This document shows, one piece after another, positions 1 through 58,750 of a stretch of DNA of 58,750 nt. The notes beneath the pieces are model-generated. The model saw only the letters and a program-made list of their open reading frames with translations, was not told where the DNA came from and ran no database searches. Source of the DNA: Lujinxingiaceae bacterium (GTDB lineage: Bacteria; Myxococcota_A; Bradymonadia; Bradymonadales; Bradymonadaceae); NCBI GenBank assembly GCA_013697635.1, contig JACCWM010000149.1, positions 1-58,750 of the forward strand, read 5' to 3'. The stretch's first letter is position 1; each line of letters begins with the position of its first letter. The position numbers and the translations under genes were made by a program.

Positions 1-57
1 CGGGCTGCCCCCTCCAAATTGGGCGGCAGCATCATACGTCAATTGTCTGGTTTGCAT
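1..57 (-). CDS. 5' end of a leftward gene, cut by the window edge (possible IS gene)
   Basis: Only the first 19 codons are inside the window (ATG at 57, reading leftwards: MQTRQLTYDAAAQFGGGSP). The start is supported by an excellent Shine-Dalgarno sequence, AGGAGG, seven bases upstream. The peptide is too short to assign a family. The neighbouring 21-bp direct repeats (76-120) look like the multiple end-repeats of IS21-type elements, so an IS-borne gene is the best guess, but this is inference. Confidence 0.5.
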   Translation of the reverse strand, partial: MQTRQLTYDAAAQFGGGSP

Positions 58-75
58 CGTTCTTCCTCCTGACGA

Positions 76-120
76 GGGGGTCAATTCCTCGTGTCGTCAG
101 GGGGTCAATTTCTCATGTCG
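76..120. repeat. Two 21-bp direct repeats, probable insertion-sequence terminus
   Basis: GGGGGTCAATTCCTCGTGTCG-type sequence occurs at 76-96 and again at 100-120 with two mismatches (period 24). Repeated GGGTCAATTT...TGTCG blocks just inside an element end are typical of IS21-family termini, where the transposase binds. The element's outer end would then lie near 127-129 (…CTAACACA). No target duplication can be seen from one end only. Confidence 0.45.
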
Positions 121-190
121 CCTAACACACGGTACGCCACGCCCAGGCGAATAATCCCTGCCTCTAAGCGGTTTTGGCCTCGGTAATTTG

Positions 191-225
191 CTGGCGACTC
201 AGGTCGGCAAAACCTGACTCGCCAG
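191..225. repeat. Strong inverted repeat upstream of the lipid-operon promoter
   Basis: Arms 191-204 (CTGGCGACTCAGGT) and 212-225 pair over 13 of 14 positions, with one C-C mismatch and a 7-base loop. It lies 18 bases before the predicted -35 box at 243. It is not followed by a T-run, so it may be an operator or an insulating hairpin between the IS end and the operon rather than a classical terminator. Confidence 0.5.
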
Positions 226-242
226 TCACATAAAATCAAGTC

Positions 243-272
243 TTGACAAGGATTTAGCCGACCCACTATCTA
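243..272 (+). promoter_or_regulatory. Sigma70-type promoter for the Elb-like operon
   Basis: A perfect -35 box TTGACA (243-248), an 18-base spacer and a -10 box TATCTA (267-272) predict transcription from about 279. A TTG codon at 276 that would extend the first gene overlaps this promoter and would not be within the mRNA, so the ATG at 372 is preferred as the start. Confidence 0.6.
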
Positions 273-371
273 CCATTGACCGTTCTTGTAGGGCACACGC
301 GCCCCTCTTCACCACACGACGCCAGCTACGAGATAGACGCGCCTGGTCCACTTCGCGGGAACCTAGAGTTT

Positions 372-1055
372 ATGGCAGTTCAAGATGCTCCACGACGCAC
401 CGCCGCCTTCTACGACGTCGACGGCACGCTGATCAAGACCAACGTCGTGCACGCCTACGCCTACTACGCGCTCAATTCGCCGAAGGTCTCCGACAAGCTC
501 ACCAAGACCACGGGCTTGTTGGCGAGCTTGCCGTTTTACTGGATCGCGGACAAGTTCGACCGGCGCGTGTTCAACGAGCACTTCTATAAAAACTACGCGG
601 GCTTTAGCGAAGACCGCCTGATCGTGCTCGGCGAGGAGGTCTTTGAGAAGATCATCAAGCCCAACATCTTTCCGGGTGCGCTCTCGCTGATCAAGCGCTC
701 GCGTGACCAGGGCCACGACCAGATCCTGGTCACGGGCGCGCTCGACGTGGTCACCAAACCGCTGGCCGAGTACTTCAAGGTCGACGACTTTGTGGCCAAC
801 TCGCTCGAGATCAAAGACGGTTTTGCTACGGGGCGTCTGAACAACCCGATGATCGCCGGCGCCAACAAGGCGCTGTGGCTTCGCCGCTATGCCGAGCAGC
901 ATGGCTACGACCTCGATGGCTCGTTTGCCTACGCCGACAGCGGCTCCGATATCCCGCTGCTCTCGGTGGTGGGACATCCCTGCGCCGTCAACCCCGACTT
1001 TCGCATGCGCACCAACGCCCGGGCCTACAACTGGCCCGTGGTCGACCTGACTTGA
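372..1055 (+). CDS. HAD-superfamily (subfamily IB) phosphatase, Elb-like operon gene 1
   Basis: 227-residue SerB-like HAD hydrolase. The nucleophile motif DVDGTLIKT is near the N-terminus; the conserved Ser/Thr is in LVTGALD; the acidic metal-binding motif is in YADSGSDIPLL, followed by HPCAVNPD, which is typical of subfamily IB members linked to phospholipid or acyltransferase genes. The likely reaction is dephosphorylation of a small phosphate ester, perhaps a lyso-phosphatidate-like lipid intermediate given the downstream PlsC and acyl-ligase domains; the substrate is inferred. ATG 372 is chosen because the promoter at 243-272 overlaps the alternative TTG 276; the Shine-Dalgarno is weak. 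The next gene starts 56 bases downstream. A related gene occurs, as I recall, in the Myxococcus elb cluster. Confidence 0.8.
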   Translation: MAVQDAPRRTAAFYDVDGTLIKTNVVHAYAYYALNSPKVSDKLTKTTGLLASLPFYWIADKFDRRVFNEHFYKNYAGFSEDRLIVLGEEVFEKIIKPNIFPGALSLIKRSRDQGHDQILVTGALDVVTKPLAEYFKVDDFVANSLEIKDGFATGRLNNPMIAGANKALWLRRYAEQHGYDLDGSFAYADSGSDIPLLSVVGHPCAVNPDFRMRTNARAYNWPVVDLT

Positions 1056-1061
1056 GCCACA

Positions 1062-1081
1062 CGGCCGCCTCGGTGCGGCCG
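1062..1081 (+). terminator. GC-rich hairpin between operon genes 1 and 2
   Basis: CGGCCGC (1062-1068) pairs perfectly with GCGGCCG (1075-1081) across a 6-base loop and is followed by CTTTCT. The T-run is poor, so it may be a partial attenuator or an mRNA-stabilising stem rather than a full stop, since the next gene has the same orientation and its own good ribosome binding site. Confidence 0.35.
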
Positions 1082-1111
1082 CTTTCTGCGATAAGCCCGT
1101 AAAGGATCGGA

Positions 1112-2707
1112 ATGACTGATTCACCCAAGCCCTATAATCCGGTGCGCTTTCTCGACGACGACTCCGCGCCGCGCTACTTGCACTACGGCGAGGATTTTTT
1201 GACCGCGAAGTTCCCGGCCGGAACGCGCGTCGTCTACGCCAACCCGCCGATGAAGCCCATCGAGAACCGGGGCGCGGCGATTCGCTACGCGCTCAACAAT
1301 CCTGAAGGCGGCGTGCCTCCGCTCTATGCTCAGCTCAAGCCGGGTATGAAGGTCTCGATTGCGATCGACGACATCAGCGTACCGCTGCCGCCGATGCGCA
1401 CCCCGGACATCCGCCAGCAGGTGCTCGAGATCGTGCTGGGCATCCTCAAGGACCACGGCGTCGAGGACATCGAGCTCATCGTCGCGCTGGCCCTTCATCG
1501 ACCGATGACCGCCGCCGAGGTCAAGCGCATGGTCGGCGCCGAGATCTTTGCCGAGCACTGGCCCAAGACGCTCTACAACATGGACGCCGAAGACGAAGAG
1601 AACATGGTCGTCATCGGCACCACGCGCCACGGCGAGGATGTGCAGGTCGTGCGGCGCGTAGCAGAGAGCGATCTGCTGATCTATGTGAACATCAATTTTG
1701 TGCCGATGAACGGCGGCTTCAAGTCGATCGGCACGGGCCTGTCCGGCTACAAGGGCATTCGCCACCATCACAACCCGCAGACCATCCTCAAGTCCAACTC
1801 CTACATGGATCCGGAGAAGAGCGCGCTCTACGACTCGAACACGCGCATGGGCAAGATCTTCAACGAGAAGATCAACGTTTTCCACATCGAGACCGCGCTC
1901 AATAACAAGATGTACGACGACCAGCTCAGCTTCTTGGCGCGCCCCGAGGACGACTGGACGCCGGCCGAGAACATCAAGTTCAAGACCATGCAGTGGGCGC
2001 TGCAAAAGCTGCCGCGCGCGGCCAAGCGCGCCTTCTTCCACAAGATTCCGGCCGACTACGGTCTGGTCGGCGTGTTTGCCGGCGCCACCGAAGCGGTGCA
2101 CGAAAAAACCCTGCAAAAGTGCTGGCAGCAGCACGCCGTCAAGCTCGAGGGCCAGTGCGACGTGCTCGTCTACGGCATCCCCTTTGAGAGCCCGTACAAC
2201 GTCAACTCGATCCTCAACCCGCTGCTCGTGCGGGTCATGGCGCTGGGCTATTTCTTCAACATGTACCGCAACAAGCCGGTCATCAAGAAGGGCGGCACGC
2301 TGATCGTCACGCACCCCTGCTACGACGACTTCGACCCGGAGCATCACCCGAGCTACATCGAGTTCTTCAATCGATGCCTGCCCGAGACGCGCGACTCAGT
2401 GGAGCTACAAGACCGCTGGGAAAAAGAGTTCGCCACCAACCCGAACTACATCCAGATGTACCGCACCGGAAACGCCTACCACGGCGTGCATCCGTTCTAC
2501 ATGTGGTACTGGGCCGAGAACGGCCAGGCCCACGTCGGTCGCGTGATCGTCGTTGGCGCCGAGAACGACCATGTGCCCGAGCGCCTGGGCTGGCTGCAAG
2601 CCAAGACCATGGACGACGCTCTGGAGATGGCCCGCGAGTTTCACGGGCCCAGCCCGGAGATCACGTTGATGCACCACCCCCCGTTCGTCATCGCCGACGT
2701 AGAGTGA
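1112..2707 (+). CDS. LarA-like (DUF2088, nickel-dependent lactate racemase family) protein, Elb-like operon gene 2
   Basis: 531 residues, about 100 longer than typical LarA. The N-terminal half carries the family pattern: IAIDDISVPLPPMRTPDIR followed by ALHRPMTAAEVKRMVG, equivalent to the substrate/cofactor-proximal DD(I/V)xRp and GxHrpxT motifs of LarA, and later a His cluster (IRHHHNPQ) in the region facing the nickel-pincer cofactor site. LarA homologues racemise or epimerise 2-hydroxy acids, but many paralogues have other, unknown substrates. Start ATG 1112 follows AAAGGA (1101-1106) at good spacing. It lies 43 bases before the multidomain enzyme, so co-transcription is likely. A DUF2088 gene in this position matches my recollection of the myxobacterial ether-lipid cluster; its reaction there is not known to me. 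Confidence 0.75.
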   Translation: MTDSPKPYNPVRFLDDDSAPRYLHYGEDFLTAKFPAGTRVVYANPPMKPIENRGAAIRYALNNPEGGVPPLYAQLKPGMKVSIAIDDISVPLPPMRTPDIRQQVLEIVLGILKDHGVEDIELIVALALHRPMTAAEVKRMVGAEIFAEHWPKTLYNMDAEDEENMVVIGTTRHGEDVQVVRRVAESDLLIYVNINFVPMNGGFKSIGTGLSGYKGIRHHHNPQTILKSNSYMDPEKSALYDSNTRMGKIFNEKINVFHIETALNNKMYDDQLSFLARPEDDWTPAENIKFKTMQWALQKLPRAAKRAFFHKIPADYGLVGVFAGATEAVHEKTLQKCWQQHAVKLEGQCDVLVYGIPFESPYNVNSILNPLLVRVMALGYFFNMYRNKPVIKKGGTLIVTHPCYDDFDPEHHPSYIEFFNRCLPETRDSVELQDRWEKEFATNPNYIQMYRTGNAYHGVHPFYMWYWAENGQAHVGRVIVVGAENDHVPERLGWLQAKTMDDALEMAREFHGPSPEITLMHHPPFVIADVE

Positions 2708-2750
2708 TTTTTGGCGCCGCCGAATCCATGATTTTCCGCAGGAATTGAAC

Positions 2751-5700
2751 ATGTCGACCCAGAAGAACGGCCACGATCCCCATCAGACCAACGGCCATCA
2801 GGCCAATGGCCACGCCAACGGCGCCGCCGGTGCAGCCGTGCTCGCAAGGCTCGAGCCGCTGGCCTTGGCTGAACAGGCCAGTTGGTCGGTCTCCGAGAGC
2901 TTGCGCCATCGGCGCATTCTGATCACGGGAACGACCGGCTTTTTGGCCAAGGTCGTCATGTCGATGATGCTGCGCTTTCACCCGGATATCGAGCAGATCT
3001 ATCTGGTGATCCGCGGAAGCAAGCGCCAGAGTGCCCAGGATCGCTTCTTCGATGTGGTCGCCCCCTCGGGCGCGCTGGAGCCGCTTCGCGAGATTTACGG
3101 CGACGGCTATCTAGACTTTCTGCGCGAAAAGATCACGGTCTTGGGCGGCGACGTCTGCGAGCCGTTTTTGGGCATACCTGAGGACGAAGCCCGCGCGATC
3201 TCGAGCAAGCTCGACGTGTTCATTCACTCGGCCGGCCTGACAAACTTCAACCCCAACTTGAAGAATGCGCTCGAGATCAACACCCTGGCGATGCGCAACA
3301 TCGTCGAGTTCATCCGCCTGGGCGGCTGCCACTGCTCGCTGCAGCACATCTCGACGACCTTTGTTGCCGGCGCCGCCAAGAAGCCCTCGCCAGAGATTTT
3401 CCCCGGCCCCAAGGTTTATCCGGCCTACGACGATCTCAAGATCGACTACGACGCTGAGCGCGAGATCGCCGATTGTCTGGCGCTCATCAACCACACCGAA
3501 GCGCTCTCGCGCGACCAGGAGCACCACAGCCGCTTCAGCGTCGAGGCCAACGAGAAGCTCAAGAAGCACAACCTCGACCCCAACGATCCCGTCGCCTTCG
3601 ACAAGGCCTACGAGAAGATTCGCGACAACTGGGTGGCACGCCGCCTCTCCAAGGAAGGCCGCGAGCGCGCCGCGCACTGGGGTTGGCCCAACATCTACAC
3701 GTACACCAAATCGCTTGGCGAGCGCGTGTTGGTCGCGGTCTCCGACGAGATCAACCTCTCGATCGTGCGCCCGGCGATCATCGAGAGCGCGCTCAACTTT
3801 CCCGAACCCGGCTGGAACGAGGGCATCAACACGACAGCCCCGCTGTGCTTCTTGGTCTACAAGGGCCACCGATTCGTACCCACGCGCGACGGCCTGCATC
3901 TCGACGTGATCCCCGTCGACTTTGTCGCCGGCGCCATGATCGCGATCACCGCCGCGCTGATCGAGCGCCGCCAGCACGACGTCTACCACCTGGGCTCGAG
4001 CGACAAGAACCCGGTCACCGTCGCTCGCCTCGTCGAGATGACCAGCCTGGCGACACGAAAGCTGATCGACCGCGACGTGAAGATGCCCGGTTGGAAGAAG
4101 ATCGTGCTCAAGTCGCTCGACGGCCGCGGCGTGGAGAAGGCCACCTTCGACCGGCGCTCGGCGCCGGCGTTTACCCGCGCGCTCACCGGGCTCTCGGGCT
4201 TGATCGACCGCATGCCGACGCGCTCGATGGGCGGCGTTGGCAAAGCCCTCGACGTGGTCAAGAAGAACGCCCAGGCCGCCGAGTCGATGACCACGGCGAT
4301 CTCGAAGATCTTCGATCTCTTCATGCCGTTTACCCACGACAACAAGCTCACCTTTTTGGCGCGCAACATCGGCGAGCTGGCGAGCGGGCTCAACGCCGCC
4401 GAGCGCGAGCGCTACGGCTCGCCGATTGAAACGCTGAACTGGCGCACGTACTGGCTCGATGTCCACGTGCCCGGCCTCGCCAGGCTGGCCTACCCGGAGC
4501 TCGAAGCCAAGTTTCGCGAGAACAACAAGGAAGTCTACACCTACGACGACCTGCTCGAGCTCTTTGACGCCAGCGCCTACAACTTCGAGCGCCGCGTCGC
4601 CATGCAGCACCATCACGGCGGAATCACCGAGCGCTACACCTACGGCGAGCTCAAAGAGCGCGCCGATCGCGCCGCGCTGTTCTTGCAAGGCATCGGCGTT
4701 GGCACGGGTCGCCCCGTGCTGCTCGTCGCCGAGAATCGCCCGCAATGGGGCATGGCCTACTTTGGCATCCTCAAGACGGGCGGCATCGGCGTGCCTGTCG
4801 ACTCGTCCTCGAACACGGCGCAGATCGTCAACGTCGCCGAGTCCTGTCGGGCTCAGGCGATCGTGGTCAGCGAGACGGTCTTTGAGCGCCTCGGCCGCGA
4901 GCTCGAAGACACCTTAGCCGCGCACGCCCTGCCCGTTCGCGTGGTCACCTTTGCCCAGCTCTTTACGCTGGCACTGAGCGCCGAGCCGGCCGCCGGAAAT
5001 GCCTTTGCAGCCTCCGACGACGCGATCTCCACCGCGCTCGTCGCAGCCTCGAGCGCCGGCAATCCGCTGGCCAGCCTGATCTACACCTCCGGCACCACGG
5101 GCAACCCCAAAGGGGTCATGCTCACGCACAAGAACTTCACCAACCTGCTCTCGAGCCTCAACCAGACCTTTCGCATCAGCGAGCGCGACGGCTTCTTGAG
5201 CGTGTTGCCCCTGCACCATACCTTCGAGTTCGCCTGCGGCTTTTTGATGCCGCTGTCGCGTGGCTCGACCATCACCTACATGGAAGAGATCAGCGGCGAC
5301 GAGCTCAGCTCCGCGCTAAGCTCGACGCGCGTCACCGCGCTGATCGGCGTGCCTGCCCTGTGGCAGCTGCTCTACCGTCGCATCGACCAGAAGATCGACG
5401 ACTCGCCGGCGCCGGTTCGCATCGCCTTCAACAACATGCTCGAGCTTAACAAGGCGCTGCGTGAGCGCTTTGGCATCAACCTGGGCTCGATGCTCTTTGG
5501 TGCGGTGCACCAGGGCTTTGGCGGGCGCATCAAGTACTTGATCTCGGGCGGCGCAGCGCTGCCCGAATCCGTGCTCAAGGCCTTTTACGGCATGGGCTTT
5601 GACCTCTACGAGGGCTACGGCCTCACCGAGGCCGCGCCGGTGCTCACGGTCAACAGCCCGGGCAAGGGTTTTTTCCCCGGAAGCGTGGGCAAGGCTTTGC

Positions 5701-7580
5701 CGGGCATCGAGATCGACATCAGCCAGCCCAACGCCGAGGGCGTTGGCGAGGTCATCGCCCGCGGGCCCAACGTCATGCTCGGCTATCTGGGCCGCGACGA
5801 AGAGACCGAGAAGACCATCAAGGATGGCTGGCTCTACACAGGCGATCTCGGCCGCGTCGACGCCAAGGGCCGCCTGACGATCGTGGGCCGCGAAAAAGAG
5901 ATCATCGTCACCTCCGGCGGCAAGAACGTCTATCCCGACGAGCTCGAAGAGCTCTACGGCAAGTGCCCGGGCGTGCTCGAATTCTCGGTCGTCGGCCTGC
6001 CCGACGGCCAGGGCAGCGAGCGCGTCGCCTGTCTGATCCGCCCCGATCTCGACGACCAATCCGACGCGCGCCAGATCGCCGAGGCGCGCGCCTCGATCCG
6101 CGAGTGGATTCGCGTCGAGGGCGCCCGCGTTCAGCCCCACAACCGCCTCCAGGTGCTGCGCTTTTGGGACGAGGAGTTTCCACGCACGGCTACGCGCAAG
6201 GTTAAGCGTCGCGATGTCGTCGCCATCCTCGAGCGCCTCATGGCCGCCGAGGAGCAAACCTCGCTGTCCACCGACGTCGACGACACGACCTGGACCTGGC
6301 TCGACAAGGCGCTGGGCAAGCTGTCCGATTTCGACCCGGCCCGCATCCACAATGCAACGCATGTGCTCGACGACCTGGGCTTTGACAGCCTGATGTTCGT
6401 TGAGCTCGCCAGCATCCTGGAAGCGCGCGGCTACCATGTCGTGCCCGAGCGCCTCGCTCAGGTGCAGACCGTCGGCGAGCTGCAAGCGATCCTCTCGGGC
6501 AAGGCCTCGGCCTCGACCGCGCTTGTGCTGGTCGGCGAGCGATCGCCTTCGGCGGTCGACGAGATGGCGATCAACGCCTCGTTTGCCCGCATGACCAAGC
6601 AGGCGCTCTACCTGGGCCAGATGCGCGCCTACGGGCGATTCTTCGACGTCGAGGTCTTCGGGCGCTCGAACATCCCGCACCACGATCCCAACCTGATCGT
6701 GATCGCAAACCACACCAGCCACCTCGACATGGGGTTGATCAAGTTTGCGCTTGGCGACTTTGGCACCGACATCCGCGCTCTGGCTGCCGCCGATTACTTC
6801 TTCAGCAACAAGGCACGCAAGACCTTCTTCAAGAACTTCACCAACCTGCTGCCCGTAGAACGCTCCGGCTCGCTCGAGCGCTCGCTTGGAAACGCCACCG
6901 AAGCGCTTCGCGGCGGCGAGATGTTGCTCATGTTCCCCGAAGGCACCCGCTCGACCGACGGCAAGATCAAGCCCTTTCGCCGCGGCCTGGGCTATCTGGT
7001 CGACGCGCAGGTCGTCGATATTTTGCCGATCTATATCGAAGGCACCTACCGCGCGCTGCCCAAGGGCCGCAAGTTTCCCTCGGTCACCTCGCGCCGCCTC
7101 AAGGTCTATATCGGCAAGGCGCTGAGCGCCCACGCGCTGCGAAAAGAGGCCAAGGACATGAGCCCCACCGAGCGCTTCGAGCACATCAGCAAGCGCGCCC
7201 AGGAAGCCGTCGAGGCGCTGCGCGATGCGCGCGGCGGCTCCAACGCCAACAAGGTCGAGCTCGCCCTCGAGCCGCTCTTTACGTCGCTTCCGGCCAAGTT
7301 CGAGCGCAATCAAGTCAACAGCCCGGTGAGCTTTTATTTCAGCCTCGGAAACTACGACCACCACAAGTGGACCGTCTCGGTCAACGCCGACAAGTGCGCC
7401 ATCCACCAGGGTAAGCCCAACAACGGCCAGGCCGACTGCGTGATCAAGACCAGCCCCGAGATTTTCCGCAAGATCGTCGAAGAGAGCTACGTTCCCTCGC
7501 TCGACGAGTTCATGAACGGCGCGATCAAGACCAACGACCCTGACCTGCTGCTGCGCTTTCAAGCCGTCTTTCGGCTCTGA
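2751..7580 (+). CDS. elbD: ElbD-like multidomain ether-lipid enzyme: FAR - acyl-ligase - ACP - PlsC - SCP2
   Basis: 1609 residues. After an Asn-Gly-His-rich leader: (1) fatty-acyl reductase/male-sterility domain, TGTTGFLAK near 60 and YTYTKSLGE near 318; (2) AMP-forming acyl ligase, about 600-1130, with YTSGTTGNPKG near 778, YEGYGLTE near 955, YTGDLG and GREKEIIVTSGGKNVYP near 1045; (3) acyl carrier domain, GFDSL with the phosphopantetheine serine near 1213; (4) PlsC acyltransferase with NHTSHLD near 1320 and FPEGTRS near 1395; (5) a C-terminal SCP2/sterol-carrier-like domain from about 1500. All key motifs look intact. Together they could activate a fatty acid, hold it on the ACP, reduce it and transfer acyl groups to glycerol phosphate. 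The architecture resembles ElbD of Myxococcus xanthus, reported to make ether lipids needed for development. ATG 2751 is preferred over TTG 2745 because GCAGGA is six bases upstream. Confidence 0.8.
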   Translation: MSTQKNGHDPHQTNGHQANGHANGAAGAAVLARLEPLALAEQASWSVSESLRHRRILITGTTGFLAKVVMSMMLRFHPDIEQIYLVIRGSKRQSAQDRFFDVVAPSGALEPLREIYGDGYLDFLREKITVLGGDVCEPFLGIPEDEARAISSKLDVFIHSAGLTNFNPNLKNALEINTLAMRNIVEFIRLGGCHCSLQHISTTFVAGAAKKPSPEIFPGPKVYPAYDDLKIDYDAEREIADCLALINHTEALSRDQEHHSRFSVEANEKLKKHNLDPNDPVAFDKAYEKIRDNWVARRLSKEGRERAAHWGWPNIYTYTKSLGERVLVAVSDEINLSIVRPAIIESALNFPEPGWNEGINTTAPLCFLVYKGHRFVPTRDGLHLDVIPVDFVAGAMIAITAALIERRQHDVYHLGSSDKNPVTVARLVEMTSLATRKLIDRDVKMPGWKKIVLKSLDGRGVEKATFDRRSAPAFTRALTGLSGLIDRMPTRSMGGVGKALDVVKKNAQAAESMTTAISKIFDLFMPFTHDNKLTFLARNIGELASGLNAAERERYGSPIETLNWRTYWLDVHVPGLARLAYPELEAKFRENNKEVYTYDDLLELFDASAYNFERRVAMQHHHGGITERYTYGELKERADRAALFLQGIGVGTGRPVLLVAENRPQWGMAYFGILKTGGIGVPVDSSSNTAQIVNVAESCRAQAIVVSETVFERLGRELEDTLAAHALPVRVVTFAQLFTLALSAEPAAGNAFAASDDAISTALVAASSAGNPLASLIYTSGTTGNPKGVMLTHKNFTNLLSSLNQTFRISERDGFLSVLPLHHTFEFACGFLMPLSRGSTITYMEEISGDELSSALSSTRVTALIGVPALWQLLYRRIDQKIDDSPAPVRIAFNNMLELNKALRERFGINLGSMLFGAVHQGFGGRIKYLISGGAALPESVLKAFYGMGFDLYEGYGLTEAAPVLTVNSPGKGFFPGSVGKALPGIEIDISQPNAEGVGEVIARGPNVMLGYLGRDEETEKTIKDGWLYTGDLGRVDAKGRLTIVGREKEIIVTSGGKNVYPDELEELYGKCPGVLEFSVVGLPDGQGSERVACLIRPDLDDQSDARQIAEARASIREWIRVEGARVQPHNRLQVLRFWDEEFPRTATRKVKRRDVVAILERLMAAEEQTSLSTDVDDTTWTWLDKALGKLSDFDPARIHNATHVLDDLGFDSLMFVELASILEARGYHVVPERLAQVQTVGELQAILSGKASASTALVLVGERSPSAVDEMAINASFARMTKQALYLGQMRAYGRFFDVEVFGRSNIPHHDPNLIVIANHTSHLDMGLIKFALGDFGTDIRALAAADYFFSNKARKTFFKNFTNLLPVERSGSLERSLGNATEALRGGEMLLMFPEGTRSTDGKIKPFRRGLGYLVDAQVVDILPIYIEGTYRALPKGRKFPSVTSRRLKVYIGKALSAHALRKEAKDMSPTERFEHISKRAQEAVEALRDARGGSNANKVELALEPLFTSLPAKFERNQVNSPVSFYFSLGNYDHHKWTVSVNADKCAIHQGKPNNGQADCVIKTSPEIFRKIVEESYVPSLDEFMNGAIKTNDPDLLLRFQAVFRL

Positions 7581-7594
7581 ATCGAGAGACTCCT

Positions 7595-8665
7595 ATGACC
7601 ACACTCGTCACCGGCGCCACTGGCTTTTTGGGCCGCCATCTCGTCGACCAGCTCCTCGCGCGTGGCGAGCACGTACGTGCCCTGACGCGCTCCTTTGACC
7701 TCGAACTAGCCGATCTCGGTGTCGAGATCGTCGAAGGAGACTTCACCGATCCCGAGGCGCTCGAGCGCGCCGTCGACGGCGTCAGCCACGTCTACCATCT
7801 GGCCGGCAAGGTCGAACGCGACCCCAGCCATGCCCACCGCATGTACTCGCTTCATGTCGATGGTACTCGCCATCTGCTCGCGGCGCTTCGCACCCAAAAG
7901 CTCGAGAAGATCGTCGTCGCCTCGACCAGCGGCACCGTCGGCGTTGGCACCAGCCCCAACTTCATGGCAACCGACGACTCGCCGACCGTCGAACTGCTCG
8001 TCAAGAGCTGGCCCTATTACCTCTCGAAGATCTATGCCGAGCGCGTCTGCCAGGACGCGATCGACGATCACGCCATGCCGATCGTCATGATGCGCCCCAC
8101 CCTGCTGCTCGGACCCGGCGACCGGCGCGAAAGCTCGACCGGCGACGTCGTGCTCTTCATGCAAAAGAAGATCCCAAGCTCGATGTCCGGTGGCATCTCC
8201 TTTGTCGACGCCCGCGACACAGCCCAGGCCTTCATCCTGGCCATGGACAAGGCCCCGGTGGGCGCAAAGTACCTGCTCGGCGCCTGCAACCTCACGCTGG
8301 CCGACTTCTTCAAGCGTCTTGAGGAGCTCAGCGGCGTCAAAGCCCCGTGGCTTCCGATCCCCGATCGCGCCGCGCTCTTTGGCACCAAGCTGCTCGATGC
8401 CGCCTTTCGCTCGGTAGGAAAGCGACCCGATCTCGACCCGGTCAGCGTCGATATGGCCCGCCATTTCTGGTATATCGACTCCACGCGCGCCCAGGACGAG
8501 CTCGGCTGGACTCCCCGAAACGCCAACGAGACCCTGCGCGACACGGTGCGGTGGATCGAGCGTCACCACCCCGAGTTTGCTCCGCGCAACGTGCGCAAGC
8601 TGCCTCCGGCGGGCTTCGTGCCCCAGGAGACGCTCGACTACGCGGCCAAGAATCGCGCGGAGTAA
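7595..8665 (+). CDS. elbE: Extended SDR (NAD-dependent epimerase/dehydratase), ElbE-like
   Basis: 356 residues. The N-terminal Rossmann motif TLVTGATGFLGRHL is followed by an acidic stretch and the catalytic pair in YYLSKIYAERV (YxxxK), with upstream STSGTVG providing the Ser. It belongs to the 3-beta-HSD/HpnA-like extended SDR group and probably oxidises or reduces a lipid hydroxyl or keto group with NAD(P). It starts 14 bases after the multidomain enzyme, in the same operon, and closes the four-gene set. Its place after elbD fits the ElbE position in the myxobacterial cluster as I remember it, so the symbol is tentative. The exact substrate cannot be read from sequence. Confidence 0.7.
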   Translation: MTTLVTGATGFLGRHLVDQLLARGEHVRALTRSFDLELADLGVEIVEGDFTDPEALERAVDGVSHVYHLAGKVERDPSHAHRMYSLHVDGTRHLLAALRTQKLEKIVVASTSGTVGVGTSPNFMATDDSPTVELLVKSWPYYLSKIYAERVCQDAIDDHAMPIVMMRPTLLLGPGDRRESSTGDVVLFMQKKIPSSMSGGISFVDARDTAQAFILAMDKAPVGAKYLLGACNLTLADFFKRLEELSGVKAPWLPIPDRAALFGTKLLDAAFRSVGKRPDLDPVSVDMARHFWYIDSTRAQDELGWTPRNANETLRDTVRWIERHHPEFAPRNVRKLPPAGFVPQETLDYAAKNRAE

Positions 8666-8708
8666 CAGGGCTTGTCTGCTTTGCCCCACCCAAAATCGCG
8701 TTCTAAGA

Positions 8709-10928
8709 TTACGAGAACCGCGCGATCGCGATGCCCAGGTTGTCGCCGCCGCCGCCACGATTGGCCAACAAGATGAGCTCGAGGCAGGCCAGCGACGGGT
8801 CCGCCTCGGCCAGCATCACCGCGAGGATATTGTCCTCGGCTGCCAACGAGTTTGCGCCGCCAAAATCGGTGAGGCCGTCGGTCGTCCAAAGCACGGTATC
8901 GCCGCGGGCCACCGTGAAACGAAAGAAGTCCGCCTGAGGCGGTACGGCGTGCAGGCGGCCCTGCTGAACGAGGAAGGTGCCAAGGCAGCGCGCGAGCGCG
9001 TCGCCGTGCGGCATGGCCAGGGCACTGTCGGCCGAGACGCCCTCGAGGATGCTGAGCGTCCACAAGTTGTGGTCGATCGTTATCTGCTCGAGACCCGCGC
9101 CGCGTTGTAAATACGTGCGGCTGTCTCCAAGGCTTGCCAGAGTGATGACACCGTGGCGCACGATGGCGATGAGCGCCGTTGAGCCCATGACCTCGTGCGG
9201 ACTACCCTGAAAGGGCGTGAACTTGGAATTGACGTAGTCGACGATGCGCTGGTTCGCCTTGTTGAGGATGCTCTGGATCAGGGCGACGTCGTCCATCGGC
9301 TCATCCATCAGATACGATGGCAGCATGTCCTCCCACGCCAGCACGGCCTCCTCGGCCAGCGCTTTGCTGGCAAGATCACCGGAGCCAAAGCTCGCTGTCG
9401 AGACCCCGTCGGCGACGACAATCAGGCCAAAACGCGTGTCGTCGGCCATGGCCGAGAACACGTGATCCTGATTGGTCGGATTACGCCGCTTCTTGGCAAT
9501 GCCAATATGGGTATCGGAGGCAAGTTTCATCCCCGGTGCGGCACTGGGCGAGAGGTTCGAGCGCAGCTCGACGACGTCACAGGCCTCGTCAAAGGCTCTG
9601 CGAAACTCCTGGACGTTGGGATAGCGGTCCTGCGGATGCGGACGAGTCGCACGCGCGATCACCGGCTGCAGTCCCGGTGGAAAGGCCGGCCGAAAGCAGC
9701 GCGCCGGAATCGCCGGCGAGTGACGCGTGTAGACCGATGCCGGAGGAATCTCGCCTGCCACCAAATAATACAGCAGCATGCCCAGCGAGAAGATATCGGC
9801 CAATTCGCCGACCGGCGCGCGTGATCGGCCCATCATCTCCGGCGCAGAAAAACCCATGACCACCGAGCTGATCTCGATATCAGTGCCGATTGAAAAGAAG
9901 TCCATGACGCCGTCGAACAGCCCGGCAAGCGAGGGGGACAACTCCGGCGAGCTGTGCGAGACCTCACTGATCTCGGCCGACGAGCCCGTGCTGAGATCCG
10001 CCTCAAATATACTCGCCTCGGAGAGATCACGCTCGACGCTGGCAGACACGCCCGCATGGTCTCGGCTCGTCAGCGTCAGCGGTGGAACATCGACGAGAGT
10101 CGCGCCCCGATCACTGAATGGGTTGGCGGCCGCCGACGCATCCTCGACCGCGTCAACCGCTGACTCAGAGAACGTCTCTTCGACCAGGCCACGTGGCTCG
10201 GAGCCACTTGACTCGGCCGGCGGTGCGGTCAAATAGTCGTCGAACGCCTGCTGCAAAAAGATCCGTGGAAAGCCGTCGTCGGAGTTTCGATCGAGGATGC
10301 GTACATTCCATGGGGCGAGACGCAAATGCAAGTGATCGGTCTCGTGCAGCCGTGACATCAGGTCGAGCACGGCCGAGAAGATGTCGCGTACCTGCGGGAA
10401 GAGCAGCTGGCCCTGAGAGATGTCGACGATCTCCTCGATCGTCATCCCGGCATTGTCCACAAACACGCTGACATCGTGCTCGCCGTGTTGGCCGCGAGCC
10501 AGGGGTTGGCGCACGAGCGCTTGAACCGAGGCGCTCAGCGCGCTGGTTGACGCACGGTTGGCGTTGCTGCTCTCTTCGATCAGATAGGTTTGTTTTTTGA
10601 GTGCCTCGATCAACACCTGGGCAACGGATGCGTCGAGACCCGAACCCGTGGCGCTGACCTCAACGGCAGTGGCGACAAAGACGCGCCGGGTCGCGTAGTG
10701 CTCGAGCAACTCGTCCATCTTGAAGCTGACGAGCAACCCCTCAGGCGCGCCCTCCAACTTCAAGGCGGTGGCATCGATTGCGGCACCAAAGCCACTTCCA
10801 GGAGTCAGCCACAAGCTCTTGGCTGGTGAATCAGTAGCCACAGCCCTTGAAGCACCACAATAGTCACACCATTGCGTGTCCGAGCCATGCTCACCACACT
10901 CCGGACAACGCGTCTCCGTTACGGGCAT
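8709..10928 (-). CDS. Zinc-ribbon / pseudokinase / PP2C phosphatase fusion
   Basis: 739 residues. The N-terminus is a zinc ribbon (CPECGEHGSDTQWCDYCG, CxxC twice). A kinase-like region follows: HLHLRLAPWNVRIL near 198 replaces the catalytic HRDLKPEN, so Asp is missing, and about 130 Ser/Glu-rich residues separate it from a C-lobe (GFSAPEMM near 358, ADIFSLGMLLYYLVAGEIPP). This part is therefore a likely pseudokinase. The C-terminal ~270 residues are a PP2C Ser/Thr phosphatase with TNQD, VVADGVS, SLGDSR, TTDGLTD and GGGDNLG, so the metal-binding aspartates are present. It is probably cytoplasmic, reversing phosphorylation by kinases such as the one at 33693-35384, which also has a zinc-ribbon head. 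Start ATG 10928 follows AGGAAAG; a GTG at 10979 would add 17 residues. Confidence 0.8.
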   Translation of the reverse strand: MPVTETRCPECGEHGSDTQWCDYCGASRAVATDSPAKSLWLTPGSGFGAAIDATALKLEGAPEGLLVSFKMDELLEHYATRRVFVATAVEVSATGSGLDASVAQVLIEALKKQTYLIEESSNANRASTSALSASVQALVRQPLARGQHGEHDVSVFVDNAGMTIEEIVDISQGQLLFPQVRDIFSAVLDLMSRLHETDHLHLRLAPWNVRILDRNSDDGFPRIFLQQAFDDYLTAPPAESSGSEPRGLVEETFSESAVDAVEDASAAANPFSDRGATLVDVPPLTLTSRDHAGVSASVERDLSEASIFEADLSTGSSAEISEVSHSSPELSPSLAGLFDGVMDFFSIGTDIEISSVVMGFSAPEMMGRSRAPVGELADIFSLGMLLYYLVAGEIPPASVYTRHSPAIPARCFRPAFPPGLQPVIARATRPHPQDRYPNVQEFRRAFDEACDVVELRSNLSPSAAPGMKLASDTHIGIAKKRRNPTNQDHVFSAMADDTRFGLIVVADGVSTASFGSGDLASKALAEEAVLAWEDMLPSYLMDEPMDDVALIQSILNKANQRIVDYVNSKFTPFQGSPHEVMGSTALIAIVRHGVITLASLGDSRTYLQRGAGLEQITIDHNLWTLSILEGVSADSALAMPHGDALARCLGTFLVQQGRLHAVPPQADFFRFTVARGDTVLWTTDGLTDFGGANSLAAEDNILAVMLAEADPSLACLELILLANRGGGGDNLGIAIARFS

Positions 10929-11040
10929 ACCATCTTTCCTGGGTCGAACAGTTAGCGCGCACGAGGTCGGCCCGGGCACACCCGTAGGCGCTCTGGCGCA
11001 AGGCCACCGCCGTAGCCGGTTTTGCGATTCTTGCGAAGCC

Positions 11041-13086
11041 TCAATATAGACTTTGGCTCGTGCACAAGCCGCTTTCTTTCATATCTTCGATGATTTCGGG
11101 AGCGTGGCCAGCGAGCGAGGCCGGATACAGGGTATCCACATCAAAGATCGTCGCCTGGCCGTTCTGCCAGTGAATGCGCGCTACGTCCCAGAACTGGCCG
11201 CCCGCCGACATGCGCATGTGCAGTCGCTCGTAGACGAGTTGTGTGTTGATGTAGACGCGCACGGTCGCATAGGCGGTGCCGAACTGCTCGCGAAAGTAAT
11301 GCACGCCGATGGCGTACCACTGACATTCTTCCGGGTTGTCCAGGGTGATGTTCTCCGGGCCGGCGCCCGAGGTGACGTCGATATCCAAGCTCGGCGACTC
11401 CGGGCTCCAGATCGCGCCCTTGCCCGGGTTGGCGTTGTTGTAGAAAACGTCGTAAGGAACCAGAAACCACCTGCCAGGACCCATCTTGGTCAAGTGCAAG
11501 TCGAGGTCGCTGCCGGTGTTGTCGCTCTCGTCAGGATCGGAGGGGTTGGTCCAGGTCAGCTCGATGTGCACCTTCTGGTTGGGAATGGCCTGAATGGTCA
11601 CCACCGCTTGCTCGCAAGAGCGAAAGCCCTCGTTGTCGACCACGTTGAGACCGATCTTGTAGGTACCGGCTGTAAAGAGGCGGAACTCACGACGGTTCGT
11701 ATCGGTGCTGTTTCCAACCGGACCCAGGGTCACGATCGTGCCCGAGGGCTTCTCCAGCACTTCCCAATCGTAGGAGACCACGGAGCCGTCCGGGTCGCTG
11801 CTCTGGCGCCCGTCGAGGACGATGTACTGAAGCGGAACCGCGCTCAGCTCGGTGCGCGCGGTCGAGGAGACGCCCTTGATCGTGCCGGTGGCGACGGCTA
11901 TCGGGCAGACGCCATCGGAGCCGCGTGCCACAAGGTCAAGCTCAAGCTCGGGCTGGACCGGGTCGTTGCTCGAGATCACGACCTTGCCGCGCTCGGTGGC
12001 CGGCTGCTCGGGCGTAAACTGAATCGCGAAGGTCGTATTGGCGCTGGGAGCGAGAATAATTGGATTGTCGATCCGACCGTCGCCGTTGGCATCCCAGCTA
12101 CCCAGATTCAACTCGAAGAAGGCCGTACCTTCGGTGACGGCGATGCTGCTGATGTTGAGCGGCTGCGTGCCACAATTGCTCACCGTGACGATGTCGGTCG
12201 CGTTGCCACCAATTGGAACCTGGCCCAGGTTGCGCGTGCGACCATCGACAAGGATGCAAGGCGCATCGGCGTTGGCCTGAACGACGACCTTGCGAAGGCC
12301 ACGCGTTGGATCGTTGGGGTTAACGTCGCGCACGTCATTGGAGACGATCAGGACCTCGCCAGTGTCAGCGTTGGCGCCGGCCGGAGCATAGACGACGTTG
12401 ATATCGAGCACGTAATCTTGCGGGCTGGTAGCCTCGAGCGCGGCGTCGTAGACCTTCAACGACAACGGATAGGTGCGGTTGGGAAGCTCGATGCGGAAGT
12501 CGCCGCCACCGGTGTAGACGGGCGCTTCATGCAAAATCAGGGGCGCCGAACCGACGTTGATGATTTGCAGGGTTTGCTCGGCGCGGCCTCCAGGAAGCAT
12601 GCGCGCAAAGCGCACGCTCGCCGGGCGAACATCGAGCTGCGGGCGACTGGCCAGCGTATCGACATTGACGAAGAGCGGATTGGTCGCACTGTATCGAGGA
12701 TCGTTACCCAGAATGCGGATTCGGCCCTTGTTGACGCTTTGCGTCGTGGGCGAGTACTCGACCTGGAAGATGAAGTCACCGCCCGCTGGCACGCGAACAG
12801 GCAGTGGTCCAACGCCGAGCAACTTCAAGTCGCCGATCGCGCCGCCATCATTGGACTCGAGGGCGAGTGTCTGAATGACGAGCTCGTTTTGGGAGAGATT
12901 CAAGACCGTCACGTCTTCGGTCGCCGATTCACCCAGATTGACCTGAGAGAACGCCACGCTCAGCGGCGAGACCTGAATGACCGCGGTCTCCACCTTACCG
13001 ACGTCACCTGGGCCGCAGGCGGCCCCGAGCAATAGAAAACTGAAAAGAATCGAAAGACGAACAAGCATCACTCTTGGCATGGACAT
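11041..13086 (-). CDS. Surface lipoprotein with choice-of-anchor-D/Ig-like and PKD domains
   Basis: About 681 residues. The signal peptide ends in lipobox LLLGAAC, so it is a predicted lipoprotein. Two or three ASPM/HYDIN-like 'choice-of-anchor D' Ig repeats follow (patterns such as VAFSQVNLGESATEDVTVLN and VRFARMLPGGRAEQTLQIIN, and later IVTVSNCGTQPLNISSI). Then a PKD domain (LDGRQSSDPDGSVVSYDWEV) and a C-terminal DLDLHL domain with a WSPE/DNPEEC segment, common in large Myxococcota surface proteins. Likely displayed on the outer membrane; no enzymatic motif is seen, so a binding or structural role is inferred. ATG 13086 or 13080 are possible starts. A promoter with perfect TTGACA lies at 13158-13186. 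Confidence 0.75.
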   Translation of the reverse strand: MSMPRVMLVRLSILFSFLLLGAACGPGDVGKVETAVIQVSPLSVAFSQVNLGESATEDVTVLNLSQNELVIQTLALESNDGGAIGDLKLLGVGPLPVRVPAGGDFIFQVEYSPTTQSVNKGRIRILGNDPRYSATNPLFVNVDTLASRPQLDVRPASVRFARMLPGGRAEQTLQIINVGSAPLILHEAPVYTGGGDFRIELPNRTYPLSLKVYDAALEATSPQDYVLDINVVYAPAGANADTGEVLIVSNDVRDVNPNDPTRGLRKVVVQANADAPCILVDGRTRNLGQVPIGGNATDIVTVSNCGTQPLNISSIAVTEGTAFFELNLGSWDANGDGRIDNPIILAPSANTTFAIQFTPEQPATERGKVVISSNDPVQPELELDLVARGSDGVCPIAVATGTIKGVSSTARTELSAVPLQYIVLDGRQSSDPDGSVVSYDWEVLEKPSGTIVTLGPVGNSTDTNRREFRLFTAGTYKIGLNVVDNEGFRSCEQAVVTIQAIPNQKVHIELTWTNPSDPDESDNTGSDLDLHLTKMGPGRWFLVPYDVFYNNANPGKGAIWSPESPSLDIDVTSGAGPENITLDNPEECQWYAIGVHYFREQFGTAYATVRVYINTQLVYERLHMRMSAGGQFWDVARIHWQNGQATIFDVDTLYPASLAGHAPEIIEDMKESGLCTSQSLY

Positions 13087-13105
13087 ACTCAAATCTGGAC
13101 ATTCT

Positions 13106-13239
13106 GTGTCAGAGGGCGACGAATGGCTGCCCGTAAAGGGACTGGCACGGACAACTAGCTGTAGTGAAATGTGCCTTTGCTGTCAACCAAGGCCATCAAT
13201 CTACCACCCTGATTGGCTCCTCGCCTTGCCCTCTGACAC
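13106..13239. repeat. Perfect 12-bp inverted repeat flanking a promoter
   Basis: GTGTCAGAGGGC at 13106-13117 and its exact reverse complement at 13228-13239 are 110 bases apart and enclose the predicted minus-strand promoter at 13158-13186. This spacing would suit a regulator that binds both arms by looping; alternatively it is the remnant of a small palindromic element. Confidence 0.5.
13158..13186 (-). promoter_or_regulatory. Sigma70-type promoter for the lipoprotein at 11041-13086
   Basis: On the minus strand a perfect TTGACA (13181-13186), 17-base spacer and TACAGC (13158-13163). The leader to the ATG at 13086 would be about 65 bases. Confidence 0.5.
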
Positions 13240-13264
13240 CGGCCATACCACGGATTGCCCAGGC

Positions 13265-13768
13265 TCAGCCCTGTTCTGCCTGCGCAACAGCCTTGGCCAA
13301 CACCGCCAGCAGCACGAGCGCGCGGCGTCGGTGGGCGTTGTTCTCGTCATCGAGAACAGCGACCACCCGCTCGAGCATCTGTTGCCCGTCGGCGACGCGC
13401 CCGCAGCGCAGATAGGCCTCCCCGAGCTTGGCCATGATGCAGGGATCGTCCGCGCTCAAGGCATGTGCCGACTCCATATGGCCCAGCGCCTGCGCATCCT
13501 GATTGGCGCGAAGCGCAAGGTCGCCCATCAGCAAATGAGGAAAGTAGCGTTGGGGATCGAGGGCCATCACCCCTCGCGCCAACGTCGCCGCCTGCTCATC
13601 GTGGCCCTGGCTGTAGAACTCGTAGGCGCGATGCTCGACCTCGTCGAGATACTCGGCCACGACGCCCAGAATCTCTCCGAGCGGCTCGCCGCCCGCAAAG
13701 CGCCGCCCGATCTCGGCCGCCGCCGCTGCTTCGTCCTCGCTCAACGGCTCATGTGGTGTAGTTTCCAT
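13265..13768 (-). CDS. TPR protein resembling SycD/LcrH-type type III secretion chaperones
   Basis: 167 residues, close to the usual size of SycD/LcrH class II chaperones. It has about three TPR-like helix pairs in the order typical of that family: AYEFYSQGHDEQAATLARGVMALDP, then YFPHLLMGDLALRANQDAQALGHMESAHAL, then DDPCIMAKLGEAYLRCGRVADGQQML. SycD-like proteins hold translocator proteins in the cytoplasm before secretion. It follows, by 43 bases on the same strand, a small Asn/Met-rich protein whose C-terminus resembles secreted needle/filament subunits, which supports a chaperone/substrate pair. No other secretion gene is in the window. ATG 13768 is chosen because AAAGGAG lies just upstream. 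It could also be an unrelated TPR protein. Confidence 0.6.
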   Translation of the reverse strand: METTPHEPLSEDEAAAAAEIGRRFAGGEPLGEILGVVAEYLDEVEHRAYEFYSQGHDEQAATLARGVMALDPQRYFPHLLMGDLALRANQDAQALGHMESAHALSADDPCIMAKLGEAYLRCGRVADGQQMLERVVAVLDDENNAHRRRALVLLAVLAKAVAQAEQG

Positions 13769-13811
13769 CCGTCGTGCTCCTTTCGCTGTATGGAGATGTC
13801 TTTGCGATCCA

Positions 13812-14288
13812 TCAAACGCGCATGTTGCCAATAATGGCCTTGGACGTGTCGTGCGCGGCCTGCGAGAGCGTGCTCATCATCGTCATCATCTGATTGACCG
13901 ACTGCATGTGATTTTGCAGCTTCATCTGGATTTGACCGCGCTCCTCCATCGTCATCTTGCCCATGTCCTTCCAGAAGGCATCGGGGTTGTTGGCCATCGC
14001 CACGCTCATCTTGCCCGGGTCCATGCTCTGATATTTGGTGAACGCTTTTGTCTCCGAGCCCGACGTCGACTTGGTCTTTTTCTCCACAGGAGCCTTCGCC
14101 TTGGGTGGATCGACGTTAACTTTTGGCGCGCCTCCCAGGAGACCTGCAAAAAAGTTTTTGCCCGCATTGAGCAGTACGTCGAGCACGATCACCTTGAGAT
14201 CGGGCTTGGCCCCGGCCTGTGGCCCCGGATCATTGTTTGGCTGAATTTGCGGCGTCGATCCCGCATTGTTGTTGATCGTATTGCTCAT
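13812..14288 (-). CDS. Small helical protein, possible type III-like secreted subunit
   Basis: 158 residues, no signal peptide. The N-terminal ~80 residues are Asn/Pro/Lys-rich and disordered-looking; the last ~65 residues form a predicted amphipathic helix rich in Met and Gln (MTMEERGQIQMKLQNHM, then QAAHDTSKAIIGNMRV). That layout and the C-terminal pattern resemble EspA/SseB-type filament or needle proteins, and the downstream gene resembles their chaperone. I do not recognise a defined family, so this is an inference from layout and context. Start ATG 14288 has GAGGA eight bases upstream; GTG 14303 is less likely. Confidence 0.55.
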   Translation of the reverse strand: MSNTINNNAGSTPQIQPNNDPGPQAGAKPDLKVIVLDVLLNAGKNFFAGLLGGAPKVNVDPPKAKAPVEKKTKSTSGSETKAFTKYQSMDPGKMSVAMANNPDAFWKDMGKMTMEERGQIQMKLQNHMQSVNQMMTMMSTLSQAAHDTSKAIIGNMRV

Positions 14289-14553
14289 GGTCTTTGTCCT
14301 CACGGGTTGGTTTCATCGTGGGCGTTCACACTGCGCTAGTTCTGTTTTCGTAAGTTGGTGGCACTTTGTTGCGTAGTATTTTCTCCTTTTCACCCGCGCA
14401 CCCTCGACACCATTGTTTTACAAGGACTTAAGCCCGACCTTTGCACGTTTGGCCGATCGCGTTGGCGCTGCGAACGCCATTTGCCAACCCCCAGACCGAT
14501 CGCTATAGGTGGATGCTCGCCCTCGCCCAACGCTCCACGAGAGGACTCACACG

Positions 14554-16548
14554 GTGAAACGCTACACGCTCAAGCCTGTCGAAACCCACGCCCGAAAGCT
14601 CGACTACGAGGCCGTGCTCAACGCGCAGCAGCTGGCCGTGGTCACCGCCGGTGCCGGGCCCTTGTTGGTGATCGCGGGCGCCGGGTCAGGCAAGACCCAC
14701 ACGCTCACCTACCGTATGGCCTATCTGGTCGAGCGCGGCGTTGCGCCCGATCGCATCATGCTGCTCACGTTCACCAATCGGGCTGCTCGGGCCATGACGA
14801 CGCGCGCGGCGAGCCTCATCGGCGCCGACGCCGCGCGTATGTGGGGCGGCACATTTCATAGCGTCGCCAACCGGATTCTTCGCCGCGAGGCCAAGGTGCT
14901 GGGCTACCCCGACGACTACACGATCATTGACCAGGAGGACGCTCAAACGCTGATGAAGGCTTGTCTGACCGAGGCAAACGTCGGCCACCTCGAGCGGCGC
15001 TTTCCTACCGAGAAGGTGCTGCTTCGTATCCTGAGCTTTTGCATCAACTCGCAACAAAAGGTCGAACAGGTCGTCCAGGAAAAGTACCCCTACTTTTTGA
15101 ACCTCGCCGGCCAGCTTCGTAGCATCTTCAGGCTCTATCAGACGCGAAAGCTCGAGATGGGCCTGATGGACTTTGACGATCTGTTGCTCAACTGGAAGAA
15201 ACTCCTGAGCGAACATGAGGATCTGCGCGCCAAGTACGCCGCGCAGTTCGAGCACGTGCTCGTCGACGAGTACCAGGATACCAATCACATCCAGGGCGAG
15301 ATCGTCGACCTCATGGCCAGCGTGCACGGCAACGTCATGGTCGTCGGCGACGATTGCCAGAGCATCTACGCCTTTCGCGGCGCCGACTATCGCAACATCC
15401 TCGAGTTTCCCAAGCGCTTTGACGACTGCAAGCAGTTCAAGCTCGAGACCAACTACCGCTCGACGCCCGAGATCCTCGAGCTGGCCAACCGCTCGATCGC
15501 GCACAACACGCGCCAGTTCCAAAAGACCTTGCGCGCCGAGCGCCGAAGCGGCGCGCTGCCGGTTCACGTGCGCCTCAAGGACGCCAATCAGCAAGCGCGC
15601 TTTGTTTGCCAGCGCATCCTCGAGCTGATCGACGAAGGCATGGCGCTGCCCGAGATCGCCGTCTTGTACCGCTCGCACCACCACTCGCTCGAGCTGCAAG
15701 TCGAGATGACCCGCGCCCAGATCCCATTTGTCGTGCGCTCGGGCCTGCGCTTTTTTGAGCAGGCGCACATCAAGGACGTGCTGGCCTACCTGCGCTTTGT
15801 CTACAACCCCAAAGACGAGCTCGCCTTCATGCGCCTGGCCCGGCAGTGGTATGGCATCGGCCAAAAGCGCGCCCAGGACATCTGGATGTTTGCGAGCAGC
15901 CAGACCGACGCGCTCGAAGCCGTCTCCGACCAGCGCCTCATCGACACGCTCGGCGGCCAGGCTGCAAGCTCCTGGACGCAGGCCGCCGGCCTGCTCACCA
16001 CGCTTCGCGGCCAGCGCCTGAGCGAGAGCCCGGCAGAGATGATCGCGGCCATCCTCGAGAGCGAGTACAAAGAGTTCGTGCAAAGCAGCTATGAAAACGC
16101 CGAAAACCGCATGAGCGATCTCGAGCAGCTCGCCAGCTACGCCGACCAGTTCAAGACGCTCGACGAGTTTTTAGGCGAGGTCAGCCTGCTCGCCACGATC
16201 TCCGGCCAGGAGATCGGCGTGGGCGAGGCCAAGCCCGACGAGTTCGTCTGCCTCTCGTCGGTCCACCAGGCCAAGGGCCTCGAGTGGGGCGCAACCTTTG
16301 TGCTCTGGCTCTCCGACGGCGAGTTTCCGCACGCCAGCGCCGCCCAGGACATCGCCCAGCTCGAAGAGGAGCGCCGCCTGTTCTATGTGGCCGCCACCCG
16401 CGCCAAAAATGAGCTGTATTTGTGCCACCCCTTCACGCGCACCGGGCGCGACCGATTTACCACGGTGCTTCGCGAATCGAAGTTCGTCGAGGAGTTGAAG
16501 CGAGGCGGCCAGAAACAGCCCTTTGAAGACTGGGCGATCGACGCTTAA
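14554..16548 (+). CDS. UvrD/Rep-family ATP-dependent DNA helicase
   Basis: 664-residue superfamily 1A 3'-5' helicase. Motif Q region LNAQQLAVV, Walker A GAGSGKTHT, Walker B DEYQDTN, motif III GDDCQSIYAFRGA, motif IV TNYRST, motif V HQAKGLEW and motif VI ERRLFYVAATRAK are all present, so it should be active in unwinding DNA during repair or replication restart. It is a little shorter than UvrD/PcrA and lacks their long C-terminal tail. GTG 14554 is preferred: GAGAGGA (14539-14545) sits eight bases upstream, while a GTG at 14509 has none. Its stop shares TTAA (16545-16548) with the convergent dapB stop. Confidence 0.9.
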   Translation: MKRYTLKPVETHARKLDYEAVLNAQQLAVVTAGAGPLLVIAGAGSGKTHTLTYRMAYLVERGVAPDRIMLLTFTNRAARAMTTRAASLIGADAARMWGGTFHSVANRILRREAKVLGYPDDYTIIDQEDAQTLMKACLTEANVGHLERRFPTEKVLLRILSFCINSQQKVEQVVQEKYPYFLNLAGQLRSIFRLYQTRKLEMGLMDFDDLLLNWKKLLSEHEDLRAKYAAQFEHVLVDEYQDTNHIQGEIVDLMASVHGNVMVVGDDCQSIYAFRGADYRNILEFPKRFDDCKQFKLETNYRSTPEILELANRSIAHNTRQFQKTLRAERRSGALPVHVRLKDANQQARFVCQRILELIDEGMALPEIAVLYRSHHHSLELQVEMTRAQIPFVVRSGLRFFEQAHIKDVLAYLRFVYNPKDELAFMRLARQWYGIGQKRAQDIWMFASSQTDALEAVSDQRLIDTLGGQAASSWTQAAGLLTTLRGQRLSESPAEMIAAILESEYKEFVQSSYENAENRMSDLEQLASYADQFKTLDEFLGEVSLLATISGQEIGVGEAKPDEFVCLSSVHQAKGLEWGATFVLWLSDGEFPHASAAQDIAQLEEERRLFYVAATRAKNELYLCHPFTRTGRDRFTTVLRESKFVEELKRGGQKQPFEDWAIDA

Positions 16549-17354
16549 ACCTGGCCAAAGAGCACGTCGCTCATGGCAAACCAGCCGCTTTCCTTATCCA
16601 CCATCCAGCCGGCCGCGCGCAGCGCCCCACGCGCGAAGATCCCGCGGTCGGTGGCCCGATGCGTCAGCTCCAATCGCTCGCCGTCGGCGCACAAGAACAC
16701 CGTGTGCTCACCGACCACGTCGCCGCCGCGCAGCACCTGAAAGCCGATCTCGGAGTTTGTTCGTGCGCCGACCTGACCGTGGCGATCCCAGCGCGCAACG
16801 TCGTCCAAAACGACGTCGCGCCCACGCGCGGCGGCGTGGCCAAGCAGCAAGGCCGTGCCGCTTGGCGCGTCGACCTTTCGCCGGTGGTGAGCCTCGAAAA
16901 CCTCAATGTCAAACTCCTCGCCGACCGCCCTGCTCGCCAGCTCGACGAGCCGCTCGAGCACGTTGACGCCCACAGAAAAGTTGGCCGCGTGCAAGATCGC
17001 CGTCTCTTGGCTCAGCGCGCGAAGCTCGTCTTGCTGCTGCACGGAAAGCCCGGTCGTGCCGCTGACAAAAGGTTTGGCATGCTCGGCTGCCACGCGCGCG
17101 GCCGCAAGACAACTCTCGGGGCTGGAAAAGTCGATCACCACGGCGCAGTCCGCGATCGCCACCTCCAGATTGGAGGTCGCCAGCGGGCCGCCCACATGCA
17201 GCGCCCGGCCCTGCTCTTCGCTGCCGGACATGACCACGGCCGCGCCGATCTCGAGATTGGAGAAGCGCGACAGATTGTCGAGGATCGCGCGGCCCATGCG
17301 ACCGCTCGCACCGATCAGCGCGATCTGCGTTGGTGACTCAAGAGCCATGAGCAT
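16545..17354 (-). CDS. dapB: 4-hydroxy-tetrahydrodipicolinate reductase DapB
   Basis: 269 residues, standard length. It reduces the DapA product with NAD(P)H in the diaminopimelate/lysine pathway. The Rossmann motif IALIGASGRMGRAI is N-terminal; FSSPES and SGTTGLS fit the family; the catalytic signature is HHRRKVDAPSGTALLLG. ATG 17354 directly follows the dapA stop (17355-17357) and has AAAGG upstream; the in-frame ATG 17348 is also possible. It is the last gene of the crotonase-dapA-dapB group. Its TAA overlaps the helicase TAA on the other strand. Confidence 0.93.
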   Translation of the reverse strand: MLMALESPTQIALIGASGRMGRAILDNLSRFSNLEIGAAVVMSGSEEQGRALHVGGPLATSNLEVAIADCAVVIDFSSPESCLAAARVAAEHAKPFVSGTTGLSVQQQDELRALSQETAILHAANFSVGVNVLERLVELASRAVGEEFDIEVFEAHHRRKVDAPSGTALLLGHAAARGRDVVLDDVARWDRHGQVGARTNSEIGFQVLRGGDVVGEHTVFLCADGERLELTHRATDRGIFARGALRAAGWMVDKESGWFAMSDVLFGQV

Positions 17355-18254
17355 TCAACCTTTGAGCAAGCCATAAGCCGCAAGCACCTGGGCCAACGAG
17401 GCGCGCGAGGCGTCATCGGGCGCGTAGAGTGGGCCGCGAAGCTCGGGTCCACACCAGCCAAGCAACGCGGCTGCGGTCTTGACCGGCACGGGGTTGGAAT
17501 CGGAGAACAGCGCGCGTGCCAGCGGCTGAATCTTCATGTGCAACGCGCGCGCCGAGTCGTAGTCGCCGCCGTTGGCGAGATGGCACATCTGGCTCATGCT
17601 GGTCGGATCGAGGTTGGAGACCACCGAGATGCAGCCTCGGCCACCGACCGACAACAGCGGCAAGGTCGTAAAATCGTCGCCCGAGAGCAGCGTTATCGCC
17701 TCGCCGGCGAGCTCCACGATCCGCGTCGCGAGCACCATGTCGGCCGTTGCCTCCTTGATCGCGATGATCCCGCCGTGGGCGGCGAGCCGGGCCACGGTCT
17801 GGGCGGTCAACGAGACAGCCGTGCGACCCGGGACGTTGTAGACGACGACGGGCAGGCCGCCTTCATCGGCGATCTGCGCAAAATGGCGGTACAAGCCCTC
17901 CTGGTTGGGCTTGTTGTAATAGGGCGTCACCACGAGAGCGGCATCGACGCCGCGGATCTCGGCCGCTTTGCGTGTAAAGGCCACCGTGACGCGCGTATCG
18001 TTGGAGCCCGTGCCCGCGACTACAGGCACACGTCCACGGCCCGCTTCGACCACCGTCGAGATCACCGCCAGGCGCTCGTCTTCGGTCATCGTCGCCGACT
18101 CACCGGTCGTGCCACAGGGCACGAGCCCGTCGATGCCACCGGCGATCTGACGATCCACCAGAGCCGCAAGCGACGGGTGGTCGATGCCGCCGTCGGCAAA
18201 TGGCGTGATCAACGCCGTCAAAGCTCCTTCCAGTACAAGTGATGGTCTGGCCAT
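17355..18254 (-). CDS. dapA: 4-hydroxy-tetrahydrodipicolinate synthase DapA
   Basis: About 299 residues, a class I aldolase-type TIM barrel condensing pyruvate with aspartate semialdehyde, the first committed step to diaminopimelate and lysine. PCGTTGESATM carries the conserved Thr pair, VTPYYNKPNQEG the catalytic Tyr, and AIKEAT the Schiff-base Lys. GAGGA lies eight bases before ATG 18254; ATG 18260 (two codons earlier) has too little spacing, and a start at 18335 would add a non-homologous leader. It is directly followed by dapB. Confidence 0.93.
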   Translation of the reverse strand: MARPSLVLEGALTALITPFADGGIDHPSLAALVDRQIAGGIDGLVPCGTTGESATMTEDERLAVISTVVEAGRGRVPVVAGTGSNDTRVTVAFTRKAAEIRGVDAALVVTPYYNKPNQEGLYRHFAQIADEGGLPVVVYNVPGRTAVSLTAQTVARLAAHGGIIAIKEATADMVLATRIVELAGEAITLLSGDDFTTLPLLSVGGRGCISVVSNLDPTSMSQMCHLANGGDYDSARALHMKIQPLARALFSDSNPVPVKTAAALLGWCGPELRGPLYAPDDASRASLAQVLAAYGLLKG

Positions 18255-18350
18255 GTTCATTTTCCTCGGTTGCCGGGTCAAAATAGGGGGTTGCTCACGC
18301 GCTGTAGACCATACGTGCGAAGCCAGAAAGTGCAACTAGATCCGGGCCAA

Positions 18351-19130
18351 TCACCGCCCCTTCCACTGCGGCTCGCGCTTGGACAAGAAGGCCATGATCC
18401 CCTCGCCGGCGTCTTCGGCCAGGGTGTTGATCGTGAGCTCGTTTTGAAGCGTCTTGAGCGCCTGCTCGAAGCCCATGTCCTCGGTCTTGTAGAAGGCCTC
18501 GCGGCCCAGGCGCAGGATCGCCGGCGAGTGTGCGCCGATGCGCTCAGCAAGCGCGAGCACGCGCGCGTCGAGCTCAGCGGCCGGAACCGCATAATTGATC
18601 GCGCCGATGGCCAGCGCCTCGCTCGCACCGATTCGCTCGCCGGTGAGCATCAGCTCCATGGCTTTTTTGCGCCCGAGGTTGCGCTGAATGACCGCCATGA
18701 TCATCATGGGGAACAGGCCCACCTTGATCTCGGGCGTGCCAAAGAGCGCGTCCTCGGAGGCGACCACCAGATCGCAGGCCAGCATCAAACCAAACCCGCC
18801 GCCCAGCGCCAGACCGTTGACCCGCGCGATGATCGGGCGCGTCGAGCGCGTCGCGGCGAGCAACAAATCGGCAAAGCGCGCGCGCGCATGATGCATGCCG
18901 AGCAAGCCGGCCTCGCCCTGCTGATCGCCCAGATCGCCGCCGGCACAAAAAGCCTTGTCGCCGGCGCCCGTGAGCACGATGACGCCGACCTCGTCGTCGG
19001 CGCTCAACGTCGTAAACGCCTCGATCAACGCCTCGATCACCGCGCTCGAGAGCGCGTTGCGACGATCCGGGCGATTGATCGTGACGGTGGCAACGCGGTT
19101 GGCTTTCTCGATCAACAGCTCGGCGCTCAT
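18351..19130 (-). CDS. Enoyl-CoA hydratase/isomerase (crotonase) family protein
   Basis: 259 residues, the usual crotonase length. Both oxyanion-hole segments are present: AFCAGGDL and NGLALGGGFGLMLACD; the PEIKVGLFP segment keeps the catalytic-type Glu. It most likely hydrates or isomerises an acyl-CoA double bond; the exact substrate is unknown. ATG 19130 is preceded by a GAGG-type site. It lies 96 bases upstream of dapA on the same strand; this may be simple proximity rather than a shared pathway. Confidence 0.88.
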   Translation of the reverse strand: MSAELLIEKANRVATVTINRPDRRNALSSAVIEALIEAFTTLSADDEVGVIVLTGAGDKAFCAGGDLGDQQGEAGLLGMHHARARFADLLLAATRSTRPIIARVNGLALGGGFGLMLACDLVVASEDALFGTPEIKVGLFPMMIMAVIQRNLGRKKAMELMLTGERIGASEALAIGAINYAVPAAELDARVLALAERIGAHSPAILRLGREAFYKTEDMGFEQALKTLQNELTINTLAEDAGEGIMAFLSKREPQWKGR

Positions 19131-19329
19131 GTGTGGCCTCGTTTGCGGGTGACGGTTTTGCGGCGACGTGGTGCAACACCCTGTCTACTCATTCGGCCTC
19201 GGGGCGTCAACGACGGCCCCCAGCGAGGGCGGTTGAATCCGTGGCGATTTCGGACTACAAGGTTGCCACGAGCTGTTGAGTTTGTTGGTGGTTCGCCCAC
19301 CTGAGCCAGGCGATTTTGGAGAAGTAGAC

Positions 19330-20256
19330 ATGCCGAATACAACGCAAGCTGAGCCGCAGTGGTACCGCCTCGAGTTGCTCACCAACAGCGCCGAGCCTGC
19401 CGCCGCCCTGCTCTGGAGCGGTGGCGCTCAGGGCGTCGAAATCCAGGATCTGGAGACCTTCATGGAGGGCGGCACGATGGCCCCCGTGCCTGACGGCAAG
19501 ACACGCCTGATCGCCTTCTTTGAGCACAACGAGGACAGCGTACCGGCCGACGACACACGCGCGCTCGAGACGCTGGCGACGGCCGGCGTCGAGCCCGAGC
19601 TGGTCTCGTATGCCGCATTTACCGATCGGAGCTGGGAGACGGCATGGATGGATTTCTTCAAGCCGCTTGCCCTGTCGCGACGCGTCATCGTCGGGCCGCC
19701 CTGGGAGAGCTTCGAGGCACCTGTGGGCGGCCAGCGCCTGGTGATCGAGCCCGGCATGGCCTTTGGCACCGGCACCCACGAGACCACCCAGCTCTGCGCC
19801 CAGATCCTCGATGACCTGCTCGACGGTGACCAGGAGCTCAGCGTGATCGATGTGGGCTGCGGCTCCGCGATCCTGGCGATGGCCGCAGCGCGCCTGGGAG
19901 CGCATCCCGTGGTCGGCGTCGACAACGATCCCACCGCCGTCGAAGTGGCCCTGGCCAACCTTGTCGTCAACGATCTCCAAGATCGCATCGTGCTCTCGAC
20001 GACGCCTATCGAAGAGGTCGAGGGCGTCTTTGACATCGTCGTCGCCAATATCTTACCGCACGTTTTGCTCGAGCTGCGCGAGGCCTTGATTGCCCACGTC
20101 GCGCCCGAAGCTGGCACCTTAATCCTGAGCGGTATCACCGAGGATAAAGCCGACGAAGTCATCGCCGGCTTCGTGCAACCGGGCTGGCGCCTTGTCCAAA
20201 GGCGCCAGGCCGCCGAGTGGGTCGCCCTTGAAGTCGAGCGGACCGACGCCCGATGA
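19330..20256 (+). CDS. prmA: Ribosomal protein L11 methyltransferase PrmA
   Basis: 308 residues. An SAM-dependent enzyme that trimethylates L11. The N-terminal substrate-recognition part (ETAWMDFFKPLALSRR...VGPPWE) leads into the methyltransferase fold: GMAFGTGTHETTQLC, IDVGCGSAILAMAAARLGA near residue 173, and VANILPHVLLELRE, which is the PrmA form of the catalytic-loop motif. ATG 19330 is chosen because TGGAGAAG (19317-19324) is close upstream; an ATG at 19276 has no such site. It overlaps rsmE by ATGA. Confidence 0.92.
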   Translation: MPNTTQAEPQWYRLELLTNSAEPAAALLWSGGAQGVEIQDLETFMEGGTMAPVPDGKTRLIAFFEHNEDSVPADDTRALETLATAGVEPELVSYAAFTDRSWETAWMDFFKPLALSRRVIVGPPWESFEAPVGGQRLVIEPGMAFGTGTHETTQLCAQILDDLLDGDQELSVIDVGCGSAILAMAAARLGAHPVVGVDNDPTAVEVALANLVVNDLQDRIVLSTTPIEEVEGVFDIVVANILPHVLLELREALIAHVAPEAGTLILSGITEDKADEVIAGFVQPGWRLVQRRQAAEWVALEVERTDAR

Positions 20257-21017
20257 GACGCGTTCCCATCGACAGCGCCGCCCTGCCCCAACCTGGCGCC
20301 GCGAGCGGCACCTTTAGCTTGCCCGAGCAGGCCGTCCACTACCTGGCAACCGTTTTGCGCCTGGCGCCCGGCGAGCACGTCGAGCTGTTCGACGGCGCCG
20401 GGCGCAGCATCGAGGTCGCCCTTCGCAGCGTAACTTCGACCGAAGTTCTTGTGGAGATCATCGCCGATCGCAGCGATGAGCAGCTTGGCGAGAGCGCGCT
20501 TCAAATCACCTTGTATCAGGCAATGCCCAAAGGCGAGCGCTGGGACTGGGTGCTCGAAAAGGCCACCGAGCTTGGCGTCAGCCGTATCGTTCCGTTGCAA
20601 ACCGCGCGCACCGTCGTCAGCGTGCCCGCCGCCAAGCTCGCTTCGCGTATCGAGCGTTGGCAAAAGATCGCCGCCGGCGCAGCCCGCCAATCCAAGCGCA
20701 CTCTGGTCCCGCGCATCGAGGCGCCCGCAAGCGTTGCAAGTGCGCTGGCAAAGGCCGACGAAGACTTTGGGCTCGTCGCGCACACGCGCACTGGCTGCCC
20801 AACACTTACGCAAGCCGTTGTAAACAAAGAATATTCTTGCAGCGCATCGTTCGGCATCTGGATCGGCCCCGAGGGCGGCTTCGAGGACAGCGAGCTCGCC
20901 ATTTTGCTCGAGCACGGCGTCAAAGAGTGCAGCCTGGGACCACGCATACTGCGAAGCGAGACGGCCGGCATCGTCGCTGTCGCGCTCATCCAGGCCGCCC
21001 GTGGGGATATGGCATGA
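20253..21017 (+). CDS. rsmE: 16S rRNA m3U1498 methyltransferase RsmE
   Basis: 254 residues, typical length. A SPOUT-class (knotted) methyltransferase acting on the 30S subunit. The N-terminal PUA-like part (HYLATVLRLAPGEHVELFDG) precedes the SAM knot: IGPEGGFEDSELAIL and LGPRILRSETAGIVAVAL, the two RsmE signatures. Its ATG overlaps the prmA stop as ATGA (20253-20256), so translational coupling is likely; prmA-rsmE adjacency is common in bacteria. Confidence 0.93.
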   Translation: MRRVPIDSAALPQPGAASGTFSLPEQAVHYLATVLRLAPGEHVELFDGAGRSIEVALRSVTSTEVLVEIIADRSDEQLGESALQITLYQAMPKGERWDWVLEKATELGVSRIVPLQTARTVVSVPAAKLASRIERWQKIAAGAARQSKRTLVPRIEAPASVASALAKADEDFGLVAHTRTGCPTLTQAVVNKEYSCSASFGIWIGPEGGFEDSELAILLEHGVKECSLGPRILRSETAGIVAVALIQAARGDMA

Positions 21018-21508
21018 GCGCGCCTCGAGCAGGCGCACAACTTCGCCCGGCGGGCATCTTTCGGCGATTGGCTGCGCTGGGCATTGACTCAATCGCTCCG
21101 ATGTCACTGGTCGCAGCGCTCATGGCGCTCAAAGTTCTGCCGCGAAACGCGCTCGAAGTGCCCGACGATTGGTTTTGGACCGAGTGGCTTCTCGAGCGCT
21201 GGCTCGAGCAGCCTTCGAGCCTGTATGCCCCACTGCTCGTCTTTGTATTCTTGTCGCTGCTCTGGACGACCGGCTGGGAGGCTATTTCTGCTCGCACGCC
21301 AGGTGCCCGTTTGCTCTCATTGACGCTTGTCAACCGACGCGGGCTCGCCCCGGGCCTTGGCGCATGCGGGCTGCGGCTGGTCGGCAGTGCCCTCAATGTC
21401 GCGACCTTCGGCCTGGGCTATTTTTGGATCGTTGCGAGTCGCTACCGCCGAGGCTGGCACGACATCATCTCGGACACCTACGTCATCCATGACTCAAAGA
21501 AACCATGA
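21014..21508 (+). CDS. RDD-family membrane protein
   Basis: 164 residues with three hydrophobic segments. The FRRLAALGIDSIAPMSLV stretch has the Arg...Asp arrangement (R-D-D pattern) that names the family, and the C-terminus ends in RRGWHDIISDTYVI, the usual closing W-HD motif. Function of RDD proteins is mostly unknown; some act in ion transport. The start ATG (21014) overlaps rsmE's TGA and the stop overlaps the next gene's ATG at 21505, so it is coupled on both sides. A longer frame upstream is only an extension antisense to nothing and in-frame with rsmE's alternate frame. Confidence 0.8.
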   Translation: MSAPRAGAQLRPAGIFRRLAALGIDSIAPMSLVAALMALKVLPRNALEVPDDWFWTEWLLERWLEQPSSLYAPLLVFVFLSLLWTTGWEAISARTPGARLLSLTLVNRRGLAPGLGACGLRLVGSALNVATFGLGYFWIVASRYRRGWHDIISDTYVIHDSKKP

Positions 21509-22353
21509 GTGAGCCTGCCCACATCGCACTCTCCGAGATCATCGCGAGCTACGACGCGCTGCTCATCGACGCTTACGGCGTGCTCGTGCACGAAGGCGGC
21601 GCTTTTGAGGGCGCCCAGGCGTTCATCGAGCAGCTCAACGCCAGTCAAAAACCCTATGCCATCCTCACCAACGATGCCTCGCGCCTGGCGAAAACCCTTC
21701 GCGACTCGCTGCTGGCGCGCGGTTTGTCGATCGACGAGCAGCGCCTCGTTACGGCCGGCTCACTGCTCATCCCCTATTTCGAAGAGAACGGCTTACAAGG
21801 TGCACGCTGCGTCGTCATCGGGCCGCCCGATTCGCACCGCTATGTCGAGCTCGCTGGCGGCATCGAGGTTGCCCTGGAGGAAGGCGTCGACTTCGACGTC
21901 TTGGCCCTTTGCGACAACGCCGGCTTCGACTTCGTTGCGACCGTCAACATGGCGCTCACCGAGCTCATTCGCGCCTGGGACACCCACCGGCCGGTCAAGC
22001 TCTTGCTGCCCAATCCCGACCTATTCTACCAGCAAGGCCCAAAGCGCTATGGCATGGCCAGCGGCAGCGTCGCGTTGATGCTCGAGGCCGCCCTCAACCT
22101 GCGCTTTCCTGGCGCTGAGATAGCCTTTGCGCGCCTGGGCAAGCCCCACGCTTTAATCTATGCCGAAGGCTGTCGGCGTGTGGGAACCCGAAATGTCGTC
22201 ATGCTGGGCGACCAACTGCTGACCGATATCCAGGGCGCCAATGAATTCGGCATCGACTCGGCGCTGGTCACCACCGGCCTGAGCTCGTGGAGCGAGGAGC
22301 ACAGCCAAAACGGAGCGCGGCCCACCTACGTGCTGACCAGCCTGCAGCTCTAA
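21505..22353 (+). CDS. HAD-superfamily subfamily IIA hydrolase (NagD-like)
   Basis: 282 residues. DALLIDAYGVL carries the nucleophile Asp; ILTNDASR is the Thr motif; AYAEGCRR-like region and MLGDQLLTDIQGANEFG is the acidic loop with the GD...TD metal-binding pattern. This matches NagD/phosphoglycolate phosphatase-like enzymes acting on sugar or nucleoside monophosphates; the substrate is not determinable. In the second position of the usual DxDGT motif it has Ala-Tyr (DAYG), as in many IIA enzymes. Last gene of the four-gene ATGA-coupled set starting with prmA. Confidence 0.85.
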   Translation: MSEPAHIALSEIIASYDALLIDAYGVLVHEGGAFEGAQAFIEQLNASQKPYAILTNDASRLAKTLRDSLLARGLSIDEQRLVTAGSLLIPYFEENGLQGARCVVIGPPDSHRYVELAGGIEVALEEGVDFDVLALCDNAGFDFVATVNMALTELIRAWDTHRPVKLLLPNPDLFYQQGPKRYGMASGSVALMLEAALNLRFPGAEIAFARLGKPHALIYAEGCRRVGTRNVVMLGDQLLTDIQGANEFGIDSALVTTGLSSWSEEHSQNGARPTYVLTSLQL

Positions 22354-22369
22354 AAAAGCTTCGATTCGC

Positions 22370-23260
22370 TCAGGTGCGCAGCATCGTGGCGATCGCCCCC
22401 GCCAGCAGCGCGGTGACGTCAATGCCGTTGGACATGTGAGGGATGGTGTTGCAGGTGACCACCTGCTGAGCGCCAGCGCGCAACAGATCGTCGTGTGCGT
22501 TGTCTGCAAATACACCATGAATGCCAATGCAGACCGGGGCAGCCATATCCGCCCGAAGCAAGACCTCGACCGTCTCGATCATCGTTCGCGCCGTCGAGAT
22601 GATGTCGTCGAGGACAACCGGCGTGTGGTTGACCCAGTTCTGACTTTGCCAACCACTGACGGCGACATCGCGATCGCCACTTCGCACCTTCTCGAGGATC
22701 ACGTAGGGCAAATCGGCGCTCGTTGCCACGGCGGCCACCCACTGCTCGCTCTCGCTATCGGGGCCAACGAGCACGGGATTGACCACGTTGCTTGCAACCC
22801 ACACGGCGATGCTCTCCGAGGCGTGCACGATCTGTGAGGGGATCGAGTAGAGCGCGTCGAGTCTGGCGAAGCGATGCAGATGCGGATCGACGCAGAGCAT
22901 CCAATCGAAGGCACGCGAGATCATGGTCGAAAAATAGCGCGAGGTGACCGCCTCGCCAGGCTGAAAGCGCTCATCCTGGCGCATATAGGCCAGATACGGC
23001 GCGACCAGACCGATTGAGGCGGCGCCAAGATCGCGACAGGCATCGGCGGCAAAAAACAGCGGCATAGCCAACGCGTCGGGCCGGTTGAGCGTGCAAACGA
23101 TCACAACATCTCGACCTTCGAGCGCCGTATCAAAGCGAAGGTAGGACTCGCCATCGGGAAATTGGCGGATGTTGGTGGTGGCAACCTCAGCATCGAGGCT
23201 GCTCGCCAAGGCGGTGGCCAACTCCATATTTCCAGGTAAGGCCACGAACAGTGGTTTCAT
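22370..23260 (-). CDS. Ribose-phosphate pyrophosphokinase homologue (short, archaeal-like type)
   Basis: 296 residues. QFPDGESYLRF is the nucleotide-binding start of PRPP synthetases; YLAYMRQDERFQPGEAVTSRYFS is the catalytic flexible region; VDPHLHRFARLDAL corresponds to the ribose-5-phosphate/metal loop; VVLDDIISTARTM is the PRPP (DD) loop. The RQDERFQPGEA pattern and 296-residue length are closer to the short, archaeal-like class than to the regulated bacterial Prs (about 315). It probably makes PRPP or uses a related pyrophosphate-transfer chemistry. GGAGAAG lies just before ATG 23260. Confidence 0.85.
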   Translation of the reverse strand: MKPLFVALPGNMELATALASSLDAEVATTNIRQFPDGESYLRFDTALEGRDVVIVCTLNRPDALAMPLFFAADACRDLGAASIGLVAPYLAYMRQDERFQPGEAVTSRYFSTMISRAFDWMLCVDPHLHRFARLDALYSIPSQIVHASESIAVWVASNVVNPVLVGPDSESEQWVAAVATSADLPYVILEKVRSGDRDVAVSGWQSQNWVNHTPVVLDDIISTARTMIETVEVLLRADMAAPVCIGIHGVFADNAHDDLLRAGAQQVVTCNTIPHMSNGIDVTALLAGAIATMLRT

Positions 23261-23442
23261 TGCGACTTCTCCAAATCATAGCCGAGCTCAGCCGCCAGGC
23301 TGAATACACATCACGCACAAGTGTCGGGAAACCAAAATCGGTGCCCTCCAATTGTCAAACCCAACCGTGATTGGGCAAGCCCCCCAGGCAAAAAGTGGCA
23401 GCGCTCGGGCCATGCCGGGGCGTCGCCAAGCGATGCGGATTC

Positions 23443-25770
23443 TCAAAGCGCAGTCAAGTTGATGTTCGCCGTCGTTGATGCGCCGGCGCCGACGTCGATG
23501 GTGACGTACTTGGTCTGGTAGCCCGGCGCCGTGATGCGAAGCTCCCAGGTGCCGACAGGAACGGCGGCAAAGTTGTAGCTGCCTGCGGCGTTGGTCACCT
23601 GGTCGGCCGTTTGCGGACGAAGAAGCCCGCGATTGACGGTCACCGTGGCCCCCTGAACACTGACCGCGGCCTGGTTGACGATATTGCCGAGCACGGTGCC
23701 CGTGCCCGGATCAGCGCCGATGCGCACGCGGTAGTGGCCGCCCGCCTTGGTCAGCCGGCCCTGGGTATCGATGGCCACCAGATGAAACGCCCAGATGCCA
23801 GGAGCGAGGTTCGAGCGAATGAGCTGCTTTTGGCTGGCCAACAGCGGCGTGTCGTTTGCCGTCGGTACCGTCTCACCGAAGTGATCGAGCACGTAGAAGT
23901 AACCGGTGACGTTCTCATCAGCGTAGGGAAGCGCCCACTCGTAGAAGACCGTGTTGTTGGCCGACCAGGTCGTCTGGACCGCATGGCTCGTGGAGCTCAC
24001 CGTCGGAGCGACGGTATTCACGCGGATGCGAAAGCGCGACTCGACCTCTCCGATGACCGAGGCTGCGTTGACCGGCACGATATGGAAGTAGTTGATTCCA
24101 TTGGTGAACGCCGTACGATCGAGTGCGATGAGCTCGTCGGCGACGTAAGTCGCATTGGCCGGCGTGGGCACTGTATTCAGGGTCTTGTTGAGCAGGCGGT
24201 AGTACGCCTGAACGCTCGGAAAGGCCTGCTCCCAGGTGATCACGGCAATATCGAAGTCGTCATTGTAGATGAGATTCTGGTCGGGATGCGTCGGTGAGGT
24301 CAGGATCAGGGGCGGCAGCAGACTCTCGGACCTGGTGCCCGTCACGGTGCCGGTGATACTTTTTTGCGAGCCGTAGAGCAACTTGACGCGACCCAGGCCT
24401 CCGTTGGCCCCGTTGGTCGACGACGTCAACGCCTTGAGACCGCCTGTACCAAAGCTCGCCGCGATTGCAACGGTGAGCGTCAACTGGTCCGCGGCCACCA
24501 GGATCCCTCCACCGGAGCCACCACCACCGCCACCACGCGTGCTGCTGGTGGCAGCATCACCGCCGTTTTGACCGTTTGCCGTGATCTGGCCGGCGATGTT
24601 GATCGTGCCGGCAATCAGGCGAATCACGCCGCCACCCATGCCTCCAGTACCACCAGCGTTGGCGCCCATACCACCGCGACTTCCCGGCGTCACGAACACA
24701 TCGGTCGTGCTCCCATGCACGGAAGATGTCACCACACAAGAAATCGTCTGGGCGACGCCACCGTAGCTGCCGCCTCCGCCGCCTCGGTGATTGCTTAAAC
24801 AATAGGTGCCATCCAAGCCCTGGCCCTCGGCCGTGGCACCGGTTGGGCTGGCCGTAATCGACGCGCCTAACTCGACGGTGATGCTCTTCGCGCGGATCGT
24901 CAAATCACCGGTCGGCGAGTTCAGTGTGGCACCCGAGCGCACAATCACGGGGCCGTCGACCACGATGACGCCGTCACGGTTGGTGTTGGACGTAATCTCG
25001 AGCGAGCTCAAAGCGCAGGTTCTCTCCACGGCGTCGCAAAAGGTCGTGCATGCCGCGCTCACGACCCAGGCCGTGCCAGCGCCGTTGCACGTCTCCACGT
25101 TTTGTCCGTTGCAACGGGTTGCACCGGGCGTACAGGCACCCGTGCACAACCCGTTTTGGCAGCCGACCGTGCAGCTCGCCAGGTAAAGGTAGGCCGAGCC
25201 GCCCGCGTTACATACCTCGACGGCATTGGCGTTACACCGATAGTCGCCCGGCGCACAGGTCACCGCGCTCGTGCACTGGCCTGCGGCGCAGCCAAACGGA
25301 CACGTTTGGATGTCTTGCCAGTTGCCAGCCTGGCAAGCCTGGACCGCCCCGCTCGTGCCACAGCGCTCGGCGCCCTCGGCACAGCCTGCACACTCGCCAC
25401 CGGCGCATACGCCATTGTTGGGGCAGGCCTGCGGTGCCGCCCAGTCCAGACAACCGGATCCCTGCAACGTGCAAGCCTCGGTGGCTCCGTTACCCGAGCA
25501 GCGCTTGGCGCCCGAGGTACAAGCATCCGTGCAGTTTTGTACGCAATTGCCCGCCGAGCACACACTGCCCGCCTCACAGGCCGGCGGTATCGCCCAATCG
25601 GCGCAGCCGTCCGTGTTGGTCTCGCAGATGCGCGGGCGGCCCCCGGAGCACTCTTTGGCCCCCGGTGCACAGACATCCGAGCACGAGCCGGCGCATTGTC
25701 CGCCCGAGCACACCTCGCCCGAGGGACAGCCCACAGGATCGGACCAGGCCGTGCAGGCGCCATCGGCCAC
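23443..25770 (-). CDS. Cys-rich, Gly-rich and carboxypeptidase-regulatory-like surface protein (3' part of a broken gene)
   Basis: 775 residues from a GTG at 25770. First about five Cys-rich repeats of a form like KECSGGRPRICETNTDGCADW and KRCSGNGATEACTLQGSGC; then a glycine-rich beta-helix-like stretch (HRGGGGGSYGG, GGGGSGGGIL); then fibronectin-like beta sheet; finally a carboxypeptidase-regulatory/CnaB-like domain (TVLGNIVNQAAVSVQGATVTV). Probably a large exported adhesin-like protein. However an in-frame TGA (25771-25773) lies directly before the GTG, and upstream coding (CPNNCSLGLKSCDGNGVRT) continues the same repeat, so this is only the 3' part of a once larger lipoprotein (N-terminus at 25875-26111). 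Confidence 0.75.
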   Translation of the reverse strand: MADGACTAWSDPVGCPSGEVCSGGQCAGSCSDVCAPGAKECSGGRPRICETNTDGCADWAIPPACEAGSVCSAGNCVQNCTDACTSGAKRCSGNGATEACTLQGSGCLDWAAPQACPNNGVCAGGECAGCAEGAERCGTSGAVQACQAGNWQDIQTCPFGCAAGQCTSAVTCAPGDYRCNANAVEVCNAGGSAYLYLASCTVGCQNGLCTGACTPGATRCNGQNVETCNGAGTAWVVSAACTTFCDAVERTCALSSLEITSNTNRDGVIVVDGPVIVRSGATLNSPTGDLTIRAKSITVELGASITASPTGATAEGQGLDGTYCLSNHRGGGGGSYGGVAQTISCVVTSSVHGSTTDVFVTPGSRGGMGANAGGTGGMGGGVIRLIAGTINIAGQITANGQNGGDAATSSTRGGGGGGSGGGILVAADQLTLTVAIAASFGTGGLKALTSSTNGANGGLGRVKLLYGSQKSITGTVTGTRSESLLPPLILTSPTHPDQNLIYNDDFDIAVITWEQAFPSVQAYYRLLNKTLNTVPTPANATYVADELIALDRTAFTNGINYFHIVPVNAASVIGEVESRFRIRVNTVAPTVSSTSHAVQTTWSANNTVFYEWALPYADENVTGYFYVLDHFGETVPTANDTPLLASQKQLIRSNLAPGIWAFHLVAIDTQGRLTKAGGHYRVRIGADPGTGTVLGNIVNQAAVSVQGATVTVNRGLLRPQTADQVTNAAGSYNFAAVPVGTWELRITAPGYQTKYVTIDVGAGASTTANINLTAL

Positions 25771-25874
25771 TCAGGTGCGAACGCCGTTGCCGTCGCAGCT
25801 CTTCAGACCCAGGCTGCAGTTGTTCGGACAGGTCGTGCTGTCGACGTCCTGGTCGCCCGGCGTATCCTCACCGA

Positions 25875-26111
25875 TCAGGACGTCGTCGCCGCCCACATCA
25901 CCGGTTCCGGCAGGTTGTTATTTTGATTGTTGGTTTGGTTGTTCGTCTGATTGTTGGTTTGATTGTTCGTTTGATTGTTCGTCTGGTTGTTGGGATTGGT
26001 CGGCGTACGATCGTTACCATCGGGTCCACAACCGACCATGGCCAGGAGGGCAACCGCCACAATCAGCACCAGCGTCATACCGCCTCGATTCCACAAATTT
26101 CCTACCAACAT
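25875..26111 (-). pseudogene. 5' fragment of the same lipoprotein gene (signal peptide and NNQT stalk)
   Basis: 78-residue reading frame: signal peptide with lipobox LAMVGC, then CGPDGNDRTP and a stalk of tandem Asn-Asn-Gln-Thr (25914-25991). A frame shift (one base missing relative to intact) in or near the repeat tract leaves it ending at PEPVMWAATTS, while the frame matching the downstream protein reads PAGTGDVGGDDVLIGEDTP and then the first Cys-rich repeat. So the full gene (about 23443-26111) is interrupted twice: a shift near 25917-25995 and a stop at 25771. ATG 26111 has AAAAGAG upstream; ATG 26078 is also possible. Confidence 0.7.
25914..25991. repeat. 12-bp tandem repeat encoding (Asn-Asn-Gln-Thr)n
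   Basis: On the minus strand AACAATCAAACG-like 12-mers are repeated about 6.5 times with synonymous changes. A 12-bp unit keeps frame when copies are lost or gained, so the frame shift found here is a separate event. Such Asn/Gln/Thr stalks after a lipobox are common in Bradymonadales-like lipoproteins. Confidence 0.8.
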
Positions 26112-26255
26112 TGTCTATGCTCTTTTGAAATGGCCAGCGGCGCGCCGGGGAAGCTGACTGAATTTTCATTCAACGGATACCTGTGCTCGGGCGAAGTTAC
26201 TGATTTCTCCAAGAAGGGTCAAGACTTACGGCCATGCCCACTCGCGCCGCCCTGT

Positions 26256-27143
26256 TCAGGCGCCTCGTTGCGGATTCCAAAGCGCCACGAGCACGCCCAA
26301 CACGGTGACGGCGCAGCCCAGCGCAACCAGCTTGCCGGGCTGCTCGCCAAGCCAGATCCAGGCGATCAATGCTGCGCCGACGGGCTCTCCAAGGGTGGCG
26401 ATGCCCACACGCGTTGGTGTGGTGTGGGCTAGCGCCCAGGTCAAGAGATTGTGGCCGACGAGCTGAGGGACCAAGGCCGCCAGGAGCAGGAAACCCAACG
26501 CCGACGTCGACGAAGCGGCAAGCTCGACACCCATGGCTGCGGCCGCCCCCAACAGGAGCACGGCACCCACGAGCGTGGCGATGCCGGAGAAGGCAGCGAC
26601 ATCGAGCCCGCCCTCGAGCCTGCGGCCCATGAGCAAGTAGCCGGCCATGGCCACCGCGCCCAACAGAGCCAGCGCGTCTCCCAGCAGATGGTCCCCGGAG
26701 AGCCCGAGATCGTGTAGGCCAATGATCACAAGGCCGACCAGCGCCAGCGAAAGCGAGACCCAGAGCCGCGGCGTGGGACGATCCCGGCCCATGGCCAGTG
26801 CCCATACGGCCAGAATCAGCGGCGTCGCCGTCACGATCGTCACCGAGGCGGCCACCGAGGTCAACGTCAGCGACGTCACCCATGCCCCAAAGTGCACGGC
26901 ATAAAAGCAGCCCGCTGCGCCGGCCAAACCGACGCTTCGCGGCCGCAGCCGACCCGCTCTAAAGGCGCGAACGACAAACGGCGAGAGCAACACCGCGGCG
27001 ATCGCCAGGCGAATGCCTGCGCCCACGAGCGGATGCGTGGGCTGGGCCAGGCGAAAAAAGATTGCCGCAAACGAAAGCGCAGCAATCGCCACGACCAGCG
27101 CGACGCCCACGCCTCGATTGCCCTCTCGCGTTGCATGCACCAC
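26256..27143 (-). CDS. EamA/DMT-family transporter
   Basis: 295 residues with about ten hydrophobic segments in the two-fold repeated layout of drug/metabolite transporters (ALSFAAIFFRLAQPTHPLVGAGIR and, in the second half, QLVGHNLLTWALAHTTPTRVGIATLGEPVGAALIAW). The second-half signature ending in GEPV is typical of the EamA family. Substrate unknown; often amino-acid or metabolite export in the inner membrane. It is divergent from the gene at 27379. Confidence 0.85.
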   Translation of the reverse strand: MVHATREGNRGVGVALVVAIAALSFAAIFFRLAQPTHPLVGAGIRLAIAAVLLSPFVVRAFRAGRLRPRSVGLAGAAGCFYAVHFGAWVTSLTLTSVAASVTIVTATPLILAVWALAMGRDRPTPRLWVSLSLALVGLVIIGLHDLGLSGDHLLGDALALLGAVAMAGYLLMGRRLEGGLDVAAFSGIATLVGAVLLLGAAAAMGVELAASSTSALGFLLLAALVPQLVGHNLLTWALAHTTPTRVGIATLGEPVGAALIAWIWLGEQPGKLVALGCAVTVLGVLVALWNPQRGA

Positions 27144-27159
27144 GTCGATTCACCACCTC

Positions 27160-27189
27160 TTGGCCACGGACGGGCAACGCTGCTAGACT
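27160..27189 (+). promoter_or_regulatory. Possible promoter for the outer-membrane protein gene
   Basis: TTGGCC (27160-27165), 18-base spacer, TAGACT (27184-27189) in the divergent gap between the transporter and the gene starting at 27379. Only a moderate match to sigma70 consensus. Confidence 0.3.
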
Positions 27190-27378
27190 CTCGCCCAGTA
27201 GCCGTTGGGAAAACCGCACAAGACTGCCCGACCGCGCCCGTGATGACAACGCCAGACGCCAACGTGTGCGAAAAATCCACAACCGGCCTTGCTATTTGAG
27301 CGCGCCCCACCATGTTTAGATCCAACGTCATCACGTGTTTTTCGTTTAATCCTTGGCCTGCCCCCCGTGGAGCTCCCC

Positions 27379-30300
27379 ATGGTCTCAACCCAGACCGTGC
27401 GTCTGAGTTTGCTTATCGCCGCGCTACTGTTCACTGGTGTTCCGGCCAGCGCGGACGCGCAGATTTTTGTCTATCCTCGGCGTCCCAACCAGAGCAACGT
27501 GCGCTATTTCGAATTCGAATGGCGCCACATCGACATCCTCGTTGGCAACGATGCCGACAAAAGTGATGCCGAGAGGATCGAGCATGAGGGAGTGCCGGCG
27601 CCAAGCGGCACGGACCGCAGCTTTGAGCTGGGCGCAGGCGACGCTTACTGGAGCTACAGTCAGCGCGCCGGAGGGGTTCCCTATCGCGCCGAGCGCACGG
27701 TCAGCGCCCCAACACCAGGCGCTTCGAACCAGGCCGCGAGCGCAAACAGCGAGCCAGAAACCACGACCGTTTCCGAGGATGGCGACGTGCTCGAAACGCA
27801 GCCACCGCCAGGCGCCGGTGGTGAACCGCTCTCACCGCCGTTGATCGAGGCCCAGGCCGAGAGCTCCCTGCTCGACTCACGCGCGGGCGGCGTGCGGCTG
27901 TACTTCTATGAGCGCGAGCGAGACATCGCCGAGCGCGCTGCCGCCTTCATCGCAGACTCCTATCGCTACCTGGTCGATGAGTTTCGCCATGTGCCCTCCA
28001 AGACGCTGCCCTACGTGCTCTACAACAGCTATCAGGAGTTCTTGCAGACCAACATCTTCCCGATCCAGGAGGGCGTTCTCGGCGTGACCAGCCGCCGCGA
28101 CTTGCAGCTGATCCTGCCCTACTTTGGCGACCACCGCCTCTTTCAGCACGTCTCCACCCACGAGATGGTCCACCAGTTCACCATCCAAAAGGTGCGCGAC
28201 GTGGCCACGGCGGCCAATATCGCCGGCGACCCACTGGACATGGTGCCACTGTGGTTTATCGAGGGAATCGCCGAGTACTACGCTCATCGTGGACTCGATC
28301 CTGAGACCGAGATGATGGCGCGCGATCTCTTGCTCAACCCCGATCCGATGCGCGGCTATGTGATGCTCGATTTCTTTGAGGATCGCCCCTACAGCGGGCT
28401 TTGGACCTACAAGATTGGCCAGGTGCGCGCGGCCTTTCTCGAAGAATTCTACGGCGCCGGCACCCTGCAGCGCGTGCTCGAAGAGTCGGCGCGCCTGCTG
28501 CCCAACCGGCGTGACCGCCGCGCCGCGATAAGCTTTCGCGCGCTGCTCAGCCACATCACCGGCGACGATGCACGCACCCTCTCGGCGAAATTTGAAGCCT
28601 GGCTCAAGCGTCGCTCCTATTCGAGCTTCTTGCTCTCCGAGCAGGACTCACCCGACGTGATCTTCCTCAACGATATCCAAGGCGTCATGCAAACCATGGC
28701 CACCTCCCCAGATGGCCACTTGATCATGTACCGCTCGATCCAGCCGGAGACCGGGGAGGTACGCCTCTACGTCGTCGATGTGCGCGATCCCGCGCGCCAT
28801 CGTCGCATCACGGGCGACGGGCGCCCCGGCGTGGAGTCCTTGCATCCGGTGGCCGGACGCACCTTCGATGTGCGCGACGACCGGATCACCTTTGTCGCTC
28901 GCACCGGCGGACGCGACGTGATCTATGTGCAGGGACTTCGCCACAGTGCCGAGCGCGTCGAGCCCGAAGACGGCGGCGAGCGTGCACCATGGAAAGTGGA
29001 TCTCTCCTTGGGCTCGCGCCGGGCCTATGCGATCGGCAAAGCCGGCCTGCTCGCGGCCGAAAACCCCTCTTTTTCGCCCGATGGACGCCAGATCGCCTTT
29101 ATCGGCCTCGACGAAGATGGCCAAAAGGACCTTTACATATTCGAGGCGCTCGAAGGCGAAGAATTCCTGCTCTCTCGAGTGACCAACGACGAGTATGCCG
29201 AGCGCGGCGTCTCCTGGGGGCCGCAGGGCATCGTCTATTCATCGGACGCCACCGGCCATGGTCGCTACAATCTCTTTCGCTATGACCCGACCAGCGCCGG
29301 AGATCCTGAGCGCCTGACCTTTGAGCCGCGCGATCACTTCGATGCGCGCGCCATGGCCGATGGCCGCGTGCTCTTCTCGGCCTTTGACGCCGGACGAGCC
29401 AACATCCACGAAGTTGCACCGAACGGCCTGATCCGACGCACCGACATCGTCACCGGCCTCTTCGATCTGGGTCCCGGTCCCAACGGCAGCGTCTGGGCGC
29501 TCTTTCACCACCGCGGCCAACGCCAGCCCGTGCGCATCCCTCAGCAGCGCCTGCTCTCGGTCGAGATTGCCGTCGAACCCTTCGACCTGGCGCCCATGCC
29601 CCTGCCAACGCGCACGCTTGCCGAGGCCGAGGCCTACCGGCCCTTCGCAATCAAAAACTGGGAGATCAGCAATATCTTCGGGATCCTGGGTGCCAGTGGT
29701 TCCGGCGTGTTCGGCCAAATCATGCTGCTGACCAACGACCGGCTTCGAAATCATGCCGTGTTTTTCAACGCCCAGGCTTTCGGTTCCTGGGAGAGCACCG
29801 TGGCCAATCTGCTCTATCTCAATCAGGAGCGCCGCCTGATCTGGGGCGCGGGTCTCTTCCAGGATGTGCGCTACCGCTACGATCAGACCCCTGATGGCCT
29901 CGACAACTTTCTCTCGGCCGAGCGCTTCTATGGCACGCGCGCCACGTTGCGCTACCCGCTTGACCGCTTCCTCTACGTGCAGGCCGATTTGGCCGTCGGC
30001 GCCGTCTCCTACTTTCTTCCCCAGGGCAGCGAGAATTTCCTGCGCCGCCAGGAACAGGAACCGACGCGCGAGCCCCTGGTCAGTGTCTGGGAGCAAGAGA
30101 ATGACGGAACGCGCTTTCAGACCAGCCCCTCACTGAGCCTGGGCTACAACACCATTCGTTACCATCCAGGCACCGGCCCGATCTCGGGCACCTCGATCCT
30201 GCTCGAAAACACGATCAACGTACAACCCTTCGAGCCCGAGACCCACGGCAACGCGCGCATCGACGCCGAGCAGTACTTCCCGATCTATGGGCGGGTCAAC

Positions 30301-30708
30301 TTCTCGCTTCGTGGCGGCATCGGGACCACCTATGGCGGCGATCTGGCGCGCCAATTCTACCTCTCGAGCTTCGACACGCTGCGCGGCGTCGAATTTGGCG
30401 ACGCCGACTTCCTGCTCGGCCACCGCTTCTTCTTCTCCAAGGCGGAGTTGCGCTTCCCGCTCAACTTTCTGGTGCGCCTGCCGATCGTCGATCTCGAGGG
30501 CATCCTCGGTGCCGACTTCGGCGCAGCCGGCGACGCTCTTGACCACCTCTGGCAGCGACGGGCACTGGGCCTGGTCACCGGCTTCAACTTCGGACTCGGA
30601 CCACTGGTCTTCAGACTGCACTTCGCAAAACCGCTCGACATCGGCACGGTCGTTCCCAACGAAGGCAATTGGATCACCAACTTCTCGCTGGGTTGGCGCT
30701 ACTGGTAA
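27379..30708 (+). CDS. Outer-membrane protein: metalloprotease-like, TolB-like and beta-barrel parts
   Basis: 1109 residues. Signal peptide cleaved near ASADAQ. A gluzincin/peptidase-MA-like domain follows, with HEMVH near 261 and WFIEGIAEYYA near 295, i.e. an HExxH plus downstream Glu layout that would bind zinc. A TolB/PD40 beta-propeller region comes next (FSPDGRQIAFIG near 563, SWGPQGIVYSSDATGHGRYN). The last ~350 residues are amphipathic strands ending ...GWITNFSLGWRYW, a surface-antigen/BamA-type beta barrel with an aromatic C-terminus. Likely an outer-membrane protein exposing a periplasmic or surface hydrolase-like region. Start ATG 27379 follows a GTGGAG site. I do not know a characterised homologue of the whole architecture. 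Confidence 0.75.
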   Translation: MVSTQTVRLSLLIAALLFTGVPASADAQIFVYPRRPNQSNVRYFEFEWRHIDILVGNDADKSDAERIEHEGVPAPSGTDRSFELGAGDAYWSYSQRAGGVPYRAERTVSAPTPGASNQAASANSEPETTTVSEDGDVLETQPPPGAGGEPLSPPLIEAQAESSLLDSRAGGVRLYFYERERDIAERAAAFIADSYRYLVDEFRHVPSKTLPYVLYNSYQEFLQTNIFPIQEGVLGVTSRRDLQLILPYFGDHRLFQHVSTHEMVHQFTIQKVRDVATAANIAGDPLDMVPLWFIEGIAEYYAHRGLDPETEMMARDLLLNPDPMRGYVMLDFFEDRPYSGLWTYKIGQVRAAFLEEFYGAGTLQRVLEESARLLPNRRDRRAAISFRALLSHITGDDARTLSAKFEAWLKRRSYSSFLLSEQDSPDVIFLNDIQGVMQTMATSPDGHLIMYRSIQPETGEVRLYVVDVRDPARHRRITGDGRPGVESLHPVAGRTFDVRDDRITFVARTGGRDVIYVQGLRHSAERVEPEDGGERAPWKVDLSLGSRRAYAIGKAGLLAAENPSFSPDGRQIAFIGLDEDGQKDLYIFEALEGEEFLLSRVTNDEYAERGVSWGPQGIVYSSDATGHGRYNLFRYDPTSAGDPERLTFEPRDHFDARAMADGRVLFSAFDAGRANIHEVAPNGLIRRTDIVTGLFDLGPGPNGSVWALFHHRGQRQPVRIPQQRLLSVEIAVEPFDLAPMPLPTRTLAEAEAYRPFAIKNWEISNIFGILGASGSGVFGQIMLLTNDRLRNHAVFFNAQAFGSWESTVANLLYLNQERRLIWGAGLFQDVRYRYDQTPDGLDNFLSAERFYGTRATLRYPLDRFLYVQADLAVGAVSYFLPQGSENFLRRQEQEPTREPLVSVWEQENDGTRFQTSPSLSLGYNTIRYHPGTGPISGTSILLENTINVQPFEPETHGNARIDAEQYFPIYGRVNFSLRGGIGTTYGGDLARQFYLSSFDTLRGVEFGDADFLLGHRFFFSKAELRFPLNFLVRLPIVDLEGILGADFGAAGDALDHLWQRRALGLVTGFNFGLGPLVFRLHFAKPLDIGTVVPNEGNWITNFSLGWRYW

Positions 30709-30715
30709 GAGCGTC

Positions 30716-30743
30716 TTGACGCGGCAAAGCCTGCGGATATAAG
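30716..30743 (+). promoter_or_regulatory. Sigma70-type promoter
   Basis: TTGACG (30716-30721), 16-base spacer, TATAAG (30738-30743), about 90 bases ahead of the GTG at 30841. It would serve the two-gene unit 30841-31601. Confidence 0.55.
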
Positions 30744-30840
30744 AATGTTGTTGCGGCACTTCATTCTAAAACCCTGGCATTGTTCATAGTCTGCTCTCCA
30801 GGGTGCGTGTCGCAGGCCAATTCAGTTTGGAGGTTGTTCC

Positions 30841-31320
30841 GTGTCCGACCCAATAGAGATCCTGGAGCGACGGCTCAAAAGCACTCTCACCCAGCAGCAG
30901 GATCCGCGCGGCCTCCACTTCTTCTGCCAGGTCGGCGGAAGCTACGATGCCCTGGGCATTGTCACCTTGCAGATCTCAGGCAACGGCCGCGCTCTTTTGA
31001 GCTGGCGACAAGAAGACGACAGCGACCTGTGGAGCTTGCAGTTGGACCCCTCCGACATGCTCAAATTCCACGGATTGCTGCTGGCCAACCCTTTCTGGTC
31101 GGTCACGCCCGCTCGCCGGCCGCGCCAGGGTGAGGAGATCAACGTGCACCTGCGCGTCTCCGATCAAGTCGCCGGCACCTACAACGGCATCCAATTCTGG
31201 ACCAACGACCTCGACGCCTATCCCGTGCTTCGCCAACTCATGACCCGCCTTAGCCGCCTGATGCGAACCCTGAGCGAGGACGTCATCTCCTTTGACGAGC
31301 TCGAAAAGATCCGCGCATGA
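30841..31320 (+). CDS. Hypothetical protein, 159 residues
   Basis: No signal peptide or membrane segment. The sequence looks like a small globular alpha/beta domain (HFFCQVGGSYDALGIVTLQI, then RQGEEINVHLRVSDQ) ending in a charged helix. I do not recognise the family. A start at GTG is supported by a strong GGAGG seven bases upstream. It is co-transcribed with, and overlaps by four bases, the small lipoprotein at 31317, so the two may act together, perhaps at the envelope. Confidence 0.75.
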   Translation: MSDPIEILERRLKSTLTQQQDPRGLHFFCQVGGSYDALGIVTLQISGNGRALLSWRQEDDSDLWSLQLDPSDMLKFHGLLLANPFWSVTPARRPRQGEEINVHLRVSDQVAGTYNGIQFWTNDLDAYPVLRQLMTRLSRLMRTLSEDVISFDELEKIRA

Positions 31321-31601
31321 AGCGCTTTGCAACCTCTGTACTGGTCTTGTTTGGTTTCGCACTGGCCTGCGGCGCCTGCGGGCGCCGCCAGGTCGATGCC
31401 GCGACGATCGAACAATCCAAAGCCGCGCTCACCCAACACGTCGAACGCGTGCAAGCCGACAGCCAGCGCACCATGGGCGAGGCTGAAGCCACCTTGGAGC
31501 AGACCTCGAAAAAGGTCAGCGCGACGATCGGCGAGGCCGATGACAACGTCGAAGACCTGCTCCAAGCCCCTCAAAAAGGCCCCGCAACGCCGTCACCTTG
31601 A
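31317..31601 (+). CDS. Small lipoprotein with a coiled-coil-like body
   Basis: 94 residues. Signal sequence MKRFATSVLVLFGFALACGAC with a lipobox (ALAC or CGAC), then a charged helical segment (VERVQADSQRTMGEAEATLEQ). It starts with an ATGA overlap with the preceding hypothetical gene, so the two are probably translated together. Its last 9 bases overlap the 3' end of the convergent methyltransferase gene at 31593. Confidence 0.7.
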   Translation: MKRFATSVLVLFGFALACGACGRRQVDAATIEQSKAALTQHVERVQADSQRTMGEAEATLEQTSKKVSATIGEADDNVEDLLQAPQKGPATPSP

Positions 31602-32903
31602 GCGCAACGCGGCCACCGTCTCAATGTGCGATGTGCGCGCAAACATGTCGAAGAAGCTCAGCGCTTCGAGCTGCCAGCCGCCCTGCGCCAGAATCTTGAG
31701 ATCGCGTCCCAGACACGCCGGATCGCAAGAAACATAGACGATGCTTCCCGAGAATTGCCGAGCGACGATCTCCTCGCAGATCGCCGAGGCCCCCTGGCGC
31801 GGGGGATCGAGCACAAGCACGTCGAAGTCCTCGAGCGCGGCCTCGACAATGCCACCAAATCCCTGCGCGAGATCACCTACGATGAACTCGAACGTCGACA
31901 GCCCGGCGGCCTCGGCCATCGCCTGCGCAGCGCGCGTGGTATGTCGGTCTCCTTCGACGCCGACAAGGCTTGAGACGACATCGGCAAGGGCAAACGCGAT
32001 GTTTCCGGCACCACAAAACAGCTCCAGCACACGCGGCCGCCCCAACCGCCCGACCAGCTCGCGAACATGGCCTACCAACAGCGCGTTGACCGCGTCATTG
32101 GCCTGACGAAAATGGCCCGCCGGCAAGCGATGACCACTGATCGGGGGCGTGGCCAGCACCCGTTCGGCATCGATCTCTATATCGCCCACCGCCCACCGCG
32201 ATGAGGCGTCGACGACACGCACGCCCGCGATGAGATCGCTTCGCTCGACCAGCGCCGAAAGCGCGCTGCGCAACCGCGCCACGTCCTTGATTGGGCGCGC
32301 CGAGGTCAAGATCGCAACAACCGATCGCGTCGAGGCCGTCTCGATCACCAGTTCGGCTTCTTCGAGTCCGCCCAAGAGTGCAAACAAGAGGTTTCGCGCC
32401 TCGTTGATGATCGGCTGGGCAACCAGGCAGTTGTCCACCGTGACTACGTCATGGCTGCCCTCGGCAAAAAAGCCCAGCTTTGCGCCCGATCGGCCCTTGC
32501 TTCGAAGATGAAAGGTCACCCGGTTGCGATAGTGGTGAGCCTGGGGCGAGGCCACCAGTTGGGCTTGAGGAAGCTCTAGCCCGCTGATGCGCTCGATGGT
32601 CTCGCGCGCGGCCGTGGACTTGAAACCAAGCTCGAGTTCATAGCTGGTGTGCCAGTACTGACACCCGCCACATCCTAGCCTAAAGAAGCCACACTGCGAT
32701 TCCGTACGCGCCTTGGACGCCTCGAGCACACGGACAATCTCACCGCGCGCAAAGGTCTTTTTCTGGCGGACCAGGCGGATCTCCAGCAAGTCACCTGGCA
32801 GACTCCTCGGCACGAAGACCACCCGGCCGTCGGCCAGGTGCCCGACACCGTCGCCGCCTTGCGCCATGCGCTCTATGCAAACTTGTTCACGTGGCTGTGT
32901 CAC
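31593..32903 (-). CDS. TrmA/RumA-family RNA (uracil-5-)-methyltransferase
   Basis: 436 residues. N-terminal TRAM-like beta domain (VCIERMAQGGDGVGHL... VFVPRSLPGDLLEIRLV), then the 4Fe-4S cysteines in CGFFRLGCGGCQYW, and a methyltransferase domain with the catalytic LDPPRQG and YVSCDPACLGRDL motifs. It methylates uracil C5 in 23S rRNA (RlmC/RlmD type) or tRNA; the exact target is not decidable. GTG start at 32903 with AGGAG five bases upstream. Overlaps the lipoprotein at its 3' end. Confidence 0.9.
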   Translation of the reverse strand: MTQPREQVCIERMAQGGDGVGHLADGRVVFVPRSLPGDLLEIRLVRQKKTFARGEIVRVLEASKARTESQCGFFRLGCGGCQYWHTSYELELGFKSTAARETIERISGLELPQAQLVASPQAHHYRNRVTFHLRSKGRSGAKLGFFAEGSHDVVTVDNCLVAQPIINEARNLLFALLGGLEEAELVIETASTRSVVAILTSARPIKDVARLRSALSALVERSDLIAGVRVVDASSRWAVGDIEIDAERVLATPPISGHRLPAGHFRQANDAVNALLVGHVRELVGRLGRPRVLELFCGAGNIAFALADVVSSLVGVEGDRHTTRAAQAMAEAAGLSTFEFIVGDLAQGFGGIVEAALEDFDVLVLDPPRQGASAICEEIVARQFSGSIVYVSCDPACLGRDLKILAQGGWQLEALSFFDMFARTSHIETVAALRSR

Positions 32904-32945
32904 TTCTCTCCTGACGCCGTTAAGCGCTCGAGCGCGTTCAAAGGC

Positions 32946-32974
32946 TTGAACGACGATTCAATCAGTTGTATCGT
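32946..32974 (+). promoter_or_regulatory. Possible sigma70-type promoter
   Basis: TTGAAC (32946-32951), 17-base spacer, TATCGT (32969-32974), about 45 bases upstream of the ATG at 33019. Confidence 0.4.
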
Positions 32975-33018
32975 GGTGCGCAGTGTCATCATGACGACAA
33001 TAACGGTGGCGGAGATCA

Positions 33019-33675
33019 ATGGATTCTCAAACCCCACCACAACGTGTAGTGCCCATGCCTTTAATGCAATTGAATTCTTTTCGCTCGACGCGCCGTCTCA
33101 CCACGCTCGCCATTTTGATAGTTTTTTGCACCCTGACCATCGCCTGCAAGTCAGAAGTTGAACCCGAGCCCCTGGCGCTCGAGATTGTTCAGCCCGTCGA
33201 GCCGCAAACCGAGCCCGAAGATCCGCTCAAAGAAGCACGCGCCGACGCCCAGATCAAGGCTCAAGCGCTGATCATGCCCATCACCGAGCAGGCCCAGGTC
33301 GTGGCCGCTGAAATCGAAGCCTCGCAAAATCAACCGGTCGTGCAAGCTCGCCGCCCACGCATCCAGGAAGCTGAGACCGGCCAGATCGTCGACCAACGCC
33401 AGGTGCGCGCCGTTCTCTCCCAGAACCAGGGCGCGATGAAAAACTGCTACGAGCGTGCCTTGCGTCGCGATCCCAATTTGCGCGGACGTGTCGTCCTCAA
33501 CCTTTTGATTGGCACGTCAGGCGCGGTCAACGAAGCCAAGGTGCGTGGAGAAACGTTAAACGACACCATGGTCAGCGAATGCATGGAGCAACTCGCGCGC
33601 GCTCTGGTCTTTCCCAAGCCGGAAGGCGGCGCGGTGCGCATGAACGTGCCCTACATGTTCAGCCCCCAATTTTAG
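33019..33675 (+). CDS. AgmX/PglI C-terminal domain lipoprotein
   Basis: 218 residues. Signal peptide with lipobox TLTIAC, Pro/Glu-rich linker, then an AgmX/PglI-type C-terminal domain: NCYERALRRDPNLRGRVVLN and MVSECMEQLARALVFPKPEGG, ending in VPYMFSPQF, the usual aromatic end. In Myxococcus xanthus AgmX and PglI are gliding-motility-linked proteins, and this domain resembles TonB C-terminal domains, suggesting a role in envelope-spanning force or signalling. Strong Shine-Dalgarno (GGAG at 33011-33014). It is followed by a shared terminator with the kinase gene. Confidence 0.75.
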   Translation: MDSQTPPQRVVPMPLMQLNSFRSTRRLTTLAILIVFCTLTIACKSEVEPEPLALEIVQPVEPQTEPEDPLKEARADAQIKAQALIMPITEQAQVVAAEIEASQNQPVVQARRPRIQEAETGQIVDQRQVRAVLSQNQGAMKNCYERALRRDPNLRGRVVLNLLIGTSGAVNEAKVRGETLNDTMVSECMEQLARALVFPKPEGGAVRMNVPYMFSPQF

Positions 33676-33686
33676 TCATGTAAGCG

Positions 33687-33727
33687 GCGCGCTCAAAAGG
33701 TCTGTTCGAGCGCCTTTTTGAGCGCGC
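33687..33727. terminator. Bidirectional stem-loop between convergent AgmX-type and kinase genes
   Basis: GCGCGCTCAAAAGG (33687-33700) pairs with CCTTTTTGAGCGCGC (33713-33727) with one bulged T and a 12-base loop. It straddles the kinase stop codon (33693) and follows the lipoprotein stop at 33675. The A- and T-rich arm ends make it fit for termination in either direction. Confidence 0.7.
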
Positions 33728-35384
33728 GGTCATTGCCCGGCGTGGGCGTGGACGCCGGTGTGCCAGACTTCTTCTGTTCGGAGCGCACACGCTGCACGCG
33801 GCCGTCTTTGTCGACCATTTCGGGCTCATCGACAATGATCAAGCGTGACCGATTGGGGGCCTTCAACTCGCCGGCGACACTTCGCGCCTCGATGACGATA
33901 TTGGCCGCCTGCAAGGCCGCCACACTCAGCACGTTGGACATGTCGAGCGGCTCGCTGGGAATCTCGTTGAACACCACCGTGTCAACGCTTTCCCCATCAC
34001 CGGTGTTGAAGGCAAATACGACCAGGGCAATGACGACAAGCAATGCCGCTGCACCGATCGCTATTTGCTTGCCTCCAAATCCACCATCTACCTTCAACCC
34101 CTCGTGTTCTTCGTCGTCCAACCGCTCGCTGCGCAGCGACGGTGGGGCCGCGATAGTCGCCATCAGCGCCACTCGTTTGCCAGACGACATGGAACTGTCC
34201 GCTGCTGCGACCGCGCGCTCGCCACTGGCGTTGGAGTCAGCGCTTGCATCCATGGTCGGCGCACGCACGGCTCGAAATTGACTCGAGCTATCGACAATGG
34301 CGATCTGTTGTGAGACATCCGAGCTCTTGATCCAGCCCTGCAGTCCGATGGGATCGACCTCTTCGGCCGGGATCGATTCGAGCAAAGCGCGATCAAAGCA
34401 GCGCTCTCGAATGCCAATGAGCGTGGTGGCGACCTCCTCCATCGTCTCGGGTCGCTCAGCGGGGTCCTTGGCCAACAGGCGCATCACAAAGCGATCGAGC
34501 TCGGGCGGCACACTGAGCAGGCCCGGAATGCTCGAAAGCGGGCGTGCAGGCTCGTTGATATGCTTGACGGCAAAGCCCATTTGCGTGGTCGCATGAAAGG
34601 GCAAATTGCCGCTGATCAATTCGTAGAGAATGATCCCGATACCATAGATGTCCGCGCGCGCGCCGACCACATCGCCACGCGCTTGCTCGGGGCTCATGTA
34701 GGCAGGCGTTCCCCAAAGCGTGCCCGACTGCGTCATCGTCTCGGCGCGTATGTGCTTGGCGATGCCAAAATCGAGAAGCTTAGGAAACTCCTTGTTGCCG
34801 TCAACCTTGAGCAAGAAGATGTTCTCGGGCTTCAGGTCGCGATGGATCACCTCTTTGGTGTGCGCCTCACCCAAAACGCCACAGATCGGCGGCACAATGT
34901 CGAAGACTTCCTGATAACTGACGAATCGGTAGGCCAGCCGGTCCGCCAGGCTCTCGCCGCCCAGCAGCTCCATGACCATGTAGAAATGGCCCTCGGAGGT
35001 CTGACCGAAATCGTAGAGGCGCACGGCATGCGGATGCTGCAAGCTCGAGATCACGCGCGCCTCGTACATGAAGCGCTTGCGGATGTTGTCGTCTCGCGCA
35101 AAGTCGACTTTGAGCAGCTTGAGCGCCACATCGCTGTCGAAGTCCAGCCGGCGGGCACTATAGACCGTGCCCATGCCACCCTCACCCAACTTTCGGTAGA
35201 TTCGAAAACGCCCATCGAAGAGCGTGCCGATCAACGGGTCAGAGCGGTCCTCGGAGGCCAATTCCAACAGGCGCGCGCCGTCGTTTGGACAGATGTCCAT
35301 GCCTGTGTGGAAGGTCTTTCCGCACTGCCAGCACATCTTCTCCCGGTCACTCAGTTTCACGTCTGTGGGCTTGGAGTTGACCAC
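33693..35384 (-). CDS. Membrane-anchored Ser/Thr protein kinase with zinc-ribbon head
   Basis: 563 residues. N-terminal zinc-ribbon-like Cys cluster (MCWQCGKTF...CPNDG). An intact kinase domain follows: LGEGGMGTVYSA, the VAIK-type Lys in VALKLLK, catalytic HRDLKPENIFLL near 180, DFGIAKH near 204 and the activation-segment APE-type AYMSPEQARGD. After a Ser/Thr/Ala-rich linker there is one membrane segment (AIGAAALLVVIALVVFAF, near 440-460), then a periplasmic tail. Likely a Hanks-type signalling kinase at the inner membrane. The PP2C fusion at 8709 has a related zinc-ribbon head and could be an opposing phosphatase. A good promoter (35438-35466) precedes the GTG start. Confidence 0.9.
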   Translation of the reverse strand: MVNSKPTDVKLSDREKMCWQCGKTFHTGMDICPNDGARLLELASEDRSDPLIGTLFDGRFRIYRKLGEGGMGTVYSARRLDFDSDVALKLLKVDFARDDNIRKRFMYEARVISSLQHPHAVRLYDFGQTSEGHFYMVMELLGGESLADRLAYRFVSYQEVFDIVPPICGVLGEAHTKEVIHRDLKPENIFLLKVDGNKEFPKLLDFGIAKHIRAETMTQSGTLWGTPAYMSPEQARGDVVGARADIYGIGIILYELISGNLPFHATTQMGFAVKHINEPARPLSSIPGLLSVPPELDRFVMRLLAKDPAERPETMEEVATTLIGIRERCFDRALLESIPAEEVDPIGLQGWIKSSDVSQQIAIVDSSSQFRAVRAPTMDASADSNASGERAVAAADSSMSSGKRVALMATIAAPPSLRSERLDDEEHEGLKVDGGFGGKQIAIGAAALLVVIALVVFAFNTGDGESVDTVVFNEIPSEPLDMSNVLSVAALQAANIVIEARSVAGELKAPNRSRLIIVDEPEMVDKDGRVQRVRSEQKKSGTPASTPTPGNDRALKKALEQTF

Positions 35385-35416
35385 GCGAGTCTCAAATTAT
35401 CTTGGAGTTTTGGAGC

Positions 35417-35428
35417 AGGCGATCGCCT
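35417..35428. promoter_or_regulatory. 12-bp palindrome just downstream of the kinase promoter
   Basis: AGGCGATCGCCT is a perfect palindrome (core GCGATCGC) placed about +3 to +14 relative to the predicted transcription start. Operator or repeat; the same octamer is common in some genomes, so this may be chance. Confidence 0.35.
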
Positions 35429-35437
35429 AACTCCACG

Positions 35438-35466
35438 AGTATAGGGGAAGCCAGGGTCAGTAGCAA
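35438..35466 (-). promoter_or_regulatory. Sigma70-type promoter for the Ser/Thr kinase
   Basis: Minus strand TTGCTA (35461-35466), 17-base spacer, TATACT (35438-35443). This is one of the best matches in the window and gives a leader of about 50 bases to the GTG at 35384. Confidence 0.6.
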
Positions 35467-35519
35467 TCACCGACCGCATGCCGATCGGATTAACAAATCT
35501 TTGAACGCTGATCCACGGG

Positions 35520-35548
35520 TTGCCAGATACCTTGTTTCCAATTACAGT
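35520..35548 (+). promoter_or_regulatory. Possible promoter for the PEGA-domain gene
   Basis: TTGCCA (35520-35525), 17-base spacer, TACAGT (35543-35548), about 90 bases upstream of the ATG at 35637. Confidence 0.35.
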
Positions 35549-35636
35549 GCCGGGTGGTGAAAGCCCTTTTGGTTTTCTCGCCAAAAACATACCCCATCAT
35601 CAATAAATCCACCGCGTTTTTGAGCACATACGACCC

Positions 35637-36746
35637 ATGATTCGTTGCCTTTGCAACTTGGGGCCATACACACACGTGACCATCGTACACTCTGTTGCCT
35701 TGATGGCATTTGTTGGTCTCCTTGCGTCGAGCAGCGTTGCTCATGCACAGCCCCCCAAACCGGTTCAGCCCCCAAAAGTCCAGCCCGTTGCACCCGAGGC
35801 GGTCATAGCCCCCCCGCTTGAAGTGGCCAAGCCCACTTGTCCGGAGTATATCGCTGCTGGCAAGAAGAACGACCCGGCACACCTGAGCATGCAGGGCGTC
35901 GCCTGTTTCGAGACCGGCGACTTTTCACGGGCACTGACCTATTACGGACGCGCTTTGGAGCTTGCGCCCACGCCCATGCTCCACGGTGCCATGGGTCGAG
36001 CCTTTCACGAGCTCGGGCTCTACAGCCTCGCTGCTTTCTACTACAACGGCTATCTTGAGGACGTGCCCACAGACAGCGACGGCGCGCGGCGCATTCGCGA
36101 GCGCCTGGCCACGCTGCAAGAGCAAGAGACGGCCGCGTCAGGCAAAATCAGCATCGTTTCGGCACCATCCAAGGCCCTGGTTTATCTGGTGATGCCCAAC
36201 CAGGACTGGTTCGAGCTCGGTCCCACGCCGCTCACGATCAGTGCCAAAGAAGGAAACTATCGATTCGTCATCGTCGAGCCTGACCACCATCGCCAGATCC
36301 ACGACGTGACGATTGCAGGCAGCGCCGATACCATAGACTTGTCGGCCGATCTGATTCACGAAAACTCGACGTTCGACGTCAGCGCGCGCCAATGGCGACG
36401 TGCGGGCGCATGGACGATGGTCTCGAGCGCACCCATCCTGCTTGGTGGGATCACCTTGCTCGTGCTCGGCCACCAGAGCACCTCGCGGGCCAAGGACTAC
36501 AACCCCGAAACCACCGGCCACAGCCTGAGCCAAAAACGCGATCTGCACGACAAGGGTGATACCCTACAACGCTGGGGCATCATCACCACAGGCATTGGTG
36601 GTGCAGGCCTGCTCACCGGCGCAATTCTCTACTCCATCGGGCTGAGCTCCAGCAAAAGATCCGAGCCCGCGCCACTCGAAGAGCCCGCAGCCAGCATCAT
36701 CCCCGTCCTGAGCCCGTCACAGCTCGGTGTGCGCTTCACCTGGTAG
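35637..36746 (+). CDS. TPR/PEGA-domain membrane protein
   Basis: 369 residues. Signal peptide ending SVAHAQ, Pro-rich segment, then TPR-like helices ([20 protein letters not shown]), a PEGA-type beta domain ([17 protein letters not shown]... [13 protein letters not shown], with the ligand-like LGPTP), and two hydrophobic segments near the C-terminus ([30 protein letters not shown]). PEGA domains often occur in myxobacterial envelope proteins downstream of kinases, and this gene is divergent from the Ser/Thr kinase. Function not known. Confidence 0.7.
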
Positions 36747-36752
36747 TCGCCA

Positions 36753-38294
36753 TCAACCCAGGCCGTGCCCACCGCCGCCCGGGGTCTCGATGCGAATCAC
36801 GTCACCGGCCTCGACCTCGATGGTGCATTTGCCGGGCAGTCTCTGCGTGACGGCGTTGCGCACCAGCAGATTTCGCCCAACAGCTCCGGGCTCGCCGCCA
36901 TTGAGACCGTAGGGCCCGTGAAGCCGCCTCTCAGTCATCAAACTCACCGTCGCCGCCGACTCGAAAAAGTAGCTTCGCACCACTCCGTCGCCGCCGGCGT
37001 GTTTGCCTGCGCCTCCCGATCCTTTGCGAATTGCGTACGCGACGATGCGAAAAGGATAGGCGTGCTCGAGCGCTTCAATGGGCGTATTGAGCGTGTTGGT
37101 CATATGAGTCTGCACGCCGTCAAAGCCCGGCGCACTGGCACTTGCGCCACTGCCGCCGCCGATGGTTTCATAATAGGCAAAAGCGGCCGGCGGCGATTGG
37201 CGCTGGTCGATTCCGCCGATCGTAACGTTGTTCATCGTCCCACAGGACGCCGCCGGTATGCGCTCGGGCATCGCCTGGGCCAGCGCGCCAAGGACCACAT
37301 CGGTGATGCGCTGGCTGGTCTCGACGTTGCCAATGGCCACCGCCGCTGGGTGCTGAGCATCGACGAGCGTGCCGGGCACCGTGTGCACCTCGATGCAGCG
37401 CATATAACCACCGTTTGACGGCAGTTCGCGGGGGGCAAGACAGCGAAACACGTAAAGCACAGCGGACAAGGTCACCGCACGTGGCACGTTGACCGGGCCT
37501 CGCGTTTGCAAGGCGGTGCCCGCAAAATCGACCACCACGCCCTCGTCGCCAATGGCGACCGTGCACCGAATCGGCAACGGGCCGTGGCCAAAGCCATCGT
37601 CGTCGAGCACATCTTCGAAGCTCCAACGCCCTCGCGGCATCGCGCTCAACACCGCGCGCATGAAACGCTCGCTGTGCTCCTGCAGTGCACGGGCGGCTCG
37701 AACAAACGCCTCGCCGCGCAGCGCAAGGTGCTCGCTCAAGCGCTGCTGGCCACGCCGGTTGGCGGCGAGTTGCGCCCGCAAATCACCGCGGCGCTCGTCG
37801 GGGGTTCGGCTGGCATCGGCGATCTGATCTTCGAGCGCCTCGCTCCAAAGCGTTGGCCCCAGACAAATGCCCTCCTCATCGATCGACTGGGACAGCGGCA
37901 AACTCCCTGGCGTAATCCCGCCCACATCGGCGTGATGGGCCCGATTGGCCACGTAGAAGCGCACCACGCCGCAAGCGTCGAACACCGGCGAGACGAGCGT
38001 GATGTCGGGCAGGTGGGTGCCGCCGGCGAAGGGATCGTTGAGCAAGACGTGTGTGCCAGGCTCCATCTTGATCGCCGCCATTGCCGCGGCCACCGACAGC
38101 GGCGTCGAGCCCAGGTGCACCGGTATATGAGCCGCCTGGGCGACCATCTCACCGTCGGCATCAAACAGCGCACACGAGAAGTCGCGGCGCTCCTTGATGT
38201 TCGGCGAGAACGCCGAGCGCATCAGCACGACGCCCATCTCCTCGGCGATCGATGCGAAGAGGTGGCGATGAATCTCGAGCTCGATCGCGTTCAC
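36753..38294 (-). CDS. Hydantoinase B / 5-oxoprolinase beta-subunit family protein
   Basis: 513 residues, standard HyuB size ([46 protein letters not shown]). With HyuA it forms the ATP-dependent hydantoinase/oxoprolinase that opens a cyclic amide such as 5-oxoproline. GTG 38294 overlaps the hyuA stop as GTGA and has GAGGAGG upstream, so the pair is translationally coupled. Context with glutamate dehydrogenase just upstream suggests 5-oxoproline to glutamate to 2-oxoglutarate. Confidence 0.88.
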
Positions 38295-40324
38295 TGGCCC
38301 TCCTCGAAGCTGAGGATCAGGTGCCCACCGCGACACTGCACGCGCCAGCCCGCCGGCACGACCGTCGTGCCACTGTATTCGGTGATCACGGCCGGCCCCA
38401 GAAAGCACGCGCCTTCGCCAATGCCATCGCGCTCGATGATCGACGCCTCAAAGTCACCACCTCCAAAGCCTACCTGGGCGTGCTGCTCACCGAAATCAAA
38501 GGCGCTCGCGCTCGACTGCTCTTCAAAGTTGGCCACAATCCGGGAGGCCACGCTCGCCTTGACGCGCACCGTCACAAGCTCGATGGCGCGCTCCTTGGCG
38601 CGGTAGCCATACAAGAGCTCATGGCGCGCGCCAAAACCCTCGGCGGGATCCTCGAACGCCTTGTCACCACTTCGCCACGTCACCGGCACGCTGATCTCGA
38701 AGCTCTGACCCACGTAGCGAAGCTCGGCGCTGACGCTGATCTCCAAGAGCGCGGTGGCGACGCCCATCTCCTCAAGCGCCTGGGCTTCGAGCTCGGCGAG
38801 CACGCCGCGCAGTGCATCGTGGCCCGGAGTCGTTCCCAATAGCCAGTCAAGCGCTCGCAAAATGCTCGCCCCGTAGAGGCGCTGGGCATCGGCGTGCAGC
38901 ATGCCGTGGGCCGACAGCAGCCCCGGATGACGCGGCACGAGCACACGTTTTATCTCAAGGGCTTGCGCCAGGCGGCAGGCGTGCAGGCCACCGGCGCCGC
39001 CAAACGCGACCAAAGTATAGTCGCGCGGGTCCAGGCCACGCTCGAGCGAGATCACCTTGATCGCGCGCACCATCGAGGCATCGGCCACATCGAGGATCCC
39101 GCGAGCGAGCGTTCGCTGATCCATGCCAAGTGCTTCACCAAGCGCGCGCATCGACTGAGCAGCCGCGCCGCCATCGAGCTGCATCTCGCCGCCCAAGAAT
39201 CGATCCGCGCGAAGGCTTCCCAAGACGACGTGCGCATCGGTCACGGTGGGCTCGACGCCACCCTGAGCGTAGCTCGCCGGCCCGGGACTCGCGCCTGCAC
39301 TCCTTGGACCCACGCGCAATGCGCCGCCGGCGTCGACCGCAGCGATCGAGCCGCCGCCGGCGCCCACGGTGAAGATGTCGATCACCGGCACCCCGATGGG
39401 CAGCCCGTCGATCTCCGACCAGCGCGTCAAGCTCGGCTCCCCGTCACACAGACTGACGTCGGTCGACGTGCCCCCCATGTCGAAGGTGATGATCTTTGAA
39501 AAGCCCAGTTCGTGCGCGGCGTGCAGCGCGCCGATGACGCCACCGGCCGGCCCGGAGAGCACCGTGTGAACGGGAAGCCGCGCGGCAAAATCGATGTCCG
39601 AGCGGCCACCGTGTGACTGCAAGATCTCGATGCGATGCGCGTCAACGCGTGCGCTGAGCGCGGTCAAATAGCGCGCCATCACAGGCCCGACAAAGGCGTT
39701 GACGCTCGTCGTTGATGCGCGCTCGTACTCGCGAAACTCGCGCACGATCTGGTGACTCACCGAGACATGCATCGCCGGAAGCGCAGCCGCGATGGCTGAG
39801 CCCAGCATCTGTTCGTGGATCGGATTGGCATAAGCATGCAGCAAACAGATCGCCACCGATTCAAAACCGCCCGCTTCGAGCCAGCCGATCAATGCCCCGA
39901 TCGAGGACTGCTCGAGCGCCTCGATGATGCTTGCGTCGTGTCCAATACGCTCGCGCACGCCATAGCAGGCATCGGGGCCGACCAGAGCGGCTGGCACGAC
40001 GATCTCGAAGGCGTAGAGCTCCGGGCGATGTTGGCGGCGAAGAAACAACAAATCTTCAAAGCCTGCCGTGGTCACAAACGCCACGCGCGCACCGCGCCGC
40101 TCGAGCAAGGCGTTGGTCGCAACCGTCGTACCGTGAATGATCGCCGGCGCCCCGGCCGTGGCATCGACCACGGCCGCCACAGCGCGGGCGATCGCAAGCG
40201 ATGGATCGGCCGGGCTCGAGAGCACCTTGTGGATTTTCAGCTTTGCGCCATCTCGCAGCACGACATCGGTGAAGGTTCCACCGGTATCGATACCGATTGC
40301 GGGGCCATCGAATGGATCAGCCAT
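38291..40324 (-). CDS. Hydantoinase A / 5-oxoprolinase alpha-subunit family protein
   Basis: 677 residues. IGIDTGGTFTDVV is the nucleotide-binding N-terminal motif; FDMGGTSTDVSL and GAGGGSIAAVDAGGALRVGP are further HyuA blocks, so the ATPase side looks intact. It would couple ATP use to ring opening with the downstream HyuB. ATG 40324 is chosen; a longer frame to 40516 adds a non-homologous leader. It lies after gdh on the same strand, but a strong hairpin at 40361-40395 separates them. Confidence 0.88.
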   Translation of the reverse strand: MADPFDGPAIGIDTGGTFTDVVLRDGAKLKIHKVLSSPADPSLAIARAVAAVVDATAGAPAIIHGTTVATNALLERRGARVAFVTTAGFEDLLFLRRQHRPELYAFEIVVPAALVGPDACYGVRERIGHDASIIEALEQSSIGALIGWLEAGGFESVAICLLHAYANPIHEQMLGSAIAAALPAMHVSVSHQIVREFREYERASTTSVNAFVGPVMARYLTALSARVDAHRIEILQSHGGRSDIDFAARLPVHTVLSGPAGGVIGALHAAHELGFSKIITFDMGGTSTDVSLCDGEPSLTRWSEIDGLPIGVPVIDIFTVGAGGGSIAAVDAGGALRVGPRSAGASPGPASYAQGGVEPTVTDAHVVLGSLRADRFLGGEMQLDGGAAAQSMRALGEALGMDQRTLARGILDVADASMVRAIKVISLERGLDPRDYTLVAFGGAGGLHACRLAQALEIKRVLVPRHPGLLSAHGMLHADAQRLYGASILRALDWLLGTTPGHDALRGVLAELEAQALEEMGVATALLEISVSAELRYVGQSFEISVPVTWRSGDKAFEDPAEGFGARHELLYGYRAKERAIELVTVRVKASVASRIVANFEEQSSASAFDFGEQHAQVGFGGGDFEASIIERDGIGEGACFLGPAVITEYSGTTVVPAGWRVQCRGGHLILSFEEGQ

Positions 40325-40360
40325 GGCAAAGATGCTTTCTCTGTGGGAGTGAATCGAGAT

Positions 40361-40395
40361 CGCGCAGAGTGCGCCACGCGGCCGCACTCTGCGCG
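40361..40395 (-). terminator. Perfect 13-bp hairpin after gdh
   Basis: CGCGCAGAGTGCG (40361-40373) and its exact complement (40383-40395) with a 9-base loop, starting 8 bases after the gdh stop. There is no U-run, so full Rho-independent termination is uncertain; it may partly separate gdh from hyuA or stabilise the gdh transcript. Confidence 0.6.
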
Positions 40396-40403
40396 AGAAG
40401 GCC

Positions 40404-41774
40404 TCAGGGGAAGACGCCGCGCTCGATATAGACCGTGTTGATGCGCTCGAGCGCCACAGCAAGCGCTGCGGTGCGGTTGTCAACACCGCGCTCGCGCGCA
40501 AAGGCTCGCATCTCATGGTAGGCGCGCTTCATCATGAAGTGTAGCCGGCTGTCGACCTCTTGGAGTTGCCAGGACTCCGAGCGCTTGTTCTGAATCCACT
40601 CGAAGTAAGAGACGACCACGCCGCCGGCATTGGCCATGATATCGGGCAACACCTCGATGTTGCGCTCACGCAAGACGGCCTCGGCCTCGAGCGTGGTCGG
40701 ACCGTTGGCAGCCTCGGCGATCATGCGGCACTTGAGGTTGCGCGCGATCTCGGCCGTGATCTGAAGCTCGAGCGCGGCCGGAATGCAGATATCGCAGTCC
40801 GCAGCCCAGAACTCCTCGTCGCTGATCGCCTGCGCGCCCGCATAGCCGGCGATGCCACCGTGGGTTTGAACGTAGTCGATCAGCTTTCGTGGGTAAATAC
40901 CCTCCGGGTTGTACAACGAGCCGGTGTGGTCCTGCACCGCGACGAGCACCGCGCCAAGGCGCGAGAGGATCTGCGCGGTGTGGCTGCCGACGTTGCCAAA
41001 ACCTTGCACCGTGTACGAGCAACCATCGAGGCGAAACCCGCGCTCGTCGGCCCACTCCTGAATGCAGTAAACGACGCCCTGGCCGGTGGCTTTCTCGCGC
41101 CCACGGCTGCCGCCCGAAGTCAGGCTCTTGCCGGTGACGATACGCCGCTGAGCGTTCTTGTCGCTCAAGTTGTGCATGTTCATATAGGTATCCATCATCC
41201 AGACCATCATCTGGCTGTTGGTGCCCATGTCCGGCGCCGGGATATCGTACTCCGGCCCGATGTTGTTGCCCAAATCATGGGTGAAGCGGCGCGTAATGCG
41301 CTCGAGCTCGCTGGTGGAATGCTCGCGCGTGTGCAGCCGGATACCGCCCTTGGCTCCACCAAAGGGCACCTCGAGCAGCGCGCACTTGTACGTCATCAGC
41401 GCGGCCAGCGCCTTGACCTCGTCGAGCGTCACCTCGTGATGGTAGCGAAGCCCGCCCTTGTAGGGGCCCATGATGTTGTTGTGTTGAATACGGTAGCCCG
41501 TAAACAACTTGAAGTTACCGTCGTCCATCTTCACGGGGAAGTTGACGATGATCTCGTTTTTCGGCTCGCTCAAGATCAGACGCACATGTTTTTGCATCGG
41601 CGCGTGTTCCATCGCGCGTGCAAGCTGCGTCAAATGCACCTCGAAAAAGTTCTCCACCGGCGCCGGCTCAGCGGCGCGAGCCAAATCGGCATTGGCAACG
41701 CTCACAGCGCTGCCGGGTGCTGCTTTCATCTTGGACGGGCTCACCGCCTCAGCCGTTTCTGCTTTCTTGCTCAT
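40404..41774 (-). CDS. Glutamate dehydrogenase (Glu/Leu/Phe/Val dehydrogenase family)
   Basis: 456 residues; the first ~40 are a Lys/Ala/Ser-rich extension absent from most homologues. The catalytic regions are clear: GPYKGGLRYH and VPFGGAKGGI (active-site lysines), DIPAPDMGTN, and the dinucleotide fold VQGFGNVGSHTAQIL. It catalyses reversible oxidative deamination of glutamate, most likely with NAD. It sits with hydantoinase/oxoprolinase genes and near alanine dehydrogenase, suggesting amino-acid use as carbon source. CAGGA lies before ATG 41774. Confidence 0.88.
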   Translation of the reverse strand: MSKKAETAEAVSPSKMKAAPGSAVSVANADLARAAEPAPVENFFEVHLTQLARAMEHAPMQKHVRLILSEPKNEIIVNFPVKMDDGNFKLFTGYRIQHNNIMGPYKGGLRYHHEVTLDEVKALAALMTYKCALLEVPFGGAKGGIRLHTREHSTSELERITRRFTHDLGNNIGPEYDIPAPDMGTNSQMMVWMMDTYMNMHNLSDKNAQRRIVTGKSLTSGGSRGREKATGQGVVYCIQEWADERGFRLDGCSYTVQGFGNVGSHTAQILSRLGAVLVAVQDHTGSLYNPEGIYPRKLIDYVQTHGGIAGYAGAQAISDEEFWAADCDICIPAALELQITAEIARNLKCRMIAEAANGPTTLEAEAVLRERNIEVLPDIMANAGGVVVSYFEWIQNKRSESWQLQEVDSRLHFMMKRAYHEMRAFARERGVDNRTAALAVALERINTVYIERGVFP

Positions 41775-41979
41775 AGCCGATCCTGGGTTCGTTTACCGTG
41801 AAAAGATACTTGCGCATTTTCAACGCCATACAACGCCCAAACCTGACAAGACCCCGACTCCTGGTCCCATTTTGAAGCGCGCGAACGACGAGCTTTAATG
41901 GCCCGGCATCTGCGCGCCCCTTCAGGCTGGTCTGAACACCATCAACTGCATTGGATTTGCTCCGCCAGATCGTTTAGCA

Positions 41980-42012
41980 GTGCCCTCGGGCTCCGTCAAG
42001 AGAGCCCAGCAC
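41980..42012 (-). terminator. Stem-loop just downstream of the gene at 42013
   Basis: On the minus strand GGGCTC/GAGCCC (42002-42007 with 41988-41993) with outer GTGC/GCAC pairs, one base after the stop codon. No T-run follows, so this is a modest candidate. The rest of the gap to gdh (41775-41979) holds no gene that I can see. Confidence 0.4.
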
Positions 42013-42993
42013 CTACTCTTCGATCGCGGGAGCTTCGTGCTCGCTCTCGTCGGCTTCGACCTCTTGGACAGCCTCGATCTCCACCGTTGGTCCAGGCAAA
42101 ATCGATTCCACACGCCAATTCCAACCCGCGCCTGGCCCAACCAGCAAGAAGCCGACCACCTGCGCGGGCTGCTCAGGTGCGCTCATGCGTGCGCTGACCA
42201 CAGCCCGCTGCGGGCTCTCGTACTCAACTCGAAACACCTCCAACGACTCGCGTGTGAGTAAGGCCTCGTTCTCGGCCACAAATGCTCGAAACGCCTCAAA
42301 TCCGTCGCTCTCGGTCTCGCCTGCAAAACCCTGGGATAGACGCTTGTAGGCCGCCTCATAATTGCCCGAGCGCAGATCCCGGTGAAGCGCGACAACCTCT
42401 TGGGCCGGGGCCTCGGCGGTCAAATCACGCAATCGCCTCTCGACGCTCATCTGGCTGACAGCAAAGTGCTGCTCGCCAGCCGCGCCGCTCCACCCCACGC
42501 CGACATTCATCACGACCATTTGCGATCCCTCGGGCGGCGCAAACCGCACCGAGACGTCCCAATGATTCGCCTCGACCGCGTCGTCGCTGGACGCGCGAAC
42601 CTGGATGTTGAACACCATCGGCGGCGACGTGCGAAGCGCCTGCTCATGAGCGCTCAGCGCTTGGTCGAAGCCCTCGCGCGAGACCTCCTTGCGATAGGCC
42701 TCACTGGTCATCGCGTAGGCCTCATCGAGTTTGCCCTCGTAAACCGTCTGCGCAAATGACTGGGCGAACTGATTGGCTTCGATGCTGCGCTTGCCCACGT
42801 CCACCAAGTCGGAACAACACGACACGGCCCGAAATGCCCCAAGGCCCATAAGCAGCCCGACGATCAGCAACACGCCGGCACAGCCGATGCCGACATATTT
42901 CCAGATCCGCTTTTTGCCCGATCCACCCTCGTCGCCGACAAAATCACTGGGAGGCTGAAACTCGACTCTTTGACCGCTCTCGAAAAAACGCAT
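42013..42993 (-). CDS. Membrane-anchored protein with two NTF2-like domains
   Basis: 326 residues. One membrane segment near residues 33-55 (VGIGCAGVLLIVGLLMGLG), then two similar ~110-residue units: AQTVYEGKLDEAYAMTSEAYRKEVSREGF in the first and RDLRSGNYEAAYKRLSQGFAGETESDGFEAF in the second. This F..L..G.Y..AY...S..F pattern is typical of NTF2-like (SnoaL/DUF4864-type) folds, so the protein appears to be an internal duplication exposed to the periplasm. No catalytic residues recognised. A related TM-plus-helical layout is at 54422-55480. Confidence 0.6.
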   Translation of the reverse strand: MRFFESGQRVEFQPPSDFVGDEGGSGKKRIWKYVGIGCAGVLLIVGLLMGLGAFRAVSCCSDLVDVGKRSIEANQFAQSFAQTVYEGKLDEAYAMTSEAYRKEVSREGFDQALSAHEQALRTSPPMVFNIQVRASSDDAVEANHWDVSVRFAPPEGSQMVVMNVGVGWSGAAGEQHFAVSQMSVERRLRDLTAEAPAQEVVALHRDLRSGNYEAAYKRLSQGFAGETESDGFEAFRAFVAENEALLTRESLEVFRVEYESPQRAVVSARMSAPEQPAQVVGFLLVGPGAGWNWRVESILPGPTVEIEAVQEVEADESEHEAPAIEE

Positions 42994-43256
42994 CCGTCCT
43001 TCCCTGCCAGGGCACCTGGCCCGTCATGGCTCGCTTAGTTTGCGCGACCGCTGCACGCCTGCAATGAGAAGCACCTGCAGCGCCGCTGCAAGGTACCCTT
43101 CCCCTCCCCCAAACGCAAATGGCGCCGCCAAATCCGGCCCAAGAGCGCCGTGGTTTCGTGCTGTGCGATCAAAAGTGATTCTGTTAAAGTTCGACTCCAG
43201 TCGATCGTTCCATACGAATTGTCCGCCCTTTTTTGTGCAGCCACTCTGAGAACCCC

Positions 43257-44501
43257 GTGCATCAAGCCCGTCTGTTTGCATCCGTGCTCGTGGTCATGCT
43301 CTTCGCATTGGCGAGCTGTAACTTCTCCGATCCGCTCGAGGCCCCCGCGGACAGCGGTGTGGCTGATAGCATCGTCCACCAGGACGTCGTGCATTTGCAG
43401 GACGCGCCTCTCTTGGAGACGAGCGATTGTTTGCCTGAAACCAACTCGATTTTCTGCCTGATCAATACCGCCGAATGTGGCTCCGTGACGGCCCTCGACG
43501 AATGCGGCATCATGCGCACCGCCGACTGCGGCTCCTGCCGAGCCCCTGACGTCTGCCACGACGACAACCGCTGCGCCTGCGCCGAGGAATCGGTGACCGC
43601 CTTTTGCGAAAAACTCGAAGCGGGCTGCGACTCGATCGCCGGCACGGACGCCTGCGGCGCCGAGAAAAACTACTTCTGCGGCCTTTGCCCTGAGGCAACC
43701 ACCTGCGTCTCGAACGCATGTTGCGAGGCCCCCACCGACAGCGAGCTGTGCCTTGAATTTTCTCTGGCCTGTGGCCAGGCCGAGGTCACCGATCGGTGCG
43801 GAGCGCAAAGGACCATCGTCTGCTCCACCTGCTCGCTGCCAAACAATACCTGCATCGACAATCAATGCTGCGACGGCGGCAGCGACGAGGATCTCTGCGC
43901 CGAGCTTGGCTTTCTGTGCGGAGAGAGCGCCCCGGTCGCGGATCGCTGCGGCATCGAACGCTCCCTGAGCTGTGGACAATGCCCAAGCAGCGACTTCACC
44001 TGTCAAAATCACCAGTGCTGCGACGGCGGTAGCGACCAGGATCTCTGCGCCGAGGCCGGCCTGGGCTGCGGACAGGCTCAAGCCGTCGACGCCTGTCAGA
44101 CGACCCGAACGATCGACTGCGGAGGCTGCTCCAACGCCTCCAACATCTCCTGCCAGAATAACCAATGCTGTGAGGGCGAGTTCGACGCGGACCTGTGCGC
44201 TTTGACCAATCGCCAGTGCGGCCAGGCAATGGCCACCGACTCCTGCAATGCCCAGCGCACGATCCACTGCGGTTCCTGCCCGAGCACAAACGAGGTCTGC
44301 CAGAACAACGCCTGTTGTCTGGGAGAAACCGAAGCCGAGCTCTGCTCACGCGCGGGCACGATGTGCGGCGACTCGACGGTCACCGACACGTGTGGCACCG
44401 CGCGCCCGATCAACTGCTCGGGACCTTGTCCGCCCAACCGCACCTGTGGAACGGTCAACAACGAGTGGTGCTGTCGAAACTCCGGCGGCAACTGCGGCTG
44501 A
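43257..44501 (+). CDS. Cys-rich lipoprotein with seven tandem repeats
   Basis: 414 residues from GTG 43257. Signal peptide ends VMLFALASC (lipobox). The mature part has seven ~46-residue repeats, each with a spaced Cys pattern like LCAEAGLGCG...DACQ...IDCGGC...CQNNQCC, giving about six to eight Cys per unit, probably disulphide bonded. This is a surface-exposed repeat lipoprotein of a style seen in Myxococcota; its partner or function is unknown. A TTG at 43233 could extend it by eight residues but has no ribosome site. Confidence 0.75.
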   Translation: MHQARLFASVLVVMLFALASCNFSDPLEAPADSGVADSIVHQDVVHLQDAPLLETSDCLPETNSIFCLINTAECGSVTALDECGIMRTADCGSCRAPDVCHDDNRCACAEESVTAFCEKLEAGCDSIAGTDACGAEKNYFCGLCPEATTCVSNACCEAPTDSELCLEFSLACGQAEVTDRCGAQRTIVCSTCSLPNNTCIDNQCCDGGSDEDLCAELGFLCGESAPVADRCGIERSLSCGQCPSSDFTCQNHQCCDGGSDQDLCAEAGLGCGQAQAVDACQTTRTIDCGGCSNASNISCQNNQCCEGEFDADLCALTNRQCGQAMATDSCNAQRTIHCGSCPSTNEVCQNNACCLGETEAELCSRAGTMCGDSTVTDTCGTARPINCSGPCPPNRTCGTVNNEWCCRNSGGNCG

Positions 44502-44511
44502 CCTGTCAGCC
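44496..44511. terminator. Small palindrome holding both convergent stop codons
   Basis: GGCTGA/TCAGCC around CCTG: the TGA of the Cys-rich lipoprotein (44499-44501) and the TGA of the DAG-kinase-like gene (44506-44508) lie inside the two arms. The 6-bp stem is short, so terminator strength is uncertain. Confidence 0.4.
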
Positions 44512-45453
44512 CTTCAATGCGCGAACCAGCCGCGAGAGCCCACCGCCGGGCGGGCACACAAAGTGCACGCGCGGGCCGGCGGCTACCTGGACCACGTTGG
44601 CGTGGGCCGGCTCATAGAGCTCGCCGTCGAGCACGAAGCCCGGAAATCCGTCCAGGTGCACACGCTCAAACGCCTCGCTCTGTTGGACTTTCGGGCGAAC
44701 ACGCTGCACCGCGCGAGGCAGGGCCGCGCGCTTGACCAGTTCGAGCGCTGACTCGCCAAGCACCAACGCCGGCCCGTCAGTCCTAACCGTCGACGTGCCA
44801 AACCAGCTCTGCTCCAGCGTGCTCGCCAGCACATAGCCGCTCGCATCGCTTCGTGATTTGTAGTCGACGCTCACACGCGCCGCGCTGCCCTGGCGCCCCG
44901 GCACCTCGCCCGATCGTACCCAATCGCGCGTCAGATGCGCGGCGGTCGCCGCAAGATTTGTGCGCCCGCTTCGCCCGCTTCGATGATAAGCCTCAAAAGC
45001 GGCGAACAGCCAGCCTGCCCCGAAAGAAAAACCATACTGGGCGGCGGCCTCCATCGAGGAGGAGATTTTCAGACAAGAGAGCATGCGGCTGGCAAAGTCC
45101 TCGCTCGCGCGATGCTCGTGTAACACGCGGGCAACGCGGCGCGGTGAGAGATCCTCGTCGATCGCGCGCGAGACGAACTGCAGCTCCCCCACCGCCAGCG
45201 GCATCAGCCTCAGCGGATAGCCCTTGTGGCGAAGCTGGGTGTGGTAGGCGGTGAGCGCGCGGCTCACCAGCCGATCGTCGCCGTGAACAATCACAAAGTG
45301 CGGCCTCTGGGCCAGGAGCCGCTCGAGGCTCTGCGCCAACGGCTCGTCGGCGCCGACCAACACGTTTGGCAGCCCACTCCAGAGCGCGCGCACCTCGCTG
45401 GCGAAGCTCTGGTCAGCGAGCACCGCGGCAAGCGTTGATGAGGCTTCGCCCAT
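44506..45453 (-). CDS. Degenerate diacylglycerol-kinase-like protein
   Basis: 315 residues. The fold of bacterial DAGK/lipid kinases can be recognised: VIVHGDDRLVSRALTAY at the place of the glycine-rich GGDGT motif, PLRLMPLAVGELQFVSRAI at that of the LPLGTxNDFAR segment, and FVLDGELYEP matching the C-terminal DGE. However, GGDGT is altered to HGDDR and the GTxND is lost, so catalysis as a lipid kinase is doubtful. It is third in a unit with an ECF sigma factor and an anti-sigma factor, suggesting a lipid-related or regulatory role in envelope stress. Start ATG 45453 has AGGA about ten bases upstream. Confidence 0.6.
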   Translation of the reverse strand: MGEASSTLAAVLADQSFASEVRALWSGLPNVLVGADEPLAQSLERLLAQRPHFVIVHGDDRLVSRALTAYHTQLRHKGYPLRLMPLAVGELQFVSRAIDEDLSPRRVARVLHEHRASEDFASRMLSCLKISSSMEAAAQYGFSFGAGWLFAAFEAYHRSGRSGRTNLAATAAHLTRDWVRSGEVPGRQGSAARVSVDYKSRSDASGYVLASTLEQSWFGTSTVRTDGPALVLGESALELVKRAALPRAVQRVRPKVQQSEAFERVHLDGFPGFVLDGELYEPAHANVVQVAAGPRVHFVCPPGGGLSRLVRALKG

Positions 45454-45490
45454 CGCTATTGATTCCTGAAATGAATTGTATGAAGGCCGG

Positions 45491-46279
45491 CTACTCGAGA
45501 GACAGCGCTACCAGATTGACGAGTTGCTCTTCGGCCAGCTCGCTGGTCATCGTGTAGGTCACGCCGTTGTCCTGCAACAGGGCAATGCCATAGCCCTTGT
45601 TGTTGAGCACGACCACGTCGCGCTCGCCAAGCGAGCGAATGCTGTCACTGGGCACCTTGAGGCCGTCACCATGAAAGAGCAGCACGCTGAGCTTGGCACC
45701 ATCGACCTCGTAGAGCACGTAGGCCGCGCGGCGATCCTGGATGTGAGCGATGCGACCGCCCAGGAGATTGGCCCGACCCTCGGGGAAATGCGGCAGGCGA
45801 ACCGAGAAGTCGACCTTGCCCTGAAACCAGCGCGAGACCTCGGCCGGGTTCGATGTGGTCACCTCCAGCGGATAGTTGCCCAGATGCCAGTCGACGGTCT
45901 GCTCGATCACCGGCAGCGGACCACTGCTCGCTGTGGCCACGGTAAAGCTTGGCAGCACAACAGCCACTGCGACCATCGCAGCCAGCGGACCGGCCACCCA
46001 TCCATAACGCAACAACTGAGCCCGGTAGGTGCGCTTGGTGCCGTCGTCTTGAAACTCCAAACAGGCCAGCTCCTCGACGATGCGCAAACGAAGCTGCTCG
46101 GGCGCGCGGGGCATGCTCAAACAGGCGCGAAACTCTTCTTTATAAGAGAGTTGAGCCTCGACTTTACATCGACACTTTGGACACATCCCAAGGTGGGCTT
46201 CCATCTCGGCGCGCTCACGCTCGTCGAACTCCGCATCGATGTAGGTGCCGATAAAAGGGGAAAAATCATCGCAGGTCAT
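45491..46279 (-). CDS. Anti-sigma factor (zf-HC2 type) with one membrane segment
   Basis: 262 residues. The N-terminal zinc-binding anti-sigma motif is TCDDF...EMEAHLGMCPKCRCKV (HxxxCxxC). One membrane segment (PLAAMVAVAVVLPSFTVA, about residues 97-115) is followed by a periplasmic domain. It is immediately downstream of an ECF sigma gene, the standard arrangement, so it should hold that sigma inactive at the membrane. ATG 46279 is chosen since AAGGG is six bases upstream; a GTG at 46294 would add five residues. Confidence 0.85.
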   Translation of the reverse strand: MTCDDFSPFIGTYIDAEFDERERAEMEAHLGMCPKCRCKVEAQLSYKEEFRACLSMPRAPEQLRLRIVEELACLEFQDDGTKRTYRAQLLRYGWVAGPLAAMVAVAVVLPSFTVATASSGPLPVIEQTVDWHLGNYPLEVTTSNPAEVSRWFQGKVDFSVRLPHFPEGRANLLGGRIAHIQDRRAAYVLYEVDGAKLSVLLFHGDGLKVPSDSIRSLGERDVVVLNNKGYGIALLQDNGVTYTMTSELAEEQLVNLVALSLE

Positions 46280-46366
46280 ATCCATCCCTTGCACAAATGG
46301 AATCGCTTAGCTCGAAAAGCGAGCACAGGGCCATTGTGGCCTTTGCACCCGACTCCCCATGCGCCC

Positions 46367-47038
46367 TTAGGCGTGCGCTTGCTTCCTAATCCGATACTCA
46401 TCGAGATTCATCGTGTTGCTGACATCTTCGACCGCCTCGGCGCTCTCGACATCGGCCGAGATGTAGCCCTGAGCAGTCGCATAATCCGCAAGCCTTGCCT
46501 GCAGCATGCGCCGGCCACGGTACAGCCGGCTCATCACCGTGCCGATCGGGCAGTCCATGATCTCAGCGATCTCTTTGTAGGCAAAATCTTGCAAGTCCGC
46601 CAAGAGCACGACCATGCGAAAGTCCATCGGGATCTCTTCGAGAGCGGCCTTGACCTCATCTCCAAACATCTTGAAGAAGAGCTGGTCCTGATCGGTATAG
46701 CTGTCCTCGAAGGGCGTGCGTGCCGGAGCCGCGGCGCGCTCTTGCAGCGGACGAAAATCGTCGTCGACGAGAAACTCTTTTCGCTTTTGCTGCTTGCGGT
46801 AGCGGTTGATGAACGTGTTCGTCATGATCTTGAACAACCATGCCTTGCAGTTCGTCCCCTGCTCATACTTGTCAAAGTAGCGAAACGCTTTGAGCATCGT
46901 CTCTTGGATGAGATCTTCAGCATCCTCTTCGCTCTTGGTCAGCCGCAGGGCTGTGCCATAGAGCGCATCGAGATGGGGAATGGCTTCCTCTTGGAAAGCT
47001 TGGCGATCGCGCACACTCGTCTTTTTCTTCTTGAACAT
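46367..47038 (-). CDS. ECF-type RNA polymerase sigma factor
   Basis: 223 residues. Region 2 (LYGTALRLTKSEEDAEDLIQETMLKAF, YFDKYEQGTNCKAWLFKIM, NTFINRYRK) and region 4 (DFRMVVLLADLQDFAYKEIAEIMDCPIGTVMSRLYRGRRML) are clear, which fits RpoE-like ECF sigmas. First gene of a three-gene unit with anti-sigma and DAG-kinase-like genes. An inverted repeat at 47058-47080 lies in its 5' region, so autoregulation is possible. Confidence 0.93.
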   Translation of the reverse strand: MFKKKKTSVRDRQAFQEEAIPHLDALYGTALRLTKSEEDAEDLIQETMLKAFRYFDKYEQGTNCKAWLFKIMTNTFINRYRKQQKRKEFLVDDDFRPLQERAAAPARTPFEDSYTDQDQLFFKMFGDEVKAALEEIPMDFRMVVLLADLQDFAYKEIAEIMDCPIGTVMSRLYRGRRMLQARLADYATAQGYISADVESAEAVEDVSNTMNLDEYRIRKQAHA

Positions 47039-47057
47039 GGCTATATTTCGGCGTCAA

Positions 47058-47080
47058 GGAATCGCGTTCGTACCGATTCC
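47058..47080. promoter_or_regulatory. Inverted repeat in the sigma-gene leader
   Basis: GGAATCG (47058-47064) and its complement CGATTCC (47074-47080) with a 9-base centre, 20 bases upstream of the sigma ATG. Could be an operator or mRNA hairpin controlling the sigma gene. Confidence 0.35.
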
Positions 47081-47215
47081 GTATTGATCATGACACAAAC
47101 GAACCACCAGAAGTGTACCGTTGAAGCCTTGTGATGCCTTGGTGCTGCATCTAACAACGGTAGACGCGCAGTGATCTATTTCATTCACGCAGTATAATTT
47201 TCCACAACGCCCCGC

Positions 47216-48331
<1,116 letters not shown>

Positions 48332-48504
48332 GGCAAACTCCCACGATAAATGATTTCTACTTCGATTCTCGGTTTCCCGACCTGGCTGGAATATAGCGAT
48401 CCACCGCCTGACGCGCAACGCTATTGCTCATTGATGATCACCTGGCGATCGTTGTACTTAGGCCCGCGTTTGCACTATTCCTTCTTTGCCAAGGACCGAG
48501 ACCG

Positions 48505-49056
48505 ATGGATTGCTACCAAACCCTGCTGAGCCGACGAACCATCCACGACTTTCGCCCCGATCCGATCCCCGAGGCCGCCCTGCTTCGTGCGCTCGAGGCG
48601 GCCATTCGCGCGCCCAACCACAAGCTGACCAACCCATGGCGCTTTACCCGGATGGGACCGGCGGTTCGCCACGAGATCGTCGCGTTGGCCGTCGCGCTCA
48701 AGAGCCAGACCAGGGCGCTCAGCCCGCCGGCCGAGGCCGGCCTGCGCGCCAAGCTTTCGAGCGCACCCGAGCTGCTCGCGGTCAGCCAACGACTCGACGC
48801 CGACCTGGCCAGAAGGCACGAGGACTACGCCTCGGTGAGCTGCGCCATCGAGAACCTCATGCTCGCCCTTTGGAGCGAGGGCATCGGCTCGAAGTGGAGC
48901 ACCGGCGCGGTGACCACGCATCCGAGCACCTACGGGTTGCTTGGCATCGATGAGGCCAAAGAGGAGATCGTCGGCTTTGTGTGGATAGGCTTTGCGCTGA
49001 ACATACCCTCGACGCCGCGCCTGGAACTCGACGCCGTATATCGCCAGACTCTCTAG
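48505..49056 (+). CDS. Nitroreductase-family flavoprotein
   Basis: 183 residues. N-terminal LLSRRTIHDFRPDPIPEAALLRALEAAIRAPNHKLTNPWRF gives the FMN-binding SRR and the APN-xxNPWRF motif; the C-terminus keeps a G-x-x-x-x-x-E-x-VGFVWIG pattern. A dimeric NAD(P)H-dependent FMN oxidoreductase is expected; its substrate is unknown. ATG 48505 follows AAGGA; the ATG at 48424 has no clear site. Confidence 0.85.
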   Translation: MDCYQTLLSRRTIHDFRPDPIPEAALLRALEAAIRAPNHKLTNPWRFTRMGPAVRHEIVALAVALKSQTRALSPPAEAGLRAKLSSAPELLAVSQRLDADLARRHEDYASVSCAIENLMLALWSEGIGSKWSTGAVTTHPSTYGLLGIDEAKEEIVGFVWIGFALNIPSTPRLELDAVYRQTL

Positions 49057-49067
49057 CGCCAGACCCT

Positions 49068-50102
49068 CTAGCGATTGTGGATCTGGGCCTGTTGGCCGAT
49101 TACTTGCGGGAAAATATTGATCGTCGCGGCCTCGATCAGCTCGCTGGAGATCGCGTTGACCCGCTGCGCGCGCGCATCGCGCAGCCGCTCTTCACGCTCG
49201 ATCTCTACGAGCGCCTGCATATCGGGCTCCACGGCCGCGATCGCGCGCTCGTAGCGAATGATGTGCCAGCCAAAGTCGCTCTTCGCTGGCGCCGAGAGTG
49301 TCCCCGGCGGCGAGCCCTGCATCGCTGTTGCGGCCGCGGCGAACTCCGCAACGACGGGCAGCCATCCCTGGGGAAGCCGCGCGCCCTCTTGAGCGGCCAC
49401 GCCGGCTGCGGGGAAACTCAAATGGGCATTGACCATGACCTGAAGCGGAGCGGGCACCTTGTCCGCATAGCGTACCTGGGCCTCGTAGAGCTCCTCAAGC
49501 GTTGCCCTCTCCCCAAGCTCCTCGGCCACTTGCACGGCCCAGCCCTGGGCGCTCTCAAAGAGTTTGGCGCGCTCCTCGGCGCCCATCGGGGTGCCCGAAT
49601 TGTCCCGGCCATCGCCGCCAGGCTCACCAGGCACGTAGATCAACAGATGCGACGCGCGTATGCCCGCCGGCTGGCCGTGCAAGGCGCGCAACCTCGCCAG
49701 GTCCTGCTCGCTGACCACGTCGGCCTCGCCATCGAGACTGACCTGCTTTTCGACCAGCTCGCGCAAGAGCACGCGCACCATGCCTTGCTTTCGGGCAAAG
49801 CCCAGCTCATCGTTGCCGGCCTCGAGCTTCTCTCGGGCGTGTTGCACGAGCACCTCGCGCTCGATGATCGCTTCGAGCGCCGCCTCACGCTCGAGCGCGC
49901 TGTTCTCGCGCCAGAACGCCTCGAACTCGCCAGCTGAAATCGCGCGCCCATTGACCGTGGCCACGACCTCGCCGGCCGGCTGCCGACTGAGCGCCTCGAA
50001 GGCCTCCCGGGCATCGGGGTGCTCATGTTCCGATCCATTGCAGGCAGCACTCACTCCCACCAGCACCACCGCCGCGATCCATGTCTGCCATCGCTTGTTC
50101 AC
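49068..50102 (-). CDS. PpiC-type peptidyl-prolyl isomerase lipoprotein
   Basis: 344 residues. Signal peptide with lipobox VSAAC. An N-terminal SurA-N-like helical region (REAFEALSRQ...VNGRAISAGEFEAFWRE...LERE) precedes a parvulin domain (IRASHLLIYV and, after an insert, KSDFGWHIIRYERAI). It probably assists folding of secreted proteins in the periplasm, anchored to a membrane by its lipid. GTG 50102 overlaps the stop of the small membrane protein as GTGA, so it is coupled to it. Part of a four-gene operon starting with the PDZ lipoprotein. Confidence 0.82.
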   Translation of the reverse strand: MNKRWQTWIAAVVLVGVSAACNGSEHEHPDAREAFEALSRQPAGEVVATVNGRAISAGEFEAFWRENSALEREAALEAIIEREVLVQHAREKLEAGNDELGFARKQGMVRVLLRELVEKQVSLDGEADVVSEQDLARLRALHGQPAGIRASHLLIYVPGEPGGDGRDNSGTPMGAEERAKLFESAQGWAVQVAEELGERATLEELYEAQVRYADKVPAPLQVMVNAHLSFPAAGVAAQEGARLPQGWLPVVAEFAAAATAMQGSPPGTLSAPAKSDFGWHIIRYERAIAAVEPDMQALVEIEREERLRDARAQRVNAISSELIEAATINIFPQVIGQQAQIHNR

Positions 50103-50341
50103 GAGCGCTCCCGTCCGATGAAGATGCCCAACTTGCTGACCTCGACGCCGATACGCACCACCACAAAGCCCACCATCAGCGCGATCAGCCCGGCCACGTA
50201 GTCCTTCTGGGAGAGAAAATCCACGCACCGATAGAAAAAATAGCCGCTCGAGATCATGAAACCAAGCCCGACGATGTCGTAGATCATCCCGCGCACCGAT
50301 TGGTGCCCAGCGGCCCTGCTCTCGTCTTGCCTTGTTGCCAT
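50099..50341 (-). CDS. Small membrane protein, two membrane segments
   Basis: 80 residues with two hydrophobic helices (IVGLGFMISSGYFFYRCVDFL and VAGLIALMVGFVVVRIGVEV). Family not recognised. It sits between a larger membrane protein and the PpiC lipoprotein with tight spacing, so it likely forms a membrane complex with them. Confidence 0.65.
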   Translation of the reverse strand: MATRQDESRAAGHQSVRGMIYDIVGLGFMISSGYFFYRCVDFLSQKDYVAGLIALMVGFVVVRIGVEVSKLGIFIGRERS

Positions 50342-50344
50342 CGT

Positions 50345-51097
50345 CTAGCCTCCACTCAGCCAAAGGGCCAGGGCAACGGCGATGCCCACGCCGATCCAAC
50401 CCAAGATGCGCGCGTAGGCCACCGACGGCGTATGTTTGAGCGCGACGGCCTCGAGCGTGCGAGCCAGGCGACGCTGGTCGTACTCAAGATTCATCGTCGG
50501 CACCAACACCATCAAATACACGACCATGCACCAGACAAAGAACATGAAGACCGCCAGAAACGATACGGCGACAGCCTCCGATCCGACGTAGTTTCCAGCG
50601 ACATGGGCAAGGATCGTCGCATCAAAAAAGACCGCGTACACGCACACGCCATAGAGAAACAAGACCACCGCAAGCCGCGATCCAAAATACCAGCGGTAAT
50701 CAAAGGCCACGTCCTGAGCCAGCCCACGCTCGCGCGCCTCGAGCGCCTTGCCAGCAGGCTCGCCCGTGGGGGAATCAAACGAGGTCGCAAGCACCATGAA
50801 GACTGCAAGCGTTGCGCACAACCACAGCGCGCCCCAGCCCTCACCAAGCGCGATCTGATCCTCGACCGGCAAGAGCAGCAAGCCCGGTAAAAAGCTCGCA
50901 ACAAAAACGAACTGCAAGGTCACGACATGGCGCGCGCCCACACCGCCCATGAGCACGAACAACGAGGCGACATAGGCCAGCAGATACAGCATGCGGGTGT
51001 CGGCAAAGCGGTACTCCGCGAGCAACGCCGACAAAAAGAGCTGAGCCCACAGGCTGATGCCCAACACCACCACGAACGCCGGCCAAAACCTTCGCAT
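50345..51097 (-). CDS. Polytopic membrane protein of unknown function
   Basis: 250 residues with about six or seven membrane helices (FVVVLGISLWAQLFLSALLA; LYLLAYVASLFVLMGGVG; VVTLQFVFVASFLPGLLLLP, and others). No family recognised. Its stop is three bases from the start of the small membrane protein, and it follows the PDZ lipoprotein by two bases, so it is part of one operon. Confidence 0.65.
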   Translation of the reverse strand: MRRFWPAFVVVLGISLWAQLFLSALLAEYRFADTRMLYLLAYVASLFVLMGGVGARHVVTLQFVFVASFLPGLLLLPVEDQIALGEGWGALWLCATLAVFMVLATSFDSPTGEPAGKALEARERGLAQDVAFDYRWYFGSRLAVVLFLYGVCVYAVFFDATILAHVAGNYVGSEAVAVSFLAVFMFFVWCMVVYLMVLVPTMNLEYDQRRLARTLEAVALKHTPSVAYARILGWIGVGIAVALALWLSGG

Positions 51098-51099
51098 GC

Positions 51100-51648
51100 C
51101 TACTCGACAATCCAGGTGACGTGCTGCTTTTCACCTTCGCGCATAAAGTCAACGCGCACACTCTGCGCCTGGCCCAAGCCCTTCCAGGCCTGCAAGTAAT
51201 CGTCGGGCAGCTTCAGCCGGATACCATTGACATGGGTGACCACATCACCCACGCGCAGGTGCGGCGCGATCGCCGTATGTGCCCGCGTCGTGACATCGAC
51301 TATCTGAAAGCCCTGAAACTTGCCGCCCTCGTGCAGCGGCTGGGCATCGACCTCGCCAAATACAAAGGCCGGACCCTGCGCGATGAAGGCATCGAGCCTG
51401 GCGCGGCTGATCGACGTCGTACCCGCGTTGCTGCCGCCGGCATCCTCGACCGCAGAGCTGGTGCGCCCCGTAGCCATGACATCCGGGCCGGCCGGGGGCG
51501 GGCGAAACTGAGCGTCCTCATCCGTGGGCCGGTCGCCTACAGGCGGGCCGCTGTCGCTGCGCGTGCCCGACGACGCGCAACCCGCGACCAAAAGGCACAC
51601 TAGCGCCACAACAACGACATTTGGCAGCAACGATCGCTCTGTTCTCAT
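51100..51648 (-). CDS. Lipoprotein with GspC-like PDZ domain
   Basis: 182 residues. Lipobox LLVAGC, a Pro/Ser-rich linker, then a C-terminal PDZ-like fold: GGKFQGFQIVDV... HLRVGDVVTHVNGIRLKLPDDY, similar to the GspC/type II secretion PDZ. It may bind a C-terminal peptide in the periplasm. First gene of an envelope operon that also has two membrane proteins and a PpiC isomerase lipoprotein. ATG 51648 is preferred; a start at 51678 adds ten residues before the signal sequence. Confidence 0.72.
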   Translation of the reverse strand: MRTERSLLPNVVVVALVCLLVAGCASSGTRSDSGPPVGDRPTDEDAQFRPPPAGPDVMATGRTSSAVEDAGGSNAGTTSISRARLDAFIAQGPAFVFGEVDAQPLHEGGKFQGFQIVDVTTRAHTAIAPHLRVGDVVTHVNGIRLKLPDDYLQAWKGLGQAQSVRVDFMREGEKQHVTWIVE

Positions 51649-51707
51649 GCATATCTCGATAGACGGGTAGGTATTCATCCAGGCGCCACGGGGCGCGCCG
51701 AAAACGC

Positions 51708-51735
51708 AGTATAATGCTTCGTCGCCTCAGAACAA
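51708..51735 (-). promoter_or_regulatory. Promoter of the PDZ/PpiC envelope operon
   Basis: Minus strand TTGTTC (51730-51735), 16-base spacer, TATACT (51708-51713), about 60 bases before the ATG at 51648. Its -10 region shares the 12-base string ATTATACTGCGT with the sequence at 47188-47199. Confidence 0.5.
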
Positions 51736-51747
51736 CCCTGGCCATCC

Positions 51748-51813
51748 GAACCACGATTCCCATTTGTTCAGCAAAGCAGCTGGCCTAGCTGAACCACGAC
51801 TCCAATTTGTACA
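51748..51813. repeat. Duplicated 23-bp tail of the zinc-ribbon gene
   Basis: GAACCACGATTCCCATTTGT-type sequence at 51748-51770 and again at 51791-51813 with three mismatches. The second copy encodes the last residues of the zinc-ribbon protein (LYKLESWFS-stop); the first, now downstream of the stop and in another frame, would encode LNKWESWFGWP. Looks like a small tandem duplication that lost its frame. Confidence 0.55.
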
Positions 51814-52819
51814 AAAAGTGCTCGAGCAGATCACCGTCGCGTGCCAGGCTTGCCGCCTGGATGCTGCCATAGCGGATCTGGGCGATCGTACCCTTTTGCA
51901 GCGAGGGGCTGGATTGTAGAAACTCCGCTTGCACCTTCTTGTGCTCGAGCTCAGCGCTGGCCTGGGCAAAGCTCACCGCCGCCTCGACCTGGCCCTTGAC
52001 CGGCCCGCTCTCGGCGCAGCTCAAGCACCAATACTCGCCGCTGAACTCCCAGGCTCGGTAACGACTCAGCGACGCCTGGCAGCCCTTGCAACTCACATGT
52101 GCGCTGGTGGCAAGGCTCGCCCGAGCTGCCAGCGGCGCCGGTGCAGCAGCCTGCGCGCGGCGCTTCTCGTAGCAGGAATCGCAAAGCCTCTTGTTGTCAA
52201 TCTCATAGGTCGAATAGCGATTCGAATGGACACCGCATCCCTCGCAGCGAAGCTCGGAGTTGCTCTGGCGCTGAAAGACCGAGCCCTGCGGCGCGCTCGC
52301 CCAATCGCTGGCTGTACTCCAATCGCCAAACTCTTGGGCAGCCGCCACAGCAGGGACAGCAGCGACAGCAGCGACGGCAGCGACGGCCGGGACAGCAGCC
52401 ATCGGCGAAGTTTTTGCTACGTGTTCGCGACCCAAGTCGCCAAGCTGCTCGCGCTCGAAGCCATCGATCCAGATGCCCTTGCACTGCGGACAGCGATCGA
52501 ACTCGATGCCGTCAAAGACCACGATGTACATCGCGCGTCCATCCGCCGGACAGCTCAGCCCCAGATTCGTTCCACAGGCCTTGCAACTCGTGCGCCCACC
52601 CTGATCGAGCTTGCAGAACCGACAATTGTCGGGAAGCTTGGCGTTCTTGTCGAGCGCGGCCTCCAGACCCTCGGCCACGAAGCGCTTGCCGACGACCTGG
52701 TCGAACTCACCGGCATCGAGCCACAGACCGCCGCAGCCATCACAGATATCGACCACCACATCGTGACTCGCGCGCTGGCTCATCGCTCTCTGACAATGGG
52801 GGCAGTTGCGTGTGCTCAT
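51785..52819 (-). CDS. Zinc-ribbon (zf-TFIIB-like) protein with Ala/Val linker
   Basis: 344 residues. N-terminal zf-TFIIB-type ribbon: NCPHCQRAM...CDGCGGLWLDAGEFD. Further Cys pairs follow (CRFCKLDQGGRTSCKACGTNLG, CPQCKGIWIDGFE, then CEGCGVHSNRY and CDSC; CKGCQASL and CLSC), so several zinc ribbons alternate along the chain. An Ala/Val/Pro-rich linker (about residues 135-160, AAVPAVAAVAAV type) separates two halves. The C-terminus ends LESWFS. Function unknown; such ribbon arrays often mediate protein or nucleic-acid contacts. ATG 52819 is chosen; its Shine-Dalgarno is weak. Confidence 0.68.
   Translation of the reverse strand: MSTRNCPHCQRAMSQRASHDVVVDICDGCGGLWLDAGEFDQVVGKRFVAEGLEAALDKNAKLPDNCRFCKLDQGGRTSCKACGTNLGLSCPADGRAMYIVVFDGIEFDRCPQCKGIWIDGFEREQLGDLGREHVAKTSPMAAVPAVAAVAAVAAVPAVAAAQEFGDWSTASDWASAPQGSVFQRQSNSELRCEGCGVHSNRYSTYEIDNKRLCDSCYEKRRAQAAAPAPLAARASLATSAHVSCKGCQASLSRYRAWEFSGEYWCLSCAESGPVKGQVEAAVSFAQASAELEHKKVQAEFLQSSPSLQKGTIAQIRYGSIQAASLARDGDLLEHFLYKLESWFS
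52340..52400. repeat. Low-complexity AGCAGCGAC-type tract
   Basis: Short imperfect 9-mer repeats (GCAGCGACA variants) inside the zinc-ribbon gene encode its Ala/Val/Pro linker. Typical coding slippage tract. Confidence 0.6.
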
Positions 52820-52859
52820 AAGCCGGGACTCGCCATGGTGGTGGAGCTCAATGCCTGCC

Positions 52860-54227
52860 TCAGCTACCGAGCAAGCGCAGCATCTCCAATCTGCTGGTGA
52901 ACTTGAATTCACGTACGCCACGCGCGCTCGCTTCGCGCTGTTCGAGCTCTTCGAGCACTTTGACGGCCTCAAAATCGACTATAGCAATATTTCGAGCCTT
53001 TAAAAAATCACGAAGTGTCGCCATCACGTCACTGCTGCTCGCGCCGCCCTCGGGCTTTTGCTCGAATTGCCCGTTGAGGTAGGCCATGATCTCGTCGCAA
53101 CCTTGCACAGCATCAGCGCGCGCCTTGCCCACCAGCCCGTCGGAGGCTCGCCTGGCCCAACCGACCACGAAGGTGTCCCACACGGGTTGCTCGAGCGCCG
53201 GATCGTAGACCATGTAGCGCGGGCGATCGGGATACTGCTCCCAGGGCGTGGGCACGGTCGCAAACTCCCCGCGGCGCTCGCGCGAGACGGGCAAGCCCAG
53301 TGAGGGCTCAATGCTATCGCCCACCGCAAAGACCACCGTATCGCAGGCGATCGTCTCGAACTCGCCAGTCATCTCCAGGCCAACCCGGCCGTCTTCGCCC
53401 AGCGCGACCAAACGCGTCGTCTCAAAGGTCATGCCACTGACGCGCCCATCGGCCGAGACCTCCACGCGCGCCGGGCTACGCAAAAAGCGCATGCAAAAGC
53501 GCGTATCGCTGTCGACCTCGAGATCATCGTCGGCGCCCTTGAGCAGCTCGGCCAAGAGCTCCTGGGGGTTCTGGCCGACCTCGGCGACGTTTTGCCCGAT
53601 CGCGGCCAGCTCCCGCTCGATCTGAGCGACGTCGATCGCACCGCACACGATCTTGAACTCTTTGTCGGTGTAGGCACGCTCGCCGGGGCCGCGCCTGGCC
53701 ACGGCCGTCACACACTCGACACGCCGATCGCAGACCATCCAATGCACGATGTCCATGCACACGTTGCCAAGGCCGATCACGCACACATGCTTTCCAATGG
53801 CGAACTCGCGCTCACTAAAGGGCGGCAGGCCGTTGTAGTAATAGACCAGATCCTTGGCGTGGTAGCTGCCCACGGCGTCCTCGCCGGCCAGCCCCAACCA
53901 CTTCGTGCCCTGTGCGCCCACGGCGACGACCACGGCGTCCACGCCCATCGCTCGCAGCTCGGCCAGGGCGATGTCGCCCTCGAGGCCCACGCGCACGTTG
54001 CCAAAGTAATGCACGTTGTCGCGCGCTAAAATGCGCGCAAAGTATTTGCGAAGCCCCTCTTTCATCTTGTACTTGGTCGGATAAATCCCGAACTCGGCCA
54101 GGCCACCGGGCTTGATGTCGCGGTTCAAGATCACCACTTCGTGGCCGGCCTTGGCCAGCACTTCCGCGGCGTAGAGGCTGGCCGGACCAGCTCCGACAAG
54201 CGCCACCGTATACTTCTTCTCGGACAT
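52860..54227 (-). CDS. FAD-dependent ferredoxin/adrenodoxin-NADP reductase-like enzyme
   Basis: 455 residues. FAD-binding TVALVGAGPASLYAAEVLA at the N-terminus, the GG-AEFGIYPTKYK motif of the GltD/FprA family, and a second dinucleotide fold VCVIGLGNVCMDIVHWM for NADP(H), with the conserved RRGPGERAYTDKE. Likely moves electrons between NADP(H) and a ferredoxin or similar carrier. It lacks the Cys cluster of GltD. GGGAAAG lies before ATG 54227; ATG 54242 would add five residues. It is immediately upstream of the zinc-ribbon gene. Confidence 0.8.
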   Translation of the reverse strand: MSEKKYTVALVGAGPASLYAAEVLAKAGHEVVILNRDIKPGGLAEFGIYPTKYKMKEGLRKYFARILARDNVHYFGNVRVGLEGDIALAELRAMGVDAVVVAVGAQGTKWLGLAGEDAVGSYHAKDLVYYYNGLPPFSEREFAIGKHVCVIGLGNVCMDIVHWMVCDRRVECVTAVARRGPGERAYTDKEFKIVCGAIDVAQIERELAAIGQNVAEVGQNPQELLAELLKGADDDLEVDSDTRFCMRFLRSPARVEVSADGRVSGMTFETTRLVALGEDGRVGLEMTGEFETIACDTVVFAVGDSIEPSLGLPVSRERRGEFATVPTPWEQYPDRPRYMVYDPALEQPVWDTFVVGWARRASDGLVGKARADAVQGCDEIMAYLNGQFEQKPEGGASSSDVMATLRDFLKARNIAIVDFEAVKVLEELEQREASARGVREFKFTSRLEMLRLLGS

Positions 54228-54377
54228 ACCCTGCTTTCCCATCGTGGATTCTTAAGAGGATTCGCTGCGCCGCAACCGCGACCGTGGCTCAATCGCACAA
54301 ACCGAGCTGTTCATCAACCGACACGTCACTTTCGATCGATGTACACACGGCGGCCCCGGGTTATTTCGCACGTCGGT

Positions 54378-54416
54378 TTGGGCCAGCCACGCGAGCCTTG
54401 CGAGCGCCTGGCCCAA
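54378..54416 (-). terminator. Stem-loop after the membrane-anchored protein gene
   Basis: TTGGGCCAG (54378-54386) and CTGGCCCAA (54408-54416) form a perfect 9-bp stem with a 21-base loop, 5 bases past the stop of the gene ending at 54422. No T-run follows. Confidence 0.45.
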
Positions 54417-54421
54417 TGCGG

Positions 54422-55480
54422 TCATTTCGAAAATTCTTGCAGCTCACTCATCATCGCCATGGGCAACAACATCGAAGGGTTGATCGCCTCGCCAAGCCAG
54501 CTGCTCGCGCCCATGGCAAAGCTCAGATTGGTCTCGGCCTGCTTGCGCTCGACCGCCGAGAGCGACTCCCAGGTGCGAAAGCTCTGGGCGGGCATGCGCG
54601 CCATCGCCACGCCGCCCGGACCGCTGGCCGAGATCGCCATCAAGGCCTGCATCGCAGCCGGGTTGTTCGGATCGTTTTTGTTCGCAGCAGCCGTCTTTTG
54701 CGCCTCGGCGATCGTCTCCTTGTACTCCTTGGCGATCGCCGGCTGCTCCTTGAGCACGAGCTTGATCGCCTCATCGGCGTGCTTGTCCTTGAGCTTGTGC
54801 TGCTTGGCCATGGTCTCGGTGGCTGCGACAACGCCGGCGATGCGGATCGTGTTGGCATAGTGCTTCTCGTAGCCGCCCTGCTTTTTGAGATGTTCATCAA
54901 ACGCCGCCGCCAGCTCGTGCATCGCCGTGTAGGTCTTGCCCACCTCGCGCGCGGCGCGAAGCTTGCCGGCGACCGACTCGTCATTCTTGGTGTTGAGCGA
55001 CTTCAAGGCCTCGTTTTGCTTCTCCCACTTGATGTAGGCCGGATTCTTCTGCCAGGCCTCGGCCGACTTGTGAAAGGCCTGGATGTCGGCCTTGGTCAAC
55101 GGCTTGTCCAGATAGGCGCGAATCTTGGCGGCATCGAGCGCATCCGCGTTCTCCTTGACCGCCTTGGCGTGGCTCTCCGCGCTGCCGACGATGCCGCCCT
55201 TGCTGCCCTCGGCCTTGCTTGTACCCGAAGCCGCAGGCGCGCCCTGTCCGCTCTGGGTCGGCGAGCTGACGCCAAAGTCCTGGCTGACCTCGTTGACGAA
55301 GGCGCTGCCCTTCTCATAGGCGAAGTAGCCCACCACAGCGGCGGCTGTTAACCCGATCAACGACAAGCACCCGCAGCCGCCCAGCACCAGGCCCAGAGGA
55401 AACTTCTTCTTTCCAGCAGGCGCCCCGCTCGACATCTCCGGGCCTTGCGCTGCCATCACATTCTCGAATCGCTGCTTCAT
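54422..55480 (-). CDS. Membrane-anchored helical protein of unknown function
   Basis: 352 residues. One membrane segment near 28-52 (LGLVLGGCGCLSLIGLTAAAVVGYFAY) after a short cytoplasmic start, then a largely helical Lys/Glu/Ala-rich body (KADIQAFHKSAEAWQKNPAYI; EAIKLVLKEQPAIAKEYKETI) with an Asn/Pro-rich linker. No family recognised. The AAAGGGGAGC site before ATG 55480 is strong. It follows pepF, separated by a 12-bp palindrome at 55509-55520. Confidence 0.6.
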   Translation of the reverse strand: MKQRFENVMAAQGPEMSSGAPAGKKKFPLGLVLGGCGCLSLIGLTAAAVVGYFAYEKGSAFVNEVSQDFGVSSPTQSGQGAPAASGTSKAEGSKGGIVGSAESHAKAVKENADALDAAKIRAYLDKPLTKADIQAFHKSAEAWQKNPAYIKWEKQNEALKSLNTKNDESVAGKLRAAREVGKTYTAMHELAAAFDEHLKKQGGYEKHYANTIRIAGVVAATETMAKQHKLKDKHADEAIKLVLKEQPAIAKEYKETIAEAQKTAAANKNDPNNPAAMQALMAISASGPGGVAMARMPAQSFRTWESLSAVERKQAETNLSFAMGASSWLGEAINPSMLLPMAMMSELQEFSK

Positions 55481-55508
55481 GTCTTTGCTCCCCTTTCAAT
55501 TAAACTCA

Positions 55509-55520
55509 ATCAGCGCTGAT
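55509..55520. repeat. 12-bp palindrome between pepF and the downstream gene
   Basis: ATCAGCGCTGAT is a perfect palindrome in the short gap; on the minus strand it is followed by TGAGTTTAATTG, so a weak terminator or an operator are both possible. Confidence 0.3.
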
Positions 55521-55525
55521 CCGCT

Positions 55526-57370
55526 TCATTTTCGATTTGCCATCTGTTCTTGGACCAGCTTGCGGTACTGAGCCACATCGCTTGCCACCGAGCCTGCCGC
55601 CTCAGCCCAGAACGCAGTCTGGGTCAAGTCGACGCCCAGGTACTGGCTGGCCAGCTCCTCGACCGTCATGCGCCCGGTATCCTCGAGCATGCTGTCGACC
55701 ACCCGCGCAAAGGTCGGACCCTCGGCTTCGGCGCGCGCATACAGCGCCTTGGAGAACAGGTAGCCAAAGGTGTAGGGGAAATTGTAAAACGGCGCCGAGG
55801 TCAGGTAAAAGTGCAGCTTCGAGGTCCAGAACAAACCATCGACCGACTCCAGACCGCCACCAAAAGCCTCGCCGAACACCGCCCGGGTCATCTCCGTGAG
55901 GTTCTCCTCGTCGAGCGGCCCTTCGGCACGCTTCTCGTGCATGGCATGCTCGAGGCGATAGCGCGCCGGCACGTCGATCAAAAACGCGATCGCGCGGCGC
56001 AGCCGATCGTCGAGCAGGCGCAGCTTGTCCGATCCGTGCGCTTGCTTGAGCGCGGCTTCTTCGACCAACGCCTCGGCCAGCGTGCTCGCGGTCTCGGCAA
56101 GCGTCATCGGAATCTGCTGCTCCGAGGAGGCCATGTTGCGCATCACCCAGGCGTGGTAGCCGTGGCCGAGCTCGTGGGCCAGCGTCTGAACGCCCGAGGG
56201 CGTGCCCCCAAAGGTCATGAAGATGCGAATCTGCTTGGAGACAGGAAGCGTCGAGCAATAGCCGCCCTGGGCCTTGCCCGCGCGGTCCTCGACCTCGACC
56301 CACTGGCTGGCCAGCGCATGGCGGCAAAACTCCGCGATGCGCTCCGAGAAGCTGCCCACATGCGTGACGATAAAGCGCTGGGCCTGCTCGTAGCTGATCT
56401 TCTCCTGGTCAGCGGTGGCACCGACAGGCGCGTGCAGATCGTACCAGGCCAGCTTCTCCAGCCCCAGATACTGGGCCTTCAAGCCCATATACTCGACCAA
56501 CAGCGCCTTGTGCGCGTCGGCGGCCTCGTGCATCGCATCGACCGTCTTGCGGCTGATCCGATTGGCGTTGAGCGGCTCGGTGAGCGCATCGCCACCGCGG
56601 CGGCGATAGACGCTTTGCTGGCTGCCGATGATCCCGCTGAGCGCCTGCGCACTCACCGGCGCAACCTTCGCCCAGGCCGCCGCCAGGCCCTCAAAGGCTC
56701 GCCTTCGCACCTCGCGATCGCCGTCCTCGGCCATATTCTTGGCCTGGCCCACTGACATCGTGCGCGTCGTGCCATCGGCCTGCTCGACTTGCACCTCCAT
56801 GCGCGCCGAAACCTGGCTGTAAAGCTCGCCCCAGGCATGCAAGCCGTCGCGGTTGAGCTCCACGGCCAGCGCCTCGAGCGCCGGCTCCATGGATGCGTCC
56901 GCATCGCGGCGCATCTCGCGAAGCAACAGATCCATCGACGACAGCGCCTCGAGCCCGTGCAGGCTTGAAAACTGCGCATCGCTCAAGCCCCGAAGCTTGG
57001 CCTGCACGTCGACCGACATCGCCCGCAGCTGGGTCGACGCGTCATTGAGCAGCGATGGCAGCCTCAGCGCCCGCGGATCGTCGGTGTGCGTCGACGCCAT
57101 GAACCAGGAAAACGAGCCGGTCTCGTTGACCCGGTCCTGCAAGCGCCGGGAATCGAGCAACACACTCACCCACGCCTCCTGATCTGCCTGCCCAAAGCTC
57201 ACAGCCGACGGCGAAACCAGCGCCTTCGCACGCTCCCGAATCCCGGCCAGATCCTCGACCACCTGGTCAACCGCCGCCCGAAAGCTCTGCGACTCCACGC
57301 CCCCTTCAAAGATGCTCTCGGTGTCCCACGATGGATTCGATGTTGGAAAGTTTTTGGTCGTTGTCGACAC
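55526..57370 (-). CDS. Oligoendopeptidase F (M3 family metallopeptidase)
   Basis: 614 residues, usual length for PepF. Zinc site HELGHGYHAWVM with the family's downstream Glu in TLAETASTLAEALVEEAALK; the C-terminal PYTFGYLFSKALYARAEAEGPTF block is typical of M3B. A cytoplasmic enzyme that cuts short oligopeptides, fitting the amino-acid-degrading genes nearby. Confidence 0.92.
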   Translation of the reverse strand: MSTTTKNFPTSNPSWDTESIFEGGVESQSFRAAVDQVVEDLAGIRERAKALVSPSAVSFGQADQEAWVSVLLDSRRLQDRVNETGSFSWFMASTHTDDPRALRLPSLLNDASTQLRAMSVDVQAKLRGLSDAQFSSLHGLEALSSMDLLLREMRRDADASMEPALEALAVELNRDGLHAWGELYSQVSARMEVQVEQADGTTRTMSVGQAKNMAEDGDREVRRRAFEGLAAAWAKVAPVSAQALSGIIGSQQSVYRRRGGDALTEPLNANRISRKTVDAMHEAADAHKALLVEYMGLKAQYLGLEKLAWYDLHAPVGATADQEKISYEQAQRFIVTHVGSFSERIAEFCRHALASQWVEVEDRAGKAQGGYCSTLPVSKQIRIFMTFGGTPSGVQTLAHELGHGYHAWVMRNMASSEQQIPMTLAETASTLAEALVEEAALKQAHGSDKLRLLDDRLRRAIAFLIDVPARYRLEHAMHEKRAEGPLDEENLTEMTRAVFGEAFGGGLESVDGLFWTSKLHFYLTSAPFYNFPYTFGYLFSKALYARAEAEGPTFARVVDSMLEDTGRMTVEELASQYLGVDLTQTAFWAEAAGSVASDVAQYRKLVQEQMANRK

Positions 57371-57489
57371 GCTGCTTCCTCGCTATGAGTTCGATGAGTA
57401 ATGGCCAGGGTTAATCGTTGGTATAAAGCGCCGCGAGCATAACCCCATGCCCCCGACTTTGCAAAAAGCTATCTGCCCCAAGGACCACC

Positions 57490-58581
57490 ATGGATAATCT
57501 TGCGCACTCGCTGCTCGGAGCCACCCTGGCACAGGCCGGCCTCAAGCGCTACAGCCCGCTCGCCACGGCCACGCTCGTCATCGGCGCCAACCTGCCCGAC
57601 ATCGACGCCCTGACCACCGTGCTCGGCTCCGACGCCTCGCTCTATTACCGGCGCGGCCTCACCCACGGCGTGCTCGCCATGGTCATCCTCCCGATCCTGC
57701 TCGCCATCACCATGATCCTCTACGATCGCCACGTTCGCCGCCGCCGCGACCCCACCAAAGACCCTGCCCTCTTTTTGCCCCTGCTCGCCCTGGCCTACAT
57801 CGGCACCTTGTCCCACCCTGTGCTCGACTGGCTCAACACCTACGGCGTTCGCGTACTCATGCCCTTTGACGGCCGTTGGTTCTACGGCGACACCCTCTTC
57901 ATCGTCGACCCCTGGTTCTGGCTGCTCATGGCCGCAAGCGTCGTCTTCGCCCACTCCCACACCAAATTCAGCAAACGCGCCTGGCTCTTTGGCACCGCCC
58001 TCGCCACCACCCTCGTCACCTTCGTCCCGATCGTCCCGCTCGCGGCCAAGATCGTCTGGTGGCTCGCTGTCGCCCTCATCGCCTACCGCCGCCACAAGGG
58101 CGTCGAAACCACCCGCGTCCCCCTCTATGCCCGGGCCTGCCTCATCGCCCTTTGCCTCTACCTGGCCGCCCTCTTTGGCACCAACGCCCTGGCCAAAAAC
58201 GGCGTCCACGACCACCTCGCCAGCCAGAACATCACCCCCCTCGAAATGATGACCAGCCCCCTGCCCGCCAACCCCTTCGCTCGCCAGGTCATCGTCAAGA
58301 CCCAGACCCACTACCACGCCATCAACGTTCGCTGGCTCCAAACCCCAACCCACAGCCCCGCCTACCCACCCGTTCCCATCGAGCCCCCCAACGCCATCGT
58401 CCAACGCGCCCTCGACCAACCCCAGGTCCGCGGCTTTCGCAACTGGATGCGCTACCCCACCTACGAGGTCCGCCCGCGCCACAACGGCGGCCACCGCGTC
58501 TACATCCGCGACCTCCGCTACGCCACCCCCGACGCCGAACCCGGCCGCGGCATCGGCATCGCCATCGTCGACCTCGACTAG
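57490..58581 (+). CDS. DUF457/YbcI-type membrane metal-dependent hydrolase family protein
   Basis: 363 residues. MDNLAHSLLGATLAQAGLK and ANLPDIDAL, then YRRGLTHG, are the family's conserved His/Asp motifs; they could bind metal. Several membrane segments follow, and the C-terminal ~120 residues are likely outside the membrane. The second half of the coding strand is strongly C-rich and G-poor, unlike most of the window. Function not established for this family. Confidence 0.8.
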   Translation: MDNLAHSLLGATLAQAGLKRYSPLATATLVIGANLPDIDALTTVLGSDASLYYRRGLTHGVLAMVILPILLAITMILYDRHVRRRRDPTKDPALFLPLLALAYIGTLSHPVLDWLNTYGVRVLMPFDGRWFYGDTLFIVDPWFWLLMAASVVFAHSHTKFSKRAWLFGTALATTLVTFVPIVPLAAKIVWWLAVALIAYRRHKGVETTRVPLYARACLIALCLYLAALFGTNALAKNGVHDHLASQNITPLEMMTSPLPANPFARQVIVKTQTHYHAINVRWLQTPTHSPAYPPVPIEPPNAIVQRALDQPQVRGFRNWMRYPTYEVRPRHNGGHRVYIRDLRYATPDAEPGRGIGIAIVDLD

Positions 58582-58613
58582 TTTTACAACTCGCCGTTCC
58601 TGCCGATCACGTT

Positions 58614-58670
58614 CACGATCACGATCACGATCACGATCACGATCACGATCACGATCACGATCACGATCAC
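58614..58670. repeat. Hexanucleotide array (CACGAT)9.5
   Basis: 57 bases of near-perfect CACGAT/GATCAC repeats directly after the last gene. Each unit contains a GATC. Confidence 0.9.
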
Positions 58671-58718
58671 GTTCTCAGTCGCGTTCTCGGTCGCGTTCTC
58701 GATCACGTTCTCGGTCTC
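58671..58718. repeat. Four degenerate 12-mers, GTTCTCGGTCGC type
   Basis: Four 12-base units with small changes (the third ends GATCAC, linking it to the neighbouring array), so this looks like a diverged extension of the hexamer array. At 58739-58750 the window ends in GTGATCGTGATC, i.e. the inverse orientation, hinting at an inverted array. Confidence 0.7.
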
Positions 58719-58750
58719 GGGCAGTCGTAGTTGAATCCGTGATCGTGATC

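Follow-up and report, generated by a model that had tools for sequence, protein, structure and literature searches.

A probable elb ether-lipid operon in a myxococcotal bacterium outside the Myxococcus lineage, with ElbC as a predicted nickel-pincer nucleotide enzyme

The four genes at positions 372-8665 of the window (the whole stretch of 58,750 nucleotides analysed here) raise the question of whether a member of the Myxococcota outside the Myxococcus lineage carries the elb ether-lipid operon and, if so, what its second gene product might contribute. In Myxococcus xanthus, most ether lipids depend on ElbD, whose ligase and carrier domains have been shown to be active, and experiments also support a possible role for ElbE. 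How myxobacteria convert a fatty acid to an alkyl ether has been described as unknown, and a 2022 review lists ElbC as a protein of unknown function (PMC9131029).

An open-reading-frame check places a compact four-gene operon on the forward strand in the order elbB-elbC-elbD-elbE. The elbB-like gene (372..1055, 227 amino acids from the ATG at 372) encodes a HAD-IB phosphatase with matches to PF12710 (3.8e-36) and, above the cut-off, TIGR01490 (2.3e-37). The LarA-superfamily protein ElbC (1112..2707, 531 amino acids) has a Lar_N domain (5.9e-37), and elbD (2751..7580, 1609 amino acids) encodes a five-domain protein composed of a fatty acyl reductase (FAR), an acyl ligase, an acyl carrier (ACP), a PlsC-type acyltransferase, and an SCP2-like domain, as judged from Pfam, homology to M. 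xanthus ElbD, and motifs. The elbE-like gene (7595..8665, 356 amino acids) encodes an NAD(P)-dependent SDR matching Epimerase (PF01370, 2.2e-36); its top NCBIfam match, HpnA, reaches 238 bits and is under the HpnA cut-off. Intergenic gaps of 56, 43, and 14 bp on a single strand fit the operon reading. The first-pass annotation, made from the sequence alone, had named the same four genes (HAD, LarA-like, 1609-residue fusion, and SDR) with the same coordinates and strand, and its domain assignments are backed by Pfam matches far beyond chance, from 5.2e-06 for AMP-binding_C to 2.4e-75 for AMP-binding, with HAD at 3.8e-36. Chance or misassembled open reading frames were ruled out, since orthologous operons are present in many genomes.

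A convergent gene on the reverse strand (8709-10979), whose product combines a PP2C phosphatase domain with a partial match to a kinase, closes the operon downstream and is followed on the same strand (11041-13092) by a gene for a protein with ASPM-SPD-2-Hydin-type Ig-like domains. Upstream of elbB, positions 1-371 at the contig start include a near-duplicated stretch (ggggtcaattcctcgtgtcg / ggggtcaatttctcatgtcg); the assembly may have broken at a repeat here. A promoter and terminator scan of positions 1-9000 found nothing above chance. The ATG of elbD at 2751 is preceded by AGGA, and an in-frame TTG is also present at 2745; ElbD residues are numbered here from the TTG (1611 amino acids), while the ATG gives 1609.

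Within ElbD, all domains lie on the forward strand. The reductase domain NAD_binding_4 (2922..3938; PF07993, 3.2e-47) contains the motifs TGTTGFLAK and YTYTK, and the FAR C-terminal domain “Sterile” (4284..4481; PF03015, 7.3e-05) is a weak match under the cut-off, as it is weak in M. xanthus ElbD too. The AMP-binding acyl ligase has both N and C subdomains (4563..6200; PF00501, 2.4e-75; AMP-binding_C PF13193, 5.2e-06), the phosphopantetheine carrier domain has the sequence GFDSL (6306..6482; PP-binding PF00550, 9e-07), and the PlsC-type acyltransferase has NHTSHLD and FPEGTRS (6648..7037; PF01553, 1.3e-19). The C-terminal SCP2-like lipid-binding domain (7263..7577) is predicted from a weak match to PF02036, a PDB profile, and a predicted fold. 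In an alignment of 37 ElbD sequences (the window protein and 36 homologues), G-x-TGF-x-x-K (NADPH binding), YxxxK, and the AMP-binding loop are conserved; the carrier serine, NHx4D, and FPEGTR are likewise aligned, with single-site differences in a few sequences. The fusion had been proposed to hold motifs for activation, carrier loading, reduction, and acyl transfer in one chain, and the reductase, ligase, carrier, and acyltransferase motifs are indeed all intact. In nine genomes the ElbD match is in two aligned pieces; the gap, at approximately residues 712-770 of the window ElbD and mostly within one open frame, marks a stretch of the ligase domain that differs locally.

For comparison with the characterised operon, M. 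xanthus strain AM003 was located in a named genome collection by an encapsulin sequence identical to PDB 4pt2. A single ElbD-like match was found in AM003; it scores 1144 bits and spans residues 18-1506 of the window ElbD. At this locus (L115) an elbA-like SDR is followed on one strand by ElbB, ElbC, ElbD, and ElbE. Identity between the window and AM003 proteins is 49% for ElbB, 58% for ElbC, 41% over 1505 residues for ElbD, and 45% for ElbE. The elbBCDE genes have equal order and strand in AM003, Archangium, Hyalangium, and Citreicoccus. The likeness to the Myxococcus elb cluster that had been proposed at first reading is therefore confirmed in gene order and strand, in near full-length homology of ElbD, and in the order FAR, ligase, ACP, and PlsC; four ElbD domains are shared with the M. 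xanthus system (elbA-elbE, MiBIG BGC0000871, VEPE/AEPE/TG-1). No elbA is seen in the 371 bp that the contig covers upstream of elbB, and no elbA-like match was found in the single-contig relatives (L124-L126); elbA has been reported to be dispensable (PMC9131029). Sequence comparison thus makes it probable that these genes form an ether-lipid operon orthologous to elbBCDE, in a species of Myxococcota that does not belong to the Myxococcus lineage. Published occurrences of the elb/VEPE cluster include Haliangium, Labilithrix, Chondromyces, Vulgatibacter, Anaeromyxobacter, and others (PMC12766979), elbD homologues are reported from many phyla (PMC11868695), and spread beyond Myxococcus has been published (PMC9131029, PMC12766979, PMC11868695). 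The window operon is therefore a further instance of a known cluster: the suggestion that it would reveal spread across the phylum is correct as to the occurrence outside Myxococcus, but this spread is not first shown here.

Genes elsewhere in the window genome bear on the lipid product. Two AGPS-like proteins are encoded on the reverse strand, at L121:5682-7295 and L123:4493-6145, and their best PDB matches are AGPS (4e-73 and 7e-61); the former is near a PlsC-type acyltransferase gene (L121:3113-4582), an arrangement that recalls the MXAN_1676-1675 operon. These genes would allow the ether bond to be made by separate AGPS-like proteins while the operon makes another lipid, such as a wax-like ester, a modified glycerolipid, or a signalling lipid. 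The ElbD motifs would suit any acyl activation, reduction, and transfer, and some elbD-bearing bacteria show no ether lipids, with Pontiella, which has an elbD homologue and in which no ether lipids were found, counting against the ether-lipid reading (PMC11868695). However, the entire operon is conserved, and in M. xanthus elbD is the major ether-lipid gene while disruption of the AGPS-like gene has only a minor effect (PMC9131029), so that another product for the operon is considered unlikely. A CarF/TMEM189-like desaturase is encoded on the reverse strand of contig C47 (L120:4609-5343; NF045946, 1.4e-68, under the cut-off). The two AGPS-like proteins and the CarF-like protein would fit an ether-lipid producer, and with them a plasmalogen route is possible. 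A CarF-like desaturase is present in 17 of 21 sampled members of the window genome's family; the CarF Pfam family, which includes other desaturases too, is found in 76 of 284 genomes, and CarF is said to be mostly confined to a single suborder, Cystobacterineae (PMC9131029).

The five-domain form of ElbD differs from the characterised enzyme, because M. xanthus ElbD does not have the C-terminal SCP2-like domain. The window protein scores 16.0 bits against PF02036 (E 0.015), below the gathering score of 21.3, and the domain is therefore named SCP2-like only. Weak matches to PF02036 were obtained for 24 of 25 homologous ElbD C-termini (best 3.6e-07), and a PDB profile match also backs the assignment. 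The predicted fold (AlphaFold, pLDDT 84.7) resembles SCP2 and alkylsulfatase C-terminal domains with Z scores of 11-13 (best 13.1), including 1ikt (Z 11.6, rmsd 2.7, 104 aligned). An SCP2 fold in the C-terminus is thus supported by sequence and by the modelled structure; the first-pass annotation's call was right according to homologues, profile, and fold, but is weak by sequence, with the window protein itself under the Pfam cut-off. The SCP2/alkylsulfatase C-terminal family (PF02036, PF14864) has the same predicted fold, while the domain of ElbD is fused to an acyl-activating enzyme. Residues ~1507-1611 are absent from all five Myxococcaceae and from three related families (f25, f30, and f32), whereas the window's class and families f14, f28, f34, and f50 have them. 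When a tree was built from the portion of ElbD common to all sequences, the eight that lack the domain grouped together in a single clade (support 1.0). One loss or one gain would explain this distribution, and midpoint rooting favours loss. The SCP2-like domain is therefore a part without counterpart in the characterised M. xanthus ElbD, yet it is found in most other sampled ElbD clades.

The second gene product can be placed more closely. ElbC matches the NCBIfam model NF052592, “NPN-dependent hydroxyacid isomerase, LarAH14/15/16 family,” with 853 bits (cut-off 740), and both the Lar_N domain and the LarA fold are present. Its nearest solved structures are the single-histidine LarA-like proteins 9q3k from Streptococcus plurextorum (Z 38.5) and 9q3j from Blautia wexlerae (Z 36.1) (PMC12611868), and true lactate racemases rank behind these by sequence and by fold. 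In 29 of 29 ElbC orthologues, including that of M. xanthus and down to 50% identity, D87, H129, K204, and H220 are invariant. In addition to the superfamily fold, ElbC has in these residues the equivalents of D72 (ribose Asp), H108 (catalytic), K184 (NPN Lys), and H200 (Ni ligand) of LarA from Lactiplantibacillus plantarum, with K204 and H220 assigned by alignment to 9q2u. In contrast, LarA H174 and R75 have no equivalents: the R75 position is V, L, or M in the 29 orthologues, and the H174 equivalent is missing from all of them, with invariant N193 and N195 alongside. Because this second catalytic histidine is missing, ElbC was not filed as a canonical racemase. The two single-histidine proteins have in common with ElbC the fold, one catalytic His, the NPN Lys, the Ni-ligand His (K+16), and the ribose Asp; however, identity is only ~22-26%, and the gene context is lipid for ElbC but carbohydrate for theirs. 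In a pairwise alignment their Asn185/187 correspond to a four-residue gap in ElbC, beside which N193 and N195 are found.

LarA superfamily groups 14 and 15 are reported to be without H174, and one single-histidine LarA-like enzyme has been solved loaded with NPN (PMC12611868). Another hydride-mediated reaction has been suggested for enzymes without H174, and Frankia LarAH14 was inactive on the substrates tested (PMC7583248). Phytophthora LarAH15 is a gluconate epimerase (PMC11770544), but this activity was not transferred to ElbC, since PMC11770544 numbers by enzyme and its LarAH15 may differ from group 15 of PMC7583248. On the residues and structures described above, ElbC is probably a nickel-pincer nucleotide (NPN) enzyme of the single-histidine type. 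The NCBIfam name would also suit an ordinary 2-hydroxyacid racemase or epimerase acting in precursor supply or recycling, with only a loose tie to lipids. Among 284 Myxococcota genomes, however, 81 have both ElbC and ElbD, three have one alone, and 200 have neither, with the two less than 1 kb apart in 57 genomes; this near-perfect co-occurrence, together with the missing second histidine, makes an ordinary racemase improbable. Neither the coupling nor the link to NPN was found in the literature searched, where no paper tied elbC to LarA or NPN.

In the window genome, the NPN-synthesis genes larE-larB-larC are side by side (L119:4553-7565), all above curated cut-offs, and ElbC is the sole Lar_N protein, as it is in about 30 ElbC genomes. 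The five Myxococcaceae likewise each encode LarC, and ElbC is their one Lar_N protein; in M. xanthus LarB adjoins LarC, while LarE was not located within the 11 kb searched. Overall, 77 of 82 ElbC genomes and 130 of 202 others carry LarC, and it is found in good-quality genomes in 56 of 57 with ElbC versus 84 of 136 without (p ~1e-8, uncorrected for phylogeny). However, LarC occurs in at least 81 ElbC-negative Myxococcota genomes in which no Lar_N protein could be detected, so LarC alone is no proof that ElbC uses NPN, and the argument from LarC that ElbC is its sole client was kept as suggestive only. Some of these LarC-only genomes may have divergent LarA proteins, as weak matches in family f5 suggest; their NPN user may be too divergent for Lar_N detection. 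There is accordingly some chance, although clearly the smaller one, that ElbC is a LarA-fold protein no longer using NPN, with a structural or other catalytic role. The frequency of LarC without any Lar_N protein and the absence of H174 and R75 equivalents are consistent with this, as is the judgement that group 16, which is in the same NCBIfam model, does not retain NPN-binding residues (PMC7583248). The invariance of the four remaining NPN-site and catalytic residues, the NPN-loaded structure among the nearest single-histidine enzymes, and the retention of larEBC in a genome with ElbC as the only Lar_N protein all argue instead for NPN use.

The chemistry that we infer for ElbB, ElbC, and ElbE, and with it the lipid product in the source organism, can be set out as a pathway. 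ElbD would adenylate a fatty acid, load it on its own carrier domain, and reduce it to an aldehyde or alcohol; its PlsC domain would acylate the glycerol backbone, and the SCP2-like domain would hold the lipid chain or pass it on. For ElbE, the SDR next to the M. xanthus AGPS gene suggests reduction of a keto intermediate, perhaps an alkyl-dihydroxyacetone-phosphate, while ElbB would act as a phosphatase, for instance on a phosphatidate-like product. ElbC would contribute an NPN-borne hydride-transfer step to the same pathway. A bolder and doubtful proposal is that ElbC, as an organonickel NPN enzyme, supplies the redox reaction that is missing from the AGPS-independent Elb route, and perhaps even forms the ether bond; myxobacterial ether-lipid synthesis would then be nickel-dependent. 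If ElbC is an NPN enzyme, it would be a testable candidate for the missing ether chemistry in the genetically tractable M. xanthus, and would provide a function for a LarA group that has so far had none known.
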